A stretch of DNA of 49,598 nucleotides from Candidatus Aquabacterium excrementipullorum (GTDB taxonomy: Bacteria; Pseudomonadota; Gammaproteobacteria; Burkholderiales; Burkholderiaceae_C): NCBI GenBank assembly GCA_019112875.1, contig DXIO01000098.1, positions 1 through 49,598 of the forward strand, given 5' to 3'. A model generated the notes under the pieces. That model did no database searches and was not told the DNA's origin. It saw nothing but the letters and a program-made list of their open reading frames with translations. Shown in pieces: positions 1 to 49,598 of this stretch (position 1 is the stretch's first letter; the number at the start of each line of letters is the position of its first letter). Made by a program: the position numbers and the translations under genes.

Positions 1-122
1 AACAGGAAATCATAGAATTCAATCGTGGTGCCAATCCAGCTGGAAATGGCCACCTTTCTGATTTCACTTTGATTCGGGGCCGCGTCCGTACGGACATCGG
101 TGATTACTGCGTCGTTGCTCAT
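1..122 (-). CDS. MFS transporter, metabolite:H+ symporter (MHS) type, N-terminal part only
   Basis: This is the first 40 codons of a gene that runs off the window at base 1. The ATG at 120-122 has a good ribosome binding site (GGAG, about 8 bases upstream). The peptide has a short polar N-terminus followed by a stretch reading VAISSWIGTTIEFYDF, which matches the first transmembrane entry of MHS-family major facilitator permeases (KgtP/ProP/ShiA type importers of organic acids or osmolytes). It lies 68 bp behind the porin on the same strand, so porin plus permease probably form an outer/inner membrane uptake pair. The substrate cannot be judged from this fragment. Confidence 0.75.
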   Translation of the reverse strand, partial: MSNDAVITDVRTDAAPNQSEIRKVAISSWIGTTIEFYDFL

Positions 123-159
123 GCGTGTCTCCGAAAGAACGCGGGGTGGTGTTTTCTCG

Positions 160-180
160 GGGCCGGCCTCACACCGGCCC
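160..180. other. GC-rich hairpin between porin and permease
   Basis: Seven-base arms GGGCCGG and CCGGCCC are separated by seven bases, directly after the porin stop codon. There is no U-tract on either strand, so it is not a convincing intrinsic terminator. It could slow 3'-exonuclease decay of the porin mRNA within a porin-permease transcript. Confidence 0.4.
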
Positions 181-190
181 GATATTCAAA

Positions 191-1285
191 TCAGAAAGAA
201 TGCCGGATACCGAGTTGCAGGGCCTGCGGGTCGGCGCCCGGGTAGGCCACCGGCTGGCCCGCCACGGCCGATCCGTTTAGCGTGAACGAAGCGTTGTTGC
301 GGTTGTCGATCTTGGAGATGCCCGCGTAGATCACGGTGCGCTTGCTCATGATCCGCTGGTAGAGCAGACCGATCTGGCTGGCATCGTTGTCGTTGCCGGT
401 CTTGTCCGACAGGGCACCATAGCCCAGCGAGAACCAGTCCACCGGGGTGAGGCGGTACAAGCCCGACAAGGACCATGTGTCGGCCTTGCGGCTGCCGTCG
501 CTCACGTCGGCCTTGTGGTAGCCGGCGAAGAGCTTGAACTGGCCGAAGTCGTAGCTGCCACCCAGCAGGGTGTACTTGGTGAGCACCTGGCCGGTGGTGC
601 TCTTGATCTCTTCGTGCGTGATGCCCAGGCCGATCGGGCCCTTCTCGTACTCGGCGGACACGTGCCAGTTGGCATCCTTGTCGCTGCCGTCAGAAGCTTC
701 GCCCAGGCCGTACTGCACCTGCAGGGTCACCGCATCCAGCAGCTTGGGCGAGATGTAGGCCACCACGTTGCCGTAGCGCGGCACGAAGGGCGCCAGGTTC
801 AGCAGCGCCGAGGTCTGCGTGGTCGCGTCCATGGCGTCGTACTTGCCCAGCATGATGAACTGCATCGTGTTCATCCGGCCGAAACGCATGGTGCCGTAGT
901 CCGACTTCAGGCCGATCCAGGATTGGCGGTTGAAGAAGCGGGTGGTGTCGGGCATGGCGCCGGTGTCGGCGTTGATGCCGGCTTCGAGGGTGAACTCGAC
1001 GGACAGATCGCGGTCCAGGCGCTCCGTGCCGCGGAAACCCACCCGGCTGGCGCGGGCGCCGCTGGAATCGAGGCGGGTCACGGTGCCATTGCCGTAATCA
1101 CCCGTGCTCAGGAACATATCCACGATGCCGTAGATTTCCACGCGGGAGGCATCTGCCGCCGCCGGGGTATTCGAAACCGAGGGATTACCCGTGGTTGTGG
1201 AATTTGGCGTGGCCTGTGCCATCGCCTGGCCGCTCAAGGCCAGGCCCATGGCAGAAGCCGCCCACAGAGTGCGCATTTTGCCCAT
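191..1285 (-). CDS. Gram-negative porin (OmpC-like, betaproteobacterial type)
   Basis: A 364-residue outer-membrane general porin. Residues 1 to about 23 form a signal peptide ending AMA-Q. The mature protein opens with a short Ser/Thr/Asn/Pro-rich stretch and then a first strand reading SRVEIYGIVDMFLS. It carries RASRVGFRGTERL and an RQSWIGLKSDYGTMRFGR block, both typical of trimeric 16-strand porins of Burkholderiales, and it ends in a C-terminal aromatic (RHSF) used for Bam-dependent insertion. The ATG is preceded by AGGAG at 8 bases. A divergent LysR gene starts 251 bp away and the permease fragment follows, so the porin is probably an inducible substrate channel rather than the housekeeping porin; that is inference. 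Confidence 0.93.
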   Translation of the reverse strand: MGKMRTLWAASAMGLALSGQAMAQATPNSTTTGNPSVSNTPAAADASRVEIYGIVDMFLSTGDYGNGTVTRLDSSGARASRVGFRGTERLDRDLSVEFTLEAGINADTGAMPDTTRFFNRQSWIGLKSDYGTMRFGRMNTMQFIMLGKYDAMDATTQTSALLNLAPFVPRYGNVVAYISPKLLDAVTLQVQYGLGEASDGSDKDANWHVSAEYEKGPIGLGITHEEIKSTTGQVLTKYTLLGGSYDFGQFKLFAGYHKADVSDGSRKADTWSLSGLYRLTPVDWFSLGYGALSDKTGNDNDASQIGLLYQRIMSKRTVIYAGISKIDNRNNASFTLNGSAVAGQPVAYPGADPQALQLGIRHSF

Positions 1286-1536
1286 TTTGTCTCCTGCTCG
1301 CGGTCCCCAGCGGCCGCGTACAACATTGCGGTGTTTGCTACGATTGATCCTTTGGTGGGGATCGGGGACCGAGTCTATGCGCTTTGTTTTTGGCGGACAG
1401 ACGGCAAACCGGCAAAGCTGCTTTTACGCTGGAGATAACCCCCCTCAGCAGAATAAATAGGCGATATCTGTTATTCCCGTTTTGCACCCGGAGGGAGCGG
1501 CGCAAAACCTATCGTTTACCCTGAACTCGAATATAC
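1286..1536. promoter_or_regulatory. Divergent promoter region between porin and LysR gene
   Basis: This 251-bp gene-free stretch must hold the promoters of the porin (leftward) and the LysR gene (rightward). It contains a dyad GAATAA - 14 bases - TTATTC at 1451-1476, about 60 bp upstream of the regulator start and more AT-rich than its surroundings. This is a candidate regulator or RNA-polymerase site; I see no clean -35/-10 pair. Confidence 0.5.
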
Positions 1537-2514
1537 ATGATTCCCGCCAAACCCACCGAATTCAAAATAGGCCTGTTCACCGACCTGGCCCGCTGGCGTG
1601 CTTTCGTGGCCATTGGCGAGCTGGGCAGCCTGACCCGCGCCGCCCTCTTCCTGGACTGCAACCAATCCCTGCTCAGCCGCCAGCTCAACGTGCTGGAAAG
1701 GGATTGCGGCGCGCGCCTGTTCAACCGGACCGGCCGTGGGATGGAACTGTCGGAAACCGGGCAGCAGTTGTTCTCCCGGGTCAAGGCCCTGCTGGCCGAG
1801 GCCGACCAGATCGAGCAGGATATTCGCGGTGAATCCCAGGAACCCGCCGGCCGGGTCACGCTGGGCGTGCTGCCCTCGATATCCCAAACCCTGACGCGCC
1901 CCCTGTTTGCACGGCTGCGCAAGAACTGGCCGCAGATCAAGCTGAAGATTCTCGAAGGCTCCAGCGGCCAAGTCGAGGAATGGCTGGCCGATGCCCGCGT
2001 GGACATCGCGATCCTGTACCGCTACAGCCCGTCCCTGCCCGAGCACGAAGACGCGCTGGCCATCGTCGACAGCTACCTGATCGGAGGTCGTGGCGATCGG
2101 CTCACCGCCACCGAAGAGTTGCCCTTCCGCATGCTCGACAACGTGCCGCTGATCGTGCCGAGCGCACCCAACGGCCTGCGCACCGCGCTGGACAGCCTGG
2201 CCCGCCAGCAGCGCATCACGCTGCTGCCCGCCATCGAGGCCGATTCACTGCCGCTGCAGAAATCGCTGCCCGCCAGCGAAGGTGTCTACACGGTGCTGCC
2301 GCTGCATTCGGTGTGGGACGAGGTGGCCGCCGGCAACCTGCAGGCTGCCCGCATCGTGGAACCGTCGATGCAGCGCACGATCGCGATGGCCACGGCGCGC
2401 ACCAAGAGCCCCGCGCGCGCCGTCAAGGCCGCGACCACGGAGATCCACACGCTGTTCCACGAATTCGCGCAGGCCGGGCTGTGGAAGCACACGGACAAGG
2501 CCGAGCAGGCCTGA
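1537..2514 (+). CDS. LysR-type transcriptional regulator
   Basis: A 325-residue LysR-family regulator. The winged helix-turn-helix spans about residues 15-75 (FVAIGELGSLTRAALFLDCN, then SLLSRQLNVLERDCGARLFNRTGRG). The periplasmic-binding-protein-like effector domain begins near residue 105 (GRVTLGVLPSISQTL). It is transcribed away from the porin and probably controls it, as is usual for divergent LysR genes. The ATG has no obvious Shine-Dalgarno, but it gives a normal N-terminus and no better start is present. Its 3' half is duplicated in damaged form at 11277-11655. The effector is unknown. Confidence 0.9.
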   Translation: MIPAKPTEFKIGLFTDLARWRAFVAIGELGSLTRAALFLDCNQSLLSRQLNVLERDCGARLFNRTGRGMELSETGQQLFSRVKALLAEADQIEQDIRGESQEPAGRVTLGVLPSISQTLTRPLFARLRKNWPQIKLKILEGSSGQVEEWLADARVDIAILYRYSPSLPEHEDALAIVDSYLIGGRGDRLTATEELPFRMLDNVPLIVPSAPNGLRTALDSLARQQRITLLPAIEADSLPLQKSLPASEGVYTVLPLHSVWDEVAAGNLQAARIVEPSMQRTIAMATARTKSPARAVKAATTEIHTLFHEFAQAGLWKHTDKAEQA

Positions 2515-2536
2515 CGCGCGAGAAGCCGGTTGGGCA

Positions 2537-3094
2537 TCAAGGACGCCCCGCGCTCAGGGCCGCCAGGATCTCTGCCGCCTCCGCTGGCGTCCGGGCCTCC
2601 AGCCATGTCTCATGCGCGAACTGCCCTGATGCGCGCAGCGCCTCGAACTCAAGCCGGCGACGCGCGAAGGTGCTCACGATCCACCACAGGATGGATTCGC
2701 GTGACAGGAAAGCTTGCCGAAACGACTCGCGGTTGCCATGGAATAGCTCGCGCCCGCTCACGACCCGGCCCACCGTGCGGCGCAGACCGCGCCACAGCAC
2801 CCTTGGCAGGCTGAAGTTGAGCCAGACGATGGTGGTCGCCCGGGCCCACAGGATCTCGCGCGACGTGCCGTAATTGCCTGAGGCAACCCATGTGTCGCCT
2901 GCAGCGGCTTCCGTCACCAGTCGCAGGAAATCGGCTGATGGCTTAGGCGTCCAGTCAGGCCCCCAGAACAGTTCGTCTAGCTCGATGCACGGGCATGATC
3001 GCGCCTTGGCCAGCGCCTGGGCAAAGGTGCTCTTGCCCGCGCAACTGGAGCCGATGATCACCACGCGCGGTGATACGATGAAATCCTGGTTCAT
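2537..3094 (-). CDS. P-loop nucleotide kinase-like protein (FlaR/adenylate-kinase-like)
   Basis: A 185-residue P-loop NTPase. Walker A is GSSCAGKST at residues 15-23, followed by IELDELFWGPDW, the pattern of the adenylate kinase-like 'DNA topology modulation protein FlaR' family, whose true substrate is not established. A lid-type Arg-rich stretch lies near residues 105-120. The ATG at 3092-3094 overlaps the stop of the upstream MFS gene by 4 bp (ATGA), so the two are translationally coupled. It is the last gene of the sulfonate operon; why a small kinase should be there is unclear. An ATG earlier in frame would fall inside the MFS gene and is unlikely. Confidence 0.8.
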   Translation of the reverse strand: MNQDFIVSPRVVIIGSSCAGKSTFAQALAKARSCPCIELDELFWGPDWTPKPSADFLRLVTEAAAGDTWVASGNYGTSREILWARATTIVWLNFSLPRVLWRGLRRTVGRVVSGRELFHGNRESFRQAFLSRESILWWIVSTFARRRLEFEALRASGQFAHETWLEARTPAEAAEILAALSAGRP

Positions 3095-4275
3095 GACGCG
3101 GCCCTTCTGCCCAGCGTGGGCGCCGCCCGCCACGCGATCCAGACCACCGCGAGCGCCACCACGGACAAGGCCCCCCGCAGCCCGACGCCATGGGCCGCCG
3201 CGCCCACCAGCACGGGCCCGACCATGAAGCCCACATAGGCCAGCCGCCCCACCAGCGCGATGCCTTCGGCCGGCGCTTGTGGCCGCGCTCTGGCGCCGGC
3301 CGCGAACAGGATGGGCACCATGTTCGCGCAGCCCAGGCCGATCAGCCCGAAGCCAAGCGCCACGGCCACGACCGCTGGGTTCCAGAACACAAGCGCGAAG
3401 CCCAGCCCTGCCAGGGCGCAGCTGATGTGCAGCAGGGGCACCTCGCCACGCCGGGCGCGCAATGCATCGCCGGTGAAGCGCCCCAGGGTCATGCCCGCGC
3501 TGAAGCCACCATAGCCTGCGCCGGCCCAACCCTGGGCCGCCCCTGCCACCTGCTGCATGTACAGCGTGGTCCAGTCGTACATCGCGCCTTCGATCAACAG
3601 GCCGCAAAAGGCCAGGATGCCGATGGGCAGCCAGGGGCGGGGCGATGCGGCTGGGGGCGACAGCAGTGTCGCCGACGTGCCCGATCCCGTGGCCACCCGC
3701 GTGGGCAAGGCCTGGTCCGCCAGCAAGCACTGGTGCCCGATGCAAACAACCGACACGGCCACCAACGCCACGAGAAGAAACAAGCCTCCCGCCGCCCATC
3801 CAGCCGACAGCCACGCACTGCCCAGCACCGCGCCGACGATGCCCCCCACGCTGAACAGGCCATGCATGGACGACAGCAAGGGCCGTCGGTGCTCACGCTC
3901 CACCGTCACGGCCTGCGCGTTCATCGCCGTGTCGAACAAGCCGTTGCCAGCGCCGAAGGCCACCAGCACCAACAGCAAGGACCCGATGCCCGGCGCCTGC
4001 GGGATGGCCGTGAGCGCCACACCCATGCAGACCGCGCCCACCAGGCAGGCACGTGCGCTACCAGCCCGCCCGATCCACCGCCCGGCAGGCCCCATCGCGG
4101 CCATCGCGCCCAAGGCCACCGCCAGCATCGCGCCCGTCAAGGTCAGTGGTGACAGTGAAAAGCGCCCGGCCACCTGCGGGATGTAGACGCCCCACACGGC
4201 ATAGGCCAGACCGCTGCAGAAAAACAGCGCCCGGGTGACGCCCCGCGCCCTGTCCGCGTCAGTACGGCCGGTCAC
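3091..4275 (-). CDS. MFS transporter (YbjJ/fucose-permease-like)
   Basis: A 394-residue, roughly 12-helix major facilitator. I chose GTG at 4273-4275, which gives the family length and overlaps the end of tauD by 17 bp; the in-frame extension upstream reads as out-of-frame tauD. The first helix holds ALFFCSGLAYAVWGVYIP. The stretch FDTAMNAQAVTVE, then RPLLSSMHGLFSVGG near residue 120, is characteristic of YbjJ-like members. Substrate unknown. Its position after tauD suggests export or uptake of a product or alternative sulfonate (inference). It is coupled to the kinase gene downstream. Confidence 0.82.
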   Translation of the reverse strand: MTGRTDADRARGVTRALFFCSGLAYAVWGVYIPQVAGRFSLSPLTLTGAMLAVALGAMAAMGPAGRWIGRAGSARACLVGAVCMGVALTAIPQAPGIGSLLLVLVAFGAGNGLFDTAMNAQAVTVEREHRRPLLSSMHGLFSVGGIVGAVLGSAWLSAGWAAGGLFLLVALVAVSVVCIGHQCLLADQALPTRVATGSGTSATLLSPPAASPRPWLPIGILAFCGLLIEGAMYDWTTLYMQQVAGAAQGWAGAGYGGFSAGMTLGRFTGDALRARRGEVPLLHISCALAGLGFALVFWNPAVVAVALGFGLIGLGCANMVPILFAAGARARPQAPAEGIALVGRLAYVGFMVGPVLVGAAAHGVGLRGALSVVALAVVWIAWRAAPTLGRRAAS

Positions 4276-5092
4276 CGATGACGGTGGCACGGTGCATGAT
4301 GCGCCGCTGCGGCAGGTAGTCCGCCACTGCGTAATGCTGCGTGAGGCGGTTGTCCCAGAAGGCCACGTCGTTGACCTGCCAGTGCCAGCGCACGCTGAAC
4401 TCCGGGCGCGCCACGTGCGCGGCCAAGAAGGCCAGGATGTCGGCACTCTCGCGCGGCGACAGCTCCTTGATGCGCGTGGTGAAGCCGTCGTTGACGAACA
4501 GGCCCTTGCGGCCCGACACCGGGTGCGTGCGCACCACGGGGTGCGTCACCACGGGGTACTTGGCCAGTGCAGCTTCGTACTTGGCCTTGCCTTCGGGGTC
4601 GGCCGCCCAGCGCTCGGCCGGGAAGGAGCGCGCGATGGAGTGTTCGGCCGTCAGGCCTTCAAGGAAACGGCGGAAGGGCTCGCTCAGGGCCTCGTAGGCG
4701 GCTGCGCCACTGGTCCACAACGTGTCGCCGCCCACGGTGGGCAACTGCTTGGCGGCCAGCACGGCGCCCAGCGGCGGTGTCTGGCTGAAGGTGACGTCGG
4801 TGTGCCAGTTGTCGCTGTCGGGCGGGAAATCCTTGTGCGTGTCCAGCAGCATGATCTCAGGCAGCTCGGGCAGCACCGGGTACAGCGGGTGCACGTGCAG
4901 CTTGCCGAAGCGCGCGGCGAAGCGCGATTGCTCCTGCGGCGTGACCGGCTGGTTGCGGAAGAACAGCACCTGGTGCTGCACCAGGGCTGCCTCCAGCGCG
5001 GTGATGGTGGATGGCGGCAGCTCGTCGGCCAGCGACAGGCCGTCAACGGTGGCGCCCAGGGCGGGCGTGAGGGGGGTGATCGTCAGCGTCAT
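4259..5092 (-). CDS. tauD: Taurine dioxygenase (Fe(II)/2-oxoglutarate-dependent)
   Basis: A 277-residue TauD/TfdA-family oxygenase. TauD hydroxylates taurine next to the sulfonate, releasing sulfite and aminoacetaldehyde, with 2-oxoglutarate and O2 as co-substrates. By position against E. coli TauD, the iron ligands are His97, Asp99 (WHTDVTF) and His253 (TQHYA), the 2-oxoglutarate Arg is Arg264 and the sulfonate-binding Arg is Arg268 (RRIMHR). All are present, so it should be active. Start ATG 5090-5092 aligns with the family N-terminus (MTLTITPL). It follows tauC by 37 bp. Related sulfonates or alkyl sulfates cannot be excluded as substrates. Confidence 0.92.
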   Translation of the reverse strand: MTLTITPLTPALGATVDGLSLADELPPSTITALEAALVQHQVLFFRNQPVTPQEQSRFAARFGKLHVHPLYPVLPELPEIMLLDTHKDFPPDSDNWHTDVTFSQTPPLGAVLAAKQLPTVGGDTLWTSGAAAYEALSEPFRRFLEGLTAEHSIARSFPAERWAADPEGKAKYEAALAKYPVVTHPVVRTHPVSGRKGLFVNDGFTTRIKELSPRESADILAFLAAHVARPEFSVRWHWQVNDVAFWDNRLTQHYAVADYLPQRRIMHRATVIGDRPY

Positions 5093-5129
5093 ATGTTCTT
5101 GAAACCCAATGGTAGGGGCGCGAAGCCCA

Positions 5130-6038
5130 TCAGTGCGTCTGCCCTTCCCAGGGCGCCAGCCTGCGCTGCAGCCGGCGCAGGCCCGCATCGAGGATGAAGG
5201 CCACCACGGCGATCACCAGGATGCCAGCCACCACCAGGTCGGTGACGAGGAACTGCGAGGCCGACTGGATCATGAAGCCCAGGCCCTGCGTGGCTGCGAT
5301 CAATTCGGCCGCGACCAGGGTGGACCAGCCCGTGCCCAGGCCGATGCGCAGCCCCGTGAGGATGTCGGGCAGCGCGCTGGGCAGCACCACATGGCGGATC
5401 ACCTGCCAGCGCGAGCCACCGAGCGACTGCGTCACCCGCACACGCACCGGATCGACCTTGTGCACACCCGCGGCCGTGGCCACCACGATGGGCGCGAACA
5501 CCGCCAGGAAGATCAGCAGCACCTTGGAGAACTCGCCGATGCCGAACCAGATCACGATCAGTGGCAGGTAGGCCAGCGGTGGCACCGGGCGGTAGAACTC
5601 GATCAGCGGATCGAGCACGGCACGCGCCGCGGGCGACAGACCGATGGCCAGGCCCACCGGCACGGCCAGCAGCACGGCGGCCACCAGGGCCACGGCCACG
5701 CGCGCCAGGCTGGCGCCCAGGTGTTGCCAGAGCGTGGCATCCATGTAGCCGGTGGTCGCCACCTCGACCAGCTTGGCCACCACGGCCTCAGGGCCAGGCA
5801 GGTACAGCGCCGGGATCCATTCGAACCAGCTCACGATGGCCCACACGGCGATCAGGGTCGCCACGGTCAGGGTACTCAGCGCCGGACCACGCGGCACCCC
5901 GCGACGGCTGCGGACTTGCTGTGCACCGGGTGCAGGTCGCAGTGGCACCACAACGGCAGGGGCAAAAGGCTCGGACGATACACCAGTCGCCAAAGCCTCG
6001 GGCGATTGGCCGACAACGGCCTGGGGACGTGCGCTCAT
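5130..6038 (-). CDS. tauC: Taurine/sulfonate ABC transporter permease
   Basis: A 302-residue inner-membrane permease of the SsuC/TauC group. About 45 polar residues precede the first transmembrane segment ([20 protein letters not shown]), slightly longer than E. coli TauC. The ABC-interaction EAA loop is visible as [20 protein letters not shown] near residue 190, and five to six hydrophobic segments follow the usual order. Its ATG overlaps the tauB stop by 4 bp (ATGA). It forms the channel for the TauA-delivered substrate. Confidence 0.92.
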
Positions 6039-6844
6039 GGTGTGACGCCCTCTTCCGCCGAGGCCGTCGCACGCTGCTCGAAGAACCAGGCCAGCACGGC
6101 CTCGCGCTGGCGGATGAAGGCCGGATCAGATTTGACTTTCCTCGCCGGTTCGCCCTGTGCATGGCGTCGCCCGAAATCCAGCGACAGCTGCTGCACGATG
6201 CGGCCGGGGCGCGGCGTCATCAGCACCAGTCGGGTGGCCAGGAACACGGCCTCCTCGATGTCGTGCGTGATCAGAATGATCTGCTTGCCGGTGCGCTGCC
6301 ACACGTGCAAGGTGAGCTCCTGCATCTGCTCGCGCGTGAAGGCGTCGAGCGCGCCGAAGGGCTCGTCCATCAGCAGGATGCGCGGATCGGCCGCCAGCGC
6401 GCGGGCCAGGCCCACGCGCTGCTTCATGCCACCGGAGAGCTGCCACACGCGGTGGTGCTCGAAGGCGGCCAGCCCCACTTCGGCCAGCACGTTGCGCGCA
6501 TGTTCCAGGCGCAGCGCCTTGGGCACACCTTGCAGTTGCAGCCCGAAGGCCACGTTCTCGATCACCGTGAGCCAGGGCAGCAAGGCATCGTGCTGGAAGA
6601 TCACGCCACGGTCCGCGCCCGGGCCACTCACCGTCCTGCCGCCCAGTTCGACACGGCCGCTGGTGGGATGCGCGAAGCCCGCCACCAGGTTGAGCAGCGT
6701 GGTCTTGCCGCAGCCCGAAGGGCCGAGGATCACCAGCAGCTCACCCGGCGGCACCTGCAGCGACACCTGGTCCAGCGCCACCGTGGTCTGGCCTTGTGCG
6801 TTGGTGTAGCTCACGCCCACTTGGTCGATGTTCAGAAGGCTCAT
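6035..6844 (-). CDS. tauB: Taurine/sulfonate ABC transporter ATP-binding protein
   Basis: A 269-residue ATPase subunit. Walker A is GPSGCGKTT at residues 41-49, the Q-loop lies near FQHD (83-86), the signature is [15 protein letters not shown] (136-150) and Walker B is ILLMDE (156-161); a switch His follows in LITHDIEEA. It pairs with TauC, overlapping it by 4 bp, and starts 30 bp after tauA. The C-terminal tail shows no regulatory domain. The specificity call rests on tauA and tauD next door, since SsuB and TauB are hard to tell apart by sequence. Confidence 0.92.
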
Positions 6845-6874
6845 GCCGTACTGCTCCTGCGCCGCCGAGGGCGC

Positions 6875-7873
6875 TCAAGGCCCGATGTAGGTGTTGGTCA
6901 CGTAGCCGCTGTAATCGGGCAACAGCGCGTCCAGCTTGCCTTGCGCCTTCAGGAAGGCCGCCGTGTCGGCGAAGGCCTTGGCCACGGGCGCGCCCAGCAA
7001 CTGGCGCTGCTCGGCCGCCGTCGGGAAACGGTCACCACGCAGCAGCACCTTCACGTCCTCGGGCTTGGCGCCGGTCACGCGGGCGATCTTCTGCAGGTTG
7101 GCCGCATCGCCGATGAAGCCATCGGGGTTGGCGCGGAAGGCTTCGTACGCGGACACCGACACCTTCGCGAACTGGCGCAGGAAGGCCGCGTTCTTGTCAG
7201 CGAAAGGCTTGCGCGCCACCCACAGGTCGAAGGTGGGCGCCCCCCACTGCGCCACATCGGCCGAGGTGGCCAGCACGGTGCCGCTTTCCTTGATCCTGCC
7301 CAGCGCCGGCTCCCACACGTAGGCGCCATGGATGTCGCCACGCGTCCAGGCCGCCGCGATCTCGGAGATGCGCAGGTTGATCACCTTGACCTTGGTGGCG
7401 TCCACGCCCCAGTGCTTGAAGGCGCTGAGCAGGCTGTAATGCGAGGTGGACACGAAGGGCACGGCGATGGTCTTGCCGACCAGGTCTGCCGGCTTTTTGA
7501 TGCCGGCGCTGTTGCGCACCACCAGGGCCTCGGAGGTGCCCAGTTGGGCGGCCACCAGGAAGGTCTGCACCGGCAGCTTGCGGCTGGCCGCCGCGGCCAC
7601 CACGCTGGAGCCCAGGTTGGCCACGTCCACGTCGCCCGAGGCCAGCGCACGCACCAGCTCGGCGCCGTTGTCGAACTTGCGCCAGTTGATCTTGGCGCCC
7701 GTGGCCTTCTCGTACAGGCCATCGGCCAATGCGGCCTTGGCGGGCTCCACGCCGGTCTGGTAGCCCACGGTGACCTCTGCCGCTGACGCAGCCTGCGTGG
7801 CCAGGCCCATGACGGCCGCTGCCAGACAGGCCGTCCTGCCCAGGCGCTTGATCAGAAGCTGCAATGCGCTCAT
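6875..7873 (-). CDS. tauA: Taurine-binding periplasmic protein
   Basis: A 332-residue substrate-binding protein. The signal peptide covers about residues 1-32 (KRLGRTACLAAAVMGLATQA, cleavage near ASA-AEV). The mature protein starts VTVGYQTGVEPAKAA and contains the NMT1/SsuA-type signatures LASGDVDVANLGSS and GAYVWEPALGRIK. The ATG at 7871-7873 shares one base with the stop of the TonB-receptor gene (TGATG), so the two are almost certainly co-translated. It captures taurine or a similar sulfonate in the periplasm and hands it to TauBC. Confidence 0.9.
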   Translation of the reverse strand: MSALQLLIKRLGRTACLAAAVMGLATQAASAAEVTVGYQTGVEPAKAALADGLYEKATGAKINWRKFDNGAELVRALASGDVDVANLGSSVVAAAASRKLPVQTFLVAAQLGTSEALVVRNSAGIKKPADLVGKTIAVPFVSTSHYSLLSAFKHWGVDATKVKVINLRISEIAAAWTRGDIHGAYVWEPALGRIKESGTVLATSADVAQWGAPTFDLWVARKPFADKNAAFLRQFAKVSVSAYEAFRANPDGFIGDAANLQKIARVTGAKPEDVKVLLRGDRFPTAAEQRQLLGAPVAKAFADTAAFLKAQGKLDALLPDYSGYVTNTYIGP

Positions 7874-10137
7874 CAGAACGTGGCCCCCACCGTCACATAG
7901 GCCGTGCGCGGTGCACCCGCCAGGATGTTGTACGACTGGCCGTTCGGGTCGGTGGCCGGGAAGGGGTTGTCGCCCAGGGCGAAGTACTTCTTGTCGAACA
8001 GGTTGCTCACACCCGCGCGCAGGCGGATCTCGCTGGCCCAGCCCGTGCTCTTCCAGCGGTAGCCGCCGCCCGCGTCCACCAGCGTGTAGCCGCCGACGCT
8101 GTTGTCGTTGGTGAAGGTGTAGTAGCGCTTGCTGGTGTAGTTGGCGCCCACCTGGCCGGACCACACGCCGTTGTCATAGGCCAGCTGCGTGTAGGCGATC
8201 ACCTTGGGTGCATCCACCACCTGCTTGCCGCCGGAGGCATAGGTCACGCCATCGCTGGTGAAATCGTCGTCGTACTTCGAATCGTTGAAGCTCAGCGAGT
8301 TGCTCCACTTCAGGTTGCGCACCGGCTGCCAGGCCACAAAACCTTCCAAGCCGTTGGTGACGACCTTGCCCACGTTGGACAGCACCGAGGCGTTGCCCGC
8401 GATGGCGCTGCCCTGCTGCAGCGCGAGCAGGCGGTTCTTGAACTCCACGTGGTAGGCGGTGAGCGAGGTCTCCAGCTGCTGGTCGCGGTAGCGCCAGCCG
8501 CCCTCGATCGTGACGGACGACTCGGGCTTGATGCGGTCCTTGATCGCGTCGAAGCCGGCCTGCGTGGTGTCGAAGGGCGAGGCGCCCCCCTTGACCACAC
8601 CACGGTAGGCACGGATGTTCTTGGCGGCATCGGCGAACAGTTCGTTGCGCGCATCGAGCTTGTAGTTCAGGCCCGCCTGCGGCAGGAAGGCCGACTTCGC
8701 AGTCAGCTCGCCACGCAGATTGAACGCAGGCGAGGTATCGGGTTTGCTCTCCACGCTGGTGGTGGTGTGCGGCGACTTGAAGCCCACGTTGGCCGTCAGC
8801 TGCTGTGTGAGCTTGAGCGTGTCCTGCAGGTGGAACTGGACCGTGCGCGTGTGGAACTTGTAGTCCCAGCGGGTCAGGTAGGGGTTGGACGGGCGCTCGT
8901 ACGGCGAGCTCGGCCCCCCGTCCTGGTTGTAGAAGCGCATGGCGTTGTTGAAGAGGTTGTCTTCGAACCACAGCCCCGTGTTGATGTTGTGGATGCCCGC
9001 CTCGACCGTCAGGCCGGTCAGCAGACCGGAGCGGTCGATGTCGAACTCCAGCGTGCGCAGCGCCACCGGCACGGTCGGGCTGCCGCTGACCTGCGGCGGG
9101 TTGGGCAGCCACCAGGTGCCCGTGCCTTGCTGGCCGTGGTGGTAGACCGTGGTCTTGAGCGTGGCCGCATCGCTGATGTAGTAATCCAGCGTGACGCCCA
9201 GCAGCTTGTCGGCGCGCAGGCCGGAGCCGTTGAAGTAGGCATCGTCTTCCGAGGTCTCGCCACGCGACCAGACGTGGTTGGCCGAATTGATCGCGGCCTG
9301 CCAGTTGGGGGCGTAGTAATCCCAGTCGTAGCCTAGGCGGCGGACACTGTCCTTGGACTGGTCCATGTAATCCACCTCACGGCGATCGGACCAGTTGAAG
9401 AAGGCGCTGAGCTTGGCCGTGCCGCCAAAGCGCGTCACCACCTTGGAGTTGAACTGCTGCTGCCGCTGCTCGCCCTCGCCCTTCCACTTGTCGCCGTACT
9501 GGCGCACGGCACTGAGCGAGAACTTGGTGCTCTCGTCGGACAGCAGGCCCGAGTCGAAACGCGCGAAGGTGCGCAGGTTGCTGTCCTGGCCCACCGTCTG
9601 CTCGACGGTGACGGTGCGCTTGTCGGCCGGGTCGGCCGAGTAGAACTGCAGCGCACCGCCCAGATTGCTGGTCGATGCCACGCCCAACGCGCCCACGCCC
9701 TGCGACACCACGATGCGGCCGATGTTCTCGCTGGCGATGGCACGCGAGATGTGCAGGCCGTTGAAGTTGCGATAGCTCATGTCCCCCAGCGGCACGTCGT
9801 CGAGCGTGAAGCCCAGCTGGTTCTGGTTGAAGCCTCGGATGCTGATGCGGCTGCCCCACTCGTAATTGCCCAGCGCATCGGACGAATTGAAGTTCACGCC
9901 AGGCAGCTTGGCCAGCGCCTTGATGGGGCTGCTGCCGGGTGCGGCCGCGGCCAGATCCTCCTTGCCGATGCGCGAGACCTGGCGGGTTTCGCCACGGCCG
10001 GACACGGTGACCGTGTCGAGTTCGGTGGGCTCGGCCGATGCTTGCTGCGCCTGCGCCTGCGCCTGCGCCTGCAATGCCAGGCCTTGCAGCAGGGCGAACG
10101 CGGCGATGGCCACGGGTAGCGTCTTGAAGGGCGCCAT
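7873..10137 (-). CDS. TonB-dependent outer-membrane receptor, probably for sulfonate uptake
   Basis: A 754-residue TonB-dependent receptor. It has a signal peptide with an Ala-Gln repeat (residues about 20-31), a TonB-box-like ELDTVTVSG near 38-46, a plug domain with SRISIRGFNQNQLGFTLDDVP and VSQGVGALG, and a 22-strand barrel ending in VTVGATF with C-terminal Phe. It resembles FecA-like receptors. Because its stop overlaps the tauA start, it is inferred to bring sulfonate, or a sulfonate-containing siderophore-like compound, across the outer membrane. It is first in the operon, so it is made at the highest level. Iron-chelate transport is the alternative. Confidence 0.88.
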   Translation of the reverse strand: MAPFKTLPVAIAAFALLQGLALQAQAQAQAQQASAEPTELDTVTVSGRGETRQVSRIGKEDLAAAAPGSSPIKALAKLPGVNFNSSDALGNYEWGSRISIRGFNQNQLGFTLDDVPLGDMSYRNFNGLHISRAIASENIGRIVVSQGVGALGVASTSNLGGALQFYSADPADKRTVTVEQTVGQDSNLRTFARFDSGLLSDESTKFSLSAVRQYGDKWKGEGEQRQQQFNSKVVTRFGGTAKLSAFFNWSDRREVDYMDQSKDSVRRLGYDWDYYAPNWQAAINSANHVWSRGETSEDDAYFNGSGLRADKLLGVTLDYYISDAATLKTTVYHHGQQGTGTWWLPNPPQVSGSPTVPVALRTLEFDIDRSGLLTGLTVEAGIHNINTGLWFEDNLFNNAMRFYNQDGGPSSPYERPSNPYLTRWDYKFHTRTVQFHLQDTLKLTQQLTANVGFKSPHTTTSVESKPDTSPAFNLRGELTAKSAFLPQAGLNYKLDARNELFADAAKNIRAYRGVVKGGASPFDTTQAGFDAIKDRIKPESSVTIEGGWRYRDQQLETSLTAYHVEFKNRLLALQQGSAIAGNASVLSNVGKVVTNGLEGFVAWQPVRNLKWSNSLSFNDSKYDDDFTSDGVTYASGGKQVVDAPKVIAYTQLAYDNGVWSGQVGANYTSKRYYTFTNDNSVGGYTLVDAGGGYRWKSTGWASEIRLRAGVSNLFDKKYFALGDNPFPATDPNGQSYNILAGAPRTAYVTVGATF
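10043..10072. repeat. Hexanucleotide tandem repeat in the receptor signal peptide
   Basis: About four and a half copies of CTGCGC/GCCTGC encode the Ala-Gln-Ala-Gln tract at the end of the TonB-receptor signal peptide. The unit is six bases, so slippage would change the length of the cleavage region without shifting the frame. Confidence 0.7.
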
Positions 10138-10462
10138 GATTATTGTGTCTCCCGAATGCTGATGACTGTAGATATGGTCAGATGAGCGGCGATGCTAGGC
10201 GTCCGCATTCCCGAGCGTCCAAGCCTTTTTCCGCATAAGGTCATGCAGACGTTCAGGCGCCACAGTCCCAACCTGCGCTCGAGCACCACGCTCGCGGTCG
10301 TGTAGTTCGGATCCACCGAGTCTGCGTGAGCGTGTTTCCCGCGCACCGGGCTCACAAGACATGGCCCCTGCCTGAGCGCCATATGCTCATGCGGATAAAT
10401 CACATGGCCGCACCGTCCGGTCCGCTCCAATGCAGGACAGATCATCAACAGGAAGCAAGACG
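10138..10462. promoter_or_regulatory. Divergent control region of the sulfonate operon and the cupin gene
   Basis: This 325-bp gap holds the leftward promoter of the receptor-tauABCD operon and the rightward promoter of the cupin gene. In other bacteria tau operons need CysB or Cbl/SsuR for expression under sulfate starvation; I could not pick out a certain site. Similar words GCATAAGG (10213-10220) and GGATAAAT (10393-10400) stand out as AT-richer, but no -35/-10 pair is clear. No protein-like reading is convincing on either strand. Confidence 0.45.
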
Positions 10463-10930
10463 ATGCCCATGCTGTCCAGGCCCATGGTGGCCGCCATGAC
10501 CGCCCTTGCCTGCACGCTGTGCGGCACGGGCCACGCCGCCGAACTCGACCCGCGTGCCGTGGAGTTCCAGACGCCCAAAGACATCCGCTGGGTTCGCAAC
10601 GCCGCCGGCACCAGCGAGCAGGCCGTGCTGTTCGGCGATCCGAGCAAGCCGGGCCCCTACGTGGTGCGCATCAAGTGGTTGCCGGGCAACTTCAGTCGCC
10701 CGCACTTTCACAGCACCGACCGCTTCTTCGTGGTGATCTCGGGCACCTGGTGGGTCGGCACCGGCGACAAGTTCGATCCGGACAACGGCACCGTGCCCGT
10801 TCACGCCGGCAGCTACGTGATCCACAAGGCCGGCGGGGTGCACTACGACGGCGCCAAGGGCGAGGAGGCCATCATCCAGGTGTCCGGCATCGGCCCCGTG
10901 GCCACCACGCCGGCGACCAAGCCTCAGTGA
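10463..10930 (+). CDS. Exported cupin-domain protein
   Basis: A 155-residue protein with a signal peptide (MPMLSRPMVAAMTALACTL, cleavage near GHAA) and a single cupin barrel. Cupin motif 1 is visible as RPHFHSTDRFFVVISGTWWVG, with the two His and a possible acidic ligand, and motif 2 as AGSYVIHKAGGVHYDG, so a metal site is likely. I chose the ATG at 10463 because AGGAAG sits 8 bases upstream; an ATG 33 bases earlier is in frame but lacks this. It is divergent from the sulfonate operon. Its reaction is unknown; periplasmic dioxygenase or sensor roles occur in such families. Confidence 0.82.
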   Translation: MPMLSRPMVAAMTALACTLCGTGHAAELDPRAVEFQTPKDIRWVRNAAGTSEQAVLFGDPSKPGPYVVRIKWLPGNFSRPHFHSTDRFFVVISGTWWVGTGDKFDPDNGTVPVHAGSYVIHKAGGVHYDGAKGEEAIIQVSGIGPVATTPATKPQ

Positions 10931-10989
10931 GATTGACGGACGGCGACTTCAGGTGAGCCCACCCGGATCCGTCCACGTGGTCAGCGGAT

Positions 10990-11276
10990 CCTCTTACTGA
11001 ACTGTCAATGACCGTTCCCAGCTTGTCCCGCTCCGGCCGCACCCGCACAGGCTGGGCGATGTACTGCGCCTGACCGCCCTGCCGATGCGGTGCCACCACC
11101 ATGCGCCGCGCAGCCTGTTTGGCCACCTCGCACCGAACTCGTCACGCAGCAAGTGCAGGCAGCGATCGAGCCCGGCCGCCGTACCCGCGAGGTAACCACA
11201 CGGCCATCGTCCACGTACAGCACATCGGCCCGCAGGTCGACCTCGGGGTAGCGAAACCTGAACTCGGCCGCGCCCG
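10990..11276 (-). pseudogene. Remnant of an AraC-family GlxA/FtrA-type regulator
   Basis: Three minus-strand frames join into one recognisable piece of the DJ-1/PfpI-like domain of FtrA-type regulators: FRYPEVDLRADVLYVDDG, then AGTAAGLDRCLHLLRDEFGA, then ARRMVVAPHRQGGQAQYIAQ ending at LGTVID. Two frameshifts, near 11205 and 11125, separate them. The N-terminal part and the whole C-terminal AraC helix-turn-helix, which normally follows LGxVxDW, are missing. It directly abuts the LysR fragment. It cannot make a functional regulator. Confidence 0.75.
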
Positions 11277-11655
11277 CTGTTCGCACGGCTTCGAAAGAAC
11301 TGGCCGCAGATCAAGCTGAAGATTCTCGAAGGCGCCAGCGGCAGGTCGAGAAATGGCTGGCCGACACCCGTGTCGACATCGAGACCCTGTACCACTGCAA
11401 AAGTCGCTGCCCGCCAGCGAAGGCGTCTACACGGTGCTGCCGCTGCATTCGGTGTGGGACGAGGTCGCCGCGGGCAACCTGCAGGCTGCCCGCATCGTGG
11501 AACCTTCGATGCAGCGCACGATCGCGATGGCAACGGCGCGCACCAAGAGCCCGGCACGGGCCGTCAAGGCCGCGACCACGGAGATCCACACGCTGTTCCA
11601 CGAGTTCGCGCAGGCCGGGCTGTGGAAGCACACGGACAAGGCCGATGCGGCCTGA
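11277..11655 (+). pseudogene. Truncated second copy of the LysR gene at 1537-2514
   Basis: This stretch is nearly identical to bases 1903-2514. The last 80 codons (from ASEGVYTVLPLHSVWDE to WKHTDKADAA and the stop) are intact and differ from the first gene by only a few mostly silent changes. Upstream there is a one-base loss near 11342, and about 230 bp corresponding to 2019-2252 are missing; the join falls at a short shared word (CCGCT-CAG versus CCACTGCA). No start codon or DNA-binding domain remains. It points to a duplicated regulator locus later cut by deletion. Confidence 0.88.
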
Positions 11656-11670
11656 GGCGAGAAGCCCGCT

Positions 11671-13026
11671 TCAGAACCCGATGCTCACGCGGCGCTGATA
11701 ACCCGCCTCGCGCTCGGCAAGCAGCCGAGCCCGTTCGGCCGCGTTGACGATGGCGGTGTCCGAGGGCAGCACGGCGGGCAGATCGGCCAGCTTGACGAGC
11801 TGCACCCCCACCTGCGGACCGCCATCCACCACCTGGGCGGGCAGGTTCTGCCAGCGGACCATGAGCGTGCCCTCGTGGCGCCCTTCCGTGTCCAGCCAGT
11901 TGCGGACACCTGGGTCCTTGAGCGACACCACGAAGGTGTAGGACCCGTCGGCATGGGCCGCGGCCTGCTTGTTGTTCAGGCTGGTCTGGTGCCGTATCGG
12001 ATCGCCCGACACCATCCAGGGATCGGTCACCGGCACCACGAAATAGCCCGCGCCGCCGGTTCGCAGCGTGAGCACCAGCGCTTCGTCATCGGCCAGCTTG
12101 AAATGCCCGAAGGCGCTCGTCTGCGTGACCAGCGTACCCAGCGTGCTGGACGTGCTGGGCTTGGACAGGGTATTGACCGCATTGAGGTGGGTCTTGAGGC
12201 CCAGCGCGCCCACGCCGTAGTCGAGGATGGATTCCTGCAAGTTGGCCCAGGCCTCCAGGCCCACCGCCGCATCGCTCCTGGGCGCCCGCGTCGGTGATGC
12301 GCCCAGGCGCTCGACGCTCAGCGCATCGGGCGTCTCGGTGCGCCAATCACCCAGGTTGTTGCGAACGAACAGTTGCTTGGCCGCGCTGGTGGACTGGATA
12401 TGGTTCACACGCCCGTTGGCAGGGTCGCTGTCGATGGTGATCTCGTAGCGGCCATCGGCCCCCACCACCAGATCAGAGCCGGTGAGGTAGGCCACGGTGT
12501 TCTGCGAGTTGACGTTGCTGATCAGCGAGAACGTCACGTCAGTGGGGCCCGAGCCGAACCGCCGGCCCTTGACCACATAGCGCGAGCCGCCTTCGATGGG
12601 GATGGTCCGGTAGATGTTGTCCGGGTTGTCGAAGGAATAGCGTCCACCCTGCACCTCGGTGCCGAACCAGCGGTGCGGCGGCGCATTCAGCCAGTACACC
12701 TTGGGGTACAGCGGATCGCCGTTGACCGCCTTCTGCAAGGCGCTGAACGCCAGCTCGTCGATGGCCTGGTCCAGGCGGGACTCGGCCTCTGCGCTGACGG
12801 GCAACCCGTGCGCCAGGCGGTACGCGGCCTTGGCCTGCAGCCTCGCCAGCGGGAAGGGATAGGCCTTGTCCAGGCGAATGGCGTTCTGGTCCAGCGCCAC
12901 CTGATCCAGCGTGGCCAGTGGCGACCACTCCGCGGCCCATGCCGTCGACGGCGCCGCGAGCATGGGCAGCGCCGCGACCAGGCCAAGGGCCAGCCCACGC
13001 AGGGACAGGGATGGGTGAATGATCAA
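11671..13026 (-). CDS. Exported DUF1254/DUF1214-domain protein
   Basis: A 451-residue protein with a signal peptide (about 31 residues, cleavage near AWA-AEW). The C-terminal third carries the DUF1214 pattern (LKDPGVRNWLDTEGRHEGTL then MVRWQ). The middle has WFGTEVQGGRYSFDNPDN and YRTIPIEGGSRYVVKG, typical of the broader family of large periplasmic proteins whose function is not firmly known. The start is TTG at 13024-13026, supported by GGGAGAAG six bases upstream. It faces the LysR remnant and ends 16 bp from it. Confidence 0.82.
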   Translation of the reverse strand: MIIHPSLSLRGLALGLVAALPMLAAPSTAWAAEWSPLATLDQVALDQNAIRLDKAYPFPLARLQAKAAYRLAHGLPVSAEAESRLDQAIDELAFSALQKAVNGDPLYPKVYWLNAPPHRWFGTEVQGGRYSFDNPDNIYRTIPIEGGSRYVVKGRRFGSGPTDVTFSLISNVNSQNTVAYLTGSDLVVGADGRYEITIDSDPANGRVNHIQSTSAAKQLFVRNNLGDWRTETPDALSVERLGASPTRAPRSDAAVGLEAWANLQESILDYGVGALGLKTHLNAVNTLSKPSTSSTLGTLVTQTSAFGHFKLADDEALVLTLRTGGAGYFVVPVTDPWMVSGDPIRHQTSLNNKQAAAHADGSYTFVVSLKDPGVRNWLDTEGRHEGTLMVRWQNLPAQVVDGGPQVGVQLVKLADLPAVLPSDTAIVNAAERARLLAEREAGYQRRVSIGF

Positions 13027-13143
13027 GGTGCTTCTCCCGTGACTTCAGGACCAGCGCGGATCCTAGGCCGGGCCCGCGGAACGAGGCAAATGAGATTTCC
13101 GTCCTTGCTCATGCGCTGCCGGCGCACGCCCTGCCGCGCACGG

Positions 13144-14052
13144 CTACGCGAACATCGTCATCTGTCGGGTGATCCACGCCAGCATCTCGCTCGCCGCGGC
13201 CACCAGGGGCCGCCCTGACCTCACGAGGACACGCGCATGGGTGCCCTGGAACAGCGGGTGATCGATGGGCACGACGACCAGTTCGCCCGCGTCGATCTCG
13301 CGGCATGCCGCGAACTGACCGATCAGCGTCATGAAGTGGCCTGTCGCGGCGACACGCTTCAAGGCCGTGAGCGAGTTGGTGCTCAGCGCGGGCCGGATCT
13401 GAATGTTCTCGGACAACATCAGCATCTCGGTGGCCTGCGCAATGCCGAAACTCGAGGGCATCAATGCCAGGGGATGGTCGAGCAGGTCCTTCACGCTGGC
13501 CGGGCCGCCCCGCACCGCCAGTGGATGAGCCGGGTGCACCAGCAGCACGACTGGCTGCGGTGAACTGGCGCGCCAGGTGATGTGGGGATGAGGCGGCGGG
13601 TTGTAGGCCAGGCCGATGTGCGCCCGGCCCTCCGCCACATCGGCGATCAACTGGTCCATCGACATCATGTCGATGGCCACCTCCAGCTTCGGGTAACGGG
13701 CACAGAAGCCCGCCAGCACCTCGCTGACCAGCACATCGACATAGCCTTCGCTGATCGCCAGCCGCACCTGGCCTTGCTGCAGGCCTTTGAGCGCCTGCAG
13801 GCGGTCTTCGAGCTGCTCCTGGTGCGAGCGGTAGCCACGCCAGAACTCCAGCAGGTGCATCGCTGCTTCGGTGGGCTTGACGCCACGGGCCTCGCGGTCG
13901 AACAAGAGGGCGCCGAGTTCCTCCTCCAGCAAACGGATCTGCCGGGTGATGACCGACGGCGCAGTGTTGAGGCTGTCGGCGGCGCCCCGGATCGTGCCCT
14001 GGCTGAGCACCTCACGGAAGTAGCGCAGGCGCTGCTGGTTGATTTCCCGCAT
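13144..14052 (-). CDS. LysR-type transcriptional regulator, divergent to hydrolase/aldehyde dehydrogenase genes
   Basis: A 302-residue LysR protein. The DNA-binding domain is residues 3-62 ([40 protein letters not shown]), and the effector domain starts near residue 90. The ATG at 14050-14052 gives the canonical start [12 protein letters not shown]; an in-frame ATG at 14092-14094 would put the start inside the operator-like dyad and is less likely. It is read away from the hydrolase gene 135 bp off, so it probably regulates the 14.2-17.9 kb genes and itself. The effector is unknown. Confidence 0.9.
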
Positions 14053-14083
14053 GGGTGTCCTGAAACGTGTTGACCGCGCAATC

Positions 14084-14100
14084 GTTGCCCACAAGGCAAC
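14084..14100. promoter_or_regulatory. Candidate LysR operator
   Basis: A perfect dyad GTTGCC-CACAA-GGCAAC sits between the divergent LysR and hydrolase genes, 32 bp upstream of the regulator start. It contains the LysR-family signature T-N11-A (T86 to A98 of the 140xx numbering). A looser CAAC/GTTG pair follows at about 14097-14118. This is the best operator candidate in the window. Confidence 0.6.
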
Positions 14101-14187
14101 AAACAGTGATTTTAGTTGCTCTTGCTAGATTGCCGCCATTCCCGGAGCATGGCGTCCATACCCCCCAGTGCCTTGACCGGAGTCCTC

Positions 14188-15222
14188 ATGCCCTGCCAGA
14201 CCAGCCCTTCCCGTCGCCACTTTCTGAAGAGCACGGCCCTCGGATTGGGCGCCGTCGCGCAGTTCAGCCTGGGCACCACGGCGCAGGCAGCGCCCGACGC
14301 CTCCGACAGCCCGGCGCTGGCCACGTTCGGGCGGATCCGCCAGATCGACGCCGGACTGCTGAATGTGGGTTATGCGGAACTGGGCCCGGCGGAAGGCCCC
14401 GCCGTCATCCTGCTGCACGGCTGGCCCTACGACATCCACAGCTTCATCGAGGTGGCCCCGTTGCTGGCCTCGGCCGGCTACCGGGTCATCGTGCCGCACC
14501 TGCGCGGCCACGGCAGCACGCGTTTCCTGTCGCCGGGCACCTTCCGCAACGGCCAGCAGGCGGCGGTGGCACTGGACATCATCGCCATGCTCGATGCACT
14601 GAAGATCCGCAAGGCCGTGTTCGCCGGCTTCGACTGGGGCGCGCGCACCGCCGACATCATCGCGGCGCTGTGGCCTGAGCGTTGCGAAGCGCTGGTCTCC
14701 GTGAGCGGCTACCTGATCGGCAGCCGCGAGGCCAACAAGGCCCCATTGCCCCCCGCGGCAGAATTTTCATGGTGGTACCAGTTCTACTTCGCGACCGAGC
14801 GAGGCCGTGCGGGCTACGAGAAGTACCGCCGCGAGTTCGCCAGGCTGATCTGGCAGACCGCCTCGCCGAAGTGGGCCTTCGACGATGCCACGTTCGAACG
14901 CAGTGCCACGTCACTGGACAACCCCGACCATGTCGACATCGTGATCCACAACTACCGGTGGCGACAGGGCCTGGCCGAAGGCGAAGCCGTCTACGACGAT
15001 CTGGAGCGGCGCCTGGCCACCGGGCCACGCATCACCGTGCGCTCCATCGTGCTCGAAGGCGATGCGAACGGGGCGCCCCACGTGGTCGGCGACGCCCCGT
15101 TCCGCCAGAAGTTCGCCGGCCCCTACCAGTACCGCCTCGTCACCGGCGGCATCGGACACAACCTGCCCCAGGAGGCGCCCCAGGCCTTCACACAGGCGGT
15201 CATCGATGTGGCCCGCGCCTGA
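14188..15222 (+). CDS. Tat-exported alpha/beta hydrolase with Asp nucleophile (epoxide hydrolase/dehalogenase-like)
   Basis: A 344-residue hydrolase. The N-terminus has a twin-arginine motif (SRRHFLKS, residues 8-15) and a hydrophobic segment ending near AQA-A. The core shows HGWP (77-80, oxyanion loop), the nucleophile elbow GFDWGA with Asp149, a candidate acid Asp292 (EGDANGAP) and His324 (GGIGHNLP). An Asp nucleophile with HGxP is the pattern of epoxide hydrolases and haloalkane dehalogenases. Start ATG 14188 has GGAG upstream. An aldehyde dehydrogenase gene follows after 25 bp, so both may act in one catabolic route. The substrate is unknown. Confidence 0.87.
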   Translation: MPCQTSPSRRHFLKSTALGLGAVAQFSLGTTAQAAPDASDSPALATFGRIRQIDAGLLNVGYAELGPAEGPAVILLHGWPYDIHSFIEVAPLLASAGYRVIVPHLRGHGSTRFLSPGTFRNGQQAAVALDIIAMLDALKIRKAVFAGFDWGARTADIIAALWPERCEALVSVSGYLIGSREANKAPLPPAAEFSWWYQFYFATERGRAGYEKYRREFARLIWQTASPKWAFDDATFERSATSLDNPDHVDIVIHNYRWRQGLAEGEAVYDDLERRLATGPRITVRSIVLEGDANGAPHVVGDAPFRQKFAGPYQYRLVTGGIGHNLPQEAPQAFTQAVIDVARA

Positions 15223-15247
15223 ACCGGCGGCCCCTCAAGGACCCGAC

Positions 15248-16669
15248 ATGCAAGAGATCGACACCTTTTACGTCGACGGGCGCTTCGCCACGTCGCACGG
15301 CCGGGCGCGGCTGGCCCTGGTCAACCCGGCCACCGAAGACGTCCTGGGCCACGTCCTGCTGGGCGATGCGCACGATGCCCTTGCCGCCGTGGCCTCCGCC
15401 CGGCGCGCGCAGGACGCGTTCGCCCGCACCACGCCCGCCGAGCGCATCGGCATGCTCAAGCGGCTGCATGCGGCCCTGCTTCGCCACGGCGATGCGCTGC
15501 GCGACGCCACCATCGAGGAGTACGGTGGCCCGGTCACGCGCTCGGCGTGGGTCGCCGCCTTTGCCGCCAGCACCTTTCTCGATGCGGCGCATACCCTCGA
15601 GGGCTTCGCCTTCGAGCGCACGGCCGGTGATTCGACCGTGCGCCTGGAGCCCGTGGGCATCAGCGTGCTCATCACCCCCTGGAACAGCAACGCCGGCTCG
15701 ATCTGCTCCAAGCTGGCCATGGCCATCGCCGCAGGCTGCACATCGGTGGTCAAGCCCAGCGAACTGAGCGCGCTGCAGACCCGCGTCGTCGCCCAGGCGA
15801 TCCACGAGGCCGGCCTCCCGCCCGGCGTGGTGAACATCCTCAACGGACGGGGCGATGTCGTCGGCTCCACCCTGTGCCAGCACCCGGACGTGGCGCGCAT
15901 CTCCTTCACCGGATCCAACGGCACCGGGCTGGCCATTGCGCGCTTGGCGATCGAGTCGATGAAGCGCCTCTCGCTGGGGCTGGGCGGCAAGTCACCCACC
16001 CTCGTCCTGGCCGACGCCGACTTCACGCGGGCGATCCCGGCGGCCGTGAATGCCGCCTTCCAGAACAGCGGACAGGCGTGCATCGCCGGCAGCCGCCTGC
16101 TGGTGCCCCGACACCGCCTGCAGGAGGCCGAGGCGCTGATCGCGCGCCATGTCGCACAACTGCGTGTCGGGCCGCCCGATGACCCCGACACCGTGATCGG
16201 CCCGATGGCCACGCACGCTCACTGGCAGCGCGTGCAAGGCTACATCCGGGCAGGGCTGGACGAAGGCGCCCGGCTGCTCGCCGGCGGCCTACACCGACCC
16301 GAGGGGCTGCAGAAGGGCTACTTCGTGCGGCCCACCGTGTTCACCGACGTTCACAACGGGATGACCATCGCCCGCGAGGAAATCTTCGGCCCGGTGCTGT
16401 GCGTGATCCCCTTCGATGACGAGAACGAGGCCGTGCACATCGCCAACGACTCGCCCTACGGTCTGCATGCCTATGTGTTTTCCGGCGACCAGGCACGGGC
16501 ACTCGCCATCGCCGGGCGCCTGCAGGCAGGGCGGGTCGCCATCAACGGATTCAGGCACGACCCGCTTGCCCCTTTCGGCGGCTACAAGGCCTCCGGCATC
16601 GGCCGCGAATATGGCAGCGCAGGCCTCGAATCATTTCTCGAAACGAAGGCGATCCTACAAGTCGCCTGA
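15248..16669 (+). CDS. Aldehyde dehydrogenase family protein with atypical active site
   Basis: A 473-residue NAD(P)+-dependent aldehyde dehydrogenase homologue. Seen: oxyanion Asn146 (TPWNSN), Lys169 (VVKPSE), cofactor loop FTGSNGTG (220-227), catalytic Cys278 (NSGQACIAGSR) and EEIFGPVL near 380. The usual LELGGK general-base motif reads SLGLGGK: Gly244 replaces the Glu. The nucleotide codon is GGG, one change from GAG. The enzyme may have lost or altered deacylation or use another Glu. It starts 25 bp after the hydrolase with AAGGACCC upstream. Substrate unknown. Confidence 0.88.
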   Translation: MQEIDTFYVDGRFATSHGRARLALVNPATEDVLGHVLLGDAHDALAAVASARRAQDAFARTTPAERIGMLKRLHAALLRHGDALRDATIEEYGGPVTRSAWVAAFAASTFLDAAHTLEGFAFERTAGDSTVRLEPVGISVLITPWNSNAGSICSKLAMAIAAGCTSVVKPSELSALQTRVVAQAIHEAGLPPGVVNILNGRGDVVGSTLCQHPDVARISFTGSNGTGLAIARLAIESMKRLSLGLGGKSPTLVLADADFTRAIPAAVNAAFQNSGQACIAGSRLLVPRHRLQEAEALIARHVAQLRVGPPDDPDTVIGPMATHAHWQRVQGYIRAGLDEGARLLAGGLHRPEGLQKGYFVRPTVFTDVHNGMTIAREEIFGPVLCVIPFDDENEAVHIANDSPYGLHAYVFSGDQARALAIAGRLQAGRVAINGFRHDPLAPFGGYKASGIGREYGSAGLESFLETKAILQVA

Positions 16670-16689
16670 TCCACCACGAAGGAGCACTC

Positions 16690-16834
16690 ATGTCCCGCAT
16701 CGACAAGGGTTCTGTCCACCGGCCGTACCCACACTCGCGGAGCCCGCGATGGCCATGCGGCACGGCGCCTGGCCCTCGTGCTGCCCGCGCAGGCCTCGGT
16801 GGCGGCCATCGACGTGGCGTTCACCATCGCCTGA
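16690..16834 (+). pseudogene. Remnant of an Ohr/OsmC-family organic hydroperoxide reductase
   Basis: After a good ribosome binding site (GAAGGAG) the ATG encodes MSRIDK, then one extra G at about 16708 shifts the frame. Reading on in the other frame gives VLSTGRTHTRGARDGHAARR, the N-terminus of Ohr proteins (consensus KVLYTGKTHTTGGRDG), followed at once by LPAQASVAAIDVAFTIA and a stop. About 90 residues with both peroxidatic Cys are missing. Its stop lies just before the next gene's ATG, so it may now serve only as a leader that is translated or transcribed through. Confidence 0.7.
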
Positions 16835-16835
16835 C

Positions 16836-17918
16836 ATGAAACGCACTGTCTTGCCAAGCCGGCTGCTGGTCCGGGTGTGTGCCGTGCTGTTGTCCGTCGT
16901 GATCGCGCTGGTGTGCACGCACTGGGCCACGGCCGACAGCGACACGCCATCCATTGCGGCCGCCTCCGACGCCTTCGAAGGCGCCACCGGCTGGATCAAC
17001 TCCCCACCGCTGAATGCCCGCGCGCTGCAGGGCCGGGTCGTGCTGCTCGACTTCTGGACCTACTCGTGCATCAACTGCCTGCGCACCCTGCCCTATGTGC
17101 GCGCCTGGGCACAGAAGTACGCCGCACATGGGCTGGTGGTGATCGGCGTGCACACACCCGAGTTCGGATTCGAGCGCTCGACCACCAATGTGCAGCGCGC
17201 CGTGAAGGCGCTGGGCATTGACTATCCCGTGGCGGTGGACAGCCAGCAGGCGATCTGGAATACCTTCGGCGTGCAGGGGTGGCCCGCCTTCTACGTCATC
17301 GACGCCACGGGACGCGTGCGCCACCGGCAACTCGGCGAAGGGCGCTACGAACAGACCGAACGCATGATCCAGCAGTTGCTGCGCGACGCCGGACGCCAGC
17401 ACGTGCCCGACGACCTGGTCGCCCCGCGAGGCGAAGGCACGCAAGCCGCCGCCGGTGCGCTGGCGCCCGATTCGCCGGAAACCTACCTGGGCGCGGCCCG
17501 GGCGACAGGCTTCGTGGCGGCGATGGGCGAGTTGCGCGCCGGGCGATCGATCGCCTATTCCCCCGCCCCTCGTCTGCAGCTGAACCAATGGACGCTGGCG
17601 GGCACCTGGGCCGTGACCGAGCAGCAACTCGAACTCGCACAGGCGGGCGGCCGCATCGCCTTGCGCTTTCGCGCCCGCGATCTGCACCTGGTGCTGGGCC
17701 CAGCGCGCCAGGGCCAAGCCGTGCGCTTTCGAGTGCGCATCGACGGCGAGGTGCCGGGCACCGATCACGGCAGCGACATCGCGGCCGATGGCACCGGCCG
17801 CATCAAGGCCACCAGGCTTTATCAGCTGGTGCGGCAGTCGCACGGTGACCGCGAACGCCTGTTCGAAATCGAGTTTCTCGCCCCTGGCGCCCGGGCCTAT
17901 GCGTTCACCTTCGGGTAG
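16836..17918 (+). CDS. Membrane-anchored thioredoxin-fold protein with C-terminal DipZ-like beta domain
   Basis: A 360-residue protein. Residues about 10-33 form a signal peptide or single membrane anchor. A thioredoxin/TlpA-like domain follows: VVLLDFWTYSCINCLRTLPY with active-site Cys78-Ile-Asn-Cys81, and GVQGWPAFYVIDATGR with the cis-Pro. From about residue 215 there is a beta-rich domain (AGTWAVTEQQLELAQAGG, HLVLGP) as in the periplasmic C-terminal half of DipZ-type proteins. It probably acts in periplasmic thiol-disulfide chemistry or peroxide defence. The ATG begins one base after the Ohr-remnant stop, so expression is likely shared with the upstream genes. Confidence 0.85.
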   Translation: MKRTVLPSRLLVRVCAVLLSVVIALVCTHWATADSDTPSIAAASDAFEGATGWINSPPLNARALQGRVVLLDFWTYSCINCLRTLPYVRAWAQKYAAHGLVVIGVHTPEFGFERSTTNVQRAVKALGIDYPVAVDSQQAIWNTFGVQGWPAFYVIDATGRVRHRQLGEGRYEQTERMIQQLLRDAGRQHVPDDLVAPRGEGTQAAAGALAPDSPETYLGAARATGFVAAMGELRAGRSIAYSPAPRLQLNQWTLAGTWAVTEQQLELAQAGGRIALRFRARDLHLVLGPARQGQAVRFRVRIDGEVPGTDHGSDIAADGTGRIKATRLYQLVRQSHGDRERLFEIEFLAPGARAYAFTFG

Positions 17919-17920
17919 GC

Positions 17921-18139
17921 TCACATGGCATTGCCATCGCGCGATCCTGGCCCACTGGGGACGGGACGCTCGTCCTGGCTCTGCGGTGGATCCTTGGCAT
18001 CGCCACTCGTCAGGTTGCCGGACTGGATCCCGTCTTGGTGGGTGGGGTAGCCGTAGGTGCTCTCGAACGGCTTGCGCGGTCGGGCGCTGGCGTTCGAGTT
18101 GAAGTGATCCGGGCCGGGCTGATTGGGTTCCTTGTTCAT
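17921..18139 (-). CDS. Small hydrophilic protein of unknown function
   Basis: A 72-residue, highly polar and probably disordered protein, rich in Pro, Ser, Asn, Gln, Asp and Gly (MNKEPNQPGPDHFNSNA...). The case for a real gene is an excellent ribosome binding site (AAGGAGTTGCAAG-ATG). It ends 2 bp from the thioredoxin gene stop, in convergent orientation. The composition recalls small stress-associated proteins, and a DNA-repair gene starts 136 bp away on the other strand, but I do not recognise a family. Confidence 0.6.
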   Translation of the reverse strand: MNKEPNQPGPDHFNSNASARPRKPFESTYGYPTHQDGIQSGNLTSGDAKDPPQSQDERPVPSGPGSRDGNAM

Positions 18140-18275
18140 CTTGCAACTCCTTGGGGGGAAGATACATCGTCGATCAGCCAGCGGAGCAATCCGCGTTCCG
18201 CCCCTGACGAGGCCGAGTCCGCATGCATAAGGCGGGGCGCCGTGGGTTCTTCCTCGATGTCGGATACTGCCGTTC

Positions 18276-18839
18276 ATGCAGCGAACCGGCCCCATCAACT
18301 TCGACGCAGCGTCCATCGACGTGGCACGCGCCCTCATCGGCACGATCCTGCTGGTCGACGGCGTCGGAGGCCGCATCGTCGAGACCGAGGCCTATGACAT
18401 GGAGGACCCCGCCTCACACAGCCACGGTGGTCCTTCGGCGCGCAACGCCTCGATGTTCGGCCCACCGGGTCATGCCTATGTCTACAGATCCTATGGCCTC
18501 CACTGGTGCCTCAACCTCGTCTGTCGGGAGGCCGGCCATGGCGCCGGGGTGCTGATCCGCGCACTGGAGCCCACCGAAGGCCTGGAGGCGATGCGTGAAC
18601 GACGCGGCGTGCTCGACGAGCGGCTGCTGTGCTCCGGGCCGGGACGCGTGGGGCAGGCGCTGGGCATCACCCGTTTTCACGATGGGCTGCCGCTGGACCG
18701 CGCACCGTTCGAACTGAGGCCCTCGCCCTTGCCAGCAGAGGTGCTCGTGGGCGTGCGCATCGGCATCTCCAAGGCCAAGGACATGCCCTGGCGCTTCGGT
18801 CTGCACGGCTCGCGCTTCGTCAGCCGCCGGTTTGCCTGA
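18276..18839 (+). CDS. 3-methyladenine DNA glycosylase (AAG/MPG family)
   Basis: A 187-residue alkyladenine glycosylase that removes 3-methyladenine and other alkylated or deaminated purines. Seen: the N-terminal [10 protein letters not shown], the catalytic region [20 protein letters not shown] (the Glu of ETEAY activates water), the intercalating-loop region [20 protein letters not shown], and [25 protein letters not shown] matches the conserved GPGKL-ALGI segment. The length is normal for bacterial members. It stands alone on the plus strand with no strong ribosome binding site. Confidence 0.93.
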
Positions 18840-19161
18840 CGTCAGTGAGCGCAAGGCCTTTGGCAGATCAACCCAACGCCGGCTTGTTGACCATGAGGTA
18901 GAACGCCGCCGGTGCCGCACTGCTCGCCCATCGCGCGCCAGAACGGCAAGAATTCCTGCGCAGGCCGTAGCAATTGCTGCTTCAAATCTCTAGAAGTGGT
19001 CTCCATGCCATGGGCCTCTGCATCGGCAACGATGCGGCCGATGAACTCACGCCCACCGGCGCCATCGACACGCACGAACTGGAGGAGCGGCGCCTCGCCC
19101 CGTGGCGCAATCGGAAGAGTTGTTCGTCAACCAGCCCCTGAAAGCCTGAGACACCGCATCG
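18840..19161. other. Gene-free stretch with possible gene debris
   Basis: No intact gene is visible in 322 bp. On the plus strand the fragments LCIGNDAADELTPTGAIDTHELEERRLAP and, after a one-base shift, EELFVNQPLKA-stop (ending at 19149) read like a decayed C-terminus. On the minus strand 18842-19075 is open from a GTG (RVDGAGGREFIGRIVADAEAHG...) with no ribosome binding site. I recognise neither. A dead gene is likely; its family is not assignable by eye. Confidence 0.35.
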
Positions 19162-20157
19162 TCACAGGGCGTTCGGCCTGCGCTCACGGAGGCGCAGCGC
19201 AGGAACGACATCCGACCCGAGCGTCTGGATGAACAGCGCCTGGTTCGAGCCGACGTGGTGGAAGCTCACCCATTCGACACCGAGCCGCAGGCACGACCAG
19301 GTGTGCTCCACCAAGGCCCTCGGATCGCTCCACAGCAGCACGTGCCCGTCCATGTCCTGCGGCTGCACCGAGGCACTCGCTGCCTCGAACGCCATTGGAA
19401 AGCCCAGCTCATGATGAAGATGTGGTGGCAAGCAGGCGAAACGCCACTGGCCATGGGCCTCCTGCCGGGCCGCCTCGATGCTCGGGCCCTGGCAGGTGTC
19501 GAGCTTGACATGCACGGGCTTGCCACTGCCACCGCCCTCCCTGAAGGCATCGATGATGCGGCGCAGCTTGTCGAGGTCGCGACCGAGCGTGAGCAGCCCA
19601 TCGGCCCAGGCGCCGGCCTGCCTGGCCGTGGCTTCCGTCATGGCGGCTCCGAACAGCGTGGGAACCTGGGGTGGCCTGACCCAGATACGGGCCCGCCTTG
19701 CACTGATGGGGCCCTCACTGATCACGGTGTCGCCCTGCAGCAGCCGTCGCACCATGGCCGATCCCTCGATGAGCCGCTGGTCCCGCGTCTCCTTCGAAGG
19801 CCACTCGCCGCCCATCGGCACCTCGTTCAGCGCCTCACCACTGCCCAGGGCAATCCAGGGCAGGCGCCCTGGAAACAGATCGCACAAGGTGGCCACGGAC
19901 TGGGCCAGGGTGACGGGGTGATAACGCCAACCGCCCGGCACGGTGACGGTGCCAAAGCTGATGTGGTTGGTGGCTTGCAGCGCAGCGCCCAGCCAGACCC
20001 AGGCATGGCCAGACTGCCCCTGGGCCGGCGCCCAGGGCTGAAGGTGATCGGAGCAGAACACGCCATCGAACCTGTACCTCTCGGCCATGCGGCTCAGGGT
20101 CACCAGTTGGCTGGGCGTGAACTGCTCATGCGACGCGTGGTAGCTGTACCTGGCCAT
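19162..20157 (-). CDS. LLM-class flavin-dependent oxidoreductase
   Basis: A 331-residue bacterial-luciferase-fold (LLM) protein: YSYHASHEQFTPSQL at the start, FDGVFCSDHLQPW (about 30-42), ISFGTVTVPGG, YHPVTLAQSVATL, then FPGRLPWIALGSGEALNE. These match the F420-dependent G6P-dehydrogenase-like branch. Burkholderiales are not known to make F420, so FMN is the more probable cofactor (inference). Substrate unknown. It overlaps the upstream ORF by 32 bp and lies downstream of the manganese catalase on the same strand, suggesting a stress-linked operon. The start has AAGAAG upstream. Confidence 0.85.
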   Translation of the reverse strand: MARYSYHASHEQFTPSQLVTLSRMAERYRFDGVFCSDHLQPWAPAQGQSGHAWVWLGAALQATNHISFGTVTVPGGWRYHPVTLAQSVATLCDLFPGRLPWIALGSGEALNEVPMGGEWPSKETRDQRLIEGSAMVRRLLQGDTVISEGPISARRARIWVRPPQVPTLFGAAMTEATARQAGAWADGLLTLGRDLDKLRRIIDAFREGGGSGKPVHVKLDTCQGPSIEAARQEAHGQWRFACLPPHLHHELGFPMAFEAASASVQPQDMDGHVLLWSDPRALVEHTWSCLRLGVEWVSFHHVGSNQALFIQTLGSDVVPALRLRERRPNAL

Positions 20158-20530
20158 GCCGTTCTTCTTGCGTGGGGCCAGGCACGGCGGCGTCCAAGGC
20201 GGCTTGCGCCTGCGCCATCCCCAGCTCGATCAATTCATGGATCCGCTCCGGTGAGTAATCCAGTTGGCCTGATACGGCGTCGTGATCGAGCGGCGGCCGG
20301 CGGAGCAGCATCTCCTGTGCAGTCAGGCTCATCTTGCCGTGCATGAGCAACTCCAGCACCCGGTAGGCGATCTCGACCCCAGAGCTCGGTGATTTGCTGA
20401 CGTCCTCGCTCAGCGGCAGCAACGGCATCGCCAAGCCTTCACGCCAGAATGCCTTCATCGCGTGGGCACCCAAGGCACCGCCCCGGCCAAACATGACGGC
20501 CACCTTGAGTGGCATGGGCGCCGCGGTCAC
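20126..20530 (-). pseudogene. Truncated patatin-like ORF
   Basis: A 134-codon ORF starting with GTG that overlaps the catalase stop by 4 bp (GTGA). Residues about 8-30 (VAVMFGRGGALGAHAMKAFW) resemble the patatin oxyanion loop (GGGGAxGA), but the GxSxG serine motif that should follow 30 residues later is absent. The text jumps to a helical C-terminal piece (YSPERIHELIELGMAQAQAAL) like the end of DUF3734-containing patatins. So an internal deletion of a much longer gene is likely. It could still be translated as a small protein. Confidence 0.45.
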
Positions 20531-21441
20531 TTCTCCGATCCGCCCACCTGGGATGGGGTTTCCAAGCTGTCGTCATCAAGCGAGCCCATGCCCAGTTCCG
20601 CCCCCGTGACCGGATCGCTGGCGGGGTCGGATTGCGTGCGGATGATGGTCGCGCTGAGGGTGGCATCCTCCGTGGCACTGAGGATGACTTCGCCCAGCCC
20701 GTCGCCACCGTCCACTGCAGGGGCGGCTTCACGGTAGTCGAAGTTCTCATCGCTGTTCCAGGGGCCGCGCACGTCGCCCTCGCCGGGCGACATATTGAAA
20801 TACACCTTCGCGAATTCGGGGTGCGGCGGCAGCTTGCCGGGCGGGAAGTTGGGCGAGATGGCATAGAGCGCCTTCTCGAACGAGCGCTGGTGCGAGACCT
20901 CGCGTGTCATCAGGAACCCGAGCGCCTCCTTCACGCCAGGATCGTCGGTACAGTTGATCAGGCGCTCGTACACGATCTTCGCACGCGCCTCTGCAGCGAT
21001 GTTGGAACGCAGGTCGGCCGTGGGCTCGCCGATGGTGTCGATGTAGGCGGCCGTCCATGGCACGCCGCCAGAGTTCGTCAGCGGCGGGCCACCGCCGTAC
21101 AGCACCTGCGTCAGATGCGAATCGTTGCCAGCGCCTGTGATGGAGCGATACATCTCTGCTTCAGAGTCGATGCCTTCGGCGATGCGCCCCTTGGCGCCCT
21201 TGTTGAGCATCGCGACCATGGTGCCGATCACTTCGAGGTGACTCAACTCTTCCGTGGCGATGTCCATGAGCATGTCCTTGCGGCCCGGATCGTCCTCCGC
21301 CAGGGCCTGGGTGAAGTAGCGGCAGGCCGCCGCCAGTTCGCCTTGAGGGCCGCCGAACTGTTCGAGCAACAGGTTGGCCAGGCCAGGATTGCTTTCGCTC
21401 ACGCGAACGGTGTATTGGAGACGCTTGTTGTGGGCAAACAT
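20527..21441 (-). CDS. Manganese (non-heme) catalase
   Basis: A 304-residue dimanganese catalase that splits hydrogen peroxide without heme. The ligand set is complete: Glu35 (QGELAAA), Glu65 and His68 (TEELSHLE), Glu151 (AAEARAKIVYE) and His184 (REVSHQRSFEKAL), at the same spacings as in characterised enzymes. The C-terminal tail beyond about residue 245 is acidic and Ser/Thr/Gly-rich. The ATG at 21439-21441 has GGAAGGA eight bases upstream, and the in-frame extension before it is not protein-like. It heads a run with the truncated patatin ORF and the LLM oxidoreductase. Confidence 0.95.
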   Translation of the reverse strand: MFAHNKRLQYTVRVSESNPGLANLLLEQFGGPQGELAAACRYFTQALAEDDPGRKDMLMDIATEELSHLEVIGTMVAMLNKGAKGRIAEGIDSEAEMYRSITGAGNDSHLTQVLYGGGPPLTNSGGVPWTAAYIDTIGEPTADLRSNIAAEARAKIVYERLINCTDDPGVKEALGFLMTREVSHQRSFEKALYAISPNFPPGKLPPHPEFAKVYFNMSPGEGDVRGPWNSDENFDYREAAPAVDGGDGLGEVILSATEDATLSATIIRTQSDPASDPVTGAELGMGSLDDDSLETPSQVGGSEK

Positions 21442-21663
21442 GGGGGTGTCCTTCCGAGCAGGATTGAGGGAGAGGTGAGAGGCCTCTTCTCTGGCAATGG
21501 ACGTTCCCGCAACGCTGGCCCTCCGACACTGTCCGAGGGCGGTGGCCGGCCAACCACCACCCTCTTCTAAGAAAATGAAGCAGGAATCGGTGCCGCACAA
21601 AGTTCCTCTTCCTTCCGATCCCGACAGACCTCATGCGTGCCATGCCGGGACTTTGCCAGCGGT

Positions 21664-22059
21664 TCAACGACCACCGGCCCCGCCGCCAGAGGATCCTGAG
21701 CCGGACGTTCCGGAACCGCCAGACGATCCACTGCCAGCCCCCGTTGTGCCGCCACTGCCACTGCCACTGCCACTGCCTGTGCCTGTGCCTGTGCTGCCCG
21801 ACGTGGAGCCGCCAGAAGACGACCCGTTGTTGCCGGCACTTCCCGATGAAGAACCACCCGACCGGCTGCGGCTGGCGTCGGCATCGCTCGCGCGACGCTG
21901 CGTGCCATTGGCGCGCTGGGTGCCACTGCCCGATCCGGTGGAGGTGGCAGTGCTGCCGGTGCCCGTGGTGTTGCCGCTGGAGGATTGCGCCTGTGCCAGC
22001 GCCATGGATGAGGAAAGCAGGGAGGCAAGGGTCACTTGCAAGAATGTCGATGTCTTCAT
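21664..22059 (-). CDS. Exported Gly/Ser/Thr-rich low-complexity protein
   Basis: A 131-residue protein. The signal peptide is MKTSTFLQVTLASLLSSSMA with cleavage near ALA-QAQ. Everything after it is Gly, Ser, Thr and Ala with a central basic/acidic patch (QRRASDADASRSRSGG). The distal half is coded by imperfect GCCACT/GCCTGT hexamers, which give Gly-Ser and Gly-Thr dipeptides. The ribosome binding site is GGAGA, six bases before ATG. No domain is recognisable; secreted or matrix-like and flexible-linker roles are possible. Its neighbours are stress genes. Confidence 0.65.
   Translation of the reverse strand: MKTSTFLQVTLASLLSSSMALAQAQSSSGNTTGTGSTATSTGSGSGTQRANGTQRRASDADASRSRSGGSSSGSAGNNGSSSGGSTSGSTGTGTGSGSGSGSGGTTGAGSGSSGGSGTSGSGSSGGGAGGR
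21742..21800. repeat. GCCACT/GCCTGT hexanucleotide tandem repeat
   Basis: Within the Gly/Ser-rich gene, about four CACTGC units (starting in GCCGCCACTGCC) run straight into three TGTGCC units. The unit length keeps the reading frame, so copy-number change would vary the length of the Gly-Ser/Gly-Thr tract. Confidence 0.7.
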
Positions 22060-22340
22060 GGGATTCTCCAAAGCAAAAAGTCGTGATGTAGATGGATGTC
22101 CACCGTGGATCAACACGCTGGAGGCGCCACATTGCAAAGGAGATGCCTGGGGTTCACCGATGCCCTTCGCATCGACGTGGACGCGAACGAAGCGCCTATC
22201 ACCCATGAGCGAGCCCGAGAAGGTGGCCAGCGCCATCCCCGGGCGCGACAGACCAATGTCCGCCGACATGCCGTCGTCGATGGCGACTGAGCGCGTGCCG
22301 GGCAGCCTGGCGGCCAACTGCCCGGCATGGCAGCACGGCA
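22060..22340. other. Intergenic region without a recognised gene
   Basis: 281 bp between the Gly/Ser-rich gene and the AAA-M41 gene, both leftward. Short open frames exist on both strands but lack ribosome binding sites and family resemblance. It should contain the promoter of the Gly/Ser-rich gene. Confidence 0.4.
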
Positions 22341-24254
22341 TCATGCTGCCCAACCGGCACCAAGCGCTGCATTGCGCCGAGCCCCCTCTCGAAAGGCCGC
22401 CAGCCTGTTCGCATAAGGATCCAGGGCGCCCTCCGGCACGTTCACCTTCAGCCCGGTCACCGCAGCAAACCGCGCTGGCGTGACCTGCCCTTGCAACACC
22501 AGCTCATCGATCAAAGCCAGCAGGGCGTCACGATGCGCTTCGAGCAGTTCCGTCGCGCGCGCATGCTCGGCCTGCAGCAGCGCTTCGATCGGCGCGTTGC
22601 TGGCCTCCACATCGGTGCAAAGGTTGTCTTCGCTGTTGACGGAGACGTCGATGCGGCCCACGCGCTCACCATGCCCCAGGTGGCGCAACATCTGAGCGGC
22701 CTTTTCCGTGGCCTTGCGCAGATCGCTCTCGGCCCCGCTGGAGCTGAGTTCAGCCCCGAAGACGAGCAACTCGGCGGCCCGGCCCGCCAGGCTGGTGCAG
22801 ATCGAATCGAGCAGATTGCGACGCGACCAGACCTTGCGAGACGAATAGGCGTTGTAGCCGCCCTCGAAGCTGGCCACATGGATCTTGATCTCCTGCGGTG
22901 CTCGGCCAAAAAGCAGCGCATGGACCAGCCCATGGCCTGCCTCATGCACGGCCAGCAAGGCGCGGAAATCCGGGTTGCTGCGCTGGCGCAAACGGTTGAT
23001 CTCGAAAGGCGCTGCGATGGCATGCGACTGGCAGCCCCAATGCGCGATCAGGCTGCGGCCATCGGCCGCGAGGACCACGGTGTCGCCCTCCGCTGCACCG
23101 CGCTCCAGCGCCCACAGCGCCGCCTTCGCCAGGCCGGCACCCATGATGGCATGCAGCGACGAGAACAGCGGCCGCGTACCCTGCGCCGGGAACACGGCAT
23201 TGGCGTAGATCTGCTCGCGCAAGCTGGCGTCCACGTCGAAGCGCAGGCCACAGCGATCGGCCGTCTCCCGGGCGTAGCGCGTGCACCCTTGAACGATCAA
23301 CTGCTCGTAGGCATGGCGGCTGAGCGACGGATAGATCACATGCTCATTGCCCAGGCGCGCCACCTGCTCAGGCTTGAAGCGCAGGTTCAGCGCCTGCTTG
23401 ACGTCGATGACACTCAGCTTGCTCGTCACCGCGTGGAAGGTGTCGGCATCGCTGTCGCAGTCGTCCACGCTGGTGGCGATGCCCTCGTACATCTCGTCGA
23501 GGTTGCCGCAGATGAACACGAGCAGCCGGCTGTAGTCCGTCTCCCATTGCTGCTGGCCACTCTCGCGGAAGGCACGCAGGCGCTGCTGGATCTGCTCAGG
23601 GCTCCAACCCATGATCTCCATCAACGGCTCGTCGAGCTTGAGGTTGCGCTGCAGTTCCTTGGCCTCCCAGCTGCGCAGCTTGAAGCGTCGCTTGGCCTCG
23701 TCGGCCTCGGCGCGTTCGGCGTCGTAGGCCGCCTCCGCGATGGACGCCTCGATGTCGCCCAGCAGCGAGAGCGCGGGCGGCAGGCGGCCATCGGACAGCA
23801 GGGCCCACACATCCTGGTAGCGCTCGACACGCACGTCATTGCGCTTGTTGTCGATGGTGCGAAAGCGCTGGAACTCGTCGAGCACCAGGATGCCGGGCTC
23901 TCCTTCACGCACGCCGGATTGCGTCAGCATGCCCGAGATGCTTTGCGCGCCGCGCCAGCCCGCGCCATTGGAAAAGCCATCCATCTGCACTTCGACGAAG
24001 CGGTCGTAGAAGCCGAGCAGTTGGGCCAGGCGCCGCACGAGCTGCGTCTTGCCGGTGCCCGTGAGGCCCCAGAGGCAGACGATGACAGGCCGCGTGACCA
24101 GCTCGGGCAGCACGTACCACGCGCGCACCGAGTCGATGACACGATCGACGACGGCTTCGATGCCGAACAGTTCGGTCTTGAGTTGGGCAGCTATTTCCTG
24201 CAACCGCTGACTTCTCTGCGCGAGCTTGTCGCGCAATATTTGGATGTCATTCAT
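22341..24254 (-). CDS. Clp-type AAA+ ATPase fused to FtsH-type M41 zinc metallopeptidase
   Basis: A 637-residue protein with an unusual domain order. Residues 1-25 are coiled-coil-like. Residues about 30-380 form an AAA+ module: Walker A GLTGTGKT (63-70), Walker B GILVLDEF (121-128), sensor-1 Asn251, a candidate arginine finger Arg300 (KPEQVARLGNEHVIYP), and a sensor-2-like GTRPLFSSL (359-367). The last resembles the GARPL motif of ClpA/ClpB/ClpX-type proteins rather than FtsH. Residues about 425-590 are an M41 peptidase: HEAGH at 437-441 and the third zinc ligand Asp511 (GAESDLRKAT). No membrane segment is present, unlike FtsH. It is probably a cytosolic ATP-driven protease. Substrates and partners are unknown; the upstream ORF overlaps by 8 bp. 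Confidence 0.88.
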   Translation of the reverse strand: MNDIQILRDKLAQRSQRLQEIAAQLKTELFGIEAVVDRVIDSVRAWYVLPELVTRPVIVCLWGLTGTGKTQLVRRLAQLLGFYDRFVEVQMDGFSNGAGWRGAQSISGMLTQSGVREGEPGILVLDEFQRFRTIDNKRNDVRVERYQDVWALLSDGRLPPALSLLGDIEASIAEAAYDAERAEADEAKRRFKLRSWEAKELQRNLKLDEPLMEIMGWSPEQIQQRLRAFRESGQQQWETDYSRLLVFICGNLDEMYEGIATSVDDCDSDADTFHAVTSKLSVIDVKQALNLRFKPEQVARLGNEHVIYPSLSRHAYEQLIVQGCTRYARETADRCGLRFDVDASLREQIYANAVFPAQGTRPLFSSLHAIMGAGLAKAALWALERGAAEGDTVVLAADGRSLIAHWGCQSHAIAAPFEINRLRQRSNPDFRALLAVHEAGHGLVHALLFGRAPQEIKIHVASFEGGYNAYSSRKVWSRRNLLDSICTSLAGRAAELLVFGAELSSSGAESDLRKATEKAAQMLRHLGHGERVGRIDVSVNSEDNLCTDVEASNAPIEALLQAEHARATELLEAHRDALLALIDELVLQGQVTPARFAAVTGLKVNVPEGALDPYANRLAAFREGARRNAALGAGWAA

Positions 24255-24489
24255 CCCAATCCTCCCTTCGCAGCAGCGCCTTCAGCGCCACGCGGTCGGC
24301 GCGGCGCTGGGCACCGCGGCTCTGGATATGTTGACCTGCGCCACGCGAGCCACGCTGGGCCAGCGCGCGCGCCACGGGGTCGCGCGCACCGGGGCTCGCT
24401 TCGAGCACCAGCGTCATCGGCTGTTTCATGCGGCGCAGGGCCTTGACCCGCCCCTCCTGGAGGGCGCGGGAACGGAGTTGTGCACTCAT
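24247..24489 (-). CDS. Small basic protein coupled to the AAA-M41 protease
   Basis: An 80-residue Arg/Ala/Leu-rich protein (MSAQLRSRALQEGRVKALRRMKQPMTLVLE..., ending REDWDE). Its stop overlaps the protease ATG by 8 bp, which argues for translation of both from one mRNA. I recognise no domain. Size, charge and coupling suggest an adaptor or substrate of the protease, but this is inference. The start chosen is the ATG at 24487-24489, just downstream of a terminator-like hairpin; the frame stays open to a GTG at 24576 and neither start has a strong Shine-Dalgarno. Confidence 0.6.
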   Translation of the reverse strand: MSAQLRSRALQEGRVKALRRMKQPMTLVLEASPGARDPVARALAQRGSRGAGQHIQSRGAQRRADRVALKALLRREDWDE

Positions 24490-24500
24490 TCGGTTCTTGA

Positions 24501-24540
24501 AAAACAAAAGCCCCGGCTCAATGGCAGCGGGGCTTTGCTT
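24501..24540 (-). terminator. Terminator-like hairpin in the leader of the protease operon
   Basis: Arms AAAGCCCCG and CGGGGCTTT (24507-24515, 24528-24536) with a 12-base loop are followed, in leftward reading, by TTTTGTTTTTC, a good U-tract. No leftward gene ends here, so it lies in the 5' leader of the 80-residue ORF. It could act as an attenuator or end a short leader RNA. Confidence 0.6.
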
Positions 24541-24571
24541 CGCCGCGCGGTCTGAGGCCGTATCTGGAGCA

Positions 24572-24604
24572 GACACGGTTCAGCCGGGGCTTGGGAACCG
24601 TGTC
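24572..24604. promoter_or_regulatory. Perfect 10-bp inverted repeat upstream of the protease operon
   Basis: GACACGGTTC (24572-24581) and GAACCGTGTC (24595-24604) flank 13 bases. It lies about 85-115 bp before the 80-residue ORF and upstream of the terminator-like hairpin in leftward transcription. It could be an operator or an alternative RNA hairpin. Confidence 0.55.
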
Positions 24605-24845
24605 AGTCGATGGTCGATGTGAACAAGGAGGACATATGAGGGATCTCCATCATGTGAGGAGTTTGGAGGGCGCTGTCGTGGGCGCCTTCTGCCGTTGGGG
24701 GCGGATGATACAGACAACGATACACGTGCGCAAGCGGGCGCGCGGACAGGAATAATGCACCGTTGTCGAAACCACCCCAACCTGTTCGTCGTTGGGTTGG
24801 CACTCTTGCCAAGCCTCGCATGAAGTTCGCACAAAGGAACGAAAA

Positions 24846-25412
24846 ATGAAATCGCCGCTGCTCGCTTGCGCCCTGCTCGCTGCCGCTGTCCAGGCCGCAC
24901 CCGTGACCTACGACATCGACCCGACGCACACTTACCCCAGCTTCGAGGCCGACCACATGGGCATGTCCTACTGGCGCGGCAAACTGAACCAGAACGCCGG
25001 CACCATCGTCTACGACAAGGTCACGGGCGCAGGCAGCGTCGATGTGACGATGGACCTGGCCAGCATCGACTTCGGCCTGGAGGCGATGAACGCCTGGGCC
25101 AAGGGCAAGGACTTCTTCAACATCGAGAAGTACCCAAGCGCGACGTTCAAGGGCCGCTTCGACGGCGCCACGGCCGGTGTGCCGACCCAGGTGGTGGGCG
25201 TGCTGACGCTGAATGGCAAGACCCGACCGATGACGCTGACCATCCACCAACTCAAATGCATGCCGCACCCGATGTTCAAGCGCGACTTCTGTGGTGCTGA
25301 TGCTTCAGGCAGCTTCAACCGCGAAGCGTTCGGCCTGGGCGCCGGCAAGGACTGGGGCTTCAAGATGGATGTGAACCTGCGCATCCAGGTAGAAGCCGTC
25401 GCCAAGGAGTGA
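24846..25412 (+). CDS. YceI-family periplasmic protein
   Basis: A 188-residue secreted protein. The signal peptide MKSPLLACALLAAAVQA is cleaved near QAA-P, then comes the YceI lipocalin-like barrel: VTYDIDPTHTYPSFEADHMG, SASFKG-type ATFKGRF, then GVLTLNGKTRPMTL and FNREAFGLGAGKDWGFKMDV. Family members bind isoprenoid quinone-like lipids in the periplasm; the exact role is unsettled. AAAGGAACG precedes the ATG. It is divergent from the protease operon, with 356 bp between the two starts. Confidence 0.92.
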   Translation: MKSPLLACALLAAAVQAAPVTYDIDPTHTYPSFEADHMGMSYWRGKLNQNAGTIVYDKVTGAGSVDVTMDLASIDFGLEAMNAWAKGKDFFNIEKYPSATFKGRFDGATAGVPTQVVGVLTLNGKTRPMTLTIHQLKCMPHPMFKRDFCGADASGSFNREAFGLGAGKDWGFKMDVNLRIQVEAVAKE

Positions 25413-25880
25413 TGCGCGCGGCGAGCCGCTGGCGGCTGCCCATCAGACTTCAGCGTTGCGGCCCCCAGCGCGCTCGCGGCTTTCCGGGTAGAGGGGCACT
25501 GTAGCCAGTGGCCAGAGCGGTTTCCGTCGCCCTCTCTGCGCTGACACCGTGGGTCGCGGTCACGGCGGTCACTGTTGCACGAGGGGCCTCCAACTGGCGT
25601 GTGGCTGCAATACCCAGCGCGAAGTGTTTGCAAGCGGTCCAGCGCATGCCGATGGCCATGGAGGGCTGATCGGTCTCGATGCCAAATGTCTCGGCCGTCA
25701 AATCGACCTTGTCACTCACAGCTTTATCAAGGGCCAGGGCCCACGAGAGGCGCGTACTGTGTGACGGTCGGTCATGGTTGATCCAGCGACTTCGAGAGGA
25801 CCATGGCGGCCATTCATGCCGAATGGCCGCCTGCGAATGCGCCTGATGGCCGGGCGGCTTTCAAGTGAGTCGAAAGGGTT
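25413..25880. other. Gene-free stretch with a possible beta-barrel remnant and a hairpin
   Basis: No intact gene is clear in 468 bp. On the minus strand about 25600-25760 reads SWALALDKAVSDKVDLTAET then FGIETDQPSMAIGMRWTACK and HFALGIAA, which has the alternating pattern of an outer-membrane barrel C-terminus. It then continues into non-barrel sequence to a stop at 25450, so it looks like gene debris. At 25805-25831 there is a perfect 10-bp hairpin (GGCGGCCATT / AATGGCCGCC, 7-base loop) 50 bp beyond the histidine kinase stop. Confidence 0.4.
25805..25831. other. 10-bp stem hairpin downstream of hybrid kinase
   Basis: GGCGGCCATT-CATGCCG-AATGGCCGCC, perfect pairing. There is no U-tract on the minus strand, so it may stabilise the 3' end of the kinase mRNA or be a Rho-dependent terminator feature. 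Confidence 0.45.
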
Positions 25881-28082
25881 TCAAGTGCTCATGTTCACAG
25901 CACCGTTTGAGGCCTCCTGAAGCGCCCGCATGAGTTCTTTCAAGTCGTAGGGTTTTCTCAGCACCAACACATCTGGATCCGGCGCCTGCGCGCTGTAGCC
26001 AGTGGCGAGCACGACAGGGATGGGCGTCACCTGCTCCGAACACCACTTGGCAAGGTCATACCCCGTTGTCGAACCGGGCATGACGATGTCACTGAACACG
26101 ACATCGAACCTGTTTCCGTCCTGCATGCGTTGCTTCGCCTCATCGGCACTCGCGCAGTGAGTCACGTCGTGGCCCTCGGCTTCGATGGCGGGAAGCACAA
26201 CGGATGCCACCAGCGGGTCATCCTCGACCATGAGCACTCGAAGCGCTCTGGCCGGCGCCACGGCCCCTGCCGCCTGAGCGGCCTTGCTGGCCGCACCCGC
26301 CTGCGTAGAGGGCAAGAACATCTGCACCGTGGTGCCGTGTCCCGGCGCACTTTGGATGTGCGCGCTCCCGCCGGACTGCCGTGCGAAAGAATGCACCTGG
26401 GCGAGGCCCAAACCCGTGCCAGAGCCGATGGGCTTGGTGGTGAAGTAGGGGTCAAACGCCTTCTGTTGGGTCGCAGCGTCCATCCCCGGGCCGTCGTCCT
26501 GCACCTCCAGCTGGATGAACCTCGTCTGTGCCGGGGTGGACACCCCGTAAGCCTCGCCACCTGCAATGGCGGCACGAATGTCGATGTTCCCCCTGCCTTG
26601 CATGGCATCTCGCGCATTGAAGATGAGATTCAGCAGCGCGAGTTCAAGCTGAGTCGAATCCACGAAAGCCGCGGGCAGCCTGGGCTCGACATGAGCGCGA
26701 ATGGCGACGTTGGGGCCGGCGGCCTTGCAGGCCAGTTCACAGATGCGAAGCAGGAAATCATTGATGTCGACGGGTGCGGGCTCGAGCTTTTGTGCACGCC
26801 CGAACGCCAGCATTTGCTTCACCAATCCGGCCGCCTTGCCCGTCGCCCGCGACGCCGAATCGAGCATCCTGCGCGGCGGACCGTCGGGCACATTGGGCGT
26901 AAGCAGATGGAGCGCGGCACTGATGGTCTGCAGAAGGTTGTTGAAGTCGTGCGCCACCCCGCCTGCCAGGCGCCCCAAAGCCTCACGCTTTTGAGCTTCC
27001 GCCAGCTTCTGCTGGACATCGGCGGTTCGTTCGACAGCCTCGTTGACACGAGCTTCCAGCAACTCAGCCGACTCTTTGGTCCGCAGGCCAGCTTCTCTGA
27101 GCGCCTTCGCGACGAGGTCGGTCTCCAAAATCCCCGTCTTCGACGGCGCAGGAACCCGCTCCTCTCCCAACGCCTCCGCCGCGTCCTTGAGCTTCATGAT
27201 CGGCTCGCTGATGCTGTGCGCGACAAACAGCGCAAACAGCAGGCTCACGCCAAGCAACGCTATCGCCATGCCCACGGCATTGGCAGCGGCCCTGCCTGCT
27301 TCCTTGTTGAGCGAGGCTTCCGGAAGCGCGATGATGGTTCGCCAGCCATAGCGATTCGGCTGACTGAGGTATGTCAGGGCGGGTACGCCGTCGAGCGTGA
27401 CGCTGGGCTGGTAGCCGAGCTTTCCCGTGCGGGCCCTCTCCTTCATGTCCCAGGTGGCCTCCGTTCCTCGCCATTTGCTCGGGTCCTTGCTGCGCGACAT
27501 CACCCGCATGTCGCTGTCGACAACCGCGACGATGGCGTGATGAGGCGGGGCTTGTTTCGCGACGGCCTTATCCAGGACCGAAGGGCTGAACGCCACGACC
27601 ACGTTGTAGTCGACAGGCGATGCCAGTTGGGCCGCCATCACGCCGATGAACGGCTGCTTCACCACGGCGCCAGAGGTGCTGAAGTAAATGCTCTCACCCT
27701 GGTTGAGCCATCCGCCTGCGGGCAGCCGAGGAACCGAAAAGCCAGCCTGGTAGGCAATCGTGGTGTTCAGCACTTGAGCATCGGGCCTGAGGGCTGCCAC
27801 CCAGCTGTCTGCCCCGCGTGTGGCCCGTCTGGCTTCCGTGTAGAAGCGTTCCAAATCGTTGAGCTGCAAGGCCGTGGACGAACTCAGCGTCCTGGCCATG
27901 ACCATGCGCTTGTCAAGCTCACGTTCGACGGTGCCGGTGAGCCCGTCGGCCAGCCGCTGGACTTCATCAAGCGCTGTGGTCCGCAAGTCGATGTACGCCG
28001 AGCGCGCGACGACGCCAATCGCCAATGCTGAGGGGAGCCAGGCGATAAAAACTAGCCAGAGCAGGCGACTTCGGATTCTCAC
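25881..28082 (-). CDS. Membrane hybrid sensor histidine kinase (Cache-like sensor, HisKA, HATPase, receiver)
   Basis: A 733-residue hybrid kinase. Transmembrane segments at about 7-27 and 267-289 enclose a periplasmic Cache-like sensor of some 240 residues. A HAMP-like linker (290-340) and a coiled coil follow. The phosphorylated His is His378 in GGVAHDFNNLLQ; the ATP-binding domain has NLIFNARDAM, DDGPGMD and GTGLGLAQV. The C-terminal receiver has acidic pocket VEDDP and phospho-acceptor Asp665 (FSDIVMPG), and Lys in LRKPYD. No DNA-binding output is present. It is divergent from a second hybrid kinase 240 bp away, so the pair may share signalling targets. Confidence 0.93.
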   Translation of the reverse strand: MRIRSRLLWLVFIAWLPSALAIGVVARSAYIDLRTTALDEVQRLADGLTGTVERELDKRMVMARTLSSSTALQLNDLERFYTEARRATRGADSWVAALRPDAQVLNTTIAYQAGFSVPRLPAGGWLNQGESIYFSTSGAVVKQPFIGVMAAQLASPVDYNVVVAFSPSVLDKAVAKQAPPHHAIVAVVDSDMRVMSRSKDPSKWRGTEATWDMKERARTGKLGYQPSVTLDGVPALTYLSQPNRYGWRTIIALPEASLNKEAGRAAANAVGMAIALLGVSLLFALFVAHSISEPIMKLKDAAEALGEERVPAPSKTGILETDLVAKALREAGLRTKESAELLEARVNEAVERTADVQQKLAEAQKREALGRLAGGVAHDFNNLLQTISAALHLLTPNVPDGPPRRMLDSASRATGKAAGLVKQMLAFGRAQKLEPAPVDINDFLLRICELACKAAGPNVAIRAHVEPRLPAAFVDSTQLELALLNLIFNARDAMQGRGNIDIRAAIAGGEAYGVSTPAQTRFIQLEVQDDGPGMDAATQQKAFDPYFTTKPIGSGTGLGLAQVHSFARQSGGSAHIQSAPGHGTTVQMFLPSTQAGAASKAAQAAGAVAPARALRVLMVEDDPLVASVVLPAIEAEGHDVTHCASADEAKQRMQDGNRFDVVFSDIVMPGSTTGYDLAKWCSEQVTPIPVVLATGYSAQAPDPDVLVLRKPYDLKELMRALQEASNGAVNMST

Positions 28083-28322
28083 GGTCCGTGGCAGTCAGAC
28101 AGGGGGTGGGCAAGGGTAACACTCCACAGCCGCGACCCGAGGCACAACCTGCTTCACTCGGGCGCTTCTTTTTGTAGGAGGTGCCTGACAGGAGGTTTCG
28201 GATCAACCGATTGCCTAAGCCCCCCTGCCTCCTGAACAATCCGGTGTGGCGCCCACCCGTTCCCACGGTGCCAGACAACTGCGTTCGCCAGCTCAGGCGA
28301 CCGTAACCCGAGATATACGACC
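28083..28322. promoter_or_regulatory. Divergent promoter region between two hybrid histidine kinases
   Basis: 240 bp. It holds repeated AGGAGGT words at about 28177-28196 and their complement CCTCCTG near 28227-28233, giving a possible hairpin. There is no clear promoter pair and no gene. Confidence 0.4.
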
Positions 28323-30233
28323 TTGACCGCCGAGACCCTCAAACTGGCCAGTCAGGAGCCGAACCGCCTGGCTCTTTTCATTTCATCGGTGACCGATTAC
28401 GCCATCTACATGTTGTCCGTGGATGGCAACATCGTCAGCTGGAACGCCGGTGCTCAGCGGTTCAAAGGCTATGCCGCCGAGGAGATCGTCGGCCAGCACT
28501 TCTCGCGCTTCTACACTGAAGAGGACAAAGCTTCCGGCATACCCGAGCGCGCCCTTCTTCAAGCGGCACGTGATGGCAAGTTCGAGGCAGAGGGATGGCG
28601 TGTCCGCAAGGATGGCACGCGGTTCTGGGCCAGTGTCGTCATCGACGCAGTGAGAAATGAGCGCAGCGAACTGATCGGCTTCGCGAAAATCACCCGCGAC
28701 ATCACCGACAAGAAACAGGCGGAACTCGCACTGCATGAGAGCGAGCAGAGGTTTCGGCTACTCGTTGAAGGCGTGACGGACTACGCCATCTACATGTTGT
28801 CTCCAGAAGGTCTCATCACCAACTGGAACGCGGGCGCGAAGAACATCAAGGGGTACGAAGCCCACGAGGTGATCGGCACGAGCTTCTCGCGCTTTTATTC
28901 CGCAGAGGATCAGCAAGAGGGCAAGCCTCAGGCGGCCCTGCAGGCCGCGAAGGCGCATGGCCGGTTCGAATCCGAAGGATGGAGGTTTCGCAAGGATGGC
29001 AGCCGCTTCTTCGCTCACGTTGTCATTGACGCCATCAAGAATGACATGGGCGAGCTGGTCGGGTTCGCCAAGATCACCCGTGACATCACGGAACGCAAGG
29101 CAGCACAAGCGGAACTGGAGAAGGCGCGCGAGGCGCTCTACCAGGCTCAGAAGATGGAGGCCATGGGGAAGGTCACCGGCGGCATCGCGCACGACTTCAA
29201 CAACTTGCTCAGCGTGGTCACCAACGGGCTGGTCCTGCTTCGGCGAAACGCGTCTCGGGACACGGACATTCGCTTGATCGACACGATGGAGCGCGCAGCT
29301 CAGCGCGGTGGGACGCTGATTCAACAGTTGCTGGCCTTCGCTCGGCAACAGCCGCTTCAGAAGGAACACCAGAACCTGACGAGGCTGATCGACTCCTTCG
29401 AAGCCGTCCTGCGGCGAGCGGGACGCTCCACGACGAAGCTGGACTTCGAGCTCGCACCGGACCTTCCGAGCGTGCTCATCGATGTGGCTCAGGTGGAAAC
29501 CGGATTGCTCAACCTGGTCGTCAATGCTTATGACGCGACCCCTCCCCATGGACGCATCGTCGTGACCACCAAGCTGGTGGAGTTGCGCGACAAGCAGGTA
29601 CAGAAGCTTCCTGCGGGCCGTTACGTGACCCTGTCCGTCCGTGACGATGGCCATGGAATGCCTGCCGATGTCGCGACAAAAGCCATCGAGCCCTTCTTCA
29701 CGACGAAGGAGGTTGGCAAAGGCACCGGCCTCGGCTTGAGCCAGGTATATGGCATAGCGCAGCAATCGGGCGGCGACCTTGTGATTCAGTCTAAGGAGGG
29801 AGAAGGCACCACGATCACCTTGTACTTCCCTGCCTCGGAACTGGACAGTGCGAGCGATACCGAGCAAGCGGACATCGAAACAGTTCTGATCGTGGACGAC
29901 CAAGTGGAGGTGCTCGAGATGACCGCCGAACTCTTCCGCTCACTCGGGTTTGACGTGCTGTCCGCCACGTCCGGACAGCATGCGCTCAACATACTGCAGC
30001 GCAGTCCCCATGTCAGTCTGCTGTTCAGCGACGTCGTGATGAACGACATGAACGGTATAGAACTGGCCAAACGGGCGTCGGCTGCTTATCCGGCGTTGAG
30101 GGTCATCCTCTCTTCAGGTTACGCTGGCCACGGGACGGCTGTGCCGACACATGGGAAGCTGGAAGGCTTCCATTTTCTTGCGAAGCCCTATCGCGTGAAC
30201 GAGGTGGTGAGGAAGCTTCGCGCCATTGGCTAG
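28323..30233 (+). CDS. Soluble hybrid histidine kinase with tandem PAS domains and receiver
   Basis: A 636-residue hybrid kinase with no membrane segment. Two PAS domains (about 15-128 and 142-256) are close duplicates: each has TDYAIYMLS, NAGA, KGY and FSRFY, with a PAC end GFAKITRDIT. His290 (GGIAHDFNNLL) is the phospho-site; the catalytic domain has NLVVNAYDAT and GTGLGLSQV. The receiver phospho-acceptor is Asp570 (LLFSDVVMN). The start is TTG at 28323, chosen because no ATG precedes the first PAS core; support is weak. The PAS domains lack a clear Cys or His cofactor ligand, so the signal is unknown. Confidence 0.92.
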   Translation: MTAETLKLASQEPNRLALFISSVTDYAIYMLSVDGNIVSWNAGAQRFKGYAAEEIVGQHFSRFYTEEDKASGIPERALLQAARDGKFEAEGWRVRKDGTRFWASVVIDAVRNERSELIGFAKITRDITDKKQAELALHESEQRFRLLVEGVTDYAIYMLSPEGLITNWNAGAKNIKGYEAHEVIGTSFSRFYSAEDQQEGKPQAALQAAKAHGRFESEGWRFRKDGSRFFAHVVIDAIKNDMGELVGFAKITRDITERKAAQAELEKAREALYQAQKMEAMGKVTGGIAHDFNNLLSVVTNGLVLLRRNASRDTDIRLIDTMERAAQRGGTLIQQLLAFARQQPLQKEHQNLTRLIDSFEAVLRRAGRSTTKLDFELAPDLPSVLIDVAQVETGLLNLVVNAYDATPPHGRIVVTTKLVELRDKQVQKLPAGRYVTLSVRDDGHGMPADVATKAIEPFFTTKEVGKGTGLGLSQVYGIAQQSGGDLVIQSKEGEGTTITLYFPASELDSASDTEQADIETVLIVDDQVEVLEMTAELFRSLGFDVLSATSGQHALNILQRSPHVSLLFSDVVMNDMNGIELAKRASAAYPALRVILSSGYAGHGTAVPTHGKLEGFHFLAKPYRVNEVVRKLRAIG

Positions 30234-30595
30234 ATGGCCTACACCATGCGTCGAACGGTGGCAACAACCTGCAAACCGCAGGGGCAAGCTTCCGCGAAAC
30301 CGGGAATTTCGTTATTCTCGCGCCCTATTTTCAGGGTTCGGGTTAACCCGTGGTGCGGACAATGCTGGGAAAGCGGACTGTCCACCCCCACGTGCCGGAC
30401 CACTTGAGGTGCTCCATCTGGTCCCCGGTGGACCGGGAGCCCGATCGCCGCCCCAGCAGTTCAGTGCGGCCCATGACCAGCGCGGCAGTTCGGCCCGCTT
30501 GCAATGGCGGAGGCGTGCGCGCAGCCTTGCCATGAACGTCGGTGGCGCGCTTGCTGGACAGCGTCGGTGCTGTCCGTTGGTGTACCGCTGAAGCC
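30234..30595. other. Gene-free stretch before the GGDEF-EAL gene
   Basis: 362 bp without a convincing gene. It contains a short palindrome GGGTTAACCC at 30338-30347 and GGTCC/GGACC arms near 30420-30434. Open frames on both strands are Arg/Pro-rich translations typical of non-coding high-GC DNA. A promoter for the GGDEF-EAL gene is presumably here. Confidence 0.4.
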
Positions 30596-32413
30596 ATGTC
30601 ATTTCCGCTTGCTGACGACAGAGCCATGGGCAAGGCGCATGGCCTGCCTTTCGTGTTCACCGCCATCATCACCTCGCTGGTGCTGTCCCTGTCCAGCCTG
30701 CACTATGGGTTCGCGCGCAACGGGGCCCAGGCCAGGTCGGTGGCCACCACGCTGGTGGAGTCCATCGGCGCGAAGGGGCAAGGCATGCCGGCCGAGAACC
30801 TGCGGGCCATGCAGCGCAACTTCGACGACCTGCTGTCGCTCAAGGCCTGCTACGAAGGCCGGTGTCAGCAGCTGTCACGCGCACCGCGCGTCACCCCGGC
30901 GCTCCAATGGCTGGGTGACTCGGCGAGCTGCGCGTCCGCGTCCTCCGACAGCGGGCCGGCGCGGACCGCCAGCGTGTGCCTCTCGGCGGCGGAGGTCTAC
31001 GAGGATCTGGCGCGAGACCTGTCCATCCTGCTGCTGGCGCAGTTGGTGTGCTTCATGCTGTGGGAAGCCTCGACCCGCGGGCACCGCCAAAAGGCCATGC
31101 GGTGGCGCGAAGAGGTCACGCGTGCCGCGACGACCGACCCTCTGACCGGGCTGTTCAACCGAAGTGCCTTCATGTCCGCGCTGCAGCTGGCCTGCGTGCG
31201 CACGGACGCCTGCGGATGGTTGCTGTTCCTCGACCTGAACGGCTTCAAGCAGATCAACGACCAGTACGGCCATGCCGCGGGCGACCAGGTCATCGAGACC
31301 GTGGGCCATCGCCTGGCCGCCAGTTTCCGGGGCTTCGCCAGCGTGGCCCGGTTGGGCGGCGACGAGTTCAGCATCCTCGTGACCTGCCGCCAGAGCACGA
31401 GGACGGTCGGCGACCTCTTCGCCCTGGTCGGCGAGGCCTTCGCCAGGCCCGTGCTGTACGACGGCATGGCTTTCGACATCTCCGCCAGTGTCGGCGCCGC
31501 GCCCATCGACAGCGCCGTCACGGCGACCGAGATCCAGCGGCGTGCCGACGTGGCGATGTACGCCGCCAAGCGGCAGGGCGGCACGGCCTGCGCCGTGTTC
31601 GACAAGTCGCATGACGACGCCGTGCGGGCCGAGTACGAGCTGCGCAAGGACCTGCTCAGGGCCATCGAGCGCAAGGAAATCGACGTCGTCTACCAGCCCT
31701 GCTTCGACAGCAATGGCGAGCCCGTGGCCGCGGAGGCCCTGGCCCGCTGGCGTCATCCCCGGCTCGGCGCGATCAGCCCCGAAGTGTTCATCCGGCTGGC
31801 CGAAGAGGCGCGCGTCATCCGCCGGCTGGGCCAGCAGGTGCTGGAGAAGGCTTGCACCGACCTCGTCAGGCTTCGCCGCCATGGCCTGATGCTGCGCTAC
31901 ATCGCGGTCAACGTGTCACCGCAGGAACTCGAAGAACCGGACCTGGTCGAGGGCATCAAGCGTGTGATCGAGGCCAAGGGGCTCGAGCCCCACGACCTCG
32001 AGCTCGAGGTGACCGAGTCCAGTGTGATGTCGAGCCGCGACAAGCGCAGTGAAGAGCAGCTGCGGACCTTGGCCGACGCGGGTTTCTCCATCGCGATCGA
32101 CGACTTCGGCACGGGCTACTCCTCATTGGCGCGGCTGCAGACCCTGCCAGCGACCAAGCTGAAGCTGGACCGGTCCTTCATCAGTTCGCTGGACACCGCC
32201 AACGGGCAGATGCTGGTCGAAACGATGATCGGCCTGGGCAACCGGCTGGGCATGGTGTGCGTGGCCGAGGGCGTGGAAAACCGTGAGCAGCTCGACTGGC
32301 TGCTGGCCCGTGGCTGCGAACTGCTCCAGGGCTTTCTGCTCGGCAAGCCGATGGCCTTCGATGCCCTGGTGGCGCTGCCGCTGCGCACGATCGAAAACGA
32401 GCCAGCCCTTTGA
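30596..32413 (+). CDS. Membrane diguanylate cyclase/phosphodiesterase (GGDEF-EAL)
   Basis: A 605-residue cyclic-di-GMP enzyme from ATG 30596; a GTG 54 bases earlier is in frame. Two membrane segments (about 17-37 and 142-158) bracket a periplasmic domain of about 105 residues with four Cys (KACYEGRC, SASCAS, SVCLS). GGDEF is intact at 254-258, but the upstream inhibitory RxxD site reads RGFA, so product inhibition is probably absent. The EAL domain has EAL at 380-382 (AEALARWRHP), the LELEVTES Glu motif, DDFGTGYSS and the VAEGVE Glu, so phosphodiesterase activity is plausible. The periplasmic Cys suggest a redox or disulfide-controlled sensor (inference). Confidence 0.92.
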   Translation: MSFPLADDRAMGKAHGLPFVFTAIITSLVLSLSSLHYGFARNGAQARSVATTLVESIGAKGQGMPAENLRAMQRNFDDLLSLKACYEGRCQQLSRAPRVTPALQWLGDSASCASASSDSGPARTASVCLSAAEVYEDLARDLSILLLAQLVCFMLWEASTRGHRQKAMRWREEVTRAATTDPLTGLFNRSAFMSALQLACVRTDACGWLLFLDLNGFKQINDQYGHAAGDQVIETVGHRLAASFRGFASVARLGGDEFSILVTCRQSTRTVGDLFALVGEAFARPVLYDGMAFDISASVGAAPIDSAVTATEIQRRADVAMYAAKRQGGTACAVFDKSHDDAVRAEYELRKDLLRAIERKEIDVVYQPCFDSNGEPVAAEALARWRHPRLGAISPEVFIRLAEEARVIRRLGQQVLEKACTDLVRLRRHGLMLRYIAVNVSPQELEEPDLVEGIKRVIEAKGLEPHDLELEVTESSVMSSRDKRSEEQLRTLADAGFSIAIDDFGTGYSSLARLQTLPATKLKLDRSFISSLDTANGQMLVETMIGLGNRLGMVCVAEGVENREQLDWLLARGCELLQGFLLGKPMAFDALVALPLRTIENEPAL

Positions 32414-32429
32414 TGGCGTCAACCGCCTG

Positions 32430-33254
32430 TCAGTCCACCGCGCGCGCGTCGGACCGCTTCAGCGTGTAGATCAATCCGACCCCCACGCTGACGCCGTTCG
32501 TGCGTCGCACCAGGGGGCTGTCGCGGTTCGCCGCACCCGCCACGTTCTCGAGTCGCGCGAAGCCGAACACGCGCATGTCTGGGGTCAACTGGCGTGAGAG
32601 CGATGTTTTCAGCCGCCAGGCGATCAGCCCGCCGCTGGCCTCGTAGGCAGGACGGTCCGCCAGGGCCTCATCGGGCTTCACTTCGTAGTAGGTCTCGCCA
32701 AGCCGCCTGTCCCCCAAAAGCGCGCTGACGCCCAAGCCGTAGCTCCAGCCCGAGCGGTCGAGGTGGCGCAGGCTGATCTCCGGTTCGAGGCTCATGCCCC
32801 GATGGCGGCCAAAGTCGCGCACCTCGAACACGCCGCGCACAGGCAGATCGACGGTGACGCGGTGCGATGCCTCGCGGCCGTTGAGATACCACCGTGCCAC
32901 GGGGCCGAACTCCACCAGGGTCGGCAGGCGGTCCATGCCTTCGCGGGCCTTCAGCGATTTGCTGCCCGAACTCAGCGAGCCTGAGAGCGACAAGTCCAGC
33001 TCGAAGTCGTCTGTGCGGATGGCGCGCAGCCCGGCGCCGTCGGCATCTGATCGCAGGCGCTTTCCGCGGTAGACCACATAGGGCAGTGCCACGGCCCTGC
33101 TCACCTGTTCGTCCGCCCCTGGATAGGCCAGCTGCGAAATGCCCCCCGCCCCGACGCCGAGTTCCCACAGTGGCAGCTCGGACGGCTTGACCGATTCTTC
33201 AGCGCGGGCCCCCGTGCAAAGGAGGGCCAAACTGGCCAGTAGAAGGTGTTTCAT
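32430..33254 (-). CDS. MipA/OmpV-family outer-membrane protein
   Basis: A 274-residue protein: signal peptide MKHLLLASLALLCTGARA-EE, then the MipA/OmpV barrel with LWELGVGAGGISQLAYPGAD, LPYVVYRGKRLRSDADG and DLSLSGSLSSGS near the start. It ends SVGVGLIYTLKRSDARAVD, with a few residues beyond the last strand. MipA links lytic transglycosylase and penicillin-binding protein in E. coli; other members are simple outer-membrane proteins. It faces the GGDEF-EAL gene tail to tail. Confidence 0.88.
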   Translation of the reverse strand: MKHLLLASLALLCTGARAEESVKPSELPLWELGVGAGGISQLAYPGADEQVSRAVALPYVVYRGKRLRSDADGAGLRAIRTDDFELDLSLSGSLSSGSKSLKAREGMDRLPTLVEFGPVARWYLNGREASHRVTVDLPVRGVFEVRDFGRHRGMSLEPEISLRHLDRSGWSYGLGVSALLGDRRLGETYYEVKPDEALADRPAYEASGGLIAWRLKTSLSRQLTPDMRVFGFARLENVAGAANRDSPLVRRTNGVSVGVGLIYTLKRSDARAVD

Positions 33255-33448
33255 GGGCTGCTAGATGTGCGTCGATTCAGCTGAAATGTAGTCGGTCACC
33301 GTTGCATTTCTGTCGATAAGGCCGCCCGGTGGCCCCATGACGCGCAATCTGCCCTCCTGTCGCCCAGGGTGCCTCGCAGGCACACGGCGTGCTCCTAAGA
33401 TTGACACAAATCAATTTTGGCGCCTGAGAAGCCAATGAGGAGACAGAC
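33255..33448. promoter_or_regulatory. Divergent promoter region, MipA and PF10118 genes
   Basis: 194 bp between divergent starts. The rightward gene has a strong ribosome binding site (GAGGAGACAGAC-ATG, 33437-33451). An AT-richer word TTGACACAAATCAATTTTGG lies at 33400-33419 and could include a -35 element (TTGACA). Confidence 0.45.
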
Positions 33449-34330
33449 ATGAGCCAACAAGCCCTGCACAACGCCAAGGAACTGGTCGCCCGCGAGAAGC
33501 TCGATTTCGGCCTGGACGGCGACCTGCCCCGTTGGTGGTACGAGAACAATCCGTACAAGTCGCGCCTGATCGACGCTCTGCAAGCCGCCTTCCCGGATGG
33601 TGAGCGTTACTTCATCTCGTGCGTGCGCGCCTTTCGCGAGCAGACCAGCGATCCCCAGTTGCTGGCCGAGATCAAGACCTTCATCCGCCAGGAGGGCCAG
33701 CACGGCATCGTGCACTCCAAATACAACCAGAGGCTGCGCGAACAAGGCATGGACATTGACGCCATCGTCAATTTCATCAACACGAACAACGAGTTCCACA
33801 CCAAGCATTTCTCCAAGGAGTACAACCTGGCGTTGACGGCGGCCTTCGAGCACTTCACGGCCATGCTGGCCGAAATCTTCTTCGTCGAGAAGCGCACCAT
33901 GGCCGATGCAGACCCCAAGTTGCGCGCCATGATGGCCTGGCATGCGGTCGAAGAGATGGAGCACAAGGCCGTGGCCTACGACGTGATGCAGAAGGTGGCC
34001 AAGGTGGGCTACTTCAAGCGCTGCCTGGCCATGGCCCACGTGACGCTGTTTCTGAGCTACCTGACCATCCGCTTCACCAACCGCTTGCTCAAGAACGACG
34101 GCTTCTCGTTCGGCAAGCGCATGTGGATGATGGCCAAGTGCCGTTGGTGGTTGTTCGGCTACAAGGGGATCATCTCCAGCCACCTGGGTACCCTGCTGGC
34201 TTACTTCAAACCCGGTTTCCACCCCTGGCAGCAGGAAGCCATCCACAACTACGACGCCTGGGTCGAGGCCTACGAGCGCACGGGTGACCCGATGGTCGCC
34301 GGCGCGGCGCTGTACCAGGCTGCGCACTGA
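33449..34330 (+). CDS. PF10118-type metal-dependent hydrolase-like protein
   Basis: A 293-residue, helix-rich protein of the 'predicted metal-dependent hydrolase' family PF10118. Putative metal ligands appear in ferritin-like order: FIRQEGQH (Glu/His), FEHFTAMLAE (Glu/His), and AWHAVEEMEHKAVAYD (His, Glu, Glu, His). This suggests a di-metal four-helix bundle. A hydrophobic stretch near residues 190-207 (CLAMAHVTLFLSYLTIRF) may associate with membrane. The biochemical role is not established. It is a single gene followed by a terminator at 34485. Confidence 0.85.
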   Translation: MSQQALHNAKELVAREKLDFGLDGDLPRWWYENNPYKSRLIDALQAAFPDGERYFISCVRAFREQTSDPQLLAEIKTFIRQEGQHGIVHSKYNQRLREQGMDIDAIVNFINTNNEFHTKHFSKEYNLALTAAFEHFTAMLAEIFFVEKRTMADADPKLRAMMAWHAVEEMEHKAVAYDVMQKVAKVGYFKRCLAMAHVTLFLSYLTIRFTNRLLKNDGFSFGKRMWMMAKCRWWLFGYKGIISSHLGTLLAYFKPGFHPWQQEAIHNYDAWVEAYERTGDPMVAGAALYQAAH

Positions 34331-34346
34331 GGGCAATCCACCCAGA

Positions 34347-34480
34347 TCAGCGTGGCGGGTGTTGCTGCAGCGGCTTCAGCAAATGACGCAGGCCGTTGTG
34401 GTCGATCTCGTGCATCGTGGCGAGCAACCGGCCCAACTGGCCTTTCGGGAAGCATTCGCGGGCGAACCAGGCGAGGTCAC
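34347..34480 (-). pseudogene. Possible C-terminal fragment of an unrecognised gene
   Basis: On the minus strand this stretch reads ERDLAWFARECFPKGQLGRL then LATMHEIDHNGLRHLLKPLQ and ends QHPPR-stop at 34347. The residue mix and codon use look like a real protein end. No start codon lies between it and an upstream in-frame stop, and the region upstream is a terminator hairpin. Either a dead fragment or chance. Confidence 0.3.
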
Positions 34481-34484
34481 GCTC

Positions 34485-34509
34485 AGCCCCGCCATGGCGG
34501 GGCTTTCTT
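34485..34509 (+). terminator. Intrinsic terminator after the PF10118 gene
   Basis: A perfect 20-base palindrome AGCCCCGCC-AT-GGCGGGGCT is followed by TTCTT in rightward reading, 155 bp after the stop of the PF10118 gene. Confidence 0.6.
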
Positions 34510-34616
34510 GTGGCGCTTCAAAGCGGCTGCATTTCTGAAAAGTCGAGGAGCGTCAGCGAACCTCAACCTCACGCTTTGGGGCCTCGCGGGCCGCAGCGCT
34601 AGCGCGCTATTGGCCC

Positions 34617-36500
34617 TCACTCCACCGTCACCGACTTGGCCAGGTTGCGCGGCTTGTCCACATCAGTGCCCCGCGCACACGCCGTGTGATACGCCAGCAA
34701 CTGCAGCGGCACCACGTGCAGGATCGGTGACAGCGCGCCATAGTGCTCCGGCAGACGGATCACATGGATGCCAGGCTCGGCCTGGATGTGCGTGTCCGCA
34801 TCGGCGCACACGTACAGCTCACCGCCGCGCGCGCGCACTTCCTGCATGTTGCTTTTGAGCTTTTCCAGAAGCGTGTCGTTGGGGGCCACCGTCACAACGG
34901 GCATCTCGCTGGTCACCAGCGCCAGGGGGCCATGCTTGAGCTCACCGGCCGGGTAGGCCTCGGCGTGGATGTAGCTGATCTCTTTCAGCTTGAGCGCGCC
35001 TTCCAGCGCGATCGGATAGTGCAGGCCACGGCCCAGGAACAGCGCGTTGTCCTTGCGCGCGAAGGCTTCGGCCCAGGCCATCACCTGCGGCTCCAGCGCC
35101 AGCACGGATTGCAGCGCGGCAGGCAGGTGGCGCATGGCTTTGAGGTGGGCGGCCTCCTGCGCTTCATTCAGGCGGCCCTTCACCTTGGCAAGGCTCAGCG
35201 TCAGCAGGAACAGGCCCGCCAGCTGCGTGGTGAAGGCCTTGGTGCTGGCGACGCCGATCTCCACGCCAGCCCGCGTCACGTAAGCCAGCTTGCACTCTCG
35301 CACCATGGCGCTGGTGGCCACGTTGCAGATGGTCAGCGTGTGCGCCATGCCCAGGCTACGCGCGTGCTTGAGCGCGGCGATGGTGTCGGCCGTCTCGCCC
35401 GATTGGCTGATGGTGACGACCAGGGTGCTGGGCACGGGCACGCTGTCGCGATAGCGGTATTCGCTGGCGATCTCGACCGTGGTGGGGATGCCGGCGATGG
35501 ACTCGAGCCAGTAACGCGCAGCGCTGCCCGAGTAGTAGCTGGTGCCGCAAGCCAGGATCAGCACGCGGTCGATCTGGCCGAACACGCCGGCCGCCTGTTC
35601 GCCGAACAGCTCGGGGGTGATGCCCTGCACGCCTTCGAGCGTATCGGCGATGGCGCGCGGCTGCTCGAAGATCTCCTTCTGCATGTAGTGCCGGTAAGGG
35701 CCCAGTTCCACCGCACCGCTGTGCGCGGTGACAGTGCGCACCGGGCGCTCGCCATCGGCCACGCGCTGGTGTGCCCGGCTGCCGGCGGCCAGATGTTCGA
35801 TCCAGTGGCGGCCGGGCTGCAGGTCGACCACGTCGCCTTCTTCCAGGTAAACGATCTGGTCGGTCACACCCGCGAGCGCCATGGCGTCGGACGCCAGGAA
35901 ACGCTCGGTCTGGTCAACGCCCCCCACCCCCAGCACCAGGGGAGATCCGTGGCGGGCGCCCACCACGCGCTGCGGCTCATCGGCGCAGAACACGGCGATG
36001 GCGTAGGCGCCCGTCAGGCGCAAGGTGGCGGCTTTCACGGCGGTGAACAGGTCGCCGTCATACAGGTGCTCGATCAGGTGCGCGATGACCTCGGTGTCGG
36101 TCTGGCTGAGGAACTCGTAGCCCTTGGCCTGCAGTTCGGCGCGCAAGGCTTCGTGGTTCTCGATGATGCCGTTGTGCACCAGGGCCACGCGGCCGGGGCG
36201 CGTCTTGGCGGCGTCCACGCCGGTGCCGTGCGAGAAGTGGGGATGCGCGTTGTGCACGGCCGGGGCGCCATGGGTGGCCCAGCGGGTGTGGGCGATGCCC
36301 AGCGGGCTCTCCAGGCCGTCGCTGTCCACTTGGGCCTGCAGCTCGGCCACGCGCGAGGTGCTGCGGGCACGTTGCACTTGCCCCTGGCGCAGCACAGCCA
36401 CGCCGCACGAGTCATAGCCGCGGTACTCGAGGCGCTTGAGGCCTTCGACCAGGATAGGGGTGATGTTGCGCGAACCAACCGCGCCGACGATGCCGCACAT
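34617..36500 (-). CDS. glmS: Glutamine--fructose-6-phosphate aminotransferase
   Basis: A 627-residue GlmS, which makes glucosamine-6-phosphate for peptidoglycan and lipid A. The N-terminal glutaminase begins MCGIVGAVG (Cys is the nucleophile once Met is removed), with [21 protein letters not shown] and [10 protein letters not shown]. Two SIS domains follow ([47 protein letters not shown]). It ends in the catalytic-tail [12 protein letters not shown]. GlmU, the next steps in UDP-GlcNAc synthesis, is encoded 1.5 kb away. No glmS-type ribozyme is expected or seen. A divergent Lrp-family regulator gene shares its upstream region. Confidence 0.97.
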
Positions 36501-36633
36501 GAAGCGCTCCTTTGCAAGTGCCAGGCATGCTAGCGCCGCTCACAGCAAACTACTGATCAAAATATGATCCACATTGATTAGAATATTTCACAACCCTCAA
36601 GAATATCGAAATAAATCCATCTAAGGCATTTAT
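36501..36633. promoter_or_regulatory. AT-rich divergent region with candidate Lrp-family operator
   Basis: 133 bp between glmS and the Lrp-family gene, clearly richer in A+T than the rest. GATCA-AAATA-TGATC at 36555-36569 is a perfect 15-base dyad, followed by TGATTAGAATATTTC. These fit the AT-rich palindromes bound by Lrp/AsnC proteins, so autoregulation and control of glmS are plausible. Confidence 0.55.
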
Positions 36634-37137
36634 TTGAAAGAAAAATCCACACCCTTGGACACCAGCGATCTGCGCTTGCTGGATCTGCTGCAACACGATG
36701 CCGCTTTGTCCAACCAGCAGTTGGCCGAGGCCGCCCACTTGTCGCCGGCCACTTGCCACCGCCGTGTCAAGCGTCTGCGGGAAGAAGGCTGGATCGAACG
36801 GCAGGTGGCCATCGTGTCAGCCGACAAGCTGCGCGATGCCCAGGTGCCAGGCCTGCAGGCGCTGGTGGAGGTGGCGCTGGACGTGCAGACCGAAGAGGCC
36901 ATGGCCCGCTTCGAGCGCCAGGCCACCCAGGACACGGCCGTGCAGCAGTGCTGGCGCGTGTCTCCCGGGCCGGATTTCATGCTGGTGCTGGCCGTGCATG
37001 ACATGGAAGGCTACCTGGAGGTGGCCGCACGGCTGTTCAATGACCGACTGGGCGTGCGCAATGTGCGGACGTTCTTCGCCGTCAAGCGGGCCAAGTTCGA
37101 CACCCGGTTGCCGCTGGCTCACACCGTTCAGGGGTGA
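36634..37137 (+). CDS. Lrp/AsnC-family transcriptional regulator
   Basis: A 167-residue regulator. The N-terminal helix-turn-helix (residues about 8-65) has LDTSDLRLLDLLQHDAALSN, QQLAEAAHLSPATCHRRVKR and LREEGWI. The C-terminal RAM/AsnC effector domain (about 70-155) has VPGLQALVEVAL and VSPGPDFMLVLAVHDMEGY. The start is TTG at 36634, with AAGG eight bases upstream. Effectors of this family are usually amino acids. Its last 10 bp overlap the tail of the convergent J-protein gene. Confidence 0.9.
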   Translation: MKEKSTPLDTSDLRLLDLLQHDAALSNQQLAEAAHLSPATCHRRVKRLREEGWIERQVAIVSADKLRDAQVPGLQALVEVALDVQTEEAMARFERQATQDTAVQQCWRVSPGPDFMLVLAVHDMEGYLEVAARLFNDRLGVRNVRTFFAVKRAKFDTRLPLAHTVQG

Positions 37138-37874
37138 GGGGCCGAGGTGGGAGGCAGCGCCAGCGGATCGACGAGCTTGTTGTCCTGGCGCAGGTTCAAG
37201 GGGCTGCCGTCCAGCAGGTGGTTGCTCTGCGCGAGCGACGAGCGCACCTGGGCAGGCGCGGGTATCGGCTCCGCGAGGAGTTCTTCGTCCGTCATCGGCA
37301 CCTTGCGCGAGGCGGCGCCGGGCTTGCCCGACAGGGCCGCCTGCTGAAGCCGGTTGCCGTAGTGCTGGGACAGGGCCTGCTCGGCTTCCATCTGCAGCAT
37401 GGCGGCACGCACCCACCAGATGCCGCCGATCAGGACCACCACGCCCAGCACGCTGAGCGTCGGGATCAGGCGCTTGCGGCTCAGCCAGGGGTTCGCCAGC
37501 TCAGGGGGCATGGGCGGTTGCCAGTGAACGTCCACCCGGGACTCATCAGCGCCACCCTGCAGCGGCGCGGGCTGAACGCTGTCACCGCCGAATCCCATGG
37601 TCGAACGCCACAGGTTGTGCAGGCGCGATCCGCCTTCTGAGGACTCAGGTGCGGCGGCGGCCTCGGCTTGCGCCAGCTCGGCGTCATAGGCCGCGCGGGC
37701 GCTGGCATCGGTCAGCACCTCGTAGGCGGCATTCAAGGCCACCATGTCCCCATGCGAGGACTCGGACTGGGTGTGGCGATCCGGATGGTGCTTGGCCGCC
37801 AGCGCACGGTAGGCTGCACGGATCACCTCGATGGGTGCATCCGGGCTGACCTTCAATCGCTCATAGTGGTTCAC
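37128..37874 (-). CDS. Membrane-anchored J-domain protein
   Basis: A 248-residue DnaJ-domain protein. The J domain is residues 1-65 with the HPD motif at 30-32 (AAKHHPDRHTQ) and the helix IV end ARAAYDAEL. A low-complexity Ala/Glu linker leads to one transmembrane segment (about 137-155, IPTLSVLGVVVLIGGIWWV) and a polar tail. With the J domain N-terminal and cytosolic it could recruit DnaK to the membrane. There is no zinc-finger or client-binding domain, so it is not DnaJ or CbpA. It lies downstream of glmU. Confidence 0.88.
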   Translation of the reverse strand: MNHYERLKVSPDAPIEVIRAAYRALAAKHHPDRHTQSESSHGDMVALNAAYEVLTDASARAAYDAELAQAEAAAAPESSEGGSRLHNLWRSTMGFGGDSVQPAPLQGGADESRVDVHWQPPMPPELANPWLSRKRLIPTLSVLGVVVLIGGIWWVRAAMLQMEAEQALSQHYGNRLQQAALSGKPGAASRKVPMTDEELLAEPIPAPAQVRSSLAQSNHLLDGSPLNLRQDNKLVDPLALPPTSAPHP

Positions 37875-37957
37875 AACTGCTGGATTCCAGAGGCTGATGC
37901 GGGTGCATTGATCTTACCGCCTGCGGCCCGGTGTTCACCCCCCCTACGTTGCGCGTG

Positions 37958-39367
37958 TCACTTCTTGGGCTGCTTCACGGGCCGGGTCCAGCCCGCCAGG
38001 CTGACCGGCTTGGTACGCGCCACGGTGAGCTGGCCGGCAGGCGCGTTCTTCGACAGGGTGGAGCCGCCGCCGATGGTGGCGCCATCGCCCAGGGTGATGG
38101 GTGCGATCAGCACGCAGTTGGAGCCCACATGCACGTCGTTGCCGATCACGGTGCGGTGCTTGTTGGCGCCATCGTAATTGGCGGTGATGCTGCCGGCGCC
38201 GTAGTTCACGCGCTCGCCCACCGTGGCATCGCCCAGGTAGGCCAGGTGGTTGGCCTTGGCACCGCGCGCCAGCGTCGAGTTCTTGACCTCGACGAAGTTG
38301 CCGATGTGCACCTCGGGGCCCAACTGGGCACCAGGGCGCAGGCGTGCGAAGGGGCCGATCAATGCGCCCTCGCCGACGGTGACGCCGTCCTTGTCCCCAT
38401 CGATGTGAGTAAAGGGATGGATCACGGCACCGGCGTCGATGCGGGCATTGCGGATCACGCAGTTGGCGCCGATGCGCACCTCATCGCCCAGGCTCACGTC
38501 GCCTTCGAAGATGCAGTTGACGTCGATCTCGACATCGCTGCCACAGGTGAGCGTGCCGCGCAGGTCGAAGCGGGCCGGGTCGGCCAGGCGCACGCCCTGC
38601 TCCATCAGGCGCTCAGCCTGGATGCGCTGGTAGCGCCGCTCCAGATCGGCCAGTTGAGCGGGGCTGTTCACACCCAACACCTCGGTCTCGTCACGCGGGT
38701 GGGCGGCTACCACGGGCAGGCCGTCGGCCACGGCGCGGGCCACCACGTCGGTCAGGTAGTACTCGCCCTGGGCGTTGTCGTTGCGCAGGCCGGCCAGCGC
38801 CTGCTTGAGCCAGCGCGTGGGCGCGGCCATCATGCCGGTGTAGATCTCGCGGATGGCACGCTGCGATTCGCTCGCATCCTTGTGCTCGACGATGGCCTTG
38901 ACGGTGGGCTGCGAATCTTCGGTGGCCTGGTCGCGCACGATGCGGCCATAGCCGGTGGGGTCGTCGAGCATCACGGTGAGCAGGGCCAGGCGCTCGCCAC
39001 CGCAGGCATCGACCAGGGCCTTGGCCGTGGCCGCCTCGATCAGCGGGCCGTCGCCATTGAGGATCAGCGTGGTGCCCTCGTCCGGCAACTGGGGCACGGC
39101 CTGCTGCACGGCATGGCCGGTGCCCAATTGCGGCTCCTGGCGTGCGAAGGCCAGGGGCACCTGGTCGAAGGCCAGGCGCATCGTCTGTTCCACTTCGTCC
39201 GCGCCATGGCCGGTGATCACGATCAGCTTGCCCGCCCCCAGCCCCTGCATGGTGCCGATCACGTGCGACAGCATCGGTCGCCCCGCCAGCTTGTGCAGCA
39301 CCTTGGGCCGCGAGGACTTCATGCGGGTGCCTTTGCCGGCGGCCATGATGACGATGGACAGGGACAT
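37958..39367 (-). CDS. glmU: Bifunctional UDP-N-acetylglucosamine pyrophosphorylase / glucosamine-1-phosphate N-acetyltransferase
   Basis: A 469-residue GlmU. The N-terminal uridyltransferase starts MSLSIVIMAAGKGTRMKSSR with PKVLHKLAGRPML and has the NGDGPLI metal/UDP region. The C-terminal half is a left-handed beta-helix of hexapeptide repeats ending in GVTVGEGALIGPFARLRPGA, KNSTLARGAKANHLAYLGDA and NYGAGSITANYDG. It makes UDP-GlcNAc. The distal N(Y/D)DG-KH(R)T motif is present. It is in a minus-strand run with ttcA, a lipoprotein gene and the J-protein gene. Confidence 0.97.
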   Translation of the reverse strand: MSLSIVIMAAGKGTRMKSSRPKVLHKLAGRPMLSHVIGTMQGLGAGKLIVITGHGADEVEQTMRLAFDQVPLAFARQEPQLGTGHAVQQAVPQLPDEGTTLILNGDGPLIEAATAKALVDACGGERLALLTVMLDDPTGYGRIVRDQATEDSQPTVKAIVEHKDASESQRAIREIYTGMMAAPTRWLKQALAGLRNDNAQGEYYLTDVVARAVADGLPVVAAHPRDETEVLGVNSPAQLADLERRYQRIQAERLMEQGVRLADPARFDLRGTLTCGSDVEIDVNCIFEGDVSLGDEVRIGANCVIRNARIDAGAVIHPFTHIDGDKDGVTVGEGALIGPFARLRPGAQLGPEVHIGNFVEVKNSTLARGAKANHLAYLGDATVGERVNYGAGSITANYDGANKHRTVIGNDVHVGSNCVLIAPITLGDGATIGGGSTLSKNAPAGQLTVARTKPVSLAGWTRPVKQPKK

Positions 39368-39416
39368 GGTGCGAACGATCAGGGATCAGGAAATGCAGGA
39401 GAGCGCCGAAGGCGCG

Positions 39417-40061
39417 TTACTTGGTGAGCACAGGCGCCGAGGCGGGCGTCGACACGGGCTTGGGGGACTCGGGAATGGGCACCGTGACCACGCGCGGGCT
39501 GATGGCCTGGGCCGGGAAGTCCTTGAGGGCGGCCTCGAACATGGGCGGCATCAGGCTTTCGACGATGCCACCGGCGCGGCGGTGCGTGGCGTGGGTTTCG
39601 TACAGCGTCTGGCTGGAGGCTTTGTCGCGGATCAGCACATCGACCTGCATCTGCGTGATGGGCGGCTCGAAGCTCATGCCCAGGCCGATGCCGCCACGGC
39701 CGCCCCAGAAGCCGCCGAAGCCGCCAAAGAAGCGGCCATCCCAGCGGTCGAAGGGGTCGTAGCCCGAGTACAGCGTACGGGCCTGTGCGGCCACCTGCAC
39801 CAGCACATCGGCCTTCTGCGGCGAATCGGCCTCGACGAAGCCCTTGCGGTTCAGCACCGGGCGGGCCGCGGCCTCGACGCGGGCTTGGAACTCAGGCTGG
39901 GTCTGCTGAGACGGGAGCCGCTCGAAAGCGTAACGGGGCAGCGGGCGGGTCGGCGGCCATTGGCCGAAGCTGGACACGTCGGCCGTCAGCGAGTTCAGGC
40001 TGCCGCAACCGGCCAGGGCCAGGGTGGCCGCAGCGGCCAGGCACAGGGATCCGAATTTCAT
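39417..40061 (-). CDS. DUF4136-type lipoprotein
   Basis: A 214-residue lipoprotein: signal peptide with lipobox LALAGC (Cys about 19), then the DUF4136 fold (FERLPSQQTQPEF, RKGFVEADSPQKADVLVQVA). A Gly/Phe/Trp-rich insert (RFFGGFGGFWGGRGGIGLGM) is followed by VDVLIRDKASSQTLYETHA, and the C-terminus is Pro/Ser-rich. DUF4136 proteins are outer-membrane-associated and of unknown role. The ATG at 40059-40061 has AAAGGAGACGGCG upstream; the in-frame extension beyond it is not protein-like. Confidence 0.87.
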   Translation of the reverse strand: MKFGSLCLAAAATLALAGCGSLNSLTADVSSFGQWPPTRPLPRYAFERLPSQQTQPEFQARVEAAARPVLNRKGFVEADSPQKADVLVQVAAQARTLYSGYDPFDRWDGRFFGGFGGFWGGRGGIGLGMSFEPPITQMQVDVLIRDKASSQTLYETHATHRRAGGIVESLMPPMFEAALKDFPAQAISPRVVTVPIPESPKPVSTPASAPVLTK

Positions 40062-40146
40062 CGCCGTCTCCTTTTTAGGATGATTGGATGGAGTCGATGG
40101 AGAAAAGGCCCGCCCTCGCCCGCCGAGGTGCCTGGCGCCCTTGGAT

Positions 40147-41145
40147 TCAGTCGCCCTGCTGCTCGTCTTCCGTGATGCGCCGCTTGATGACGGACACCGG
40201 GATGCTGGCCAGCGTGGACGACGGGGCACCATCGGCAGGCGTGCCACAGCCCTCGTCTTCGTCGAAGGCGATGTCGCCACCGGCTTCGGGGCGCCCGGAG
40301 GCTTGGATGGTCTGGAAGGGGTAGAGGTTCCGATCCATCAGGTGCGAGGGCACGATGCTGGACAAGGATGTGAACAGGTTATCGACACGGCCGGGGAAGC
40401 GGCGGTCCCAGTCATTGATCATCTCGCGCATCTGCTGGCGCTGCAGGCCGTCTTGGCTGCCGCACAGGTTGCACGGGATGATGGGGAACTCGCGGTGCTC
40501 GGCGAAGGCGGCCAGGTCCTTCTCGGCGCAGTAGGCCATGGGGCGGATCACCACGTGCTCGCCGTTGTCGGTCACCAGCTTCGGGGGCATGCCCTTGAGC
40601 TTGGAGCCAAAGAACATGTTCATGAACAGGGTCTGCAGGATGTCGTCGCGGTGGTGGCCCAGGGCGATCTTGGTGCAGCCCAGCTCATTGGCCACGCGGT
40701 AGAGGATGCCGCGGCGCAGGCGAGAGCACAGGCTGCAGGTGGTCTTGCCCTCGGGGATGACCTTCTTGACGACGCTGTAGGTGTCCTGCTCTTCGATGCG
40801 GAAGGGCACACCGACCTTGGTGAGGTACTCGGGCAGCACGTGCTCGGGGAAGCCGGGCTGCTTCTGGTCGAGGTTGACGGCGACGATCTCGAACTTGATG
40901 GGCGCCCGCTTCTGCAGGTTCATCAGGATGTCGAGCATGCCGTAGCTGTCCTTGCCACCGGACATGCAGACCATGACCTTGTCGCCGTCTTCGATCATGT
41001 TGAAGTCGGCGATGGCCTGGCCGACCTGGCGGTGCAGGCGCTTGCTGAGCTTGTTCATCTCGAAGGCATGCCGTTTGGCTTGCGCGGCCAGGGCGGCTTC
41101 GTCTTCGGGGGTGGACAGGATCTGGGGGGAGACGGCGTCGTTCAT
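40147..41145 (-). CDS. ttcA: tRNA 2-thiocytidine(32) synthetase
   Basis: A 332-residue TtcA, which uses ATP and an iron-sulfur cluster to thiolate cytidine 32 of several tRNAs. The PP-loop SGGKDS is at residues 62-67. Cluster Cys are visible as C137/C140 ([12 protein letters not shown]) and in PCNLCGSQ (C225/C228), matching the Cys-x-x-Cys plus distal Cys pattern. The C-terminal 30 residues are acidic and extend past the usual end. ATG at 41143-41145. It heads the minus-strand ttcA - lipoprotein - glmU - J-protein run. Confidence 0.95.
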
Positions 41146-41310
41146 CCCGTGATTTTCGCCGATCTGCCGGGAAAACGGGCGGCGGGGCCCAGAAGCCGGG
41201 GTTTGGGCTGCCCGAAAAACCCAAAAACAGCCTGATGCACGCTTCTTTGAGCGTCAGTGGCTCTGCGGAGGCTGCTGTCTTGTGGGGCCCTTTGCGGTGA
41301 AACCGAAGCA

Positions 41311-41402
41311 GGCTCTCAGGGGGCACGACTCCGCTCATGTCCCCCGGCCGGGCTGCGCCCGCCCTCCTCCTTTACTTCGCTCCGCCGTGCCCCCTGAGAG
41401 CC
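41311..41402. repeat. 16-bp perfect inverted repeat, left part of the block
   Basis: GGCTCTCAGGGGGCAC (41311-41326) pairs perfectly with GTGCCCCCTGAGAGCC (41387-41402). The 60 bases between include GGCCGGGCTGCGCCCGCC and CTCCTTTACTTCGCTCCGCCG, which recur in inverted, imperfect form at 41528-41580. Confidence 0.85.
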
Positions 41403-41432
41403 CACTTCTCCCACCGCGGCGGTGGTGGAAGG

Positions 41433-41466
41433 GGAATTGACTGCGGCAAACGCCGCAGTCAATTCC
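41433..41466. repeat. 15-bp perfect hairpin with four-base loop
   Basis: GGAATTGACTGCGGC-AAAC-GCCGCAGTCAATTCC, perfectly paired, in the middle of the block. A second hairpin, GGCCTTCGC-AAA-GCGAAGGCC (41469-41489), follows 2 bp later. Confidence 0.88.
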
Positions 41467-41508
41467 CTGGCCTTCGCAAAGCGAAGGCCCTGCCAGAGCG
41501 CCAGCGAG

Positions 41509-41606
41509 ACGCTTGGCGTGGGTGGTCGGCGGAACGAAGTAAAGGGGGAGGCCAGGCGAAGCCTGGACGGAGGACATGAGTGGAGTCGACCACCCACGCC
41601 AAGCGT
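41509..41606. repeat. 20-bp perfect inverted repeat, right part of the block
   Basis: ACGCTTGGCGTGGGTGGTCG (41509-41528) pairs with CGACCACCCACGCCAAGCGT (41587-41606). The interior holds a CCAGGC-GAA-GCCTGG hairpin (41552-41566) and the inverted copy of the 41334-41386 segment. Confidence 0.88.
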
Positions 41607-41642
41607 CCCACTCAAGCGGCGGCAACCCTCAACAACCTGCGT

Positions 41643-42014
41643 TCACCACTGCCCCGTCTCCATGCGAATCGCCACCTCACAGTCGTCGAAGATCTCCAAC
41701 TTGGCGATCTTCACCCGCACCCCCTGCACGCCAGGCAGCCCCAGCAGCCGATTGCACAACTTGCCGATCATGGTCTCCAGCAGGTTCACATGCTCCGCCC
41801 GACACTCCTCGATGATGATCGCCCGTACCTTGCGGTAGTCGAGCACGTTCATGATCTCGTCGTCACGAGGCAGCAGCGGCTGGCTGCCCATGTTCAGCTC
41901 GGCATCGACCTGGATGGGCTGTGGCGCATCGAATTCGTGAGCCAGCAGGCCCAGGCTGGCATCGAAGCGCAGGCCGGAAAGGGTGAGGGTCTGGTTGCCT
42001 TTGGTCAGGGACAT
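41643..42014 (-). CDS. folB: Dihydroneopterin aldolase
   Basis: A 123-residue FolB-family enzyme of folate synthesis, which cleaves dihydroneopterin to 6-hydroxymethyl-dihydropterin. Seen: the first strand LTLSGLRFDASLGLLAHEFD (normally GxxGVLPxE), QPIQVDAELNM, then ETMIGKLCNRLLGLPGVQGV with RVKIAKLE near the end. The usual catalytic region is present though the N-terminus is diverged. It starts 28 bp after the SDR gene, so the two pterin genes are one operon. Confidence 0.88.
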   Translation of the reverse strand: MSLTKGNQTLTLSGLRFDASLGLLAHEFDAPQPIQVDAELNMGSQPLLPRDDEIMNVLDYRKVRAIIIEECRAEHVNLLETMIGKLCNRLLGLPGVQGVRVKIAKLEIFDDCEVAIRMETGQW

Positions 42015-42042
42015 GGCCGGGCTCCGATGATGCCGATTGGCA

Positions 42043-42987
42043 TCACATCATGGAAAAGTCGCGGGGAAATCGTTGCAGGTGCTGGCCGCCATCGACCAGC
42101 AAGGTCGTGCCCGTGATCGAACGGTTGGCCAGGGCAAAGGCCACGGTGGCGGCCACATCGCCCGGGGTGGATGATCTGCCCAGCGGCGAAGCCTTGTGCA
42201 GTTGCTCGAAGCGGTCGCCCTGCAGCCAGTCACTGGTCAGCGTCAGGCCCGGAGCCACCCCCACCACGCGCACGCGCGGCGCCAGCGCCAGGGCCAGCAG
42301 GTTGGTAGCGGATTCCAGCGCGGCCTTCGACAAGGTGTAGCTCAGGAAATCAGGGTTGGGATTCCACAGTTTCTGGTCGAGCAGGTTGACCACGGCGGCA
42401 TCGACATCGTCCGGCAAATCAGAAACCTGGGGCTGCGCGACACCGGTGCCGGTGGGCTTGGGCAGCCCTTCGCGCACCGCCACGTGCTCGGCCAGCGCCT
42501 GCGCCAGCACGATGGCTGGCGCGGTGTTGGCGCGCAGATGGTGCTCCAGCATCGCGTAGGTGAAGGTGGCGGCCGTGTCGTACTCGAAGGCCGAGGCGCT
42601 GTTGACCACGGCATCGAGCCGGCCCAGGGCCTGCACGACCTGCGGCACCACGGTGTGGCAGGCCGCCTCGTCGGCCAGGTCGGCCTGGATCACGCAGGCG
42701 TGCCGACCCATGGCACGGATGTCGTCCGCGGTGGCCTCCGCCTCTTCGCGCGAGGCGCGGCAGTGCACGGCCACGTCCCAGCCCTGCACGGCCAGCATCA
42801 GCGCGATCTCGCGGCCCAGGCGGCGGCCGGCCCCGGTGACCAGCGCGGTGCGGGCGCGCCCCGTGGCGGCGGGCAGTGCCGGTTGCAATGGCTGGCCGCG
42901 CACGGCGGTGTCGGTGTCTTCGATCTCGTCGCCGAGCTGCTTGTCAGGGGGCGGGACGGTGGGCTTGGGCTGGTCGATGTCAGGCAT
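42043..42987 (-). CDS. SDR oxidoreductase of pteridine reductase (PTR1/FolM-like) type
   Basis: A 314-residue short-chain dehydrogenase. A 40-residue polar extension precedes the cofactor motif TGAGRRLGRE (51-60), which has the Arg pair typical of NADPH-using pteridine reductases. NSASAF (129-134) and the catalytic Tyr217/Lys221 (PDFLSYTLSKAALE) follow; LWNPNPDFLSYTLSKAA is the PTR1-style segment. An acidic/Pro-rich insert lies at about 175-195. Being in an operon with folB, it probably reduces dihydropterin or dihydrofolate. Start: ATG 42985-42987. Confidence 0.85.
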   Translation of the reverse strand: MPDIDQPKPTVPPPDKQLGDEIEDTDTAVRGQPLQPALPAATGRARTALVTGAGRRLGREIALMLAVQGWDVAVHCRASREEAEATADDIRAMGRHACVIQADLADEAACHTVVPQVVQALGRLDAVVNSASAFEYDTAATFTYAMLEHHLRANTAPAIVLAQALAEHVAVREGLPKPTGTGVAQPQVSDLPDDVDAAVVNLLDQKLWNPNPDFLSYTLSKAALESATNLLALALAPRVRVVGVAPGLTLTSDWLQGDRFEQLHKASPLGRSSTPGDVAATVAFALANRSITGTTLLVDGGQHLQRFPRDFSMM

Positions 42988-43027
42988 GGCGGCACACGGG
43001 TGATGGGTGCGTTCCTACAATACGTCG

Positions 43028-44221
43028 ATGGACCGCCCCGATGCTTCGAGCCACAGTGTAGTGGCCGCCCCTTTACCCCGTCATCCATTGGCCCGCCTGA
43101 TCGCGGACGAGATCCGCCAGCGCGGTGGCTGGATGCGCTTTGAGCGCTACATGGAACTGGCCCTCTACGCCCCGGGGCTAGGCTATTACAGCGGCGGCCA
43201 CCGGGTGATCGGCAAAGACCCTGCCGACGGCAGCGACTTCGTCACCGCGCCCGAGTTGACGGCGCTGTTCGGCCAGGCCCTGGCGCGCCAGATCGAGCAG
43301 GCCCTGGACGTCACCGGCACCGACCAGGTGTGGGAGTTCGGCGCGGGCACCGGCGCCCTGGCCGAGCAGTTGCTGGGCGAGCTGGGCGACCGCATCCAGC
43401 GCTACACCATCGTCGACCTCTCGGGCACCCTGCGCGAGCGCCAGCACGCCCGCCTGGCCGCCTCGCATCCCGAGCAGGTGCGCAAGGTGGTCTGGGCCGA
43501 CAGCCTGCCCGACGATCTGCAGGGCGTGGTCGTGGGCAACGAGGTGCTGGATGCGATGCCCGTGCACCTGATGACCTGGAACGGCGAGGCCTGGCTGGAG
43601 CGCGGCGTGTCTCTGGCAGACAGCTCCGCGGCATCGACGGACGAGTCCGTGTTCACCTGGGCCGATCGCCCCGCGCCTGAGGGCGTGCGCCCGCCCACTG
43701 ATTGCCCGGACAGCGAATTCGTGCAGGGCACCGTCACCGAGACCCACGGCCAGGCAGAGGCCTTCGTGGCCACGCTGGCCGAGCGCATGAGCCGGGGCGC
43801 CGCCTTCTTCCTGGACTATGGCTTCCCCGAGCACGAGTACTACCACCCGCAGCGCACCGGGGGCACCCTGATGTGCCATCAGGGCCACCGCAGTGACCCG
43901 GACCCCTTGGTGGCCGTCGGCGACAAGGACATCACCACGCACGTGAACTTCACCGGCATCGCGCTGGCTGGCCAGGAGGGCGGCTGGGAGGTGCTGGGCT
44001 ACACCAGCCAGGGACGCTTCCTGACCAACTGCGGCCTGCTGCAGCGGCTGGCGCCCACCGGTGCCGCCCACTCGGCCCAGGAGGTCAAGACGCACGCCGC
44101 CGTGCAGATGCTGCTGGCCGAGCACGAGATGGGCGAGCTCTTCAAAGTGATCGGCTTCGTCAAGGGCGAGTGGTTCGATGCGCTGGGCTTCAGCCAGGGC
44201 GACCGCACCCACACGCTGTGA
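43028..44221 (+). CDS. SAM-dependent methyltransferase of the MidA/NDUFAF7 family
   Basis: A 397-residue class I methyltransferase of the former DUF185 family. The N-terminal region has GGWMRFERYMELALYAPGLG with YYSGG. The SAM loop is WEFGAGTGALAEQLL (about 100-114), then YTIVDLSGTLRERQ, GVVVGNEVLDAMPVH and AFFLDYGFPEHEYYHPQRTGG. Mitochondrial NDUFAF7 methylates an Arg of complex I; the bacterial role is less clear. I chose ATG 43028; a GTG 21 bases earlier is in frame. It is divergent from the folM-like gene with 40 bp between, so promoters overlap the starts. Confidence 0.92.
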   Translation: MDRPDASSHSVVAAPLPRHPLARLIADEIRQRGGWMRFERYMELALYAPGLGYYSGGHRVIGKDPADGSDFVTAPELTALFGQALARQIEQALDVTGTDQVWEFGAGTGALAEQLLGELGDRIQRYTIVDLSGTLRERQHARLAASHPEQVRKVVWADSLPDDLQGVVVGNEVLDAMPVHLMTWNGEAWLERGVSLADSSAASTDESVFTWADRPAPEGVRPPTDCPDSEFVQGTVTETHGQAEAFVATLAERMSRGAAFFLDYGFPEHEYYHPQRTGGTLMCHQGHRSDPDPLVAVGDKDITTHVNFTGIALAGQEGGWEVLGYTSQGRFLTNCGLLQRLAPTGAAHSAQEVKTHAAVQMLLAEHEMGELFKVIGFVKGEWFDALGFSQGDRTHTL

Positions 44222-44313
44222 CCGCGCCGTGAGCCGGCGTGACATCCCACCGCAAGCCCCTGCGGCGTGCGCCCCGCCCTGCGTGAAACCCCGCTTGGCG
44301 CGATAATCGGGGG

Positions 44314-45249
44314 ATGCTGCAACAACGCACGATCAAATCGCTGACCCGCGCCGTGGGCGTGGGCCTGCACAGCGGCCAGCGCGTCGAACTCACCCTGCGC
44401 CCGGCCCCGCCGGACACGGGCATCATGTTCCGCCGGGTCGATCTGTCCCAGCCGGTGGACATCCCCGTCACGGCCGAGGCGGTGTGCGACACGCGGCTGG
44501 CCTCCACCCTGTCGCCCGGCGGTGATCCGGGCGCACCCAAGGTGCACACCGTCGAGCACCTGATGTCGGCCTGCGCCGGACTGGGCCTGGACAACCTCTA
44601 CATCGACATCACGGCTGAAGAGGTGCCCATCCTCGATGGTTCCGCGGCCGCTTTTGTCTACCTGCTGCAAAGCGCCGGTGTCGAGCTGCAGAAGGCGCCC
44701 AAGCGCTTCCTGCGCGTGCTCAAGCCGGTCGAGGTGCGCGAGGGCGAAGGCCCGTCGCTCAAGTGGGCGCGACTGGAGCCCTTCCACGGCTACAAGCTGG
44801 CCTTCGAGATCGATTTCCATCACCCTGCCGTGGATCAGACCGGCCAGCGCGTGGAGTTCGATTTCTCCACTGGCCAGTACAAGCGCGACATCTCGCGCGC
44901 CCGTACCTTCGGCTTCACCAAGGACGTCGAGATGATGCGTTCGCGCGGTCTGGGCCTGGGCGGCAGCATGGACAACGCCATCGTGGTCGATGACTACCGC
45001 GTGCTCAATGGCGACGGCCTGCGCTACGACGACGAGTTCGTGAAGCACAAGATCCTGGACGCCATCGGCGACCTGTATGTGGTGGGCCACCCGCTGCTGG
45101 CGGCCTACAGCGCCTACAAGTCGGGCCACGCGCTCAACAACAAGCTGCTGCGCGCCTTGAAGGCCGATGCCTCCGCCTGGGAGATCGCCACCTTCGAGGA
45201 CAAGGCGCAGGCGCCCAAGGGCATGGCCGAACTGGCTCCCGCCTGGTAG
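44314..45249 (+). CDS. lpxC: UDP-3-O-acyl-N-acetylglucosamine deacetylase
   Basis: A 311-residue LpxC, the committed zinc-dependent step of lipid A synthesis. It starts [20 protein letters not shown]. Zinc ligands sit in [11 protein letters not shown] (His) and [20 protein letters not shown] (His and Asp), with the catalytic His in the same region ([10 protein letters not shown]). [20 protein letters not shown] is a family block. It is not next to ftsZ here; its neighbours are a methyltransferase gene and a small membrane protein gene. Confidence 0.97.
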
Positions 45250-45289
45250 GTAGTAAGCACGCAAGGCAACGCAGAAGGCACGCCGAGAC

Positions 45290-45475
45290 ATGATCCTGTT
45301 CCGCTGGATGGTGCTGCTGATGGCCCTGGCCTTCGTGCTGTGCATGGCCGCCTTCACCGTGACGCGCGAACCCGTGTGGCGTGTGCGCGCCATGACGGTG
45401 CTGCGCTGGGGCGTGGCGCTGGGCCTGGGTTTCTTCGGACTGCTGATCCTGCGGCGCGCCGCGGTGTTCATCTGA
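45290..45475 (+). CDS. Small two-helix membrane protein
   Basis: A 61-residue protein with two hydrophobic segments: MVLLMALAFVLCMAAFTV (about 7-24) and VALGLGFFGLLILRRAAVF (about 42-60), joined by a basic loop (TREPVWRVRAMTVLRW). It lies 40 bp behind lpxC on the same strand. No family is recognised; membrane-protein-like composition and clean spacing support a real gene. Confidence 0.65.
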   Translation: MILFRWMVLLMALAFVLCMAAFTVTREPVWRVRAMTVLRWGVALGLGFFGLLILRRAAVFI

Positions 45476-45543
45476 ACGTCACGCGTTGAACTGACCGCCG
45501 GGCTGGCCACCCCAGCCTGCCGTTTCAAACGGGCTAGGACTTC

Positions 45544-45561
45544 CCCCCTTATTCATGGGGG
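45544..45561. other. Short hairpin between small membrane protein gene and prpE
   Basis: CCCCC-TTATTCAT-GGGGG, 20 bp upstream of the prpE start. It is too short of a U-tract for a firm terminator call; it may mark the end of the lpxC transcript. Confidence 0.35.
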
Positions 45562-45582
45562 ACTCGATCGCTAGCATGCGGC

Positions 45583-47487
45583 ATGGATTACGCCGCCCTG
45601 CACCAACGCTCTCTCAATGAACGCGACGCCTACTGGCGTGAACAATCGGCCCGCATCGACTGGCGCCGCCGCCCCGAGCAGATCTGCGACACCAGCAACC
45701 CGCCCTTCGCGCGCTGGTTCGTCGGCGGCCAGACCAACCTCTGCCACAACGCGGTCGATCGCCACCTGCCCCAGCGCGCCGACCAGCCCGCGCTGATCCA
45801 CGTCTCCACCGAAACGAACACCGAGCAGGTGTTCACCTATGCCCAACTGCACCGCGAGGTGCAGGCCATGGCCTCGATGCTGCAGAGCCTGGGCGTGCGC
45901 CAGGGCGACCGCGTGCTGCTGTACATGCCCATGGTGCCGCAGGCCGTGATCGCCATGCTGGCCACGGTGCGCCTGGGCGCGATCCATTCAGTGGTGTTCG
46001 GCGGCTTCGCGAGCAGCTCGCTGGCCAGCCGCATCGACGATGCCAAACCCAAGGTCATCGTCACGGCCGACGCGGGCGCGCGCGGCGGCAAGGTGGTGGC
46101 CTACAAACCATTGCTCGATGAAGCGCTGCGCTTGTCATCGCATCAGGTGGATCATGTGCTGCTGGTCGACCGCGGCCTGGCCCCGGCCGATCGACTGCCC
46201 CCGCGCGATGTCGACTTCACCAAGCTGCGCGAGCAGCACCTGGGCAGGCCCGACATCCCCTGCGCGTGGGTCGATGCCACGCACCCCAGCTACATCCTCT
46301 ACACCAGCGGCACCACCGGCAAGCCCAAGGGCGTGCAGCGCGACACCGGCGGCTACGCCGTGGCCCTGGCCGCGTCGATGGAGCAGCTCTACCAGGGCAA
46401 GCCGGGCGAGACCTTCTTCTGCGCCAGCGACATCGGCTGGGTGGTGGGGCACAGCTACATCGTCTACGGCCCCCTGATCACGGGCATGGCCACCATCGTC
46501 TACGAAGGCCTGCCGATCCGGCCGGATGCGGCCATCTGGTGGTCGCTGGTCGAGAAGCACAAGGTCAGCGTGATGTTCTCGGCGCCCACCGCGATCCGCG
46601 TTTTGAAGAAGCAGGATCCGGCCTGCTTGTCGAAGCACGACCTGTCCAGCCTCAAGCAGCTCTTCCTGGCCGGCGAGCCGCTGGACGAGCCCACCGCACG
46701 CTGGATCACCGACGCCCTGGGCAAGCCCGTGGTCGACAACTACTGGCAGACCGAAACGGGCTGGCCCATCCTGAGCGTGCCACGCGGCGTGCAGCCGGAC
46801 CTGGCCGCCAAGTTCGGCTCACCCGGTGTGCCCATGCCCGGTTACGACGTGCGCCTGCTGAGCGAAGCCACCGGCGAGGAACTGGCAGAGCCAAACCAGA
46901 AGGGCGTGGTCGCGATCCGCTACCCGCTGCCGCCCGGCTGCCTGCAGACCGTGTGGGGCGACGACGCGCGCTATGTGAAGACCTACTGGCGCAGCTTCGG
47001 CGAGCAGCCCGCGTTCTACAACACCTTCGACTGGGGCATCCGCGACGACGACGGCTACCACTTCATCCTCGGCCGCACCGACGACGTGATCAACGTGGCC
47101 GGCCACCGCCTGGGCACGCGCGAGATCGAAGAGGCCATCAGCAGCCATGCGGCCGTGGCCGAAGTGGCCGTGGTGGGCGTGCACGATGCGCTCAAGGGCC
47201 AGGTGCCGATGGCCTTCGCGGTGCTCAAGAACGCCGAAGCAGCCGCCGCACCGGACGCGGCCAAGGCCCTTGAAGCCGATGTGATGCGCACGGTGGACCA
47301 GCAACTGGGCGCGGTCGGCCGCCCTGCCCGCGTGGTGTTCGTGAGCGCGCTGCCCAAGACACGCTCGGGCAAGCTGCTGCGCCGGGCCATTCAGGCCGTG
47401 TGCGAGGGCCGCGATGCAGGCGATCTGACCACGATCGAAGATCCGTCGGCCCTGACCCAGCTGCAACAGCAATTGGCACCTCGCTGA
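45583..47487 (+). CDS. prpE: Propionate--CoA ligase
   Basis: A 634-residue acyl-CoA synthetase of the ANL superfamily. It opens in the PrpE style (YAALHQRSLNERDAYWREQS), with CYNAVDRH-like LCHNAVDRHLP. The AMP-binding motif is YTSGTTGKPKGVQRDTGG, then SDIGWVVGHSYIVYGPL, DNYWQTETGWPI, and the catalytic Lys in the C-terminal KTRSGKLLRR. PrpE charges propionate for the methylcitrate cycle or PHBV-type polymer synthesis. It stands alone; prpBCD are not in the window. Acetate is a possible second substrate. Confidence 0.94.
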   Translation: MDYAALHQRSLNERDAYWREQSARIDWRRRPEQICDTSNPPFARWFVGGQTNLCHNAVDRHLPQRADQPALIHVSTETNTEQVFTYAQLHREVQAMASMLQSLGVRQGDRVLLYMPMVPQAVIAMLATVRLGAIHSVVFGGFASSSLASRIDDAKPKVIVTADAGARGGKVVAYKPLLDEALRLSSHQVDHVLLVDRGLAPADRLPPRDVDFTKLREQHLGRPDIPCAWVDATHPSYILYTSGTTGKPKGVQRDTGGYAVALAASMEQLYQGKPGETFFCASDIGWVVGHSYIVYGPLITGMATIVYEGLPIRPDAAIWWSLVEKHKVSVMFSAPTAIRVLKKQDPACLSKHDLSSLKQLFLAGEPLDEPTARWITDALGKPVVDNYWQTETGWPILSVPRGVQPDLAAKFGSPGVPMPGYDVRLLSEATGEELAEPNQKGVVAIRYPLPPGCLQTVWGDDARYVKTYWRSFGEQPAFYNTFDWGIRDDDGYHFILGRTDDVINVAGHRLGTREIEEAISSHAAVAEVAVVGVHDALKGQVPMAFAVLKNAEAAAAPDAAKALEADVMRTVDQQLGAVGRPARVVFVSALPKTRSGKLLRRAIQAVCEGRDAGDLTTIEDPSALTQLQQQLAPR

Positions 47488-47546
47488 CCCCGCGTTCGGG
47501 TGGTTCTGAAACCGAGTGTCTTCACATTAATTAACACAACATTACA

Positions 47547-47582
47547 CTCTCCCTGCTTTCAAACCAATATCTCGAGGGAGAG
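47547..47582 (+). promoter_or_regulatory. Leader hairpin covering the ribosome binding site of the lipoprotein gene
   Basis: CTCTCCCT (47547-47554) pairs perfectly with AGGGAGAG (47575-47582), and the right arm is the Shine-Dalgarno sequence 5 bases before the ATG. The 20-base loop is A/C-rich. The structure could limit translation until melted. Confidence 0.5.
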
Positions 47583-47586
47583 ATCC

Positions 47587-48111
47587 ATGCAGTTTGCCCG
47601 CGCAGTTCGCGGCATCGCGTCAGCGTGTCTTTTGTCCGTCCTAGCCGCCTGCGGCGGTGGCGGTGGTGGCGGTGACGACGACTACCCCAGCAACAACACC
47701 GTGGTCGTGAATTCGGCCACCACATCCACCCCGACGGGTAGCTACCGCATCGACCCGACCAACGGTTATGCCGACACGGAAACAGTCTCGGGGGGCCGCG
47801 TGCTGGAGTACGCCTATTCCGAGACCAGCAATTTCGGCGTGTACGTCATCTTCTACCGCGACGACACCAACAAGTACCTGGTGTTCTTCGAGGACAACTC
47901 CGACCTCTACGTCTGTCACAGCGGCAACGTCAGCACGCTGGAGTTGACCGAACTGGCCAATGGCTCACCCGCCGGCATCACCGCCTGCGGCGGCCGACTG
48001 CTCATCGATGCCAGCCAACATCGGGTCCGCGCCTCGAAGGTCTCGATCCCCGGCTACACAAACACCGCGGCGAAGGTCACGCTCAGCGCCAACGTCAGCT
48101 GGTCGCTGTGA
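47587..48111 (+). CDS. Lipoprotein with poly-Gly/Asp linker, unknown function
   Basis: A 174-residue lipoprotein. Signal peptide MQFARAVRGIASACLLSVLA with lipobox LAAC, followed by seven Gly and DDDY, a common surface or outer-membrane tether in Burkholderiales. The remainder is Ser/Thr/Asn-rich and beta-like with two Cys (YVCHSGN, ITACGGR) that may form a disulfide. No family is recognised. The ATG at 47587 follows GAGGGAGAG. Upstream DNA (47521-47546) is AT-rich with TTAATTAA. Confidence 0.75.
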   Translation: MQFARAVRGIASACLLSVLAACGGGGGGGDDDYPSNNTVVVNSATTSTPTGSYRIDPTNGYADTETVSGGRVLEYAYSETSNFGVYVIFYRDDTNKYLVFFEDNSDLYVCHSGNVSTLELTELANGSPAGITACGGRLLIDASQHRVRASKVSIPGYTNTAAKVTLSANVSWSL

Positions 48112-48121
48112 GCCTGGCGGC

Positions 48122-49372
48122 TCAAGCCGCCACCTGGTGGATCGCCTCCCGCACCCGCGGATAAATCTCGTTCTGCCAGCGCCGGCCACTGAACACGCCG
48201 TAGTGCCCCACGCCGGTCTGCACGTGGTGGTTGCGCAGATAGGGCCGCACGTTGGCGCACAGGTCCTGCGCGGCGACCGTCTGCCCCACGGAGCAGATGT
48301 CGTCGCGCTCGCCCTCCACCGTGAACAGCGCCGTCTTGCGGATAGCGCGCGGCTCCACCATCTGATCCTGCCAGCTTAAAGCGCCGCGCGGCAGGTCGTA
48401 GGTCTGGAAGACCTTGCCCACCGTCTCCAGGTAGAACTCGGCGGGCAGGTCGGCCACGGCGAAGTACTCCTCGTAGAAGGCCTTCACGTGCGCGGCCTTC
48501 TCGCTCTCGCCATTGGCGATCTGCTCGCGCATGGTCTGGAAGGCGCCCAGGTGGCGCTCCATGTTCATGCTCATGAAGGCGGTGAGTTGCACGAAGCCGG
48601 GGTAGACCTTGCGGCCGGCGCCACGCTGCGTCCACGGCACGGTGTGGATCATGTGGCGCTCGAACCAGCTCATGGGCTTGCTCACGGCCAGGTCGTTCAC
48701 CGACGTGGGGTTGACGCGGCAATCGATCGGGCCGGCCATCAGGGTGAGGCTGCGTGGCTGGGCGGGGTGGTTGTCCTGCGCCATCAGCGCTGTGGCGGCC
48801 AGCGAGGCCACGCAAGGCTGGCAGATGGCCATCAGGTGCGCCCCCGGTCCCATCTTGTCGAGGAAGCGGATCAGGTGGTGGGTGTAGTCGTCCAGGCCGA
48901 AAGCGCCGTGCTTGAGCGGCACATCGCGGGCGTTGTGCCAGTCGGTGATGAAGACATCGTGGTCCTGCAGCAGGGTGCGCACGGTGTCGCGAAGCAGGGT
49001 CGCGAAGTGGCCTGACATCGGGGCCACCAGCAGCACCGGCGGCTGCTGCAGATCGCGGTCCTTGCGGAAATGCAGCAAGGTGCCGAAGGGTGTGCTCATC
49101 ACCGGCTCTTCGGTGATGCCGCAGGTGACGCCATTGCTCTCCACCGACTCGATGTCGAAGGAAGGCCGCGCATGCGTGATGCGCCAGCGGTTGAACACCT
49201 CCGTGGCGGCCATGGCGCCGCGCGTGAGCATGCCGCCCGCCGCCAGATCTCGCCAGGTGGCCGTGGGCTCGCCGGGCGGCAGCACATGCTGCGCCCAATC
49301 GGAGATGTTCTGCGCCATCGCGTGGAAAGGGGCCATCAGGCGCTGATGGCTGTCAAAGGTGGCATACAACAT
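48122..49372 (-). CDS. phaZ: Intracellular polyhydroxyalkanoate depolymerase
   Basis: A 416-residue intracellular PHB depolymerase of the PhaZ1 type. It starts MLYATFDSHQRLMAPF and has no signal peptide. The catalytic nucleophile is Cys184 in MAICQPCVAS, corresponding to the active Cys of the Cupriavidus necator enzyme. LLVAPMSGHFATLLRDTVRT and DVFITDWHNARDVPL are family blocks, and the His lies in TGVGHYGVFSGRRW. It releases 3-hydroxybutyrate from storage granules. The ATG at 49370-49372 is the family start; the longer in-frame reading is not protein-like. It ends 10 bp from the convergent lipoprotein gene. Confidence 0.94.
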   Translation of the reverse strand: MLYATFDSHQRLMAPFHAMAQNISDWAQHVLPPGEPTATWRDLAAGGMLTRGAMAATEVFNRWRITHARPSFDIESVESNGVTCGITEEPVMSTPFGTLLHFRKDRDLQQPPVLLVAPMSGHFATLLRDTVRTLLQDHDVFITDWHNARDVPLKHGAFGLDDYTHHLIRFLDKMGPGAHLMAICQPCVASLAATALMAQDNHPAQPRSLTLMAGPIDCRVNPTSVNDLAVSKPMSWFERHMIHTVPWTQRGAGRKVYPGFVQLTAFMSMNMERHLGAFQTMREQIANGESEKAAHVKAFYEEYFAVADLPAEFYLETVGKVFQTYDLPRGALSWQDQMVEPRAIRKTALFTVEGERDDICSVGQTVAAQDLCANVRPYLRNHHVQTGVGHYGVFSGRRWQNEIYPRVREAIHQVAA

Positions 49373-49598
49373 CGTGTCCCCAGAAGCGGTGTTGGCTGGA
49401 GACCTGCAAGTTGCGAGCCATGGCATGGGCCGCAGCAGCGTGCACGCCGTTGCGCTGCTTGGCACGGCCCCTGCTAGTGGCGATGGGAGGCGGGATCGGA
49501 GAGAGCTCGGCACCAGACCAGGCTCGGCTGTCCTGCGGCTTTCTCGAACCCCACGAACCACGCTGCCCATGGCCACCACCACGCTCGCCCCGCGCAAG
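49373..49598. other. Upstream region of phaZ to the window end
   Basis: 226 bp with no gene that I can support. It should include the phaZ promoter. Confidence 0.4.

Follow-up and report, generated by a model that had tools for sequence, protein, structure and literature searches.

A predicted single-chain protease joining a Clp D2-type AAA+ module to an M41 zinc peptidase in Burkholderiales and large viral contigs

Contig DXIO01000098.1 of Candidatus Aquabacterium excrementipullorum, analyzed over its 49,598 nucleotides (the window), encodes a 637-residue protein in which profiles, motifs, and an AlphaFold model concur in predicting a Clp/HSP100 D2-type AAA+ module and an M41 zinc peptidase in one chain (Table 1). 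We hold with good confidence that it is a soluble, ATP-dependent zinc metalloprotease, whose Clp-type ring would thread substrates into an M41 chamber. A sequence-only reading had proposed a protein of this length and extent made of a Clp-like AAA+ part and an FtsH-type M41 part; the extent is correct, the strand is minus, and the domain-wise reading is supported by the profiles, motifs, and predicted folds. A plus-strand open frame over the same interval was rejected as antisense.

Table 1. Features of the fusion gene, the small gene preceding it, and their leader region, in window coordinates
Feature	Position	Strand	Basis
Fusion gene, 637-aa Clp-type AAA+/M41 metalloprotease (predicted)	22341..24254	-	ORF, Pfam, AlphaFold model
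AAA+ module, residues 1-414, made up of a large domain, the family insert, and a small domain of the ClpB-D2 type	23013..24254	-	Profile scores, structure matches, PF10431 in L122
M41 zinc peptidase domain, residues 425-610	22425..22982	-	
Walker A GLTGTGKT, residues 63-70	24045..24068	-	Conservation in 137 relatives
Walker B GILVLDE, residues 121-127	23874..23894	-	D126, E127 in 137/137
Family-specific insert, largely helical, residues ~158-238, Walker B to sensor 1	23541..23783	-	Alignment; helices in model
Candidate Arg finger R300 in RFKPEQVARL	23355..23357	-	Aligned with ClpB FRPEFINR(I); 137/137
Sensor 2 motif QGTRP, residues 358-362, R361	23169..23183	-	R361 in 137/137
HEAGH zinc/catalytic motif, residues 437-441	22932..22946	-	H437, E438, H441 in 137/137
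D511, candidate third zinc ligand	22722..22724	-	137/137
Conserved upstream gene, 80-aa basic protein	24247..24489	-	Overlaps fusion start by 8 nt; 56/80 fusion loci
Leader region with 10-codon ORF, hairpin A, terminator-like stem	24490-24653	-	Covariation
Leader ORF MSSLFTSTID* with Shine-Dalgarno-like site	24603..24635	-	Same-rule ORF in 51/56 loci
Hairpin A of the leader (ACACGGTTC/GAACCGTGT), loop GCCCCGGC nearly invariant; begins on the stop codon of the leader ORF	24573..24603	-	Covariation; RNAalifold
Stem-loop resembling a terminator, ahead of the small gene; its 3' arm is also able to pair with the loop of hairpin A	24506..24536	-	

Pfam assigns residues 59-143, including the P-loop, to AAA (32.1 bits, cut-off 21.2) and residues 431-592 to Peptidase_M41 (E 6.8e-20, 72.2 bits, cut-off 29.9). 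The AlphaFold model of the whole protein has a pLDDT of 90.9; its predicted ATPase fold is most like ClpB, ClpA, and Skd3 and its peptidase fold like FtsH and AFG3L2, in a comparison list that lacks some families, Lon among them. Solved FtsH-family structures match the protein only within residues 412-612, and the next solved-structure matches of the ATPase part are ClpE (residues 14-94) and Lon (18-131). The ~80-residue insert is absent from the aligned E. coli ClpA, ClpB, ClpX, HslU, and FtsH.

The ATPase is assigned to the Clp/Lon group and is, by profile and predicted fold, most like the D2 modules of ClpB and ClpA and like Skd3. An ATPase profile built from 137 relatives, cut at residue 405, was scored on E. 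coli K-12 references and an FtsH of the same genome. Its whole-sequence scores are 35.0 bits for ClpB, 24.0 for ClpA, 22.3 for Lon, 14.3 for HslU, and 13.8 for ClpX, versus 6.6 for the same-genome FtsH, 1.0 for E. coli FtsH, and -1.0 for RuvB. ClpB comes out on top because it is matched at either end (by 17.0 and 14.1 bits), and the best single stretch is in Lon (20.7 bits). The corresponding M41 profile gives 94.5 bits for FtsH, 68.2 for the host FtsH, and at most 1.1 for every other reference. The expectation that the two parts, profiled separately, would find their nearest matches in Clp/HSP100 and M41 is borne out by these profiles, which rank ClpB and FtsH first, respectively, but not by the single sequence, whose ranking goes against a neat Clp answer: Lon 18.5, HslU 12.8, host FtsH 8.5, ClpB 7.7, ClpX 7.6, ClpA 7.3, and FtsH 0.5. 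The earlier claim that the ATPase is not of the FtsH classic-clade type agrees with the profile bits, which are scores and not a clade tree. That the protein is instead an FtsH derivative, its anchor in the membrane lost and its ATPase shifted to Clp-like motifs by divergence, is highly improbable; the ATPase profile scores already point away from this, to the Clp D2/HCLR side.

NCBIfam models match only portions of the protein, scoring far below their cut-offs: FtsH_fam reaches 61.8 bits (cut-off 600) over residues 428-588 only, ClpB 30.0 bits (cut-off 1232.1) with its best stretch at residues 284-401, and ClpA 25.1 bits (cut-off 993.15) with its best stretch at residues 14-82. The best stretch for Lon is residues 13-102; the C-terminal domain is M41, so the Ser-Lys protease of Lon is not found. 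Among 66 diverse members, NCBIfam matches ClpA and FtsH in 66 each, ClpB in 65, and Lon in 15, the FtsH match being limited to the C-terminal part in both members shown in detail. Pfam detects AAA_2 in 43 of these members and ClpB_D2-small in three; the latter (PF10431) is above cut-off in the relative L122 (22.8 versus 21.9 bits), and the motif RFKPEQVARL aligns under ClpB FRPEFINRI. A C-terminal small domain of the Clp kind, as first proposed, is thus found in its D2 form.

Residue counts are based on an alignment of the 137 relatives (A3). Invariant throughout are G63, G66, G68, K69, D126, E127, N251, E296, R300, and R361 in the ATPase and H437, E438, H441, G491, E495, and D511 in M41, while T70 is threonine in 135 and serine in 2, F293 is phenylalanine in 135, and R292 is arginine in 118. 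Position 100, within the stretch that holds the pore-1 aromatic of Clp proteins, is Y, F, or W in 104 relatives and H in 13. The zinc set and the sensor-2-like GTRPL (residues 359-363) picked out by the sequence-only reading were therefore correctly placed and consist of, or include, invariant residues. HExxH is present in the C-terminal half of all 58 distinct two-domain viral ORFs. Because the motif residues are kept in 137 relatives and 360 listed proteins, nearly all with near-full coverage, the match is beyond chance. This conservation of the zinc set and of key ATPase residues in the 137 relatives, and of HExxH in the viral ORFs, argues against a pseudo-enzyme or chaperone in which M41 is a scaffold and substrates are remodelled without cutting; we regard that as very unlikely, even though the protease activity is a prediction and plastid FtsHi proteins are described as pseudo-proteases in portions of PMC8197885.

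No membrane anchor is evident in the fusion protein, a call made by hydropathy and without a dedicated predictor. The highest 19-residue Kyte-Doolittle window is 1.30, below those of E. coli FtsH (2.32) and the same-genome FtsH (2.36), as anticipated for a protein said to have no membrane segment. Eleven of the 137 relatives exceed 1.6, and the eight highest windows lie at chain residues 361-375 and 573-615, not at the N-terminus.

Like FtsH and the m-AAA and i-AAA proteases, the fusion has an M41 zinc peptidase, with HExxH and a distal Asp, C-terminal of an AAA+ ATPase, but it differs from FtsH in its Clp D2-like ATPase and in having no evident anchor. FtsH has membrane helices at its N-terminus and an AAA domain of the classic clade (PMC9020784 in part, and in part general background). 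With the D2 modules of ClpB, ClpA, and ClpC and with Skd3 (CLPB) the fusion shares the AAA+ large domain, the RFxPE..R finger, the GxRP sensor 2, and the D2-type small domain; it differs in having M41 in the chain, one AAA+ module, and the insert. ClpB, ClpA, ClpC, and Skd3 use a separate ClpP or no protease, and ClpXP and ClpAP likewise contrast with the fusion, which carries its own metal peptidase. Lon, an HCLR-group AAA+ protein, resembles the fusion as a single-chain AAA+ protease and as the best single-stretch match of the ATPase profile, but its protease is of the Ser-Lys type, whereas that of the fusion is a predicted zinc metallopeptidase. FtsH-related genes are also on record in phages: an FtsH-annotated gene in the jumbo phages PA5oct and MIJ3 (in portions of PMC6892783) and an FtsH-like gene remarked in an Erythrobacter phage (in portions of PMC9127768). 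The PA5oct protein is an ordinary FtsH, 41.6% identical to E. coli FtsH over 92%; isolate-phage records match the fusion in M41 only, and MIJ3 is not among the matches listed. We found no description of a Clp motor and M41 in a single chain in the open-access PMC literature, in line with the initial suggestion that this pairing of unfoldase and protease is undescribed.

Three protein searches, each represented by its best 120 matches (of 2772, 2745, and 2112 at E<=1e-3), list at least 360 distinct database proteins, counting the query, and almost all of them align over most of its length; the weaker matches beyond these may share M41 alone. The relatives are named 'AAA family ATPase', 'peptidase M41', 'cell division protease FtsH', 'hypothetical protein', or 'Peptidase family M41/ATPase family...', with a few unrelated names, and the nearest among the matches listed belong to Aquabacterium, Piscinibacter, Rhizobacter, Pelomonas, and Ideonella. 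A genome scan yielded 108 confirmed stretches, of which 80 were kept, nearly all from genomes titled as Burkholderiales genera or beta-proteobacteria and a few from metagenome-assembled genomes (MAGs) titled only Gammaproteobacteria, Pseudomonadota, or Proteobacteria. The full-length protein occurs in 6 of 60 genomes of the host GTDB family; in the host order, 1 of 200 genomes, the host itself, has it at E<=1e-30. Ordinary FtsH dominates the class and phylum profile surveys, in which the full-length rows among those listed are the host and G615 (of 398) and the host and G702 (of 274), respectively. The same domain order, for which the sequence-only reading had proposed a survey of genomes, is found in Burkholderiales chromosomes, in Thiothrix and Thiolinea, and in viral contigs. 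Thiothrix, Thiolinea, and one MAG named Bacteroidia make up a second bacterial branch. In G702 the fusion gene is flanked by His_biosynth and PRA-PH genes, one on either side, near genes that, by eye, we take to be tatA/B/C-like. Among plasmids, 56 records match but none covers 80% of the query, and the 20 listed match only at residues 411-635. Assignment to a defence system was rejected, since the PADLOC matches are weak and confined to the AAA+ part (best 2.7e-9 in L122, 1e-7 in L087, and 3.8e-5 in P0002).

Four scans of viral contigs returned 2, 10, 44, and 56 loci, which overlap, and 58 distinct viral ORFs contain both domains, on contigs of up to 548 kb. Of 28 large viral contigs, 12 have a Terminase_6N match over cut-off and 5 have a tail sheath match, which is over cut-off in 1. 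Among 50,697 isolate-phage records, 1 and 16 match, none beyond the M41 part. On a 112-kb viral contig (L086:4894-7732), the protease gene follows genes for nicotinamide phosphoribosyltransferase and NAD kinase, a neighbourhood hinting at phage NAD salvage. In two related phage contigs (L090:7060-8004 and L091:7024-7968) the fusion gene comes directly after a clamp-loader-like gene, so called from a PHROG clamp loader match in L090, where the two genes overlap by 4 nt, and a Pfam AAA match in L091.

Unrooted trees of 74 and 78 rows were computed with a quick method and SH-aLRT support only; one viral row under 560 aa was dropped from the first, while the second and the AU test omit four Burkholderiales rows and 18 named viral loci that were long branches or near-duplicates. 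In both trees a branch (support 89 and 93) sets the Burkholderiales proteins apart; they are nested among viral rows, a single shallow clade inside viral diversity. The viral rows nearest to them, L172 and L173, lie beside genes for Phage_capsid_3, SU10-adaptor, and HU-type proteins. Forcing the cellular and Thiotrichales-like rows into a single clade costs 108 log units (p-AU 1.2e-7), for a group picked after the tree was seen and with 14 of 20 unknown-host metagenome rows and the Bacteroidia MAG placed on the cellular side. Rejection of a single cellular clade, together with the nesting of Burkholderiales among viral rows, suggests separate phage-to-bacterium entries, with bacteria taking up such genes from phages on more than one occasion, for trees whose root is not fixed and in which viral sampling is deeper than bacterial. 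In Burkholderiales the gene appears to have been acquired from a phage by an ancestor and is now chromosomal. The reverse, that phages took the fusion gene from bacteria several times, gains from the same unfixed root and from the sparser sampling of bacteria (one genome scan with a close-relative pattern against four viral scans), but the viral rows are more diverse and surround the shallow Burkholderiales clade, and the viral copies nearest to it adjoin capsid and SU10-adaptor genes; we consider it unlikely. Adoption from phages remains our preferred reading.

Burkholderiales loci commonly carry a small gene ahead of the fusion (Table 1). Differences across 19 pairwise comparisons, which fall 144/49/330 by codon position, support its being coding, and its product, with a net charge of +8 to +16 in 56 copies and the consensus ...LRRMKQPL...PRNPVA.AL...AGKHIRS.GAQRRAD..., matches no Pfam or NCBIfam family. 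In the host GTDB family it is found at E<1e-10 in all 6 fusion-bearing genomes, in one of them ~0.8 kb from the fusion, and in none of the 54 others. These counts, the 8-nt overlap (in 23 of 56 measured loci, this one included), the presence in 56 of 80 fusion loci, and a basic protein whose low-confidence model (pLDDT 66.7, pTM 0.27) fits a flexible chain favor a dedicated partner, either adaptor or regulated substrate, in a regulatory system of narrow scope, as opposed to general quality control. Against it, five of the 54 fusion-less genomes have weak matches (E 0.001-0.01), no small gene was detected in the phage loci searched, and 24 of the 80 fusion loci, including those of Variovorax and some contigs ending early, have no adjacent copy; in 8 such genomes a partial match lies elsewhere in 5, and none is found at E<=0.1 in 3. 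We put this narrower role forward tentatively, at somewhat under an even chance.

The fusion gene is followed on the same strand by a Ser/Gly/Thr-rich ORF (21664-22353, minus) with no Pfam match and, by eye, a possible signal peptide, and by a manganese catalase gene (20527-21441, minus). Elsewhere the surroundings vary. In Albitalea (L005:8095-9334) a run of similar small genes follows the fusion, the first encoding RebB (killing trait, Pfam PF11747) and the others RebB-like by eye only. In Xenophilus (L027:1324-13165) the fusion and a large ORF are flanked on one side by an HrpA-type helicase gene (DEAD, HA2, DUF3418) and on the other by an amino-acid kinase/GNAT gene that we read as argA-like.

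The small gene is preceded by a leader with a short ORF and two helices. The ORF, which has a Shine-Dalgarno-like site, is mostly 9-10 codons long in the 51 of 56 loci that have it, a tally made without a chance control. RNAalifold recovers the same two helices, and hairpin A shows two-sided changes in 8 of 9 pairs and has the loop GCCCCGGC in 34 of 35 sequences, with GTCCCGGC in L125; its stem is contiguous over 7-10 bp in 28 of the 35, compared with shuffled means of 3.8-5.8, and weaker or broken in the other seven. In covariation, hairpin A and the terminator-like helix jointly beat 500 of 500 shuffles and every slid control, although related sequences can exceed shuffles even without structure. 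Scans of 24200-25000 for sigma-70 and terminator consensus found nothing, and the second stem, which has a longer loop, is called terminator-like by our own reading because the consensus scan was silent. The loop of hairpin A could pair with the terminator arm over 8-9 bp in 35 of 35 sequences, with one compensated pair in L125; this is suggestive only, because an alignment-based count finds no covariation, and 500 of 500 shuffles pair as well. Single-sequence folds also pair the leader, at long range, with the ribosome-binding site of the small gene. Rfam gave no credible leader match, only one chance match; a crude sigma-32 pattern for a heat-shock promoter was found in 0 of 56 loci; the exact leader pattern occurs once in the host genome; and no description of such a leader was found in the open-access PMC literature on leader peptides. 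We infer that the leader may act by translation-dependent attenuation, a mechanism that this alternative pairing, possible in every sequence yet without covariation, would complete. Of 21 loci lacking the small gene, 17, every one from Variovorax, have another conserved leader ORF, of ~30 codons, ahead of the fusion; there (L030, L031, and others) it lies ~225-325 nt upstream and typically ends ...RV.LPRPA* or ...LLRPA*.

Based on the motifs and predicted folds, six copies would form a ring in which the ClpB/ClpA-D2-type AAA+ domains grip and unfold substrates through a usually aromatic pore loop and thread them into a chamber built from six M41 peptidase domains, so that proteolysis would be ATP-driven. 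In many Burkholderiales genera the protease would be made from a small operon with the 80-residue basic protein behind a regulatory leader RNA. A wider reading, which we judge to be evenly balanced, is that the joining of a Clp D2 motor to M41 gave rise to a further class of AAA+ protease, next to ClpXP/ClpAP/ClpCP, HslUV, Lon, FtsH, and the proteasomal systems, one that diversified in huge phages, where it probably clears or remodels proteins of the infected cytosol, and that bacteria adopted at least twice; as part of the same reading, Burkholderiales would use a three-part unit: the protease, a small basic protein serving as adaptor or substrate, and a leader RNA that senses translation of the 9-10 codon ORF. 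Bacterial ATP-dependent proteases are usually given as a short list, with five in E. coli (according to portions of PMC9020784). If the reading is correct, a soluble Clp-motor metalloprotease would add one machine to that list, unfoldase and peptidase modules would be able to re-pair across clades within a single chain, and huge phages would own a cytosolic protein-degradation machine.
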